A DNA stretch of 41,815 nt from Psychroflexus aestuariivivens (GTDB taxonomy: Bacteria; Bacteroidota; Bacteroidia; Flavobacteriales; Flavobacteriaceae). This document shows, piece by piece, positions 1 through 41,815 of the stretch. The DNA lies in the NCBI RefSeq assembly GCF_004010055.1, contig NZ_RQVT01000046.1:1-41815 (forward strand). Direction: 5' to 3'. The translations under genes and the position numbers were made by a program. How positions within the stretch are numbered: the stretch's first letter is position 1; every line of letters starts with the position of its first letter. The notes under the pieces were generated by a model, which saw nothing but the letters and a program-made list of their open reading frames with translations, had not been told where the DNA came from and made no database searches.

Positions 1-61
1 AACTTCTCGATACTATTTCAATAGCTTCTTATCGAATCTTTTGAAATCACTCGAAGTGACA
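1..61 (+). repeat. Cloverleaf repeat A, copy 1 (right half, cut by window edge)
   Basis: This is the right part of the A repeat described at 2848-2982. It starts at the inner arm TTCTCGATAC and ends with the outer arm CACTCGAAGTGACA. The left half lies outside the window, and the stretch between the two arms differs from the other copies. Confidence 0.75.
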
Positions 62-75
62 AATTTAGATTGAAA

Positions 76-112
76 GATATTAGATTTCAGATGTTAGACT
101 CATGAATTTGAA
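76..112 (+). repeat. Degenerate AT-rich module D, copy 1
   Basis: Short low-complexity module built of TTAGAT/TTTCAGAT words and ending in GACTCATGAATTTGAA. Close relatives occur near 2683-2720, 2810-2838, 3304-3335, 3524-3572, 4952-4997, 5208-5240, 7611-7650, 8066-8105 and 11466-11500, always between genes and in the same orientation. Function unknown. Confidence 0.6.
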
Positions 113-184
113 ACAGAAAATTTGAAATATTATGGCCTACAGCTTAAGATGCATAGCATTAAAACATATTTATGTAGTTTAAAT

Positions 185-1054
185 CTAACTGATCAAGTTC
201 CTGATGTAGGTGTAATATTCTCCTTTTTTGCCTTCAACTTTAACTTGGAGGTCGTTTTTGGTGAGCCAGTTTTGGCGGTAGGCGATTTCTTCCAAACAAG
301 CGATTTTCAAACCTTGGCGTTTTTCAATGGCATGAACAAATTGTGTAGCTTCACTTAAGGCTTCATGGGTGCCAGTATCCAACCAGGCAAAACCACGGCC
401 TAAAAGTTGAATAGCAAGTTTGTCTTCGTCCAGATAGGCTTGGTTGACCGATGTGATTTCTAATTCTCCGCGATGTGATGGCTTTACCATTTTGGCTTTT
501 TGAATCACTTCATTGGTGTAAAAATACAAGCCAACCACTGCATAGTTGGATTTAGGATGTTTGGGTTTTTCTTCTAAAGATTTGACGTTTCGGTTTTCAT
601 CAAATTCAGCCACACCATAACGCTCCGGATCTTTCACATAATACCCAAAAATAGTTGCTTTGCGTTCAGCCTCGAGCTTTTGAACGGCTGCTTTCAAAAT
701 CGGCACAAAACCTTGTCCGTAAAACAAATTATCGCCTAAGACCAAACAGACATCATCATTTCCAATAAAATTTTCACCTATGATAAAAGCTTGTGCCAAA
801 CCATCTGGTGAAGGTTGCACTTCATAAGATAAATTGATGCCATAAGCAGAACCATCGCCCAAAAGTTTTTCAAATAAAGGCAAGTCGTTTGGTGTAGAAA
901 TAATCAGAACATCTTTAATTCCAGCTAACATTAAAGTCGATAAGGGATAATAAATCATAGGTTTATCGTGAACTGGCAACAATTGCTTAGAGACGACTTG
1001 GGTTAATGGATCTAGTCTAGTGCCGCTACCACCGGCAAGGATTATTCCTTTCAT
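185..1054 (-). CDS. rfbA: Glucose-1-phosphate thymidylyltransferase
   Basis: Makes dTDP-glucose from dTTP and glucose-1-phosphate, the first step of dTDP-L-rhamnose and related sugar synthesis for surface polysaccharide; cytosolic. At 289 residues it has the usual family length. The N-terminus carries the nucleotide-binding signature LAGGSGTRL (residues 6-14) followed by SKQLLPV, and [10 protein letters not shown] lies near residue 105, as in RfbA/RmlA enzymes. It follows ugd on the same strand across an 83-base gap that contains a strong hairpin, so the two may be partly uncoupled. No rfbB, rfbC or rfbD lies within the window; they could lie beyond the left edge. The family assignment is firm; which final sugar it serves is not visible. 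Confidence 0.95.
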
Positions 1055-1095
1055 TATAATTGATTTTTTTGGTTATGGGTTTTCTATTTAAATAC

Positions 1096-1129
1096 AAAGG
1101 CGTTTTCATTTAGACTTGAAAACGCCTTT
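1096..1129 (-). terminator. Hairpin between ugd and rfbA
   Basis: A perfect 13-bp stem (AAAGGCGTTTTCA / TGAAAACGCCTTT) with an 8-base loop, only 8 bases after the ugd stop. The arm is followed on the minus strand by an AT-rich but not purely T run, so it may be a partial terminator or a processing and stability hairpin between ugd and rfbA. Confidence 0.6.
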
Positions 1130-1137
1130 TATACTTT

Positions 1138-2538
1138 TTAATTTCCTATAATATTTATTTTGAAACCGATCTCTTCCATTTTCAACTGATCAAGAATGCG
1201 TCGACCATCAAACACAAAGGCTGGTTTGTACATTTTTTCGTAAATGTCTGCCCAATCTAAAGTTTTGAATTCATCCCATTCCGTCATTACAGCGATAGCA
1301 TGTGCGTTATGGCAGGCTTCTTTCGCTGAACTGACGACTTTCACGCGTCTGCGAATTTCTTCAGAACTATGATGTCCTAGGTATTCCAAATCTGCATAAA
1401 TCTGTTCCGTTTTGACTTTTGGATCATAAACAATGATGTCTGCCTGTTCATTCAACAAATGATCTGACACATAAATCGCAGCAGATTCGCGGGTGTCATT
1501 CGTGTCTTTTTTGAAGGCCCAGCCCAACATTGCAATTTGCTTACCAGAAACTGTGTTGTATAGCGTTTTGACAATGTTTTTGGCAAATCGACGTTTTTGG
1601 TGATCGTTAAGTATAATGACTTGCTCCCAGTAATCAGCAACTTCTTCCAATCCCAAAGTTTTGGCTATATAGACCAAGTTTAGAATATCTTTTTGAAAGC
1701 AAGAGCCACCAAAGCCTACCGATGACTTTAAAAATTTAGAACCAATTCTGGAATCCATACCTATGGCACGCGCCACTTCATCAACATTAGCGCCTGTTCT
1801 TTCACAAACTTCACTCATCGCATTGATACTAGAAATTCGTTGTGCTAAAAAGGCATTGGCCGTCAATTTTGACAATTCTGAAGACCATACGTTAGTGGTT
1901 AAAATTTGTGCTTCCGGCACCCAGTGTGCATAAACATCAACCAGAGCTTTCATCGCTGCTTGACCTTTATCTGTATCTATATCTCCTCCAATCAAAATAC
2001 GATCAGGATCCAACAAATCATCAATAGCGGTTCCTTCGGCTAAAAATTCTGGATTTGACAAAATCTGAAAATCGACATCATTACCCGTGTTATGAAGAAT
2101 ATCCTGTAAGGCTTCAGCTGTTCTTACTGGTAAGGTTGACTTTTCTACTACAATTTTATCGTCTTTAGCTACACGAGCAATTTGACGAGCACAAAGTTCA
2201 ATAAATTTTAAATCCGCAGCCATACCTTTGCCCATTCCATAAGTTTTGGTTGGCGTATTGACAGAAATAAAAATCATATCGGCTTCATCGATAGCCTCCT
2301 CAACTTTAGTTGAAAAAAATAAATTCTTACCCCTAGTTTCTGCCACTATATCAGACAGTCCAGGTTCATAAATTGGGATGTTTTCCACATTCGGGTCGTT
2401 CCATGCAGCCACACGTTCAGCATTGATATCGACGACATGCACCTTGATTTCCGGACATTTTTGGGCAATCACTGCCATGGTTGGTCCACCGACATAACCT
2501 GCGCCAATACAGCAAATATTTTTAATTGATTTCGTCAT
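1138..2538 (-). CDS. ugd: UDP-glucose 6-dehydrogenase
   Basis: NAD-dependent four-electron oxidation of UDP-glucose to UDP-glucuronate, a precursor of acidic surface polysaccharides; cytosolic. The Rossmann motif GAGYVGGPT is at residues 12-20, the middle region carries [11 protein letters not shown], and the catalytic cysteine is Cys280 in [10 protein letters not shown]. The 466 residues and the INA-rich NAD region match the animal-like UGDH subgroup more than the short E. coli form. It reads towards rfbA, consistent with a sugar-nucleotide locus that continues past the left edge. The start at the ATG before [11 protein letters not shown] leaves almost nothing before the nucleotide-binding strand, as expected. 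Confidence 0.95.
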
Positions 2539-2847
2539 TGTACTTGATTATGATGTCATTAATTGATAATAGACTTTATGTTTATAATTTCTAAGTTATT
2601 GTCATTGAAAAGTTCTAGGCGAATTTATAAGAAAACTTTAAAAAAACAAGGCTACGAAATTAGATATTTTTTCTAGATTATTAGATATTAGATTTCAGAT
2701 TTGAGACTCATATATTTGAAGTTGTTGGCTTTTTTCATTTAGCTTAAAGTTTATTGCATAAAGCTTATAGCTGAAGAGAGGGAGATTTGGGGAGAGTGAG
2801 AGATCTTAGATTTAAGATGTTAGACTCATAAATTTGACATATCCTAC

Positions 2848-2982
2848 TGTCAGTTCGAGTGTTTATTACGGCTGGCAAGGATGTAATAGATGTATCGAGA
2901 ACTATTCATGATTTAGTTAGAATAACTTCTCGATACTATTTCCCTGCTGCTGATTGCATCAGTAAAATCACTCGAAGTGACA
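2848..2982 (+). repeat. Cloverleaf repeat A, copy 2 (short form)
   Basis: Best preserved short copy. The outer arms are TGTCAGTTCGAGTG (2848-2861) and CACTCGAAGTGACA (2969-2982), complementary at 13 of 14 positions. Inside lie three further helices: TTATTAC/GTAATAG (2863-2869 with 2883-2889), GTATCGAGAA/TTCTCGATAC (2892-2901 with 2927-2936) and CTGAT/ATCAG (2950-2954 with 2958-2962). Together they make a cloverleaf-like or cruciform fold. Related intergenic elements with TTCGAGTG and TATCGAGAAC words are known from Bacteroidota genomes; what maintains them here is unknown. Confidence 0.8.
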
Positions 2983-3054
2983 TTTTAGCTAATAGATTTG
3001 ACGTTTCTAGGTTTTTAAATAAAACTGATGATTTGTTAAGAAAAACAGCATTAT

Positions 3055-3300
3055 CTTTTTTAGCTCACCCTCGTTTCTATTGTTTTAAGTGTTCGTGAAT
3101 CTCCTAAAGTCGATTTGTCATCGCCCAAAAAAGAAACAAACCCCGAAGCGTCGGGGCTAGGCCGATTTTATAATACTGGAAATACTAAAAACAAGTCTGC
3201 CTCCTGCTATTCCAGCAACCGTAAACTACTGCTTCCATCGCCAGCCTGTCGCAGTCTTGTTTTTGCATTTCAGGCGCATTTTAAAAGTAAGCCGGTTTTA
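3055..3300 (+). repeat. Long intergenic repeat C, copy 1
   Basis: One of three related stretches of about 245-290 bp (others at 7774-8064 and 11188-11462). It starts near TTAGCTCACCCTCG, passes a GC-rich mini-hairpin (CCCCGA-AGCG-TCGGGG at 3141-3156), then has a well conserved core running from ACTGGAAAT past CTGCTTCCATCGCC, and ends near AAGTAAGCCGGTTTT. No open frame is shared by all copies, so it is a non-coding repeat or a decayed element. Confidence 0.75.
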
Positions 3301-3343
3301 TTAGATGCTTAGATGTTAGACTCACAAATTTGAAATATCCTGC

Positions 3344-3505
3344 TGTCAGTTCGAGCCTGCCCGACAAGGTCATTCAGGTGGGTGTTTAGTACGACCAGCA
3401 AGGGCGTAATAAATGTATCGAGAACTATTCGTGATTTAGTTAGAATAACTTCTCGATACAATTTTCCAATTCACTAGCGTTCATTGAAAATCACTCGAAG
3501 TGACA
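3344..3505 (+). repeat. Cloverleaf repeat A, copy 3 (long form)
   Basis: Same outer and inner arms as copy 2, but with an extra segment after the left outer arm that contains CCTGCCCGAC and later CAGG and can form a small additional hairpin. The segment just before the right outer arm differs from the other copies. Confidence 0.75.
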
Positions 3506-3670
3506 AATTTAGATTGGGAGATTTTAGATGTCAGATCTTAGACTCAAAAATCTAAAATGAAAAATTTGAAATAGAAAATTTGAAATATTCAAGCTTACAG
3601 CCTACTGCCTATCGCTTAAAGCTAAAAAGATTAAGACTGTTAATAATAAATTGTTATGTCTTTATGCTTT

Positions 3671-4753
3671 TTAATTTTCTAAAATGTTCATCAACTTTTG
3701 ATTTAGGTATAGTTTTTCTTTACCAACTCTTACTGATTTCAAAAAGCCTTTTTCTTCTAACGCCATCAAGTAGTTCCCAACTGTTTTTGGTGTTCCTAAG
3801 CCAACATCTATTAGGTTTTGTCTTTTTGTGTAAGGAAGCTTGAAAATGACTTCAACTAAATCTTTGGAATATATTTTTGGAAGTTTTTCTTTTATTTCTT
3901 GTCCGATTACCTCCATCAATTGAATAATTGATTCAAGTCTATCTAAGCCTTTAATTGCTGTTTCCTCTACCATGTCTAGCATGTAAATAATGAATACGGA
4001 CCAATCATTTTTTTCAGTAACTGCTCTTAAACCTTTGTAATATTGGTCTTTATGTTTGATGATGTATTCACTTAGAAATAGGGCAGGAATATCCAGAAGC
4101 TCTTCTAATTTTAATTGAAGCAAAAGTAGAATCCGACCTGTTCTTCCATTACCATCTAAAAATGGATGAATGGCTTCAAATTGGTAATGTGATATTGCCA
4201 TTTTGATTAAAGGGTCGATTGTATCATTATTATTTATGAAGGTTTCAAGATTGGCCATTTTTTCTCGAATGACGTCTTCACCTGAAGGAGGTGTGTATAT
4301 TATTTCTCCATTTGTATTCGATAGTGTTGTTCCGGGCGTTATTCTTATTCCAGCTGTATTTTGTTTAATACATTGAACAATCTCGATACATAAATTAGTG
4401 GTGATAAAAGGTTTTTTTTTAAGGCTCTTAAAGCCAAGCCAAATAGCTTCTTTGTAGCTGATTACTTCTTTAGTTGCAGGGTTGTCGAATTTTTTATCCG
4501 CAACAACTGCTCGGTATAAATCGTCATTTGTTGTAATGATGTTCTCAATTTCAGAACTTGCCTTTGCCTCTTGTAAATGAATGGTGTCAAGAAACAAGCT
4601 AGGATTCGGTAGGTTTCTTATTGCTCCATTTAATTGAGCTAATGCTCTACTCGCTTTAATTGTTTTTGTTAAGATTTCTTTTGTTTCCAAGTCTGCTTTG
4701 GGTGGAAGTAGAGGAAGATTATTAAAGGGTTTGGATTTATCGAAGTTATTCAT
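3671..4753 (-). CDS. Fic family AMP-transferase, class II, with C-terminal winged helix
   Basis: Fic proteins transfer AMP (or another phosphate-linked group) from a nucleotide to target hydroxyl groups. The catalytic motif HPFLDGNGRTGR begins at His196, fully canonical. The N-terminal Fic_N part contains SSEIEN (Ser66, Glu70, Asn71), matching the inhibitory (S/T)xxxE(G/N) motif placed before the Fic core as in class II proteins; its glutamate normally blocks ATP gamma-phosphate binding. The last 70 or so residues (GTPKTVGNYLMALEEKGFL) look like a winged helix-turn-helix. At 360 residues the gene appears intact. It stands alone, with no antitoxin-like partner. Three GTAAA/TTTAC palindromes lie just upstream, suggesting self-repression through the winged helix (inference). 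Confidence 0.92.
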   Translation of the reverse strand: MNNFDKSKPFNNLPLLPPKADLETKEILTKTIKASRALAQLNGAIRNLPNPSLFLDTIHLQEAKASSEIENIITTNDDLYRAVVADKKFDNPATKEVISYKEAIWLGFKSLKKKPFITTNLCIEIVQCIKQNTAGIRITPGTTLSNTNGEIIYTPPSGEDVIREKMANLETFINNNDTIDPLIKMAISHYQFEAIHPFLDGNGRTGRILLLLQLKLEELLDIPALFLSEYIIKHKDQYYKGLRAVTEKNDWSVFIIYMLDMVEETAIKGLDRLESIIQLMEVIGQEIKEKLPKIYSKDLVEVIFKLPYTKRQNLIDVGLGTPKTVGNYLMALEEKGFLKSVRVGKEKLYLNQKLMNILEN

Positions 4754-4760
4754 AAACGAG

Positions 4761-4773
4761 TGTAAATTTTACA
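4761..4773. promoter_or_regulatory. Operator-like palindrome 1 upstream of Fic gene
   Basis: TGTAAATTTTACA, a perfect 6-1-6 dyad centred at 4767, ending 7 bases before the Fic start codon. It shares the GTAAA-N-TTTAC core with the two dyads further upstream. Confidence 0.55.
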
Positions 4774-4799
4774 TCTGTGTATTAATCAAGGGTAAAAAT

Positions 4800-4814
4800 A
4801 AGTAAAATTTACTT
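4800..4814. promoter_or_regulatory. Operator-like palindrome 2 upstream of Fic gene
   Basis: AAGTAAAATTTACTT, a perfect 7-1-7 dyad centred at 4807, 40 bases from the centre of palindrome 1. Confidence 0.55.
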
Positions 4815-4831
4815 CTATCGGGTTGTAAAAG

Positions 4832-4842
4832 GTAAATTTTAC
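4832..4842. promoter_or_regulatory. Operator-like palindrome 3 upstream of Fic gene
   Basis: GTAAATTTTAC, a perfect 5-1-5 dyad centred at 4837, 30 bases from the centre of palindrome 2. The 40 and 30 base spacings are near whole numbers of helical turns, as expected for cooperating dimers. Confidence 0.5.
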
Positions 4843-5095
4843 TCTTGTTTTATCGCATGAGGCACAAATTGCAATATATCTCAAGGCTGTAATTACATTT
4901 GGCTTACTTGTTTATAGCTTATTGCTGAAGATGAGGAGATTGAGAAAGAGGAGATATTAGATATTAGATTTCAGATATTAGACTAATAAATTTGAAATAT
5001 TTTGGCTTATAGCCTACTGCCTATAGCTTAAAGCTAAGGATTGGGAGATTTGGTGAGGGGGGAGATTGGTGAATTTCAGGTTACAGGTTGTTGAG

Positions 5096-5206
5096 ATTCC
5101 GCATAAATTTCTTAGGGGATTTTGCGGAATGATAGTTTGTTGTGAATGACTCGTGGTTCTTGTGTCCTGTGTCCTGTCTCCTGTTTCTAGGTTCTTTTCT
5201 CCAAAC
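5096..5206 (+). repeat. Hairpin repeat B, copy 1
   Basis: Begins with an inverted repeat ATTCCGCA ... TGCGGAAT (5096-5130) whose stem extends through AAATTTC, then a shared tail with words such as GACTCGTGGTTCTTGTGTCC and CTGTTTCTAGGTTC. Other copies are at 8529, 11064 and, weaker, 11598. Confidence 0.75.
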
Positions 5207-5263
5207 TGTTGATTTCAGATGTCAGACTCATGAATTTGAAATGAAAAATTTGACATATCCTAC

Positions 5264-5398
5264 TGTCAGTTCGAGTGTTTATTACGGCCGGCAAGGACAT
5301 AATAGATGTATCGAGAACTATTTATGTTTGAATTACAAAGACTTCTCGATACCATTTCCCTGCTGCTAACCGCATTAGTAAAATCACTTGAAGTGACA
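5264..5398 (+). repeat. Cloverleaf repeat A, copy 4 (short form)
   Basis: 135 bp, same length as copy 2. The small fourth helix reads CTAA/TTAG here against CTGA/TCAG in copy 2, a compensatory pair change. The right outer arm is CACTTGAAGTGACA, with one change. Confidence 0.8.
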
Positions 5399-5539
5399 TT
5401 GAGATACTCAAATTTAAAATGAAAAATATGAAATATCGTGAAACTTAAAAATGTATCGAGAACAAGTTATGCTTTCTTCTCTCTACTCTGGATTGAAATG
5501 CAAATTAGCCGACTGCTAAATTCGTGTACTACAAAAAAT

Positions 5540-6550
5540 ATGTTTAATTTTAGAAAAAAAATCATGTTGAGCCGATATATCCTCTTTCTAGTTTGTTTCA
5601 TAAATATGGGTTTATGGGCTCAAAAGCCAGGAAATTCAGACGCGTTTGCACATACATTCTCAATTCTAGCTCGTGATTCTGAAACTGGTCAAATGGCTGT
5701 GGGCGTCCAAAGTCATTGGTTTTCCGTGGGAACTGTTGTACCCTGGGGACAGTCTGGCGTAGGCGTAGTGGCAACACAATCTTTTGTCAATGAAGCTTAT
5801 GGCTATGAAGGCCTGAAACTCATGTCCAAGAACATGTCACCAGCCAAAGTTTTGGAACAATTGCGCAACAAGGACGAAGGCCAAGTATTCAGGCAAGTCG
5901 CTATGATGTCTAATAATGGAGAAATTGCAGCCTTCACTGGCAACAAATGCGTGCAAGATGCCAGGCATATCATAGGTGAAAATTATTCTATTCAAGCCAA
6001 TATGATGGTCAGTGAAAATGTGGTTTATAATATGCGTCAGGCTTTTGAAGAACATTCCGATTTAGCCTTGGCAGAACGCGTCGTCAAAGCCTTGGAAGCC
6101 GGACAAGCAGCTGGCGGAGACATTCGCGGTAAGCAATCTGCTGCATTGATTGTGGTTGATTCTAAACCTAGTGAATTGCCGTGGAATGATAAGTTGGTGG
6201 ATTTACGGGTAGATGATCACAACCAACCGATTCAGGAGTTATCACGTTTACTAAACGTCCATCGTGCCTATGAATATATGGCAAAGGGTGATTTAGCCAT
6301 GGAAGAAGGCAATGCAGAATCCGCTTTAGAGGCTTATCATCAGGCTGAAAAATTATTGCCAAATCAAGATGAAATTCAATTTTGGAAAGCGGTAGCTTTA
6401 GTCAATGCCAAACAGGTCAAAAACTCGATTCCAGTTTTTGAACGTTTATTTAAAAAGGATAAAAAATGGCAAGAGCTCTTAAAGCGACTTCCAGCATCTG
6501 AATTAATCGCTATTGACCAACCCGCACTAGATTATCTTTTAAAACTTTAA
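5540..6550 (+). CDS. Exported DUF1028 family protein with TPR-like C-terminus
   Basis: DUF1028 proteins share the Ntn-hydrolase fold; their substrate is not established. The domain starts at AHTFSILARDSETGQMAVGVQS and continues through VGVVATQSFVN, all typical. The last 90 or so residues (AYEYMAKGDLAMEEGNAESALEAYHQ onward, in pieces) look like one or two TPR repeats. An N-terminal signal peptide ending at GLWAQ predicts export. The open frame extends upstream to 5438, but that part crosses a repeat remnant, so I prefer the ATG at 5540; the ATG at 5564 (MLSRYILFL) is equally possible. Only two bases separate it from the next gene, another Ntn-fold hydrolase, so they form an operon. Confidence 0.82.
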   Translation: MFNFRKKIMLSRYILFLVCFINMGLWAQKPGNSDAFAHTFSILARDSETGQMAVGVQSHWFSVGTVVPWGQSGVGVVATQSFVNEAYGYEGLKLMSKNMSPAKVLEQLRNKDEGQVFRQVAMMSNNGEIAAFTGNKCVQDARHIIGENYSIQANMMVSENVVYNMRQAFEEHSDLALAERVVKALEAGQAAGGDIRGKQSAALIVVDSKPSELPWNDKLVDLRVDDHNQPIQELSRLLNVHRAYEYMAKGDLAMEEGNAESALEAYHQAEKLLPNQDEIQFWKAVALVNAKQVKNSIPVFERLFKKDKKWQELLKRLPASELIAIDQPALDYLLKL

Positions 6551-6552
6551 CT

Positions 6553-7593
6553 ATGAAAAAAATTATATTACTTATCAGTCTATGTCTTTTAGCTGCATGC
6601 CACGACAGTCCAAAAATAAGTAAAGGCAAACCTAAAGTTAAATCTGCCAAATACGGCATTGTAATTCATGGTGGAGCGGGTTACATTACCAAATCAGGAC
6701 TCTCAGATTCTCTTCAAGAGGCTTATCATCAGAAATTAGAAGAAGCCATTAAACGCGGTCATCTTGTTTTAGAAAACGGTGGCACAGCGATGGAAGCTGT
6801 TCAAAAAAGTATTAATATTTTAGAAAATTCGCCTTTATTCAATGCTGGTAAAGGCGGTGTACTGAATGCGAATGGTGAAGTAGAAATGGATGCTTCTATC
6901 ATGAATGGGGAAAACAAAAATGCTGGTGCAGTCGCAGGCGTTCAACGCATCAAAAACCCGATTAATCTGGCTAGAGATATTATGATTAACTCACCACACG
7001 TCATGCTTAGCGGGACTGGTGCAGAAGCCTTTGCCATAGATCAGGGTTACGATTTGTTGGACAAATCATATTTTATTACCGCTAAAAGTCAGCGTGCCTT
7101 GGAAGCCGTTCAAAAAAGACAATCTTCTAAAATTTCTAAGGTTGATGCGACTTTTATTCAAAATAGAAAGTTTGGCACAGTAGGTTGTGTGGCTTTGGAT
7201 CAGGATGGTAATTTGGCTGCAGGCACGTCTACGGGCGGTATGACCAACAAAAAATGGGGACGCATCGGCGATTCACCTGTCATCGGTGCAGGCACTTATG
7301 CCAATAATGAAACCTGCGCCATTTCTGCCACTGGTCATGGTGAATATTTTATCAGAAATGTGGTAGCTTACGATATTTCAGCAATGATGGCGTACAAAGG
7401 CATTTCTTTGAAACAAGCTGCTCAACAGGTCATTCAGAAAAAATTAGCTGCTTTGGGCGGTGAAGGTGGCATCATTGGCATTGATCAAAAAGGAAATATG
7501 GTTGCTGAATTTAACACTCCCGGCATGTTCCGCGCTCAAATGAATTCGAAATCTGAAATTAAGATTGAAATGTTTGGAAAAGGTGTGGATTGA
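6553..7593 (+). CDS. Isoaspartyl peptidase / plant-type L-asparaginase, lipoprotein
   Basis: Hydrolyses L-asparagine and/or beta-aspartyl dipeptides. It is made as a precursor that cuts itself before the nucleophile threonine. That residue is visible as Thr209 in KFGTVGCVALD, followed by the conserved AAGTSTGGMTNK and GAGTYANNETCAISATGHGE segments (substrate-binding loops). The N-terminus IHGGAGYI is canonical. The first 16 residues form a lipoprotein signal with lipobox LAAC (Cys16), so the enzyme is probably anchored in the periplasm or at the outer membrane, while E. coli IaaA lacks such a signal. It sits in a two-gene operon behind the DUF1028 gene, suggesting work on damaged or exported peptides (inference). 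Confidence 0.92.
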   Translation: MKKIILLISLCLLAACHDSPKISKGKPKVKSAKYGIVIHGGAGYITKSGLSDSLQEAYHQKLEEAIKRGHLVLENGGTAMEAVQKSINILENSPLFNAGKGGVLNANGEVEMDASIMNGENKNAGAVAGVQRIKNPINLARDIMINSPHVMLSGTGAEAFAIDQGYDLLDKSYFITAKSQRALEAVQKRQSSKISKVDATFIQNRKFGTVGCVALDQDGNLAAGTSTGGMTNKKWGRIGDSPVIGAGTYANNETCAISATGHGEYFIRNVVAYDISAMMAYKGISLKQAAQQVIQKKLAALGGEGGIIGIDQKGNMVAEFNTPGMFRAQMNSKSEIKIEMFGKGVD

Positions 7594-7773
7594 AGCTGGT
7601 TTCTTTAGATGCTTAGATATTATATTTTAGATGTTAGAACCCTGTATTTGAAGCTATTGGCTATTGGCGGTTGGCTGGAGATTTGGTGATTAATAATCTG
7701 AGGTTTAGAATTTTAGGTTTTAGATTAACTGATGTTTTCGGAAGAAAAACTTTCTTCTTCAAATATACATTCT

Positions 7774-8064
7774 ATTCTTTTTTAGCTCAGCCTTGTTTTT
7801 GTTTAAGTGTTCGTGAATCTCATGAAGTCAATCTCTATTGATAAAGGCTTTTCCATTCTTTTTTCCATTGATGAAATCCCGAGGGGTCGGGAGAATCAAA
7901 CCCCGAAGCGTCGGGGCTAGGCAAATTTTAAAATACTGGAAATGCTAAAAACAAGTCTGCCTCATGCTATTCCAGCAATCGTAAACTACTGCTTCCATCG
8001 CCAGCCTGCCGCAGCCTTGTTTTTGCCTTTCAGGCGTATTTCAAAAGTAAGCCAGTTTTCTTTA
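7774..8064 (+). repeat. Long intergenic repeat C, copy 2
   Basis: The longest C copy. Beside the hairpin CCCCGA-AGCG-TCGGGG (7901-7916) it has a second one of the same design, TCCCGA-GGGG-TCGGGA (7877-7892). The core from ACTGGAAAT to AAGTAAGCCAGTTTT matches copy 1 closely. Confidence 0.75.
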
Positions 8065-8224
8065 GATTGGTAAATGTTAGATTTCAGATACAAGACTTTT
8101 AAATTTTAAGCTGTTGGCTTTTTGCATTTGGCTTACTTGTTTAGAGCTGGAGATAGGAAGATTTGGTGAGGGGGAGATTGGGGTTTTTAAATTTTGAATT
8201 TTGAATTTCTGGTTTCCGATTGGC

Positions 8225-8410
8225 TGTCAGTTCGAGCCTGCCCGACAAGTTCATTCAGGCGAGTGTTTATTACGACCGGCAAGGGCGTGATAAATGTACT
8301 TCGACTATGCTCAGTAGAGCTATCGAGAACTTTTTATATTTGAGTTACAATGGCTTCTCGATACAATTTTCCTGCTGCTGACCGCATCCGTAAAATCACT
8401 CGAAGTGACA
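8225..8410 (+). repeat. Cloverleaf repeat A, copy 5 (long form with insertion)
   Basis: Long-form copy with outer arms at 8225 and ending 8410. The second helix is well formed: TTTATTACG (8266-8274) with CGTGATAAA (8286-8294). A 24-base insertion (8298-8321) containing ACTTCGACTATGCTCAGTAG splits the start of the inner arm. That word resembles TTCGACTnnGCTCAGT motifs common in other Bacteroidota intergenic repeats. Confidence 0.78.
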
Positions 8411-8528
8411 TTTATTTCACTAGAAATATTCAAGCTTAAAGCCTATTGCCTATTGCCGGAGATTTGGTGAGCGGGAGATATTAGATTTTAGATATCAGTT
8501 TTTTAATTTCAGGTTACAGGTTGTTGAG

Positions 8529-8650
8529 ATTCCGCATAAATTTCTTGGGAAATTTTGCGGAATGACAGTTTATTTATGATTGACTCGTGGTTCTTGTGTT
8601 CTGTCTCCTGTTTCTAGGTTCTTTTCTCTATACTGTTGATTTCAGGTTTC
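8529..8650 (+). repeat. Hairpin repeat B, copy 2
   Basis: Best hairpin of the family: ATTCCGCA-T-AAATTTC / GAAATTT-TGCGGAAT with loop TTGG (8529-8563), 15 paired bases and one bulge, followed by the same tail as the other copies. Confidence 0.78.
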
Positions 8651-8690
8651 AGGTTTTCTAGATCCTGTTGCACTTTAAAAAAAGTTCAAA

Positions 8691-10721
8691 CTAATTTGAC
8701 TTTTCTAGCAAAGCCAGAGCATCTTTAGGATTGGCCTTGGGTTGTTGACAGGTTTTATTGACGCATACGTAAATCAAGGTTTTTGATTTCGCAGATTCTG
8801 AAGGTTTTTTACCTTTGAGTAAATCAAGGTTTTCTGAACTTCCGCCAAGATAAATGGCGTTGGCTTTATAATGTCGTTGCATTTCTAAAGCAAAATCCTG
8901 AGCGTCTTCACCCATAATCGCAACTTCATAAAAGGGATGCGTCATCCAACCTGCTAAAATTTGCCATGCAGCATGATAAGGTCCAGATTTATGAAGTTTT
9001 GTCTTAACCTGGGCAAGCATGTGTTCTGAAGTTTTCGTGTAGCTTTCCTCATCGAAATAACGCCCCAACAAGAATAAGCTTTTCGCCAATACTGCATTGG
9101 AAGCTGGAATGACATTATCGTTGATTTCAATTTTCTTGGCAATGAGTTGTTCTCCTTTGTTTGACGTGTAGAAAAATAATCCGCTGCGGTCGTCTTGAAA
9201 GTCTTCAATACAAATTTCAGCTAAATCTCGGGCATTGTCTAAATATTCTTTATTGAATGTCACTTGATATAGCTCAATGAGCGCTTCAATCAGAAAAGCA
9301 TAATCGTCCAAAAATCCAGAAATGCTGGCTTTTCCATTTTTATAGTTTCTGAATAATCGACCATCTTTAATTTTCATAGTCTTCAACAGAAATTTAGCAT
9401 TCTGTTCTGCTAATTTAAGATCTTCCGATCGACCAAGTGCTTTATAAGTCTGAACCAAAGCTTTCAGCATCATAGCATTCCATGATGTAAGTACTTTATC
9501 ATCCAGCCCTGGTCGTTCTCTTTTGGAACGCCTTTGAAACAATTCAGTTTTGATCTTTTTTAATTGTGCATAAAATTCACCAGTTGCTTCATCATTATTT
9601 AAAGCAAAATCTTCTGGTCGTGATTTTGTAAATAAAATATTCCGACCTTCTTCCCAATTGCCTTTGGGTTTGGTATTATAAAATTTTTCAAAAAAAGTCA
9701 AATCTTTAGAACTTAAAACTTCAACCAATTCTTGATGTTTCCAGGTATAAAACTTGCCTTCTTCGCCTTCAGAATCGGCATCAAGTGAAGCCCAAAAAGC
9801 CGTGTTCTCGTCCATGAGTTCACGTTTCACGAAATCAATGCTTTCCATAATGATATTTTTGTAGTGCTGATCAGGTTGAATACGATAGGCTTCTGCATAC
9901 AATTCAATAAGTAATGCATTATCGTAAAGCATCTTTTCAAAATGTGGAGCAAACCACACGCCATCTACAGCATATCTGGAAAATCCACCCCCAATTTGAT
10001 CGTAAATTCCACCAAAACTCATGTGGTCTAGCGTATGTTGAACTGCTTTTAAAGCTTCTTTTTCACCAGTTAAGACATAATATTGCAAAGGAAATAGCCA
10101 AGTGTTTGCCATCGGAAATTTAGGTGCGCCTTTGAAACCGCCATATTCGTCATCTATATATTTTTGCCAAAATTGAAACAAAGTTTTATATTCAGTTTTA
10201 GAAATTACAGAATCTGTTGATTGCTGTGGTGAAATTTCATCTATGGTTCGAATGCCTTCAGTTAACTTTTCTGCTGTGCCTAAAAGTTGATCATACTGCT
10301 TGTCATAGACTTTGGCAATATTGTCAAGTACTTTTTTCCATTTGTCTTTTGGGAAATAAGTCGCGGCATAAAACGGTCGTCCATCGGGCAAGGCAAATGC
10401 ATTGAGCGGCCAGCCGCCACGTCCAGTTAAAATTTGGGCGGCATCCATGTAAATTTGATCGATATCTGGCCGTTCTTCGCGATCCACTTTGATGCAAATG
10501 AAATGTTTATTCATCAAATTAGCCACATTTTCATCTTCAAAAGATTCGTGTGCCATAACGTGACACCAATGACAAGCAGCATAGCCTATACTAATGAGTA
10601 AAGGTTTGTTTTCATTTTTGGCTGTGTCTAAAGCTTCTTCATTCCATTCGTGCCAATGCACTGGATTGTCTTTGTGTTGCAGTAGATACGGACTTGTGGC
10701 TTTTGAAAGTTGATTTGCCAT
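8691..10721 (-). CDS. DUF255 thioredoxin-domain protein (YyaL/SPATA20 family)
   Basis: 676 residues, full family length. The N-terminal thioredoxin-like part (about residues 1-165) begins [15 protein letters not shown] and holds the CxxC pair Cys50-His-Trp-Cys53 in [16 protein letters not shown]; the remainder resembles an alpha/alpha six-barrel as in glycan-processing enzymes ([51 protein letters not shown]). The biochemical role of the family is not settled; redox or sugar-related roles have been suggested. There is no signal peptide, so it is probably cytosolic. It stands alone between two repeat-filled gaps. The family call is firm, the function open. Confidence 0.9.
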
Positions 10722-11063
10722 GGATTTTGATTTTATGCTTTAGTTGGTATTCATTCTTAAAGCTAGTATTTTACAAATATCGTAAACTTTGATTAGTCTT
10801 TGATTATTATGAGATATGGTTTTTTTGGTTTCAGGTTGGTTTAGTTTCAAGTTACAGGTTTTGTACGAAGATTAGGTGATTTGGAGATACATTATAGGTT
10901 ACATTTCAACTTGGAACTTTCTAACTTGTAATTTGGAACTGTTTGGCTAGTGATTGGTGATTTAAAGCTGTTGGCTTTTGGCTGTTAGCTTTTGGCTGGA
11001 GATTTGGTGAGGGGGAGATTGGGAGAATTCTGAATTTTGAATTAAAAATTGCAGGTTGTTAAG

Positions 11064-11165
11064 ATTTCGCATAAATTTCTTGGGAAATTTTGCGGAATGA
11101 CAGTTTATTTATGATTGACTCTTGGTTCTTGTGTCCTGTCTCCTGTTTCTAGGTTCTTTTCTCCT
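11064..11165 (+). repeat. Hairpin repeat B, copy 3
   Basis: Hairpin at 11064-11098 with left arm ATTTCGCA (one change from ATTCCGCA) and right arm TGCGGAAT, then the shared tail ending near GTTTCTAGGTTCTTTTCTCC. Confidence 0.72.
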
Positions 11166-11187
11166 TTTTCTACATTCGTGAATCTCC

Positions 11188-11462
11188 TATTCTTTTTTTA
11201 GCTCACCCTCGTTTTTATTGTTTTAAGTGTTCGTGAATCTCATTCGTCGATTTCCATTAATGAAGGCTTTTCCATTCTTTTTTTCCATTGCCGAAAAAAA
11301 GAATCAAAAAAAGTCTAGGCCGATTTTAAAATACTGGAAATCCTAAAAACAAATCTGCCTCCTGCTATTCCAGCAACCGTAAACTACTGCTTCCATCGCC
11401 GGCCTGCCGCAGCCTTGTTTTTGCATTTCAGGCGTATTTTAAAAGTAAGCCGGTTTTCTTTA
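11188..11462 (+). repeat. Long intergenic repeat C, copy 3
   Basis: Matches copies 1 and 2 from TTAGCTCACCCTCG to AAGTAAGCCGGTTTTC, but the GC-rich mini-hairpin has been replaced by an A-rich stretch. It directly follows B copy 3. Confidence 0.75.
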
Positions 11463-11597
11463 GATTGGTAGGTTTTAGATGTCAGACTCATATATTTGAA
11501 GCTGTTAGCTTTTGGCTGTTGGCTGAAAATTTGGTGAGGGGGAGATTGGGAGAATTCTGAATTTTGAATTAAAAATTGCAGGTTACAGTGTATTGAG

Positions 11598-11632
11598 ATT
11601 CCGCATCAATTGCTTTGGAAATTTTACGGAAT
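11598..11632 (+). repeat. Hairpin repeat B, copy 4 (diverged)
   Basis: The left arm ATTCCGCA is intact but the right arm reads TACGGAAT, and the loop side differs (CAATTGC). The tail after it is only loosely similar to the other copies, so this appears to be an older copy. Confidence 0.6.
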
Positions 11633-11902
11633 GACAGTTTAAAAAAACGGTAGGCTTTTTGGCTCATGATTCCTGTTTCATGGCTCTTCCCCCCTTTTTT
11701 ATTTTTCTTTTCTCAATAGTGTTAATTTCAGGGTTAGAGGTTTCAGGTTATCGGGTTGATTTCAACTTGAAACTTATAACCTGTAATTCAGAAGTGACTC
11801 AGGCTTTTGACATATCGGATTCAACAGGTTCTGTAATTTCCTTAATTAAAATTAAAATCACGGCTTAGTGACAATCAGTCATTTATATTTGCTCAAAAAA
11901 AA

Positions 11903-13123
11903 ATGCGCTGGATAATTACTTTAGTTATACTGCTTGTTATAGAAATTTATGCTTATCAAGCCTTTAGAACCATTTTCAAAATTCGGTATCTAGCGTTTTT
12001 ATATTTTGGCATCACCATTTTTGTAATTGGTCTTACAATTTATAGTTTCAATCAGCCCAATCCAGCGGGAGGTTTCAGTGGACTTCGCGGCTATATGATT
12101 GGTCTAATTTTAAGTTTAATAACTTTGAAAGCGGTGGTGACAATCTTTGTCTTTGGAGAAGACATTGCGCGTTTCTTTATTTATTTATACAGAAAACTGT
12201 TTACAGATTCAGGGCAAAGCTTTCCGTCACGGCGAAAATTTGTGAGTACCGTAGCGCTTGGGTTGGGAGCTATTCCATTTCTGTCTTTGCTTTATGGCAT
12301 GTTCAAAGGTCGTTATGATTTTAGGGTTTTGAAATATGAATTGACTTTTGACAATTTACCTCCCGAATTTGATGGTTACCAGATTACCCAAATCAGCGAT
12401 ATCCACAGTGGAAGCTTCGACAATACAGAGAAGATAGAATATGCAGTTGATTTGGTCAATGACCAAGCTTCAGATGTTATTTTTTTTACCGGAGATTTAG
12501 TCAATAATTTAGCTACCGAAATGTCTGTTTGGACTGATATTTTTGGAAGTTTGAAAGCTAAAGACGGCGTATATTCCATACTTGGCAATCACGATTATGG
12601 CGATTACTACGATTTCGAAAATGAAAATGCTAAAGCAAAAAATCTGGACGATCTTGTTCAAATTCAACTTGATATGGGTTGGGATTTACTTCGAAATGAA
12701 CATCGAGAAATTACGCGTGGAGATTCAAAAATTAATCTGATTGGTGTTGAAAATTGGGGCAAAGGTGGTTTTAAAAAAGCAGGCGATTTTGACTTGGCGT
12801 CAAAATCTGTAGATTCAGAATCTTTTAAAATTCTACTCAGCCATGACCCGTCTCACTGGGATGAAATTATAAAAAATCATCCAAAAGATGTGCAACTGAC
12901 TTTAAGCGGTCATACCCACGGGATGCAATTCGGTATCGAAATTCCGGGTTGGTTCAAATGGAGTCCGGTGCAATATCGATATACACAATGGGCGGGAATT
13001 TATAAAAAAGCCCAAAGATTTCTGAATGTAAATCGTGGTTTTGGTTATTTGGCTTATCCAGGAAGAGTCGGAATTTGGCCGGAAGTTTCTGTTATCACAC
13101 TGAAGCGTTCGGAGCAGGTTTAG
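11903..13123 (+). CDS. Membrane-anchored metallophosphoesterase
   Basis: Calcineurin-like phosphoesterase of the YkuE/YaeI type, whose members act on phosphate esters such as UDP-diacylglucosamine or remain uncharacterised. Three or four hydrophobic segments occupy residues 1-95 and another lies near 113-130; the catalytic domain follows. Metal ligands are visible in order: SDIHSG (Asp166, His168), GDLVNN (from Gly197), GNHDYGD (from Gly228), LLSHDPSHW and SGHTHGMQFG. The order is complete, so the enzyme should be active. It faces the envelope or the membrane surface. Translation starts directly behind an A9 stretch. It stands alone, and the substrate cannot be read from context. Confidence 0.9.
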   Translation: MRWIITLVILLVIEIYAYQAFRTIFKIRYLAFLYFGITIFVIGLTIYSFNQPNPAGGFSGLRGYMIGLILSLITLKAVVTIFVFGEDIARFFIYLYRKLFTDSGQSFPSRRKFVSTVALGLGAIPFLSLLYGMFKGRYDFRVLKYELTFDNLPPEFDGYQITQISDIHSGSFDNTEKIEYAVDLVNDQASDVIFFTGDLVNNLATEMSVWTDIFGSLKAKDGVYSILGNHDYGDYYDFENENAKAKNLDDLVQIQLDMGWDLLRNEHREITRGDSKINLIGVENWGKGGFKKAGDFDLASKSVDSESFKILLSHDPSHWDEIIKNHPKDVQLTLSGHTHGMQFGIEIPGWFKWSPVQYRYTQWAGIYKKAQRFLNVNRGFGYLAYPGRVGIWPEVSVITLKRSEQV

Positions 13124-13156
13124 TAATTTTGAGTTGGTTGACTAGTAAACTAGTTG

Positions 13157-13186
13157 ACTGGTGAATTGGTTTACTGGTGAATTGGT
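13157..13186 (+). repeat. Two direct 14-bp repeats
   Basis: ACTGGTGAATTGGT occurs at 13157-13170 and again at 13173-13186, preceded by related ACTAGT words (13141-13154). The following GGTTGCAGGTTATTGAG resembles words in the gaps to the left, so this is the last trace of the repeat-rich zone. Confidence 0.6.
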
Positions 13187-13346
13187 GATTATAGGTTGCA
13201 GGTTATTGAGTTTTGAATTTCAGATTGGAGCTATAGACTTTTTTGCATAATGCTTCTGGCTCTTAGCTTTTTTTTTCTTGTTGTCTCATTCTAAAGTAGA
13301 ATTGGTATTAAAATTTGATACTCCGAAGTCAATTTAAGCACTAATT

Positions 13347-14786
13347 TTAAGTAGCCTTTTCTTCGTCTTCATCATCGTCAAAACCTTTTCTTGTCATGGT
13401 TCCCCACCCAGATTCAATTTTGAAAATCTTTTTATAATAACCTTTGATTTGTGCAAAAAGCATGATCGGATGAAATAAAAATGGCTCGAGATAGGCTGCA
13501 ATCAAAAGCTTACCAACTTGACTGAATTTATTATAATGCGGGAAATTTTTGGTGTACATATAAATGGCTGTTGTAGAAAAAATGCAGCCAAGTATGTAAG
13601 CGAACAAAAATAACAACAAAGTTATTTCCCAATTGATCCAACCGAAAATACTGAACACGATAATAATAATTAGTCCTAAAAACTCTATTATAGGTGCACC
13701 AAATTCATAAATCCACCAAAAAGGCAAATAAATTCTACCCATTTTTCCGTATTTTGAATTAAAGGTGATTTCTCTGTTGTTGAAAAGCGTCTCCCACAAA
13801 CCTCTTGCCCATCGGTCGCGTTGTTTTGCAAAAATCTCCCAACTTGATGGCGATTCTGTCCAACATAATGTTTCTGGAATATAAACTAATTTGTAGGGCA
13901 GATTTAAATCCTCCATATGTTTTCTCATCCTAACGCATAATTCAAAATCTTCGCCTACGGTTTTGTTGTCGTATCCACCGACCTCAACCAGACGATTTCT
14001 AGGAAACATCCCGAAAGCGCCAGAGACCAACATCAATCCATTGACGCGACTCCAAGCCATTCTACCCAGCAAAAATGCACGAATGTATTCTACAACCTGA
14101 ACTCTAGTCAGGTAGGATTTAGGTACTTTAAGCTGTTTTAGAATTCCATTTTTAATTTCAGAATCGTTGACGATTCCAATGCCAGCCCCACTGGCAATCA
14201 CTTCACGATTGGTTTCTTCTAGAAATGGTCTGACCATTTTCAAAATGGCATCTTGTTCAATAATGCAATCTGCGTCTGTACATAGAACCAGCTCTGACGA
14301 GGCAAAATTAATACCAGCATTAATGGCATCTGCTCTCCCTCCATTGGCTTTATCAATAACCGTAATCTGTTTGTATTGCGGATTTTTACTTTTATACAGC
14401 CCGCGTACTTCAGCCGTAAGTATGGATTCTGTAAAAAACTGAATGCTTTGACTTTCCAGTTCAAAAGTAGATATCAATTTTTCTAAAGAATCATCGCTAC
14501 TTCCATCATTCACCACTATCAATTCATAAAAAGGATATTGAATAGAAAGCAGTGATTTCACATTGGAGACAATGGTTTTACCTTCGTTGAAAGCTGGTGC
14601 TATAAGGGAAACCGTTGGAATATCAGTAGCACTGGAAATGTCTTCAACTTCTAAAAATTGCTCTTTCCTTTTATTTCTTTTAATCGAACGTTTTGCCAGT
14701 ATAATAAAAGCAAAATACCAACTTAGTAGGGACAATCCATAAATAAGAAAGAAAAAACTAATGATATAAAATAATATGTCTGCCAA
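13347..14786 (-). CDS. Processive family 2 glycosyltransferase (PgaC-like)
   Basis: Inner-membrane glycosyltransferase that should extend a polysaccharide from a nucleotide sugar on the cytoplasmic side. An N-terminal membrane segment (residues 1-31) precedes the GT-A domain. Visible motifs are VVNDGSSDDS (91-100), KANGGRADAINAG, DADC (171-174), GAFGMFP, VGEDFELCVR (Glu279-Asp280) and QRDRW (322-326), the Q(Q/R)xRW signature of processive enzymes. Two to three membrane segments follow around 350-425. The C-terminus is acidic. It is the last gene of an operon with a HEAT-like protein (12 bases upstream) and a receiver-like protein. The polymer made cannot be read from the sequence; no deacetylase or PilZ-type partner is nearby. 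Confidence 0.88.
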   Translation of the reverse strand: MADILFYIISFFFLIYGLSLLSWYFAFIILAKRSIKRNKRKEQFLEVEDISSATDIPTVSLIAPAFNEGKTIVSNVKSLLSIQYPFYELIVVNDGSSDDSLEKLISTFELESQSIQFFTESILTAEVRGLYKSKNPQYKQITVIDKANGGRADAINAGINFASSELVLCTDADCIIEQDAILKMVRPFLEETNREVIASGAGIGIVNDSEIKNGILKQLKVPKSYLTRVQVVEYIRAFLLGRMAWSRVNGLMLVSGAFGMFPRNRLVEVGGYDNKTVGEDFELCVRMRKHMEDLNLPYKLVYIPETLCWTESPSSWEIFAKQRDRWARGLWETLFNNREITFNSKYGKMGRIYLPFWWIYEFGAPIIEFLGLIIIIVFSIFGWINWEITLLLFLFAYILGCIFSTTAIYMYTKNFPHYNKFSQVGKLLIAAYLEPFLFHPIMLFAQIKGYYKKIFKIESGWGTMTRKGFDDDEDEEKAT

Positions 14787-14798
14787 ACTGAATTTTTT

Positions 14799-15851
14799 TT
14801 AAGCTGGAATATTTTGTTTCAAAATTGGACTGAAATGGTTTTCAACTTCACCTGTAAAACCACTATTCCATAAGTGTTTTGCTGCGGTGAGTTTGACCAT
14901 ATAATCTCTGGCTGTCAATTGTGATTTGAAAAAATCTTTATTCGAACCAATATCATATTGACTAAGAATTTCTAAGATCAAAATTTTATGAAAATCTTCT
15001 GGAATCGCTGCAAAATTAATTTTTATTTGGTCTAAGTGTTCATTTGTTAAGTCGAATGAGCCTAAACAGCTAATCGCTACTTCACGAACATCGTAAACTT
15101 CGGATTGCATTTGATGAATGACGAAGGAAATATATTCTTCGATGTTGAACTTTCTTATAATTCTGATCAACAATTCGATGCCAGAATTTGTGATTTCTGG
15201 ATGGTTGATTGCTTTTTCCAACTGCTCAATCTCAACTTCAGGATAGTAATCGCTTAGTTTTTCAACGATTTTGATTTGTTGCCATAGTGTAATGGTGTTT
15301 TTCAAATAAGCTAAAAATCTTAAACTCGACCAACCCATAAAAATCAAAATTCCGATTTGTGCTTCACGTCTAACGTAAATATTTTTATGATTTCGAAACT
15401 TAATAATATGTTTGGCGTGCTGCTTTTGGTTCATTTCATAAATTTCACGAATGCCTTCAGCTTTATTGTACCATTTTCTTTGTTTGGTTCTGTTGTAAGA
15501 AAAATTATAAGGTGGTAATTTCTGGTATAATAGATTTATTTTTTCGTGACTTTCGCCTATGAAAAGACCGCCTGCATCAATCATTAAATCCACGTACAAT
15601 TCTACTCGTTTTGGATGTTTTTCGTCCACGCCCAATTGCTTCATTTGGCGTTGAATTTCTAAAAAATGATGCTCATCAATATCGCCATAAAGGTGTTCGC
15701 TAATCACATCAGCTACAAAAGCTTTTAGCTTTTTATGATATTTCGTTTTAAAATAGGCGGATATAAGCCTGAAGCACATCAACAGGAGAATAAGCACCAA
15801 AACAGCAAGTGCAATAAAAATGGCCAAAACAAGCAATTCTTTAATTGACAT
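14799..15851 (-). CDS. Membrane protein with HEAT-like helical repeats
   Basis: 350 residues with one N-terminal membrane helix (about 5-33, ELLVLAIFIALAVLVLILLL), a basic stretch, and then a helical cytoplasmic part. From about residue 150 there are paired helices typical of HEAT/armadillo repeats (KFRNHKNIYVRREAQIGILIF, SEVYDVREVAISCLGSF, ARDYMVKLTAAKHLW). Such scaffolds bind other proteins; none of the visible residues suggests an enzyme. Its start codon overlaps the end of the receiver gene by 11 bases, and the glycosyltransferase follows after 12 bases, so it may link the two (inference). Confidence 0.75.
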   Translation of the reverse strand: MSIKELLVLAIFIALAVLVLILLLMCFRLISAYFKTKYHKKLKAFVADVISEHLYGDIDEHHFLEIQRQMKQLGVDEKHPKRVELYVDLMIDAGGLFIGESHEKINLLYQKLPPYNFSYNRTKQRKWYNKAEGIREIYEMNQKQHAKHIIKFRNHKNIYVRREAQIGILIFMGWSSLRFLAYLKNTITLWQQIKIVEKLSDYYPEVEIEQLEKAINHPEITNSGIELLIRIIRKFNIEEYISFVIHQMQSEVYDVREVAISCLGSFDLTNEHLDQIKINFAAIPEDFHKILILEILSQYDIGSNKDFFKSQLTARDYMVKLTAAKHLWNSGFTGEVENHFSPILKQNIPA

Positions 15852-16203
15852 AAGCTTTTAATTTTACTTCCAAATCATCCAAATCAAAGGGCGTTTCAAA
15901 ATAGGCATCGGCACGTTCGATTTCAGCCAAATTGGTTTTGATTTTAGACAATTCCATTTCACTGACAATAATTAAGCGCTGATAAGACAAGGATTTACTA
16001 AGTTGAGACAAATGTCCTAAAGGTGAAATTCCATCAAAAATAATATCTGTAATCACTATGTCATATTTATTTAAGGCTTGTTCTTCAGTCAATTCATTTA
16101 ATGCGTTGATATCTAGTGTTTCAAAACCAAGACGTTCACACAATCTTGCTAAAATGCGCCTTAAAATAATATTGTTGATAAGTATGAGTGTTTTTAATTT
16201 CAT
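15841..16203 (-). CDS. Degenerate receiver-domain protein (pseudo-receiver)
   Basis: A 120-residue stand-alone CheY-like domain. The phosphate-accepting aspartate position is retained (Asp53 in DIVITDIIFDG), and Ser occurs at the switch position (LIIVSEM). But the metal-binding acidic pair after strand 1 is Asn10-Asn11 (LILINNI instead of the usual DD), and the conserved KPF near the end is ETPF. With the acid pair and lysine both lost, Mg-dependent phosphorylation is unlikely, so it probably acts as a protein-interaction module. It is the first gene of the operon with the HEAT-like protein and the glycosyltransferase. There is no histidine kinase nearby. Confidence 0.82.
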   Translation of the reverse strand: MKLKTLILINNIILRRILARLCERLGFETLDINALNELTEEQALNKYDIVITDIIFDGISPLGHLSQLSKSLSYQRLIIVSEMELSKIKTNLAEIERADAYFETPFDLDDLEVKLKAYVN

Positions 16204-16320
16204 AGCGTCTCACAATATAAGGAAATATATCGAAAACAAAAGTGTTCCTGAATTGACACCAATATCAGTTTGTTGAATACAGCTGCTGTGGAAGAATTCA
16301 ATACTTGAAATCGATGCGCT

Positions 16321-16352
16321 CTTTATTGAAAAAGGTGTCATTTTCAATAAAG
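16321..16352. repeat. Perfect 12-bp hairpin in a divergent promoter region
   Basis: CTTTATTGAAAA and TTTTCAATAAAG flank an 8-base loop. It lies between the divergent receiver operon and the T9SS cargo gene, about 92 bases before the latter. There is no T run on either side, so it is not an obvious terminator; a regulator-binding dyad or mRNA leader structure is possible. Confidence 0.45.
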
Positions 16353-16414
16353 CTCTACAAAATTGACATTCAAATTATTAAATAAAATTTTCTGACTTAA
16401 TATATATTTTTGAG

Positions 16415-16422
16415 TATCTTTA
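16415..16422 (+). promoter_or_regulatory. Likely -7 promoter element of T9SS cargo gene
   Basis: TATCTTTA, one base from the Bacteroidota TAnnTTTG consensus, 21 bases before the start codon. No clear upstream TTTG partner element was seen, so the call is tentative. Confidence 0.35.
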
Positions 16423-16443
16423 GCAAAATTAAAACCATTAAAT

Positions 16444-17193
16444 ATGAAACGACAACTATTTTTTGTGATTTGTACTTGTTTCAGCTTTTATGGCATTCAA
16501 GCCCAAATTAGTCCAATACAGGATTATTCATGGAAAATTGATCGTATAATCACTGAAGACGAGACCTACATTCCACCCGAAAACACCAGTTTTAGCAATA
16601 ATGTATTCACTGCTGAATTTCAAGCTAATAATTATATTTTTGGTTATTGTTTAGAAGTTGATGGCACGCTAAGCTTCGATGATGCGAATCAAAATTTTAC
16701 AATTTCTGAATCGAGTAGCGCATTAGATTGTGGCCAAGGTTCTAGCGCAGAAGAAGCTGAAGCGCTAAACAATCTTATGGATTTAGAAATGTTTTTTTCA
16801 GAAGAATTTCTTCACGATTGGGGCGGAGCCGATAATTTTCATAATCCTTTTTCTTATGAATTCTCTTACGATGCTAACATGATTTATTTAGACATCACAA
16901 ACGGTGAAGGCAGTGTTGCTAAATTTTATGTCAACACCTTAGGTTCCGAGGATTTCGGTAACAATGATTTAAGTCTTTCGCCAAATCCTGTGAAAGATGT
17001 GCTTTACGTCAGAAGCGAAAATGCTCTTCAAATCGATGATATTCAAATCTTCAACCTCAACGGACAGATGGTCAAACAAATTGGTACTGTGAAAAACTCA
17101 CAAATCCTAATGAATGATTTGGAAAATGGCGTTTACATTTTAAAAATTTCAAGTAAAAACCGTTCTATCCATAAAAAGATCATCAAGCAGTGA
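16444..17193 (+). CDS. Secreted protein with T9SS type A sorting domain
   Basis: 249 residues. The signal peptide ends near GIQAQ. The middle part (about 23-175) is beta-rich with repeated aromatic residues and resembles the small META/lipocalin-like domains often found in flavobacterial secreted proteins; I cannot name its function. The C-terminal region from LSLSPNPVKDVLYV to the final KIIKQ is a textbook type A sorting signal, so the protein should pass the outer membrane through the type IX system and be released or attached. A TATCTTTA box lies upstream. Confidence 0.82.
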   Translation: MKRQLFFVICTCFSFYGIQAQISPIQDYSWKIDRIITEDETYIPPENTSFSNNVFTAEFQANNYIFGYCLEVDGTLSFDDANQNFTISESSSALDCGQGSSAEEAEALNNLMDLEMFFSEEFLHDWGGADNFHNPFSYEFSYDANMIYLDITNGEGSVAKFYVNTLGSEDFGNNDLSLSPNPVKDVLYVRSENALQIDDIQIFNLNGQMVKQIGTVKNSQILMNDLENGVYILKISSKNRSIHKKIIKQ

Positions 17194-17277
17194 TTCTATA
17201 AGAATATTTTGCTTGGAACACTCCGATGCTGATTGTTTTGATTTTCAGTAGGAAAAAGAAATATTTCAGAAAAGCAT

Positions 17278-17646
17278 CTACTCTGACTGTTTCAGGTGTT
17301 TTGGATTCTTCTTCCATAATGAAGACCAGCCGCCACCATAATTTTTTTCGATTTTCCCTTTTACTGAAGCAAATAGAAGCACCAATACGCCTACGCCAAT
17401 ATCGCTAATTATTGCTATATTATTTTCATATCCTAAAACCCAAGGTGCGATTATAAGCCAGATTGCAATCGGATAGTTCCATTTCCTAAGCACACGTGTG
17501 GCCTCCCAAAAGGCAATTACTGAAAAAGTTATAATCACTGGACCAAGAATGTGTCCATTATCTGCAGCTAAGGAAGAATACTCAAAAAAGCTAGGAGCAA
17601 TCATCAGCCATAAGCCTAAAATTGTATTTATAATTCTTGCCCACAT
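17278..17646 (-). CDS. SPW repeat membrane protein
   Basis: 122 residues with four hydrophobic segments in two similar halves. Each half carries the family signature around an A-P motif: LGLWLMIAPSFFEYS and IAIWLIIAPWVLGYE. SPW proteins are small inner-membrane proteins of unknown function. It is the last gene of a very tight operon: the VKOR-like gene ends one base before this start codon. The C-terminus is basic and ends in the cytosol or periplasm with GGGWSSLWKKNPK. Confidence 0.8.
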   Translation of the reverse strand: MWARIINTILGLWLMIAPSFFEYSSLAADNGHILGPVIITFSVIAFWEATRVLRKWNYPIAIWLIIAPWVLGYENNIAIISDIGVGVLVLLFASVKGKIEKNYGGGWSSLWKKNPKHLKQSE

Positions 17647-17647
17647 A

Positions 17648-18211
17648 TTATTTTACTTTTTCGATTTCAGACTGAACTCCCCAAAAGGCTTTCCATGTTG
17701 AAGCCTCGGATTTTTTGACTCTTTGCATAAATTGCAAACTGGCAAGCATTTCATCCATTGCAGGACCAATCATCGCAATAGAAATTACAGCCGAACAAAG
17801 ACATAAGGTACACCAAGCAGAAAACAAAACAGGTTGAAATACTACTAACATGACACTTACAAATCCAAGAGGACCAACTGCCAGTCCAAATACAATAACA
17901 ATCCATGGCATAGTTTTCCAGCGTTTTGTTCCACCGATTATTCCAGTAACTGCATCCACAAAATATCCTATTGCGCCTATTGCAGCATCGGGAATTGGCA
18001 GCACATGTGAAACTTTAGAGTTCAGAATTATGACACTTCCATCTCCGAAAAAAGGTTCCCATACTGTGTCTATAATTTCCAACTGATACAAAGCCAGGTA
18101 ACTCGCAATAAAAACACCAACTACGGCTAAAATAACAATAGGAATTCTTTGATCCCAAGTTGCTGGATTATAATCCCATCCTGGCGGAATATAGCTTGGA
18201 TTGTTTGCCAT
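17648..18211 (-). CDS. Vitamin K epoxide reductase (VKOR)-like membrane protein lacking loop cysteines
   Basis: VKOR proteins are membrane disulfide-forming enzymes that reoxidise through quinone. This 187-residue protein has the four to five hydrophobic segments, the IPDAAIGAIGY segment typical of the family and the active-site CxxC as Cys134-Thr-Leu-Cys137 in SAWCTLC, with an additional Cys139. The pair of loop cysteines that usually shuttles electrons near the first loop is missing: the equivalent stretch reads GDGSVIILNSKVSHV. It may therefore depend on a partner or do different chemistry. Its start overlaps the epimerase stop by one base (TAATG), indicating translational coupling. Confidence 0.78.
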   Translation of the reverse strand: MANNPSYIPPGWDYNPATWDQRIPIVILAVVGVFIASYLALYQLEIIDTVWEPFFGDGSVIILNSKVSHVLPIPDAAIGAIGYFVDAVTGIIGGTKRWKTMPWIVIVFGLAVGPLGFVSVMLVVFQPVLFSAWCTLCLCSAVISIAMIGPAMDEMLASLQFMQRVKKSEASTWKAFWGVQSEIEKVK

Positions 18212-19287
18212 TATTTCAGATTATTTTCCTTATACCAAGCATCGGGATCTTCTTTGAGATTGTCTATGATTTCTGGAAGTGTATCCATAAGTCGGTGTTT
18301 CGGTTCCCAATCAATATATTTTTTTGCTCTACTAATGTCCAATTCATAATGGTCATCGGATCGATCGATCATCCATGGTTTTATAAAAGGATCTCCCACC
18401 AGATCGCGTGCCCAAGCCCCTGTTTTAGCAATGGATTTTGGAATCTCATGAGTTTCCCATTCATCTTCTCCATGAATCAGTTTACCTATTTTATCCTGAA
18501 GTTCTTTATAAGTAGGTGTTGTCGGTTCACCGATGTTCAAGGCAAGATCTTCGGGCAATTCATCTCTTCTATCCACTGTTTTTACAATGGCATCCAGGAC
18601 ATCTTCCAAATGAACAAATACATCACCAAAGTTCATATCTCCAGAATAGAAGTGACTGATGAGGTCTTCTTCATAAATTCTTTTGATTTGCTGACTTATG
18701 GGAATAGAATTTCCCATATTATTATAAATACCTGCAATTCTAAGAAATGCAGTTTTTATATTTTCATTATTTTCTTTAATGATATTTTCTGCACTAATTT
18801 TTGACTCTGGATATCCCCAGTTGGCTTCAATAGGAGAATCCTCATCAATTTTCACCCCAGGTTCTACAGGTTTGTATATAAGATCCGAGCTTGCATAAAT
18901 GAATTGATCAACTTCAAAATCTTGTAGCTGACTCAAGAATTTTCGAGTGCCTTTAACATTGATTTCTTCGTATCCTGGGCTATCTTCAGTGTTGAAACTG
19001 TAAAATGCTGCCAGATGTATGACCGATGCGATTTTGCTTCCGTATCCGTATCTTATTCGTTCCATAGCTGAATCGATGCCCTTTTCATCAGTAATATCGA
19101 AGTTTACACATTCTGCTTTCAATGGAGGGTAAGGCGGTCCTACCCGATCAAGTCCTACAACCCTGTAATTTTCAGCTAATTTTTCAATAAGGGGAAAGCC
19201 TATTAAACCACTACTTCCACTTATTATGACTACTTCTTTATCTTCATTTCTCGCTCCCGTTTTGGTATGTTCAATTTTTTCATCCAT
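18211..19287 (-). CDS. NAD-dependent epimerase/dehydratase (extended SDR)
   Basis: 358 residues. Rossmann glycine motif GSSGLIG near residue 25, VIHLAAFYS near 90, and the active-site pair in YPESK (Tyr-x-x-x-Lys), so the extended short-chain dehydrogenase chemistry is intact. The substrate is not recognisable; similarity to sugar-nucleotide epimerases is only general. It is the first gene of an operon with the VKOR-like and SPW membrane proteins. An SDR enzyme as the soluble part of a membrane redox unit is one reading, but this is inference. Confidence 0.85.
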   Translation of the reverse strand: MDEKIEHTKTGARNEDKEVVIISGSSGLIGFPLIEKLAENYRVVGLDRVGPPYPPLKAECVNFDITDEKGIDSAMERIRYGYGSKIASVIHLAAFYSFNTEDSPGYEEINVKGTRKFLSQLQDFEVDQFIYASSDLIYKPVEPGVKIDEDSPIEANWGYPESKISAENIIKENNENIKTAFLRIAGIYNNMGNSIPISQQIKRIYEEDLISHFYSGDMNFGDVFVHLEDVLDAIVKTVDRRDELPEDLALNIGEPTTPTYKELQDKIGKLIHGEDEWETHEIPKSIAKTGAWARDLVGDPFIKPWMIDRSDDHYELDISRAKKYIDWEPKHRLMDTLPEIIDNLKEDPDAWYKENNLK

Positions 19288-19871
19288 ATCTAAAAATTAA
19301 TTTTATCTCTTCTAAAACTAGTTATAAAGTTGTTTCAAAAAAAATATTTCGAATACTCATTCCTTTCAATTAACCAAATTTTATTAAAAACATGCTTATT
19401 TAAAAGCTTTAATGCAATTAATAGTTGTTCAATAGTTAAAAAGTTCTAAACACTCACAAAAATATGCGAAAAGGAAAAGATGATTGAAATATTTTCAAGA
19501 ATTGTTCTTTTCTTTTACTATTCAAAACAAATAATTTTAAACCTAATAAATCGATCCATTTTCATGACAAATCATGAACTTATCATCACAATTTTATGTT
19601 AATCGATTCATGCTTTAAATGATAAATTTTAAATTAAATGACTTACAATTCAAAATTAAAATATAATTTATTTGAAATTTTGACAATAAAGCCGTTTAAA
19701 AAAATCTAATTGTGAAGCTCACAAACCCGTATAAAATTGGAGTCATATAATGAACTAAATGAAAATGTTAAGCAGAAGATTGAATTAATTACATAGAAAA
19801 TATTTAATAGTTTCTTTTCAAACTTAATATCAAAGCTATAAAGCAGACAGTATTGAATTTAATAATAATGA
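19288..19871. other. Long divergent promoter region
   Basis: 584 very AT-rich bases between the epimerase operon and the pyruvate dehydrogenase operon. I see no gene, no member of repeat families A-C and no clear TAnnTTTG box with a partner. One short dyad lies at 19561-19578. Confidence 0.6.
19561..19578. promoter_or_regulatory. Possible operator dyad
   Basis: TTCATGA-CAAA-TCATGAA, a perfect 7-4-7 inverted repeat about 290 bases before aceE and 270 bases before the epimerase gene. A chance match cannot be excluded in AT-rich DNA. Confidence 0.3.
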
Positions 19872-22541
19872 ATGATGAGTAACAATGCAAAGGATAGTGT
19901 ACAAAAAGAAAATCAGGAATGGAAAGATTCGCTGAAATGGATCATCGAAAACAAGTCGACTGAAAGAGCTGGTGAATTATTGCAAATCTTACAAAATCTT
20001 GCAAAACAAAAGGGTGTTGAACTTCCAGAATCTATAAATACTGCCTACCAGAACACAATTTCAAAAAGTGAAGAAGAGGATTATCCTGGAGATTTAGAAA
20101 TTGAAAGAAAACTTATGGCCTATATAAGGTGGAACGCTATGACGATGGTAGTTAAAGCCAATAAGGCCGATGAAGGCATTGGAGGTCATATTTCTACTTA
20201 TGCGTCCATAGCACAACTTTGGGAAGTAGGGTTTCATCATTTTTTTAAAATACACGACAATAATGTAGCTGATCAAATATATTTTCAAGGGCATGCTTCT
20301 CCGGGAATTTATGCCAGAGCTTATCTGGAAGGTCGCTTGGAACAGGAGCATCTTGAAGAATTCCGTCATGAAGCACAATCAGAAAAAGGGCTTTCCTCCT
20401 ACCCGCATCCTCACTTAATGCCAGATTTCTGGAGTAACCCTACTGTTTCAATGGGACTTGGAGCTATTCAGGCTATTTACAGAGCCCGGTTTAATAAGTA
20501 CCTTTATAATCGAGAGCTCATTGATAAGGATAATAGTAAAGTTTGGGCGTTTTTAGGTGATGGAGAAATGGATGAGGTTGAGGCTCGTGGCGCCATACAT
20601 ATTTCTAGCAGAGATAAGCTCAATAATCTCATTTTTGTTGTGGACTGTAACTTACAGAGACTGGATGGACCGGTGAGAGGAAATTCAAATATAATCCAGG
20701 AGCTTGAGGGAATTTTCAAAGGCGCAGGATGGAATGTTATTAAATTACTATGGGGTAAAGAGTGGGTCGAGTTGATGGAAAAAGACAGTACAGGAAAACT
20801 CAGTAAAAAATTAAACTCCCTAAGTGACGGGCAACTTCAGAAGTATGCATTTAGCGATGGTGAATTTATAAGAAAAGATTTATTTGAAAGTGACGACGAT
20901 TTAAAAACACTGGTTGAAGACTATTCAGATGAGGAACTGGAAAACCTAACTCGTGGAGGTCATGATTCAGAAAAAATATACAATGCTTATAAAGCAGCAG
21001 CAGAGTCCAAAGAGAAACCTAGTATCATTTTAGCACAAACTATTAAGGGTTATGGTCAGGGCAGCGCAGGTGAGGCAAGCAATGTATCTCATAAAACCAA
21101 AAAACTAGATAAATCACAACTTCAGGAATTTAGAGATTTCTTTGACGTTCCGGTTTCCGATGAAAATTTGGATGAAATACCTTTTATAAAGCCTGAGGAG
21201 GATAGTGAAGAATTGAAATATCTTTTAGAAAAAAGAGAAAAGTTAGGAGGTTTTATTCCTAGAAGAAAAGATAAAAGTGATACCATAAAAATGCCAGATC
21301 CAGAAATCTTTGAAAGCTTCTTAGAAGGTTCTGATGACGATGAAGTCGCGACCACCATGGCTATGGTTCAAATTCTAAGCAAATTGATGAAAGATGAAAA
21401 TATTGGAAAGTTAATCGTTCCTATTATTCCAGATGAATCCAGAACGTTTGGTATGGAGTCATTGTTTAGACAGGCTGGGATTTATGCCCCTCACGGACAA
21501 AACTATGATCCTGTTGATGAAGATAGTTTGCTCTATTACAGAGAAGCAAAAAACGGAGCTATACTGGAAGAAGGAATTACTGAATCCGGATGCATGGCAG
21601 AATTTATTGCCGCCGGCACTTCACATTTCACCCATGGAATCAATACCATTCCATTTTACTTTTTCTATTCCATGTTTGGTTTTCAGCGAACGGGAGATTT
21701 GATGTGGGCTGCGGCAGATGCAGGGGCGAAAGGATTTTTGATGGGAGGTATCGCAGGGCGAACCAGTATTCCCGGAGAAGGACTACAGCATCAGGACGGG
21801 CAAAGTCATCTATATGCCCTGGCCTATCCCAATTTAAGAGCCTATGATCCTGCCTTTGCCTATGAACTTGCAGTAATAATCGAAGAAGGAATTCAAAAAA
21901 TGTATGTGGAAAATGAAGGGCTCTTCTATTATATCACAATTAGTAATGACACCTATACAATGCCTGAAATGCCAAAAGATTTGGATCGTGAAGCCATTCT
22001 TGATGGATTATATAAATTCAAATCATCTAATACCCGTAAGCGAACTAAAAAAGCTCATTTGTTTGGGAGCGGCGCGATTATGAACGAAATAATTAAAGCA
22101 GCTGAACTACTTGAAGATGAATACGATGTAGGTGTTGACATATGGAGTATTACAAGCTATAAAGCTTTATATGATAATGTTATTGATACCGAACGCAACA
22201 ACCGTTTAAAATCTCAGGTCAATAAAGAACTGAATTATTTAGAACAGCAGTTGGCTGGTGAAAAAGGAATCTTTGTTGCTGCATCAGATTATCTGAAAAC
22301 TTTACCTAAAAGTCTTGCCGCTCATTTTCCCGATGAACTTATTTGTTTGGGAACCGACGGTTTTGGTAGAAGTGATAACAGGGAATCTCTTCGTAAATTT
22401 TTTGAAGTTGATGCAGCACATATTGTTTATTCCGCACTATATGGACTGGCAAAGCAGGAACAAATCACTCAGGATGAATTGAAAAAAGCGGCTAAGAAAC
22501 TCGATATAGATCCAAAGAAAACAAATCCAAGAACGGCTTAA
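19872..22541 (+). CDS. aceE: Pyruvate dehydrogenase E1 component, homodimeric type
   Basis: Thiamine-diphosphate enzyme that decarboxylates pyruvate and acetylates the lipoyl group of E2. At 889 residues it matches the E. coli AceE length (887) and organisation. The cofactor motif runs from GDGEMDE (from Gly229) to Asn260 in CNLQRLDGPV; GWNVIKLLWG follows; Glu571 in EEGITESG corresponds to the catalytic glutamate that activates the cofactor. ATG codons at 19872 and 19875 are both usable. It is followed after 10 bases by aceF and then lpd: a full complex in one operon. Flavobacteria more usually have a two-chain E1 (E1alpha/E1beta), so this is probably an additional, possibly acquired, complex. 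Confidence 0.95.
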   Translation: MMSNNAKDSVQKENQEWKDSLKWIIENKSTERAGELLQILQNLAKQKGVELPESINTAYQNTISKSEEEDYPGDLEIERKLMAYIRWNAMTMVVKANKADEGIGGHISTYASIAQLWEVGFHHFFKIHDNNVADQIYFQGHASPGIYARAYLEGRLEQEHLEEFRHEAQSEKGLSSYPHPHLMPDFWSNPTVSMGLGAIQAIYRARFNKYLYNRELIDKDNSKVWAFLGDGEMDEVEARGAIHISSRDKLNNLIFVVDCNLQRLDGPVRGNSNIIQELEGIFKGAGWNVIKLLWGKEWVELMEKDSTGKLSKKLNSLSDGQLQKYAFSDGEFIRKDLFESDDDLKTLVEDYSDEELENLTRGGHDSEKIYNAYKAAAESKEKPSIILAQTIKGYGQGSAGEASNVSHKTKKLDKSQLQEFRDFFDVPVSDENLDEIPFIKPEEDSEELKYLLEKREKLGGFIPRRKDKSDTIKMPDPEIFESFLEGSDDDEVATTMAMVQILSKLMKDENIGKLIVPIIPDESRTFGMESLFRQAGIYAPHGQNYDPVDEDSLLYYREAKNGAILEEGITESGCMAEFIAAGTSHFTHGINTIPFYFFYSMFGFQRTGDLMWAAADAGAKGFLMGGIAGRTSIPGEGLQHQDGQSHLYALAYPNLRAYDPAFAYELAVIIEEGIQKMYVENEGLFYYITISNDTYTMPEMPKDLDREAILDGLYKFKSSNTRKRTKKAHLFGSGAIMNEIIKAAELLEDEYDVGVDIWSITSYKALYDNVIDTERNNRLKSQVNKELNYLEQQLAGEKGIFVAASDYLKTLPKSLAAHFPDELICLGTDGFGRSDNRESLRKFFEVDAAHIVYSALYGLAKQEQITQDELKKAAKKLDIDPKKTNPRTA

Positions 22542-22551
22542 AAATTTAATT

Positions 22552-23874
22552 ATGGCAAAAGAAATAAAAGTACCTCAAATATCTGAAGGTGTAGATACAG
22601 CGACTATTTCTGAAATACTAGTTTCCAAAGGTGACAAAATTGAAGAAGATCAGGGAATTATTGCAGTAGAGACAGATAAGGCTTCAACCGAAATCCCGGC
22701 GACTTCTGCAGGAACTGTAAAAGAAATAAAAGTAAGTGAAGGAGATGAAGTAAGCGTTGGTGATGTTATTCTTGTATTGGAAGAAGACGATGACGATGCT
22801 GAAGAAGAGAAAAAGGACAAAGAGTATAAAGAGGATAAAGAGGAATCTACTGAAGACAAAAAAAAATCAAAAGAAGAGAAGAAAGAAAAATCTGAAGATA
22901 AAAAAGAGCAGAAGGAAACAAAAGATGAAGAAAAAGAGGAGAAAACAGCTGAAAAATCTGAAGAAGATAAATCGTCTAAAAAAGAATCCTCTGGAGATGT
23001 CTATGCTTCTCCGGGAGTAAGACGCAAGGCTCGAGAGCTGGATGTTGATATTCAGGACATAGAAGGCAGCGGAGAAAGTGGTAGAATTACCAAAAAAGAT
23101 GTCAAAGAATATAAAGAAGGGGGTCAGGAAAAATCTACTTCAAAACAACTCGAACTACCTGACTTTAGTCAATGGGGAGCTGTAGAAACAAAGCCTCTCA
23201 ACAGCATAAAGAAAACGACTGCCAAAAATGTACTGCAGTCCTGGCAATCCATTCCGCATGTGTTTCAGTTTGGAGAAGCAGATATTTCTGGAATTGAAAA
23301 TTATATAAAAGAACACAAAAAGGAAGTTGAAAAAGCCGGAGGTAAACTTACACTGACTTCCATCCTCACCAAAATTGCAGCTTCAGCGCTGCACAAATTT
23401 CCTATGTTCAATGCCAGTATAGACATGGAAAAAGAAGAAATGATTCTTAAAAAATACGTCAACATCAATATTGCCGTGGATACCGATGACGGCTTACTGG
23501 TCCCAGTCATTAAAAATGCAGATCAAAAAAACATTAAAGATCTTTCTGTAGAAATTTCAGAAATAGCGCAGAAAGCACGTGATCAGGAACTTTCCAAAGA
23601 AGATATGGAGGGAGGTAATTTTTCTATTTCCAATTTAGGCGGAATTGGCGGAACCAATTTTACGCCAATTGTTTACCATCCACAGGTAGCAATTTTAGGT
23701 GTTTCTCAAGCTGCAATCCGACCTGTTTACATCAATGACGAATTTGAGCCTCGCACTATACTTCCACTTAGCTTATCCTATGATCATAGGCTAATAGACG
23801 GTGCTGATGGAGCTTCATTTATGAATTGGATCGTTAAGGCACTTGAAAATCCGTACGAAGCTTTATTAAGTTAA
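22552..23874 (+). CDS. aceF: Pyruvate dehydrogenase E2, dihydrolipoamide acetyltransferase
   Basis: Transfers the acetyl group from lipoate to CoA and forms the core of the complex. Order of domains in 440 residues: one lipoyl domain (1-76, with Lys43 in ETDKAS), a linker of about 75 residues made almost only of Glu, Lys, Asp and Ser (77-150), the E1/E3-binding domain (YASPGVRRKARELDVD onward, 150-188) and the catalytic domain (about 205-440) with His412 and Asp416 in DHRLID. E. coli AceF has three lipoyl domains and Ala/Pro-rich linkers; here there is one lipoyl domain and a charged linker. It lies 10 bases after aceE. Confidence 0.94.
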   Translation: MAKEIKVPQISEGVDTATISEILVSKGDKIEEDQGIIAVETDKASTEIPATSAGTVKEIKVSEGDEVSVGDVILVLEEDDDDAEEEKKDKEYKEDKEESTEDKKKSKEEKKEKSEDKKEQKETKDEEKEEKTAEKSEEDKSSKKESSGDVYASPGVRRKARELDVDIQDIEGSGESGRITKKDVKEYKEGGQEKSTSKQLELPDFSQWGAVETKPLNSIKKTTAKNVLQSWQSIPHVFQFGEADISGIENYIKEHKKEVEKAGGKLTLTSILTKIAASALHKFPMFNASIDMEKEEMILKKYVNINIAVDTDDGLLVPVIKNADQKNIKDLSVEISEIAQKARDQELSKEDMEGGNFSISNLGGIGGTNFTPIVYHPQVAILGVSQAAIRPVYINDEFEPRTILPLSLSYDHRLIDGADGASFMNWIVKALENPYEALLS

Positions 23875-23892
23875 TCTGAAAATTGAAAATGA

Positions 23893-25302
23893 ATGTCAAA
23901 ACATGATCAAAAAGAGTTAGTTATTATAGGAGCAGGACCAGGAGGCTATGCGGCCGCTTTCCATGCCGCCGATCTTGGACTGAAAGTTACTTTAATAGAT
24001 CCTGAAGTTAATCCAGGTGGCGTTTGCCTTTATAGGGGATGCATTCCCTCCAAAGCACTTTTACATCTGGCAAAAATCAAAGAGGAAGCTATAAAAGCCT
24101 CAGACTGGGGACTACACTTTGAGGATCCCGAGATAGATCTTAAGAAAATTTCCAAATGGAAAGAAAAATCAATCAAGAAACTTACTAATGGCTTAGGTCA
24201 GTTAAGCAAATCCCGGAACATAGAGTATATCCAGGGGAAAGCTAAGTTTACAACCGATGATGAACTGGAAGTAAGCCCAAAAGAAGGTGATAAATACAAA
24301 TTGAATTTTGAAAACGCGATCATTGCCACTGGATCCTCTCCTATCTCATTACCAGATATTGAAATTGATCATAAAAACATATGGGATTCTGCTGATGCTC
24401 TTGAACTTAAGGAAATACCTGAAAAGCTACTGGTCATTGGTGGTGGTTATATAGGTTTGGAATTGGGAAGTGTATATTCTGCTTTGGGAAGCAAAGTTTC
24501 TGTAGCAGAAATGACTCCAAGCTATCTTCCCGGAACCGATCGTGATTTAGTTGAAGTATTTGAAAAAAATCAACCTTTTGAAGAAGTTTATTTTGAAACT
24601 AAAGCTGAAGACATTGACATTACTGAAGAAGGAATAAATATAGTATTGAAAGGTAAAAAGGAAGAACACGAAATGAAATATGATCGTATTTTACTTGCAG
24701 TAGGAAGGCGACCTAACTCTGAACATCTGGGTCTTGACAAAATCGGAATCACCACTAATGATAAAGGGTTTATAGAAGTCGATGAGAAACGCAGAACCAG
24801 AATAGATCATATTTTTGCGATCGGTGATATCACAGGAGAACCCATGCTGGCTCATAAAGCAAGTCATGAAGGAAGAGTCGCAGCAGAGGTTATTTCTGGT
24901 AAAAAAGGCGCAGGTTACGATCCCAAAGCGATCCCGGCTATAGTCTTCACCAATCCAGAACTGGCCTGGTGTGGATTATCGGAAGAAGAAGCTAAAGAAA
25001 AAGACAGAGACGTAAAAATCGTAAAATTTCCATGGCAAGCCTCCGGAAGAGCAATTGCCATAGGAGAAGATACAGGTTTGACTAAACTTATATTTGATGC
25101 TGAAAGCGAAGTTATACTGGGGGGAGCAGTTGCCGGAAAAAATGCGGGAAGCCTGATTCCAGAAATAGCTCTGGCAATCGAAATGGGCAGCACCGCTTCA
25201 GATATATCACTAACAATTCATCCGCATCCAACCCTTTCTGAAACCATCATGGAAAGCGCCGAATTATTTTTTGGAGGGGCAACGCACTACAAGAAATCTT
25301 AA
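23893..25302 (+). CDS. lpdA: Dihydrolipoyl dehydrogenase (E3)
   Basis: FAD enzyme that reoxidises dihydrolipoate with NAD. The FAD motif GAGPGG is at 13-18, the redox disulfide is Cys45/Cys50 in GGVCLYRGCIPSK, the NAD motif GGGYIGLE is near 185, the second FAD motif FAIGDITGEP near 310, and the catalytic base is in HPHPTLSE near the C-terminus. 469 residues is normal. It is the third gene of the PDH operon, 18 bases after aceF, and is followed by a strong terminator. Confidence 0.95.
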   Translation: MSKHDQKELVIIGAGPGGYAAAFHAADLGLKVTLIDPEVNPGGVCLYRGCIPSKALLHLAKIKEEAIKASDWGLHFEDPEIDLKKISKWKEKSIKKLTNGLGQLSKSRNIEYIQGKAKFTTDDELEVSPKEGDKYKLNFENAIIATGSSPISLPDIEIDHKNIWDSADALELKEIPEKLLVIGGGYIGLELGSVYSALGSKVSVAEMTPSYLPGTDRDLVEVFEKNQPFEEVYFETKAEDIDITEEGINIVLKGKKEEHEMKYDRILLAVGRRPNSEHLGLDKIGITTNDKGFIEVDEKRRTRIDHIFAIGDITGEPMLAHKASHEGRVAAEVISGKKGAGYDPKAIPAIVFTNPELAWCGLSEEEAKEKDRDVKIVKFPWQASGRAIAIGEDTGLTKLIFDAESEVILGGAVAGKNAGSLIPEIALAIEMGSTASDISLTIHPHPTLSETIMESAELFFGGATHYKKS

Positions 25303-25322
25303 AGATTATTAGAAATTTATCC

Positions 25323-25366
25323 AATAAAAAAGAGCAACAGAAGTCTTTCTGTTGCTCTTTTTTATT
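25323..25366. terminator. Bidirectional terminator between lpdA and the DUF4494 gene
   Basis: A perfect 20-bp stem whose GC core is GAGCAACAGAA/TTCTGTTGCTC, with loop GTCT, flanked by A6 on one side and T6 on the other. It lies 20 bases after lpdA and just beyond the end of the convergent DUF4494 gene, so it should stop transcription from both sides. Confidence 0.92.
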
Positions 25367-25381
25367 TCTCAAAATGAATAA

Positions 25382-25879
25382 TTAATTTTCTATGACCTCA
25401 GTTTCAGCTGAGTCTATAACCTTGAACTTTTCTAACTGTTCTTCTTCTCCTGTGAAATATGGGAATACATCCAGAATTGGAGATTCTGTAATAGAAGGAA
25501 TTGAGTAATCGCTTGTTGTTCCTTCCAATGCCTGATTAGTATTTTCAAAAGCCTCTTTAACATCATTGGCCTGCACTAAAAGATAAATATTTGTTTTTTT
25601 CTCTTTCCCGCTTTCTTCATCAAGCGCTATAAGAGAAACTTTTGATTTGAACCAGCGGTCAGAATTTTCAAAAGGATGAACTTCAGAAAAATTGGCCACT
25701 TTTAGATTCATGATTCTGAATTCCTCACTGGTGTAAGCTTTCATCTCCTCGTTGATTCTTGTTTCTGCTTCAGTAAATGAAACCGCGTCCAGCAAATAAG
25801 TATCCGTGGTTATTTTCTTTTCTCCTGTTTCGTGTGTTTTTCTGTATTTCACCTTACATTCAAACCAAATTACACTCAT
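25382..25879 (-). CDS. DUF4494 domain protein
   Basis: 165 residues, soluble, without a signal peptide. The motifs WFECKVKYRKTHETGEKK, DAVSFTEAE, WFKSKVSLIALDEESGKEKK and the closing ILDVFPYF match the Bacteroidota-specific DUF4494 family. Its function is unknown. The strongly conserved lysine and aromatic positions and the lack of membrane segments suggest a cytosolic binding protein. It converges with the PDH operon on a shared terminator and has its own likely promoter at 25900-25907. Confidence 0.85.
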   Translation of the reverse strand: MSVIWFECKVKYRKTHETGEKKITTDTYLLDAVSFTEAETRINEEMKAYTSEEFRIMNLKVANFSEVHPFENSDRWFKSKVSLIALDEESGKEKKTNIYLLVQANDVKEAFENTNQALEGTTSDYSIPSITESPILDVFPYFTGEEEQLEKFKVIDSAETEVIEN

Positions 25880-25899
25880 ATCTTAAATTTTTTGAGCGC

Positions 25900-25907
25900 C
25901 AAAAATA
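25900..25907 (-). promoter_or_regulatory. Likely -7 element of the DUF4494 gene
   Basis: Read on the minus strand this is TATTTTTG, a full match to TAnnTTTG, 20 bases before the start codon. A TTTTG word lies 23 bases further upstream (25931-25935), within the accepted distance for the -33 element. Confidence 0.5.
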
Positions 25908-26182
25908 TGTTTTTTAGCAAGCCTTACCTCCAAAATCTAAGCTAGATTTTCATAATTATTTTCTCTTTTTTATAAATATTTAGTTATCAAGAATTAGCAA
26001 TTGATTAATCATCACTATTTAACTTTTGGTAAAAATAGCTGAACACAGGATTTAGGTGAACTAAAATATTTCAAATGATTATACTCTTTCAATTTATATA
26101 AGAAACAAATTCAGAAGTCATTTAAAACGCTATTTTTATAATTGAGTTTCATAGGTCAGTAGAATTCTATCAATAATTCAAG

Positions 26183-27172
26183 ATGTATTACAGATATAAA
26201 AAAGGGAGAGGTTTCACCTACCAGGATGAACAGGGGAAAACCATCAAAAATAAAAATCTGAGAGAATGGTTTGAGTCTTTAGTCATTCCTCCAGCCTGGA
26301 CCCATGTGGAAATATCTGAAGATAAAGATGCAGACTTGCTTGCCACAGGAAGAGATCTGAAAGGCAGAAAACAATACATCTATCATCCAGATTTCAGGGC
26401 ACGAAAAGAAGCCAAAAAATTTGACAGAATTATAGAATTTGCTGACCAACTGGAACATATGAGACGCGTCACTGGTCAACATCTTCGCATCAAGAAAAAT
26501 ACACGCAATCGAGTCCTGGCAACTATGGTCCGGTTATTAGAAACTGCATTTTTTCGACCTGGCAGTGAAGTCTATGCAAACGAGAACGATAGTTATGGAT
26601 TGACAACTCTTCGCAGCAAACACCTGAGTATAGATGATGATAAGATGATTTTTTCTTACGATGGTAAATCCGGAAAAGAACAGGAAAAGGAAATTATTGA
26701 TAAAAAGTTGACCAAAATCGTTCGGGATCTGGATGATATTCCCGGTTATGAGATTTTTAAATATTACGACGAAGATGGCAATAAAGTGAATGTTACAAGC
26801 GATGATCTCAATGCCTATATAAGAGAACATATGGGTGAAGAGTTTTCCGCCAAAGATTTCAGGACCTGGTCCGGAACCATGATTGCTGCAATAGCTTTAG
26901 ATGAATTGGGTGCCGTTAAAGAAGATGATCAAAAATTGCTGGACAAAAATATACGGAAAGCTGTGATACGCGTGTCAGAAAAGCTTGGAAATACACCAGC
27001 GGTAGCAAGAAACTCATATATAGACCCCAGAATTATCGATGAATATGTAGATGGAAAAACCTTGAATTATTTTGAAAGTGAAATAGAAAAATTGCTCAAT
27101 TCTAAGAAGAGCCTTTCCAGGGAAGAAGTTGGGGTTTTGTATATATTGAAAAATGAGATTGATCAAGATTGA
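26183..27172 (+). CDS. DNA topoisomerase IB, poxvirus-like bacterial type
   Basis: Relaxes supercoils by nicking one strand through a 3'-phosphotyrosine link. 329 residues is the usual size of the small bacterial form. The N-terminal part has GRGFTYQDEQGK and IPPAWTHVEI; the catalytic part has RPGSEVYANENDSYGLTTLRSKH (in two pieces around Arg125-His147), Lys in YDGKSGK (near 162), Arg227 in AKDFRTWSGT and the nucleophile Tyr279 in ARNSYIDP. All catalytic residues are present. It is a patchily distributed accessory enzyme in bacteria. It converges with the Fpg/Nei gene, which also acts on DNA. Confidence 0.92.
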   Translation: MYYRYKKGRGFTYQDEQGKTIKNKNLREWFESLVIPPAWTHVEISEDKDADLLATGRDLKGRKQYIYHPDFRARKEAKKFDRIIEFADQLEHMRRVTGQHLRIKKNTRNRVLATMVRLLETAFFRPGSEVYANENDSYGLTTLRSKHLSIDDDKMIFSYDGKSGKEQEKEIIDKKLTKIVRDLDDIPGYEIFKYYDEDGNKVNVTSDDLNAYIREHMGEEFSAKDFRTWSGTMIAAIALDELGAVKEDDQKLLDKNIRKAVIRVSEKLGNTPAVARNSYIDPRIIDEYVDGKTLNYFESEIEKLLNSKKSLSREEVGVLYILKNEIDQD

Positions 27173-27263
27173 ATTATCCATAGCATTAAAGCATTACAAA
27201 ACGTAGAGTTCTTTCAGTTTTCATTTTAAAAACCCATCATAGCTATCTTGCTAAATTCAGTTA

Positions 27264-28046
27264 TTAAAGTTTCTGCCATTCAGGAGAAAAGTAAGTGGTC
27301 CGTCCTCCTACTTTTATCTTTTTGATTTGAGCTTCAGTATGAAAGCAAGTTTCGTCTTCTTTTCTGAAATGCATCAAAAAATGTTCAGGAAAATCTCTAT
27401 AGTGAGCATCTTTTTCAATAGCTACTTCAATCACTTTTTTCATAGCCTCAAAAACACTTTCAATATCATGTTCAGTCATATTTGCCACTTTTTTCTGAGG
27501 ATGAATTTTAGATTGATATAAAATTTCATCCGCCATCCAGTTTCCTACTCCAGCAGCAACGCTCTGATCCATGATTATTTTTTTGATGTCTGTCTTACGA
27601 CCGTTCAAAGAATTTTTAAAATCTTCAAGCGACAGGTCGCGAGCATCGTCACTTAATTTATGTGAAGTTTTAAAATCGGTAATAGAATCTGCAAGATCCC
27701 ACCAGCCAAATTTTCGCTTATTTTCAAAGGCAAAGTGAAATCCATTTTTAAAAGTTAACTGTAAGTGTCCAAATTTTGGACGATCCTCTTCACTTTTATA
27801 ATAATTTGGGCGTCCGGTCATGCCAAAATGAATCACCAATATTTTTTTTCCAGTAGTCTTAAGAAATAAATACTTACCAAGACGGTGGGTTTCTTTGAAT
27901 TCCTGATGAAGCAAATGCTCGTTAAAATCAGATTCAGGCTTCTTGAGCAGTCTGTCATCTCTACAATCCATAGCAACAATTTGCTGATGCAATGCAGTGC
28001 TGTCTATATATTTCATGTAATTCTCGACTTCTGGTAGCTCTGGCAT
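27264..28046 (-). CDS. Fpg/Nei family DNA glycosylase with a degenerate zinc finger
   Basis: Base-excision repair enzyme that removes oxidised bases and cuts the site. After loss of the initiator Met, Pro2-Glu3 of MPELPEVE are the catalytic residues. The helix-two-turn-helix is near VAAGVGNWMADEILYQSKIHP. The C-terminal beta hairpin keeps the DNA-binding arginine in GGRTTYFSPEWQ, but three of the four zinc cysteines are gone (one Cys in ETCFHTEAQ; the second pair reads SPEW), so this is a zincless finger as in NEIL1-like enzymes. 260 residues. Substrate preference cannot be read from the sequence. Confidence 0.9.
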   Translation of the reverse strand: MPELPEVENYMKYIDSTALHQQIVAMDCRDDRLLKKPESDFNEHLLHQEFKETHRLGKYLFLKTTGKKILVIHFGMTGRPNYYKSEEDRPKFGHLQLTFKNGFHFAFENKRKFGWWDLADSITDFKTSHKLSDDARDLSLEDFKNSLNGRKTDIKKIIMDQSVAAGVGNWMADEILYQSKIHPQKKVANMTEHDIESVFEAMKKVIEVAIEKDAHYRDFPEHFLMHFRKEDETCFHTEAQIKKIKVGGRTTYFSPEWQKL

Positions 28047-28484
28047 ATTTTTTAATTTAAAGTTATAAAAAAACGACGATCTATATTCTTCATACTAGAA
28101 TTTCTATGTTATACTTGAATTACTAGCAAATCTGTTGCTTTTTTGAAATTTTCTTCATCTCCATTTAACTGAAAAGTGAAATACTTCACGTATTATCTTT
28201 TAAATAATTAAGATGAAATTTAACAAGACACTGTTTGAGATTTCAACCCTAACTTTTGCGAAGTAAACGGAAAAAATCTGAAATCATAGTTATATATTTT
28301 CAAGTTACAAAAACTTTTTTCAGCAATAATTATGAAATAAATTTATAATTTAAAAAATGTATAAATCAAATTAAGCGACTTCAAAAACACACCATACCAC
28401 ACTGACTCAAAGCGATTTATACATAAATATATTTCCCGATTTCATTTTTTATATTATCTTTGGAGCTGAAAAAAACTAACTAAA
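28047..28484. other. Divergent intergenic region
   Basis: 438 AT-rich bases between the glycosylase and the large T9SS protein. No gene or A-C repeat is visible. A TATCTTTG promoter box lies near its right end. Confidence 0.6.
28455..28462 (+). promoter_or_regulatory. Likely -7 element of the large T9SS protein gene
   Basis: TATCTTTG matches TAnnTTTG fully, 22 bases before the start codon, the same layout as for the T9SS gene at 16444. No clear -33 partner was found. Confidence 0.5.
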
Positions 28485-31400
28485 ATGTCCTATAATTATC
28501 TAAAAAAATCAATCGCTTTATTTGCGGTTGCCTCGCTTCTAAGCTTTATCGGCTTAGCACAAAGTCCTACCGATCCTGCACAGGGATTTAATGTTTTTAC
28601 CGAATCCAACCTAATTTTATCGACTAACGAATCTGAAGGTCCTGTCGCTTGTGGTGGAGATTTGACATTAGCGGGAAATTACCAAGTTGCGACCAATCAG
28701 CCAGGAAATTTTATGGTGAATGGCGTGAAAATCGGTCTCATTGTCAATGGAAAAGTAAATTATCAATCTGGAAATGCACTTCAAGTCAACCAAAATGCGT
28801 ATATAAAAATCGGAAATAGCCAAGGTTCTAATGTATGGTATTATGACCAAAACAATGCTGCTTCACCGATTCGAATTACGCCAAATTCGAATTACAATTC
28901 TTCTCCAAAAATTATGTTGCAAGCCAATTCAAATCAACTTAGTGTTGGCGCAAACAACAACCCGGTTTTTCAGGATAATTTAATAGATTTTGCGAATGCT
29001 TTTCAGGAGATGAGAACAACTTCTTCCAGTATTTCTGAATGTGATGGAAATGCAGAATTAACCAATCCAAATGGACAACCTATTCCTAATACTAGTCTTC
29101 CAAATCAAGTTAAAATCAATTTGAATGATGGTGTCAACTACCTGAATGTAACAGGTTCAGACATGAACAACGTTCAAGTTTTTACTTATAATCAACAGCC
29201 AAGTGCTTCAAAAATATTAATTATCAATGTAGATGCACCTGGAACTTTCAACTGGAATGTTTGGAATCAAGCGGGTATTGGTTTTAATCAGTGTCCATAT
29301 ATTCTATATAATTTTTACAATACCACAGACTTGAATATTGTAGGACATTCAACAATAGAAGGTACAGTTTTCGCTCCATTTGCAGATATTACCAAAACTG
29401 CTAACCAATCGAATATCGAAGGACAAGTTATCGGGAAAACATTGATTCATAGTGGTGGCGAGATGCATTATGCCAATTTTTCACCATCTATTTCTGGTTG
29501 TTCGGCTCCAACAGGAGAACCGCCTGTAGCTGGTTTTGATGTCAATCAAAACTCACAATGTTTGGCAGGAAATAGTTTCGAATTTTCCAACACTTCAAAC
29601 ACAGGAACTGCTATTCAACCTGAAGCGCCGCTAACTTATAATTGGAATTTTGGCGATGGCACAACTAGTGACATAATGAATCCGAGTAAAACTTATGATT
29701 CTGCAGGAACTTATGAGGTGACGCTTACAACGACTAACGATTATGGTACGGATTCTGAAAGTTTCGAAGTTATTGTTCTCCCAGAAGTCGATGCCGATGT
29801 TTCAGTAACGACTTTGAGTTTAGGGTCAAATTCAGTAACCAAACAGTTTACACTTAATAATGAAAGTGAATACACGGATTTCTCTTGGTCGATGACTGAA
29901 TTTGGCTCAGATTTATTTCCAAATCAAGACGTCGTAGATTTTGAATTTACAGAAGCTGGATATTATGAACTCAGTGTTTCCACTGTAGATGTAAATACTT
30001 GTGAAAATATCACAATTGTTCCAGTTGTTATTGAATCTGAGGAAGTGAATACAGGAAATGATGGTGGTTTGGAAAGTGAAAGTTTGGGCGATGCGCTTTC
30101 CAAAAGATATGTTGAGCGCAAAATGCAAAGCAAACCTACCGTACTTAATAAAACCGAAGCCAATCGGTTTGAAAAAAACAAATTTTCAGCACGTCCAAGC
30201 CATTCGCTTTCACTTTGGGAAATGTTTCCTGCTGAATTGGAGTCAGGTAATGTTGCTCATATCACTTCACCTACCGATATTTTGGATTACACTGTAGCTG
30301 ATGAAGTCTTGAGTGTTGATTTTTCTATAAACGGACAAACCAAGGGCGTCGTTTTAGGAATTAAAACCACAGATCGAATTTACAATCACACCAAAGCTTC
30401 TTGTGATAGACTTCGTGGGGCTGAAATCATTAATGTAAGGCAACTTGAACTAGACGGTTATCATTTCTTGATGCAAGCTTTAAAACAAAGAAACGGCACA
30501 ATCGAATATGCTATTTCTTTCGCTGTGGGACAAAATTCAACCGAAGATAATTATAGACTTCAATCCAATTGGTACGTTCATGATTACAACGTATTTGAAA
30601 ATATGTACAATTTTCAGGTGTGGTCTACTAATCCAGAAAACACAGAAAAATTAGTTCAGGATATTTTGAATAATTTACGCGTTAATAACACGCTTCAACA
30701 AACTGAAACCCGTAAATTACCAAATACTTACGCTGCTAAAGTATCAAGGGAAGGCAAAGACATGTTGCTAAAACTTAGAAGTTCCGAAGCACAAAATATC
30801 GAAATTTCTATGAATGAAGTTTACAGTGAAACAGGAAATTCAGAATTGTGGTACAACCCATATCAAATCAATACTGAAGAAACACTTCGTTTGGAAATCA
30901 AAGATAGTTATGAGTTTGACGGTCAAATCAAAGTTGAAGGAGAAATTCAAGATGTCTTTTACCATGCCGATGGAAATTGGGGATTGGATTACGATTCAAG
31001 TTATACGACAATTGAAGAATATGAAATTTACAACGATTTCAACAGAACTTATCATGCTGATGAAATGCCGATTCATAGAAATGTGAATTTAAAAGCCAAT
31101 AGCGAATATGATTATTTAACGCTTTATAAATCTTTATTGCCAGGTAACCTTTCAGCAGATTATTCAGAATATAAATATTTAGTTTTTACAGCAAAAGGCA
31201 GTGGTTTACTTGAATTAGATTTGGTAAAATCTTCTATTGAAGCTTGGGAACAGCAGTTCAAAACAAATGTTCATGTGGGAGAAGAAAACCAAACTTATTA
31301 CATTCCATTCGATGCGTTTACTTCAAGCGGAACAAATGGAAAAATCACAGCTGAAGATTTATCGATGATTACATTTACATTTTTACCTATGCAAGCGGGC

Positions 31401-31730
31401 ACTAATGAATTGGATTTGAATATCAAGGATGTGAAATTTGCAAAATCTGCACCGGCAAGTCAAAATTTATATAATCAAACCAATGAATTGGTTATTTATC
31501 CAAATCCATCCAAAGGAAACATCAACTGTTTACTTTACAGTGAAAACACTGAAAATGCTACACTTAGAATACATGATGTCACCGGGAAACAAATTTATTC
31601 TGAAATGATAAAATTAGATGAAGGCCGAAACTCTTTACTTTTTAATTTAGATTTAGATCCTGGTTTAATTTTCTTAAACATCTCAAGCGCATCTACAAAT
31701 TTCGGCACCTCAAAAATTGTTGTGGAGTGA
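28485..31730 (+). CDS. Secreted choice-of-anchor A / PKD protein with T9SS tail
   Basis: 1081 residues. The signal peptide ends near GLAQS. Residues about 33-335 form a choice-of-anchor A domain (DPAQGFNVFTESNLIL, CGGDLTLAGNYQVA, AGIGFNQCPYILYNFYNTTDL, STIEGTVFAPFADIT), seen in bacterial surface and extracellular proteins. A PKD domain follows (about 350-432, with YNWNFGDGTTSD). The middle (about 530-800) has no family I recognise. Residues about 810-990 look like a beta-sandwich carbohydrate-binding fold. The tail from LVIYPNPSKGN to TSKIVVE is a type A sorting domain. It is probably an exported surface or biofilm-type protein. It is monocistronic, with a terminator after it. Confidence 0.85.
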   Translation: MSYNYLKKSIALFAVASLLSFIGLAQSPTDPAQGFNVFTESNLILSTNESEGPVACGGDLTLAGNYQVATNQPGNFMVNGVKIGLIVNGKVNYQSGNALQVNQNAYIKIGNSQGSNVWYYDQNNAASPIRITPNSNYNSSPKIMLQANSNQLSVGANNNPVFQDNLIDFANAFQEMRTTSSSISECDGNAELTNPNGQPIPNTSLPNQVKINLNDGVNYLNVTGSDMNNVQVFTYNQQPSASKILIINVDAPGTFNWNVWNQAGIGFNQCPYILYNFYNTTDLNIVGHSTIEGTVFAPFADITKTANQSNIEGQVIGKTLIHSGGEMHYANFSPSISGCSAPTGEPPVAGFDVNQNSQCLAGNSFEFSNTSNTGTAIQPEAPLTYNWNFGDGTTSDIMNPSKTYDSAGTYEVTLTTTNDYGTDSESFEVIVLPEVDADVSVTTLSLGSNSVTKQFTLNNESEYTDFSWSMTEFGSDLFPNQDVVDFEFTEAGYYELSVSTVDVNTCENITIVPVVIESEEVNTGNDGGLESESLGDALSKRYVERKMQSKPTVLNKTEANRFEKNKFSARPSHSLSLWEMFPAELESGNVAHITSPTDILDYTVADEVLSVDFSINGQTKGVVLGIKTTDRIYNHTKASCDRLRGAEIINVRQLELDGYHFLMQALKQRNGTIEYAISFAVGQNSTEDNYRLQSNWYVHDYNVFENMYNFQVWSTNPENTEKLVQDILNNLRVNNTLQQTETRKLPNTYAAKVSREGKDMLLKLRSSEAQNIEISMNEVYSETGNSELWYNPYQINTEETLRLEIKDSYEFDGQIKVEGEIQDVFYHADGNWGLDYDSSYTTIEEYEIYNDFNRTYHADEMPIHRNVNLKANSEYDYLTLYKSLLPGNLSADYSEYKYLVFTAKGSGLLELDLVKSSIEAWEQQFKTNVHVGEENQTYYIPFDAFTSSGTNGKITAEDLSMITFTFLPMQAGTNELDLNIKDVKFAKSAPASQNLYNQTNELVIYPNPSKGNINCLLYSENTENATLRIHDVTGKQIYSEMIKLDEGRNSLLFNLDLDPGLIFLNISSASTNFGTSKIVVE

Positions 31731-31759
31731 TGTAAATTCTTAATTATTACAGTTTATCT

Positions 31760-31809
31760 AAAAGCCATTTACTTTTCCTCTTTAGAAAAATTGGAAGTAA
31801 ATGGCTTTT
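31760..31809 (+). terminator. Terminator of the large T9SS protein gene
   Basis: A 15-bp perfect stem (AAAAGCCATTTACTT / AAGTAAATGGCTTTT) with a 20-base loop, 29 bases after the stop codon. The right arm ends in T4 only, so termination may be incomplete. Confidence 0.7.
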
Positions 31810-32013
31810 GAAATTTTAGAAAGGCTTCTTATGAATCATTATAAGGCTAAACTTTTAGCAAAGCAGCGACGCAATTTCAATTTTGCTCTGAAATTGATTT
31901 TATAAATTGTTATTCTATTATGAGCTTTCAATTCGTCTAAATGAACATGTTTTTTATTGCTAAAAGCTAAACATTTACAATAAAGTCTTTTTCATTTTTA
32001 TAATTCAATTTAG

Positions 32014-32436
32014 TTAATCACTCCTCTTGATTGTATCAAATTTTATCTTAACCTTTTTTTTACCCCATTCTTTAGAAGCTTCTTCATCTAATCCCATGTA
32101 GATGTCGATTTTCTTTTCCCATCTTTTATTCATTTTATCTTTAACGATGTAGGTACCTTCTAAGCCATTTATTTTAACCTCTGCATTATGACCTAAACCC
32201 ATTTTTATCAAATCACGAGATACTGCAATCGATTTTTCACCAGGAACTAAAGTATCACCCCAAGCTGCTAAACCAATGTTGCCTTTTTTAGTTTGCGATT
32301 CGACTGAATTGTATGCTGTAGCAGTCACAGTCATCGTTTGTAAATTGTCTTTTTCTTTGCTTTGGTCACAACCAACTATAAATAATAGCGTCGAAAAAAA
32401 TACCAAAACTTTTGAATAATTGTTTTCTTTTATCAT
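32014..32436 (-). CDS. 3D-domain lipoprotein
   Basis: 140 residues with lipobox IVGC (Cys23), hence a lipoprotein. The mature part has TVTATAYNSV, GLAAWGDTL, IAVSRDL, YIVKDKM and KKIDIYMG, the pattern of the 3D domain (named for three Asp residues) found in lytic transglycosylases and double-psi beta-barrel proteins. The second and third Asp are present; the first, usually in a TIAVD context, is replaced by Ser (IAVSRD), although an Asp follows two residues later. A role in peptidoglycan turnover is plausible but not shown. It stands alone downstream of the efflux operon on the same strand, 329 bases away. Confidence 0.75.
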   Translation of the reverse strand: MIKENNYSKVLVFFSTLLFIVGCDQSKEKDNLQTMTVTATAYNSVESQTKKGNIGLAAWGDTLVPGEKSIAVSRDLIKMGLGHNAEVKINGLEGTYIVKDKMNKRWEKKIDIYMGLDEEASKEWGKKKVKIKFDTIKRSD

Positions 32437-32765
32437 ATTATCAATTTACATAAAATTCTACGAAAACCATTTGTTTTAAAGAATTCTAATATTAATTTAA
32501 TAATGTTTAAACAAAAATCATTATAATGGAAATGAAAGTTTTACGTTAATCCTACGTATTAAAAACTCAGAATTTTATTTTCATATATGGAGTGTTAGAG
32601 TCCTAATCATAAGACAAAAAATATTATACTGTTTTTAATCTTCATTTTCTTAACTCGATATTTGATGATAGAAAATTGAGAGAAAACTTATCTTTATAAT
32701 TATATTCTAATTGTTAAGTTTCACAAAGATTGTTATTGAAGTTGACTAAGTTCCTGAGACATTTT
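32437..32765. other. Intergenic region
   Basis: 329 AT-rich bases after the efflux operon. I find no gene, repeat or clear terminator. Confidence 0.5.
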
Positions 32766-35700
32766 CTATGATGAAGTTTCTGCCACATCTGATTCTCTTT
32801 TTATAACTTGACCTTTTTTCAAGTATAATCTTAAATCTTCGAGGGTAAGATACAAACATGGGACGATGACAAGAATAATGGAGGTTGCGAAGATGATCCC
32901 AAAACCCAGTGAAATGGCCATTGGTATTAAGTAAAAGGCTTGGCTTGATGTTTCAAGAATTATAGGTGTTAACCCTCCAAAAGTGGTTAGAGTAGTTAAT
33001 ATGATAGGTCTGAATCTTCTTAAACCTGCTTCGTGTATAGCTTCGTAAATGCTCAGTTTTTTTCTCTTTTTATTGGCATAATCGATCATGATCAATGAGT
33101 CATTCACCACCACTCCTGATAAGGCTATAACTCCCATCAAACTGACTAAAGACAAATCATAGCCCAAAAGAATATGACCTAAAACTGCACCAACGATACC
33201 AAATGGAATAGCGGTCATCACAATGATAGGCTGAATATAGTTGGAGAAAGCCATAGCTAGTAAGGCATAAATGATAAGTATAGCCAGCATGAAATTACTC
33301 CACAACGATTGGGTAGATTCTCTCATATCAGCCTGACCGCCCTCAAATGTCCAAGTCACACCAGGATAATCTGCTTTTAGTTTTGGAAGTTCTTGTTCTT
33401 TAACCCGAGCTAGAACACGATTCACTGCATTTGCAGGTTCAACATCAAACCCGATATTGACCACTCGTCGTCCATCCCTCCTATTTATGCTGGTAAAAGC
33501 CTCTCTTTGACTAACATCTACAACATCTAATAAAGGCACTTCAACACCTGCAGGTGTTCTGATAATAAAATTTTCTAAGTTTTGAATATCTCTACGCTCT
33601 TCTAATGGAAGTTTAACCCGAACTTCGATTTCATTGATTCCCCTCAACTGCCTAAGTGCTAAAGCACCAAAAAAAGCGTTGCGAACCTGTCTTCCAACTT
33701 CATTTGAGGTGAGCCCCAAAATTCTTCCCTCTGGTAATATTTTGAAATCGTATTGCAACTTTCCTTTATTGTAATTATCACTCACATCACGTGAATTTTC
33801 CAAGGCTTCCATGCGGTCATAAAATGCCATACTCGCTCTTTCAAGCACTTCCCTGTCTGAATGACTTAGGTCTACACTAATGTCTTGACGATAACTGCCT
33901 GGCCCTCGTTCTGCTTCAAAAGTGATTTGATCAACCCCTTTTATATCTCCTATATTATCTCGCCAAAGTGCGATCACTTCTGCTGCTGACATATCTCTCT
34001 GGTCGGGCGGTAGAAGCACGATTTCAGTATCTATAAAATTCTGTCCTCTTATATTGGTTTTGATACCCTCGGCAATCTTATAAAGGTCATTCTCTTCAAA
34101 CATACGCTGAGTTGCAGCAGTAATTTTTTCAGCAACTTCTTCTGCTTGCAAACGGGTCGTTCCTACTGGTAATCTAACACCAGCTTCAATTTCCTCTGCA
34201 GCAACCTGGGGCATTAAAATCATTCCCATGTGATCGCTATATGCAAAACCTCCAACAACAATTAAAAGCGAAAAGGCTAGACTAAGGGTGATGTACCGAA
34301 ACTTAAGACATAAGTCTAAAAAAGGACGATAATAAGTCTCAATGATGTGTTCAAATCCTTTAGCAAAAGATTGCTGATAGCCTTCTAGTTTAACTATCCA
34401 TTTCTTTTTCTTTTTGGTAGAAAGATGAGCTAAATGAGAAGGCAAAATAAATAAGGCCTCAAATAAACTCACTGCCAGAATCACAATAACGACAGCAGGT
34501 AGTGGCCACCAGAATTTACCGGTTTCACCGGGAATAAATAACAATGGTAAGAAAGCTATAATAGTTGTAAGGATACTAAAAACAACTGGTTTGGATACAT
34601 CTCTGGCACCCTCGATAGCTGCCTCCATAAAGGACATACCTTGTTGACGTTTTTCGTATATATTTTCTCCAACTACAACTGCATCGTCAACAACTATTCC
34701 TAGTACGACTAGAAATCCAAACATAGAAATCATATTGATACTGACCCCAATCATTGGTAATAATATTATACCTCCAACGAAAGAGATAGCCATTCCCATC
34801 ATCACCCAAAAGGCCAGACGATATTCTAAAAATAAAGTGAGAATCACCAGAACTATTACGATCGCTAGAATTCCATTTTCTGTGAGTAAAGACAGTCGTT
34901 CCCTGTAGTCTTCTGCCCTATTGCTATCTATTCTGAATTTGACACCTGGAGGAAGTGGAAATTCGTCCATAATTTGCTTAACCGATTCTGCGATGACTAA
35001 AGGTGATTGATCGCCAATTCTAAAAATTTCCATTTCTACGGAAGGCGTCTGATTAAACTTTCCGTGAAATCCGGATTCTTCAAACGTATCGTTTAAAACT
35101 GCAAGATCTCCTAAAGTGACATTTGCACCAGAATCTGAAGTAAGGATAGTGATTTTTTCAAATCCGTCTGCCCATTGCTTACGTTCCTTCATCCGCAACA
35201 GGATCTCACCAGAGTTGGTTTCCACAGCTCCAGCAGGCACATCCTGACTACTTTCTGAAATAATATCAGCGACTTGACCTAAGGTTAAGCCATATTCCTG
35301 AAGTTTATACCTAGGGATTTCAATAATGGTTTCATAATCGGGCACACTACCTATTTCTACCTGAGTAATCTCTGGGTTGCTTAAAAGAGTGTTACGCATT
35401 TGCTCGGCGAGTTTACGAAGAGTCCAAATATCTACTTCACCATAAAGCGCTATTTCCATGACATCCCGCTGTCTGGCCTGTAAACTTACCTGAGGCTGCT
35501 CAATATCATCTGGAAAGGTGTTGATGCGGCTTACCGCCTGATCGATATCCTGAAATGCTTTCATTCTATCGGTACCAGCCACTAGCTCGATTGTTATGTT
35601 ACCAGTACCTTCACTTGCTGTGGAAACAATTTCCTTAATTCCCTGAATACCTCGAATAGTTTCTTCAACGGGTAATAAAATACCTTGCTCCACTTCTGCT

Positions 35701-35900
35701 GGAGCCGCACCAGGATAAGTCACATTTACCTCTACAAAATCCAATTGAAATTGTGGAAAGACTTCCTTCTGAATGTTAACCATGGTGTAGATTCCACCAC
35801 TGATAAGCAAAATCATAATCAGATTTGTAATCACTGAATTACGAGCCATAAAAGCTATGGCTCCTTCTTTTCTAGGTGTATTCTGACGCTCTTCCCCCAT
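32766..35900 (-). CDS. RND efflux pump, inner-membrane permease
   Basis: 1044 residues, the proton-driven pump of a tripartite exporter of the AcrB/hydrophobe-amphiphile type. Twelve membrane segments can be placed: one at the N-terminus (about 22-42), five around 340-490 and six in the second half. The proton-relay aspartates Asp405-Asp406 lie in [16 protein letters not shown], and the second-half counterpart is [20 protein letters not shown]. The first periplasmic part begins [14 protein letters not shown], canonical. Its start overlaps the adaptor stop by one base (TAATG). Substrate is unknown. Confidence 0.93.
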
Positions 35901-37096
35901 TATTCCTCTTTATTACTCGACGATTTCTCTTCAGATTCAGATTTATCCTCTCTGAGTGCAACTCCTTCTGCAACAGTACTCAAATTAGTGATTACGATTT
36001 TATCGCCTTCGTCTAGACCTTTTTTGACGTAAGCATATTTAGCATCCACTAGTTCCAATTCAAGTTGTCGAATTTCTAATTTCCCTTCTTTCATGACCCA
36101 TGCGGTATTGTTTTGTCTGACATAATCTCGGTTAAGCCTTACTACATCAGAGACAGATTTACCTTCAATATTTACTTCAACAAAAGAACCTACGATTAAT
36201 TCTGGACCATCAATGCTTTTGGATCTTTTCAAAGGATCAGAAACTTTAACAAGAATACGAGCCAGTCGAGTTTGAGTGTCTAAAGCTCCTATTTGTTTTT
36301 CTAAATATCCTATACGCATTGCTTTTTCAGGCCACGCAGATTGATTGCGAAGTATCACTTTGGAGCCTTTTTCATCAGCATTTGGAAAGCTCAACCACCT
36401 CAGCTTGGATACAGGAATTGTGACTTCTACCCAGTAATAATCCGTACCAATAAGTCTTCCCAGATCATCTCCAGGCGCCACCTGTGAACCCACTGTAACA
36501 TTCTGACTTAGAATATGAGCATCAAAAGGTGCTCGAATCCTTGTACGGCTTAAATTCAATTCAGCCTGATTTACATTGGCTTGGGCTGACTGAATATTCG
36601 CTTTTACGGCATTTAACTGAGGCTGTCGTAAAACAAGATTCCGCTGATTTTTTGAGAGGCTATCCATACCAATTAATGCCAGATCCTGCTCAGCAACCTG
36701 CTGGCGACCCATTTCAATATTCAGATTGGTTTTCTGTTGCTTAAGATTTCCTTTTTGAAGTTCCAGCTGATTTCGATAATCTGCGGGGTTGATTTGAAGT
36801 AAAAGCTCTCCTTTTTCAACAAAGCTACCAGGTATAAAATTTGCGGATCGACTTACAACAGGTCCTGAAACCAGTGGACTTATCATTACGTCATCTACGG
36901 GTCTTACTGTTCCCGTTGCCTGAATATTAGGTGTAAAATCTTTACGTTTTGCTGTTGAAAGACTTACAAGCATAGCACTTTCTTTAACACTGCCTTCACT
37001 TTTAGCTGTAGGTTCAGTGCTGAAAATTAAAAAAACAATCGCTACAGAAACCAAAATGATTCCAAAGCATATCAATAGTATTTTTTTTGTACTCAT
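35900..37096 (-). CDS. RND efflux periplasmic adaptor subunit
   Basis: 398 residues. One N-terminal membrane anchor (about 5-26), then the barrel-sandwich hybrid ([24 protein letters not shown]), an alpha-helical hairpin rich in Gln (about 115-180), the second half of the sandwich ([25 protein letters not shown] in parts), a beta-barrel and a membrane-proximal domain. It is anchored by a helix and not by lipid, since there is no lipobox cysteine. It connects the permease and the outer-membrane factor genes, with 9 bases to the latter. Confidence 0.92.
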
Positions 37097-37105
37097 ATTA
37101 GTTAA

Positions 37106-38512
37106 TTAAGACTTTTCTTTGGTTTCGCGTTCAGTTTCAAATCCTCCCGCTAAAGATCTGTAGAGACCAATTCTAAATTCAAGTAGCCGCTGTTCTGCCT
37201 CGATCTTGTCTCGTTTTAATTGCTGCTGTTCATCTAAGGCCAACAAAACATCGAGGTAATTGCTGAGACCATTTAGAAATTCTAATCGTATTTGGCTATT
37301 GGTTTTATCAGTCAGATTTAGTTGCCTTTTCAGAACTTCGAGGCGTTCCTTTTGTTTTTTCTCATTGACTAGAGCATCTTCAACATCTTTGAATGCCTGT
37401 AAAACGGTCTGTCCGTAATCTGACATCGCAGAATTCTTAAAAGCTTCTGAACGGTCTGCTTCAGCACGTAAACGTCCGCCATATAATAGAGGCGCAACCA
37501 GATTACCTGCGATATTGTAAGCCCACTCATCAAAAAGATTGCTGTAAGTATTGGATCGCGCTTGAACAGAAGTGCGTATCGACAACCTTGGATATTTATT
37601 TCTTATTGCTACCGCATAATCACGATCTGCTGCCAAAACACGTGCATGGGCATTTTTAATATCTGGACGACGACGGGCTAATTCTAAAGGAAGTCCGCTT
37701 TTGGGAAGCGCCCCTAACTCGGGTAAGTCTAATTTATTGATTTCTAACTCGTTTTGAGCTGGTTTTCCTATAAGTAAAGAAAGTTGATTTTTTGCTAATT
37801 TTAAGTCACGCTCAAAAGTGATTTGTAAATTACGTGTAGATTCCAAGAGTTGTTCTTGCCGTAAAATATCAACCGCTCTTACTTGACCACTGCCAAATCG
37901 TGCTCTTATTAGTTTTAAAATTTTGTTGTTGATTTCAATTTGCTCTTTTACCAATTCAATTTGTCTTTTGGTTGTGATGACTCTGAAATAGGCAATACTA
38001 ATTTCAGCAGAAAGACTCATTGCTCCAGCTTGGTAATCGTAAAAACTTGCTTGGGCTCGAAAAGCTTCAGCTTCCTTTGCTGAACTCAACCGCCCCCACA
38101 AGTCTATTTCATAAGATGCAGAAAGACCAGCTTGTGTGTTTTCACCTCCAGCAAAGTCAGGCACTGGTCTACTAATTCCACTTTGTAGTGAAGATTCTAT
38201 TTGCGGCCACAAATTTGATCCTTGTATCCGAACATTTGATTTAGCAGCTTGGAATTGTTGCCATATGGATTCTAAACTCAGATTTTTGGTAAGTGCTGTA
38301 TCTATAATTTGGTTGAGTTGTTCATTCTCGAAAGCAGTCCACCAGCGATCTGGTATAGCTTCAGTTCCAGAATAACTAAACGCTTGGGGCTGTGGAATAG
38401 GAGGTTCAGCTTGATCTAACTTTGGACCACAACTTAAAATGAAAAGTAATGTAACCACGCAGAAAAGATTTCCCTTGTGAAAAAAACTGAATTTAGTGAG
38501 CCAATCAATCAT
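37106..38512 (-). CDS. Outer-membrane efflux factor, NodT/OprM-type lipoprotein
   Basis: 468 residues. The N-terminus has an unusually long hydrophilic stretch before the hydrophobic core and the lipobox LSCG (Cys28). Two TolC-type repeats follow, each with long helices; ARRPDIKNAHARVLAADRDYAVA is the typical signature of the second repeat. It is the first gene of the operon outer-membrane factor, adaptor, permease. No local regulator gene is present; a dyad at 38572-38587 in front of it could bind one encoded elsewhere. Confidence 0.92.
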   Translation of the reverse strand: MIDWLTKFSFFHKGNLFCVVTLLFILSCGPKLDQAEPPIPQPQAFSYSGTEAIPDRWWTAFENEQLNQIIDTALTKNLSLESIWQQFQAAKSNVRIQGSNLWPQIESSLQSGISRPVPDFAGGENTQAGLSASYEIDLWGRLSSAKEAEAFRAQASFYDYQAGAMSLSAEISIAYFRVITTKRQIELVKEQIEINNKILKLIRARFGSGQVRAVDILRQEQLLESTRNLQITFERDLKLAKNQLSLLIGKPAQNELEINKLDLPELGALPKSGLPLELARRRPDIKNAHARVLAADRDYAVAIRNKYPRLSIRTSVQARSNTYSNLFDEWAYNIAGNLVAPLLYGGRLRAEADRSEAFKNSAMSDYGQTVLQAFKDVEDALVNEKKQKERLEVLKRQLNLTDKTNSQIRLEFLNGLSNYLDVLLALDEQQQLKRDKIEAEQRLLEFRIGLYRSLAGGFETERETKEKS

Positions 38513-38571
38513 ATTAAAAATGAAATTACATTTACTTACTTATTAAGTTTTATTTAAAAAACGTTGAATAA

Positions 38572-38587
38572 AATACTTCAAAGTATT
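38572..38587. promoter_or_regulatory. Dyad at the likely efflux operon promoter
   Basis: AATACTT-CA-AAGTATT, a perfect 7-2-7 inverted repeat about 60 bases before the first efflux gene. On the minus strand it reads through TACTTTG, which resembles a -7 box, with TTGAC about 22 bases upstream. A repressor bound here would cover the promoter (inference). Confidence 0.45.
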
Positions 38588-38778
38588 CTAAAGTTAAATA
38601 TCAAAGTCAATTGGCTTAAGGGTTTAAGCATTCTTTAACTTAAACTTGTTGAAAAATACTATGAGCCTTCAAGCTAAACAATCTCATTTATTTGGATGAA
38701 TTTGGATTATTTCTTAGTTGATTTTTCAGAACTAAATTAAGAATTCTGTTATTTAAAATAAATCACAGGTTAAACAGG

Positions 38779-39024
38779 CTAATGGCTAAATTTTGCCCAA
38801 GGCTCTTTTTCTGAAAGGTTCATGAATGACGTCCCGTCGTAAAGACTAATTCCTTCCCAAGTGGTAAACCAAATTTGTCCTTTATTATCTTCAAAAATAT
38901 TTTGGATGGTATTTGTCGCTAAACCGTCTTCCTTGGTGAAATTGGTAAATTTTGTTCCATCATATTTGTAAACGCCAAAATTTTCAGCAGAAAACCAAAT
39001 ATTCCCCTTACTGTCTTCAATAAG
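38779..39024 (-). pseudogene. Remnant of a beta-propeller (two-component regulator propeller) gene
   Basis: Read on the minus strand, about 81 codons without a start give LIEDSKGNIWFSAENFGVYK, then YDGTKFTNFTKEDGLATNT, IQNIFEDNKGQIWFTTWEG and ISLYDGTSFMNLSEKEPW. The repeated (D/N)-x-(K/G)-G-x-IWF and YDGT-x-F words are those of the Reg_prop blades found in hybrid sensor or other surface proteins. The frame opens directly after a TAG at 39025-39027, without a start, and ends at the TAG at 38779-38781. Only about two blades of what is normally a much longer protein are left. Confidence 0.75.
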
Positions 39025-39197
39025 CTAGAATTTGATAAGGTAAAACTTAATATTAGATTAAATATCCTTAATTTTTATGGATTAGAAATTTCCATTCAGA
39101 ATATTGTTCAATAAAGTGAAATCATAAAAATCAAGTTTTGCATATCAATGATTTATAGATTCAAAAAAATATTTCAGCTTAAAGTTAAGCTAGTAAT

Positions 39198-39659
39198 TCA
39201 GTATTTGATCTCTAAGTCAATTTGCTTGTCTTTTTCAAAAGCTTTTTTATCCAATTCTGTACCTACTGCTATTCCAACAGCCAAACCAATAGGCAAACCT
39301 ATACTTATAAAAGCCATATTTCCTAAGCTAGCTCCAAATGCAACACCAAGAGGAATACCGAATGCAGCCATACCAATTGCTAACCACATATTTCGATAAT
39401 GATTTTTAGTCACAAGTTTATGCTCCTTTTCAATTAATTTAAGAATCCGAGATTGTTCCGTTTTAATTTTTTTTCGTAATTTTTTTTCTGATCCCGAAAA
39501 TGCGTTTATTTCTTCAATTCCATTATTAATAGAGTTTACGACGTCAGTATTTAATTCCTTTTTTCTCAATTCAATCAAAAGTTTATCAAATTGACGATAA
39601 AAATCAGTAAGCCTTTTATTTTGAATATTACCTGGCTCTTTTAGCGGATTAATTGACAT
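39198..39659 (-). CDS. Small membrane protein with glycine-zipper helices
   Basis: 153 residues, family not recognised. Residues 1-87 are hydrophilic and helical, probably coiled coil (KRLTDFYRQFDKLLIELRKK, EKKLRKKIKTEQSRILKLIE). Residues about 90-135 form two hydrophobic segments rich in small residues (FGIPLGVAFGASLGNM, GLPIGLAVGIAVGTELD), like glycine zippers that pack or oligomerise in membranes. No signal peptide. It might be a small pore-forming or membrane-remodelling protein, but nothing in the context supports a specific role. It lies between a gene remnant and a lone lipoprotein. Confidence 0.65.
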   Translation of the reverse strand: MSINPLKEPGNIQNKRLTDFYRQFDKLLIELRKKELNTDVVNSINNGIEEINAFSGSEKKLRKKIKTEQSRILKLIEKEHKLVTKNHYRNMWLAIGMAAFGIPLGVAFGASLGNMAFISIGLPIGLAVGIAVGTELDKKAFEKDKQIDLEIKY

Positions 39660-39984
39660 AATAGATTTTTATATTAGGCAAAACCTTAAGTCTTAATGAA
39701 CTATTTTTAGTTTATATTTCAATTTTAGCTAAAAATAGATGATTTTCTTTTAATTCAAAATCAATTTTTTGATTTAAAAATTACTGACTCTTTTTATTGT
39801 ATCTATTTCAAAAAAGGAGAATTAATTTCTTTGAAATAAACCTAAGAATTGTATAATATCCTTAAATCGCAATAATATAACTAAGATAGGAAAGTGATAA
39901 AAAAAATGGAAGGAAAACAAATCCACGATGAGATTGTTTTCCTTTAATTGGATTTAAAAAATAATGAATGCCTGATGATTGATA
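39660..39984. other. Intergenic region with a terminator
   Basis: 325 bases, very AT-rich. The right end holds the hairpin at 39910-39944. No other feature seen. Confidence 0.5.
39910..39944 (-). terminator. Terminator of the lipoprotein gene at 39985
   Basis: An 11-bp stem AAGGAAAACAA / TTGTTTTCCTT with a 13-base loop. On the minus strand the right arm is followed by CCA and a run of eight T, a typical intrinsic terminator 41 bases after the stop codon. Confidence 0.8.
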
Positions 39985-40539
39985 TTAATTTGAAAGTGTG
40001 TAAATCATCTTCATGCTATCCTCATATTCAATAACATCCCCTGATTCGGTAAGGATACTTCTATAAGAGCCATCACTTAAAAAAGGAGATTTTTCGATAG
40101 GCACATCGAAAGTAATAGTTTGACCATCATCTGTAATAGTGCCCTCCAAGTCAACCTCATTATCATAGATTATACTAACTGTATTGTTATCTAGTTTCCA
40201 AGTTGGAAAATAATGATCCCAATGACCACAACGAAAATTTTGTTCCAATTCGCCGTTTGAGTTTTCCTCTACACGAAAGTGATATGAAACAGCGGCTGGA
40301 TGTTTCACAGTACCGCCATCGGAAAAAGAAATTTGATAATAACAATCTCCATCTTCATCGCAAACATCAGTTGTAAATACACCGTCATTATTTAAATCTA
40401 CACTTTCGCTTAAAATAAAACTTGACAATTCGAATGTTTTACCTTCAACAGATAGATCAATAGCTTTTTCAGAATCATCATCTTCACAACTTAATAAAAA
40501 AAGGCTTAAAATTAGAAATAAAAATTTAAATTTTTGCAT
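39985..40539 (-). CDS. Putative lipoprotein, lipocalin-like
   Basis: 184 residues. Lipobox LLSC (Cys18) after a hydrophobic signal, then an acidic EDDDS tether. The rest is beta-rich and carries Cys pairs (DVCDEDGDCYY, NFRCGHWDHY). It has the pattern of the small lipocalin-like lipoproteins of Bacteroidota (GKTFELSSFILSESVDLNND, ISFSDGGTVKH, WKLDNNTVSII), which have no established function. The Asp-rich DLNNDGVFTTD segment could bind calcium (inference). Single gene with its own terminator. Confidence 0.68.
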   Translation of the reverse strand: MQKFKFLFLILSLFLLSCEDDDSEKAIDLSVEGKTFELSSFILSESVDLNNDGVFTTDVCDEDGDCYYQISFSDGGTVKHPAAVSYHFRVEENSNGELEQNFRCGHWDHYFPTWKLDNNTVSIIYDNEVDLEGTITDDGQTITFDVPIEKSPFLSDGSYRSILTESGDVIEYEDSMKMIYTLSN

Positions 40540-40670
40540 AATGTTCAGTTTAAGTTATAAATATAATAACTCTTTCTTTATTTTAAAATGATATATCTTA
40601 AAATTTTTTCAATTTACAGTTTTCAGAATGAAACCATTTTTTCACCTTGCGATATTTATTGCTGGCATTT

Positions 40671-41486
40671 TTATTTTTGGATTCTCTTTTTCAGCCATTT
40701 TCGCCTCCAAATTAATACTATTACAACTATTAATATTATCGGCCAAATACTTAATAGAAATAGCAGAATTTCTTTAATTATATGCCAACCATTTTCTAGT
40801 GATTCTTTTGCCTTGGTAAAGAAGCCTTTCTCAAAAGTTTCTGGTTCTGATTTGAAATCAACTTTTTGATAAATTTCTAAGTCAATTGTACTTTGACTCA
40901 CTCTATTCTGAAGATACCTTAGCCTTCCTTCTCTTGCTTCTATTTCCTCGGTTATCTTCCTAATTGCATCTTCTGCTGCAATAACGTCTTTTATTTCCCC
41001 AGAACGATTTCTAAGAATATCAATATACCGCTCTCTAACTTCTTTTTTTGTTTTCAATCGACTTTCTATATCGATAAATTCTTCTGTAACATCATTTGAA
41101 TTTATTTCTATTTTACGAATAAAAGTTGACGTCCCTTTTAAGTCATTCAAAAGTTTATTAAAACTTGAGTTATCTACTCTTATAGTAATATGATTCGAAA
41201 TTTCGTAGTTGGTACTAGTCAAATTCATGTTTGAAATAAATGCATTGTATTTGGAGCATAAATTTGAAATTTCATTTGTCGATTCATCTACATTTTTTAC
41301 TTGGAATTCTAAATCCGCATTCCAAATTATTTTTCTATCCGTCGGTACTTCTGGTTTTTCTATATCAATGTTAGAAGATGTTTCCTTGTCTTTTCGCATT
41401 GATACAGCCTGTGTATTATCTTCAGTTTTAGAATTACATGAAATAATCAATAGCAGAAGTAATAATAAAATTCCAAGCTTTTTCAT
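40671..41486 (-). CDS. DUF4349 lipoprotein with C-terminal membrane helix
   Basis: 271 residues. Lipobox IISC (Cys17). The mature part starts with a disordered region, then the DUF4349 core: KIIWNADLEFQVKNVDEST, ISNHITIRVDNSSFNKLLND, a coiled coil around ITEEIEAREGRLRYLQNRVS and STIDLEIYQK. A membrane helix (about 237-259) and a basic tail RRKWLKKRIQK follow. Lipid at one end and a membrane helix at the other may tie the protein to one membrane or span the periplasm. The role of the family is unknown. Confidence 0.82.
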   Translation of the reverse strand: MKKLGILLLLLLLIISCNSKTEDNTQAVSMRKDKETSSNIDIEKPEVPTDRKIIWNADLEFQVKNVDESTNEISNLCSKYNAFISNMNLTSTNYEISNHITIRVDNSSFNKLLNDLKGTSTFIRKIEINSNDVTEEFIDIESRLKTKKEVRERYIDILRNRSGEIKDVIAAEDAIRKITEEIEAREGRLRYLQNRVSQSTIDLEIYQKVDFKSEPETFEKGFFTKAKESLENGWHIIKEILLFLLSIWPIILIVVIVLIWRRKWLKKRIQK

Positions 41487-41815
41487 AATGTAAATTTTAG
41501 ATTTTCAGGGAGGTATAATATTACAAACGATTAATTTTAATATTTATGATTTTTAGAGTAGAACTTGCGTTTAAATATTACAAAAATATTGCTTAGTAGG
41601 AAAACTGTAAAACCATGGCTTGAAGAAATTTGCATATCTTTTTACAATAAATTTCCGCCTTGGTCAATTATCTCTAACTTCATTTTTTTGAAAAAATGTG
41701 ATCTAAAGAAATTGCAAGTAGGTTTGAAATTGTAAATAATTCTTGAGTTAGAGTGTAAGCTACCCTTAATTAGAACTGTTTATTATTCCAATCTAGTAAC
41801 AAATTTATTGTTTTT
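41487..41815. other. Right-hand end without a visible gene
   Basis: 329 AT-rich bases upstream of the DUF4349 gene up to the window edge. No open frame, repeat or RNA gene is recognisable. Confidence 0.5.

Follow-up and report, generated by a model that had tools for sequence, protein, structure and literature searches.

A GIY-YIG nuclease family associated with YGTCA-tagged hairpin repeats, a probable REP-like mobile element of Bacteroidota

Introduction

The described repeats closest to those analyzed here are the CGTC REPs. In the portions of Di Nocera et al. (2013; PMC3733652) that characterize them, these repeats have an unpaired CGTC tag, often altered to TGTC or CCTC, and a stem of 8–9 bp that starts with AT and bears a loop of 4–5 bases. 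Their hairpins occur mostly as head-to-head dimers, and Bacteroidetes are among the hosts, G. forsetii being CGTC-positive. The same portions of that study report no tyrosine transposase flanked by CGTC REPs and no enzyme dedicated to them, and leave their mode of spread open (PMC3733652).

The window of this study is a stretch of 41,815 nucleotides from Psychroflexus aestuariivivens (contig NZ_RQVT01000046.1), which contains several copies of a dispersed repeat, here called repeat A. An earlier sequence-only reading had proposed that these copies fold as a cloverleaf and are either selected for structure or REP-like elements moved by a Y1 transposase.

Results

Copies of Repeat A in the Window and Its Genome

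The four full copies of that reading, with their helices, are all present (table 1). Each consists of two inverted hairpins with the TGTC/CGTC tags outside (head-to-head) and a short spacer between them. The copies are modular: in copies 3 and 5 the left arm is extended by a further hairpin, and copy 5 also has a 23-base insert. What had been taken for a half copy at positions 1–61 is an assembly break, as the first 57 bases of the contig are the end of another contig (C15), which has the left half of copy 1. The family includes copies that interrupt draft assemblies. With a 151-base query (E ≤ 0.001), 22 matches were found on 7 contigs of the genome. Repeat arrays differ from one another by whole units.

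Table 1. Repeat A copies and modules in the window.
Feature	Positions	Strand	Details
Copy 1, right-hand hairpin only	2–61	+	GAG/CGA hairpin with TGTCA tag scanned at 3–56 (−); left half on contig C15
Copy 2, head-to-head hairpin pair	2848–2982	+	Left hairpin 2848–2903, right hairpin 2925–2982
Copy 3, head-to-head pair with extra hairpin module in left arm	3344–3505	+	Left 3344–3426, right 3448–3505
Copy 3, left-arm inserted module, CCTGCCCGAC...CAGG hairpin	3356–3382	+	
Copy 4, head-to-head hairpin pair	5264–5398	+	Left 5264–5319, right 5341–5398; a single C to T change keeps the right arm out of the GAG/CGA hairpin scan
Lone TATCGAGAAC, left-hairpin fragment	5454–5463	+	
Copy 5, head-to-head pair with two inserted modules	8225–8410	+	Left 8225–8331, right 8353–8410; right hairpin found in the GAG/CGA hairpin scan, left exceeds its length range
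Copy 5, left-arm inserted module, CCTGCCCGAC...CAGG hairpin	8237–8263	+	
Copy 5, inserted ACTTCGACTATGCTCAGTAGAGC module	8298–8320	+	Overlaps small GAG/CGA hairpin at 8297–8316 (−)

Five contigs that carry polysaccharide genes account for 20 of the 22 matches, which have the orientation opposite to those genes. In the relatives inspected by eye, the repeats mostly adjoin other kinds of genes.

Copies 2 and 4, the two that were folded, fold as RNA far beyond shuffled sequences (z = −6.07 and −6.29; 0/200 shuffles). Such folding, and the setting among polysaccharide genes, would suit repeats kept as structured RNA (terminators, mRNA stabilizers or leaders of polysaccharide operons), with the nuclease link described below a by-product of shared repeat-rich DNA. 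We consider this very improbable: an Rfam search of the window returned no family at the gathering threshold, the setting mostly differs in the relatives, and such a role leaves unexplained the YGTCA tag, the arrays that differ by whole units and the nuclease gene inside the pair across many genera.

Two base changes had been put forward as signs of conserved pairing. The change from CTGA/TCAG to CTAA/TTAG between copies 2 and 4 is present, but pairing of this small helix is confined to 6 of the 11 own-genome copies that have the module. The G-T wobble in the second helix of copy 5 is real, but unpaired cells occur in other copies at 4/9 pairs of that helix. Across 12 own copies, 96.0% of the cells were paired versus 95.8% in shuffles, and 177/500 shuffles were as good. 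Pairing is not proven by point changes within this genome alone, and structural conservation was established only by adding other genomes. The cloverleaf was rejected as the basic unit, because the own copies show no covariation beyond shuffles. Reading each copy as two hairpins also accounts for two mismatches, the single G.G in the outer helix and the C.C in the inner one: the bases concerned find their partners inside their own end.

Search for a Y1 Partner

The suggested Y1/RAYT partner was not supported. The genome is 99.98% complete, and its single Y1_Tnp match is a 152-aa gene with short flanking hairpins of its own, which looks like an ordinary IS200 by sequence and lies on a contig without a repeat match. 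No RAYT was found in this genome, and RAYT was disfavored as the mover on account of the IS200-like character of the only Y1 gene and the absence of the repeat from its contig. A classical REP/RAYT system, in which a Y1 tyrosine transposase moves the repeats, could claim the likeness of the tagged head-to-head hairpin pairs to REP dimers; the tag, however, is YGTCA and not GTAG, and together with the character of the Y1 gene this makes such a system hardly credible here.

A GIY-YIG Nuclease Associated with the Repeats

The probable partner of the repeats in related bacteria is a GIY-YIG nuclease (clade A), a small stand-alone protein of ~95 residues. The protein contains a GIY-YIG domain (PF01541, E = 4.3e-19, Pfam), and its best Foldseek match is the UPF0213 protein BH0048 (1zg2, E = 2e-5), followed by weak matches to EF2693 (1ywl, E = 0.01), Slx1 (E = 0.058) and the homing nuclease I-TevI (E = 2.4). 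Y5, Y15, G17 and R25 are invariant in 18/18 close homologs, and E63 is present in 17/18, with Asp in one copy (genome G008); we take the conserved Tyr, Arg and Glu to be the catalytic residues. Median dN/dS was 0.107, based on the 6/120 pairs with usable dS, and the nuclease is under purifying selection.

The association with the repeats is close. When a locus was defined as up to 1.5 kb on each side of the gene, both the arm and the TATCGAGAA/TTCTCGATA motif were found in 18/18 loci of homologs with at least 60% identity versus 0/38 at 42–59% identity. In a scan by protein alone, the repeat motif occurred within 1 kb of the gene in 78/80 named loci and was absent within that distance from the other two; its density was 4.99 per kb within 1 kb versus 0.32 per kb farther out. 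Hairpins are densest next to the gene, with 8.99 per kb in the first 100 bp, and thin out to 0.22 per kb at a distance of 2–3 kb. Neighboring genes vary, and 45/80 loci have no neighbor family in common with any other locus. Judged by the nearest elements, the gene lies inside the inner helix, i.e., in the spacer of a hairpin pair, at about half of the loci (41/80), between units at 17/80 and otherwise at 22/80. Among the 67 loci with hairpins on both sides, the nearest ones have their tags outside in 36 and inside in 14.

Among genomes of the order, exact ends were detected in 11/11 with a clade-A nuclease versus 15/185 without one (Fisher's test, 2.5e-11). Some of the latter have many ends (63 in G036, 25 in G056, 16 in G042, 16 in the window genome and 11 in G206), and G041, a genome of the same genus as the window, likewise lacks a clade-A nuclease but has 50 ends. 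Persistence or spread of copies is therefore possible in its absence. The clade-A nuclease was not detected in the window genome, which keeps the repeats, and its copies look orphaned. A small GIY-YIG gene of this genome (contig C27) was rejected as the partner, as it groups outside the hairpin-associated clade, among 13 other loci without hairpins.

The single equivalent place of the gene at 41/80 loci, the structural match to I-TevI, weak as it is, and the 15/185 genomes with repeats and no nuclease might also be read as a stand-alone homing endonuclease that is housed in the hairpin pair and parasitizes repeats moved by something else. This seems unlikely. The gene is instead found between units at 17/80 loci, other nuclease clades pair other lower stems with the same GAG/CGA loop (see below), and a search of the window genome for another mover, limited to RAYT-like genes, found none.

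Structure of the Hairpins across Genera

In each hairpin, a short lower stem stands next to the TGTC/CGTC tag, and the GAG/CGA internal loop separates it from the upper stem, which is exchangeable. At clade-A ends, the lower stem has 5 bp and begins with A followed by G/C, and a median of 32 nt separates the fixed parts. In 434 ends from the 80 loci, the tag reads Y-G-T-C-A (T 0.55, C 0.43, then GTC) with a sharp outer edge; these ends were collected by the TGTCA pattern with one mismatch allowed, which biases the tag letters toward TGTCA and leaves the outer edge unbiased. The variable position of the lower stem is G-C or C-G in 181/191 distinct ends across genera, largely reflecting one difference between left and right ends in a scan that fixed the other bases, so that the number of independent events is far below 181. 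The upper stem has a mean length of 8.26 bp versus 4.97 bp when partners were swapped, and 0/200 swap runs were as good. Stem covariation across genera, the sharp tagged ends and the head-to-head pairs support the earlier suggestions of selection on hairpin structure and of REP-like repeats.

Sharp inverted ends, and the coexistence of gene-bearing and gene-less forms, are also what a MITE would offer, its outer arms being the ordinary terminal inverted repeats of a DDE transposon whose transposase is encoded elsewhere. Yet the gene carried is a nuclease and not a DDE transposase, and inspection by eye revealed no target-site duplication, so that we give this possibility next to no weight.

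Other Nuclease Clades and Phyla

An unbiased search around other nuclease clades ranked GAG/CGA first among 2,077 loop classes (124 vs. 10.0 expected), with clade-A loci, the C27 locus and locus L092 left out and duplicated genes, as well as one further overlapping locus, removed. In the first ranking, with 5-bp stems, forward GAG/CGA was outside the top 15 and its reverse form was fifth; when stems were set to 4 bp and the two strands pooled, GAG/CGA came first, but nine genes had been entered twice, hence the final run. GAG/CGA hairpins were present at 38/51 loci of these clades, with 28 lower stems. Phylum-wide, they occurred at 27/30 loci (173 hairpins vs. 11.0 in shuffles) and were absent from the other three.

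In Alphaproteobacteria, GAG/CGA hairpins with other stems lie on both sides of the gene at 3/4 loci, at one of which (M. aquaticum) the gene is apparently frameshifted; the fourth has no hairpins, and its gene is broken. In Methylobacterium, CCTC-AT precedes the stem and the tags face the gene.

Lower stems differ between nuclease clades, but the GAG/CGA loop that goes with them is the same. This combination looks like co-evolution of nuclease and hairpin. The nuclease tree contains 69 hairpin-associated genes, of which 10 have a single hairpin, some possibly by chance; it rests on few columns, and the 13 stem changes on it are a raw count.

Discussion

Based on these analyses, repeat A is probably a non-autonomous REP-like mobile element served by a GIY-YIG nuclease. 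The analyses show the anatomy, the covariation, the gene–repeat association, the differences in lower stem between nuclease clades and the purifying selection on the nuclease; mobilization itself is inferred. The nuclease may recognize the GAG/CGA hairpin once this has been extruded as a cruciform or has become accessible at the replication fork, and would then cut close to the tag; hairpin pairs might be copied, moved, multiplied or deleted when the break is repaired. Taken by itself, the association could also reflect a homing gene living in the repeats. Comparison of four Psychroflexus genomes at two sites revealed no clean empty site, the flanks being too diverged.

We lean slightly toward a broader proposal, that this GIY-YIG subfamily represents the long-missing dedicated enzymes of a CGTC/TGTC-tagged, GAG/CGA-looped REP superfamily present in at least Bacteroidota and Alphaproteobacteria. 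If so, RAYTs would be joined by a second REP system of independent invention, and its gene-bearing hairpin pairs, at ~400 bp, would rank with the smallest known mobile elements that are autonomous. A cause would also be given for a palindromic repeat family in Flavobacteriia, the group of flavobacteria such as G. forsetii. The results suggest a possible route by which GIY-YIG enzymes drive the spread of repeats. With the gene in or beside a hairpin pair in many genera, and lower stems that differ between clades, the spread of CGTC REPs becomes directly testable.

Among known proteins, the closest in structure are UPF0213 and other stand-alone GIY-YIG proteins (BH0048, EF2693) and the branched-DNA nuclease SLX1, with which the partner shares the fold by Pfam and Foldseek, though the EF2693 and Slx1 matches are weak; its active-site residues are conserved. 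No report tying stand-alone GIY-YIG proteins to palindromic repeats was among the matches listed in a search of the open-licence literature.

As far as GTAG REPs and RAYTs (REPtrons) are covered by the relevant parts of PMC3733652 and PMC6006769, the resemblance is in organization: hairpins that are short, tagged and arranged as inverted pairs, dispersed copies without a gene, and one dedicated small enzyme gene that is flanked by repeats and apparently co-evolves with them. The enzyme here, however, is GIY-YIG whereas theirs is HUH/Y1, and the tag is YGTCA whereas theirs is GTAG.

CGTC REPs, as presented in the pertinent portions of PMC3733652, share with the repeat A family the unpaired CGTC/TGTC/CCTC tag (CGTC and TGTC in the ends gathered with the biased TGTCA pattern, CCTC at Methylobacterium) and the head-to-head dimer with tags outside, which is the form of the complete own copies. 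In place of the short stem starting with AT, however, clade-A ends have a lower stem of 5 bp and a long upper stem that varies, separated by the GAG/CGA internal loop. A GIY-YIG nuclease is attached here, whereas those portions report no enzyme for CGTC REPs. This nuclease is possibly the missing enzyme of the CGTC REPs.

Repeat A in the Window and the Genome

The genome of Psychroflexus aestuariivivens comprises 3.1 Mb in 64 contigs, and the window is one complete contig (C5). All four complete copies of repeat A claimed by the sequence-only reading were located in the window. The half copy at its start does carry repeat A sequence but is the product of an assembly break: the first 57 bases of the window recur at the end of contig C15, where the left half of this copy lies. 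Contigs C64 and C36 also meet inside a repeat A copy. Draft contigs thus end within the repeat, which interrupts the assembly and gives a hint of how the contigs are ordered.

Features of the window and other loci
Feature	Sequence	Positions	Remark
Repeat A, copy 1	Window	1-61	Truncated by assembly break
Repeat A, full copy	Window	2848-2982	
Repeat A, full copy	Window	3344-3505	
Repeat A, full copy	Window	5264-5398	
Repeat A, full copy	Window	8225-8410	
Second dispersed repeat	Window	3132-3302; 7892-8062	171 nt, 92% identical
AT-rich module (four of nine copies)	Window	89-113; 2815-2839; 3311-3335; 5217-5241	
NusG-like gene	L024 (contig C28)	12677-13156	Amid polysaccharide genes
Short genes	Contig C27	6165-6518; 40700-41053	
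Short gene	Contig C36	13452-13832	
Eight GIY-YIG domains	Genome G013, contig C34	6991-9748	Tandem expansion

Repeat A gave 22 blastn matches over seven contigs, 20 of them on five contigs with polysaccharide genes (C5, C27, C28, C36, and C64). Among ten proteins picked by eye from these five, nine belonged to polysaccharide or sugar-nucleotide Pfam families and one was NusG-like. Judged by eye, all 20 matches run antiparallel to the adjoining polysaccharide genes, which may reflect local duplication or orientation bias. Also by eye, repeat A is built of modules: the third hairpin is exchangeable, and either arm may hold inserted hairpins.

The window also contains a second dispersed repeat with a CCCCGAAGCGTCGGGG palindrome and nine copies of an AT-rich module like AGATGTTAGACTCATGAATTTGAAA, several directly upstream of repeat A copies. 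The NusG-like gene of L024 possibly encodes a locus-specific antiterminator. Short genes scattered in polysaccharide loci are, by eye, what we take to be the four-helix-bundle type.

Hairpin Structure of the Repeat Ends

Selection on pairing, as proposed from the cloverleaf reading, was not recovered from this genome alone: 96.0% of cells were paired in 12 copies vs. 95.8% after shuffling, 177 of 500 shuffles paired as well, and one pair was altered on both sides. The small CTGA/TCAG helix, on which that proposal drew, is paired in only 6 of 11 copies. Each cloverleaf helix has one mismatch because those bases pair inside their own end.

The repeat ends are sharp. In 434 ends collected by the pattern TGTCA with one mismatch allowed, the conserved part starts Y-G-T-C-A (T 0.55 and C 0.43 at position 0) and the flanks are close to background. 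A single end is a hairpin. Its tag is followed by the lower stem A-S-TTC and then GAG; after the upper stem-loop come CGA and GAA-S'. With the remaining bases fixed by the search pattern, the S position of 191 distinct ends was G-C or C-G in 181, G-G in 3, C-C in none, and other pairs in 7; it was paired in 23 of 23 distinct ends of P. aestuariivivens. Much of this is the difference between left and right ends and does not represent 181 events. The upper stems are a stronger test of pairing: counting the first six bases, the 189 segments had 52 different stem starts, and mean stem length was 8.26 bp vs. 4.97 bp when 5' and 3' halves were swapped among ends (maximum 5.30 in 200 runs).

A GIY-YIG Nuclease Associated with Repeat A

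A 151-base query detected the repeat in 11 of 40 genomes, including that of P. aestuariivivens; ten belong to the genus. In the relatives, copies are arranged as arrays, and several arrays enclose a small open frame. Its product is a nuclease of the GIY-YIG type; the Psychroflexus gene of L097 matches PF01541 at E = 4.3e-19. When 27 genomes of the genus and 196 of the order were searched with this protein, 56 loci were obtained, those of the order being best matches only. The arm and inner-hairpin motifs were both present in 18/18 loci at ≥60% identity (clade A) and in 0/38 loci at 42–59%, 8 of which had a stray motif of a single kind.

A further set, scanned by protein alignment alone, comprised the best 80 of at least 426 loci, mostly, by their titles, from many genera of Flavobacteriia; one is the P. 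curvus locus, already included above as that of genome G013. The repeat motif occurred ≤1 kb from the gene in 78 of the 80, with two or more motifs in 76, and its density was 4.99 per kb near the gene vs. 0.32 farther off. GAG/CGA hairpins, named for their internal loop, numbered 8.99 per kb in the nearest 100 bp and 0.22 per kb at 2–3 kb; four other stretches used for comparison had 0 to 0.16. Classified by the nearest elements under looser motif matching, 41 loci had the gene within a pair's inner helix and 17 had it between one unit and the next; the other 22 were arranged otherwise. No neighboring gene family was common with any other locus in 45 of the 80, indicating that the nuclease–repeat link does not stem from one conserved neighborhood.

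In loci L110, L111, and L121, GIY-YIG frames extend C-terminally into repetitive peptides (VAFDSAQST, VERSRN), apparently encoded by hairpin repeats overlapping the gene end. In G013, eight GIY-YIG domains follow one another at ~364-bp spacing.

Exact repeat A ends were found in 11/11 order genomes with a clade-A gene (≥60% identity) vs. 15/185 without (Fisher's test, P = 2.5e-11); within the genus, the median was 13 in 7 genomes with the gene vs. 1 in 20 without (P = 0.0012). P. aestuariivivens has 16 exact ends, yet no clade-A gene was found, even with the family profile; its copies look orphaned, unless the gene is hidden in an assembly gap. Several genomes count against a model in which this nuclease mobilizes the repeat: G036 (63 ends) and G206 (11 ends) had no match to the family profile; the related frame of G042 (16 ends) is interrupted by stops; and in G056 (25 ends) and the genus member G041 (50 ends) a frame is present that is intact but more distant and does not adjoin clade-A ends.

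GAG/CGA Hairpins around Other GIY-YIG Genes

When all internal-loop triplet pairs around GIY-YIG genes outside clade A were counted, GAG/CGA ranked first among 2,077 classes (with duplicates removed, 124 distinct hairpins vs. 10.0 expected, 38/51 loci, 28 lower stems); an earlier count, in which nine genes were entered twice, gave 200 vs. 9.5 in 47/61 loci. At least one such hairpin lay within 1 kb of 70 of 85 nonredundant genes, a set including clade A and one in four of the 80 loci. Of the 70 genes with hairpins, 69 fall in one clade of 71 genes on the tree of all 85 (SH-aLRT 89, from few columns), 10 of them with a single hairpin only. Thirteen of the 14 genes outside lack a hairpin; the fourteenth is the P. 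aestuariivivens gene on contig C27, ~0.8 kb from a repeat A copy. By eye, lower stems (CCCT, GTCT, AATC, GGCT, GTTC/CTTC) tend to track nuclease clades, with 13 changes on the tree by raw count, though GTTC occurs in two subclades.

A CCCT-clade protein matched 73 of 395 Bacteroidota genomes, and 27 of 30 kept loci contained hairpins (173 vs. 11.0 shuffled; 5–26 for seven control triplet pairs). In alphaproteobacterial plasmid records, GAG/CGA hairpins flank the gene on both sides in opposite orientation at three of four loci (two Methylobacterium, one Sphingomonas), with tags pointing toward the gene in Methylobacterium; the M. aquaticum gene is apparently frameshifted. The fourth locus, with a stop in the gene, had no GAG/CGA hairpins. 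At L104 (genome G010), arrays of ~24–26 bp period, with units like GTTGATGTTAAAACAGGGGGAA and GTTTCAAGTTCGAG, flank another GIY-YIG gene on both sides.

Possible Function and Relation to Known REPs

Active-site residues are conserved in 18/18 nucleases (E63 in 17/18). The predicted model has a mean pLDDT of 82.7; its best structural match is 1zg2, a UPF0213 protein (E = 2e-5), and weaker ones include another UPF0213-like protein (E = 0.01) and the branched-DNA nuclease SLX1 (E = 0.058). Usable dS was available for 6 of 120 pairs, whose dN/dS was 0.05–0.18. By analogy with REP/RAYT systems, we infer that the nuclease most likely acts at the tag of a hairpin pair, and that repair would then move or multiply the pairs; gene-less pairs would be passengers. 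Arrays of G001 and G008 differ, by eye, by what look like whole units. Comparisons of two sites among four Psychroflexus genomes yielded no clean empty site, the flanks being too diverged.

Our search of open-licence papers found no report of a GIY-YIG nuclease paired with such palindromic repeats, and the accessible parts of two later papers citing Di Nocera et al. (PMC6006769, PMC12306157) do not mention GIY-YIG. According to the available text of Di Nocera et al. (2013; PMC3733652), CGTC REPs often carry a TGTC or CCTC tag, mostly form head-to-head dimers, occur in Bacteroidetes among other hosts, and have no dedicated transposase. Repeat A has the tag and dimer form in common with them, whereas the stem and loop sizes stated there do not fit it, which places repeat A near, rather than inside, the CGTC REP families as described in that text.
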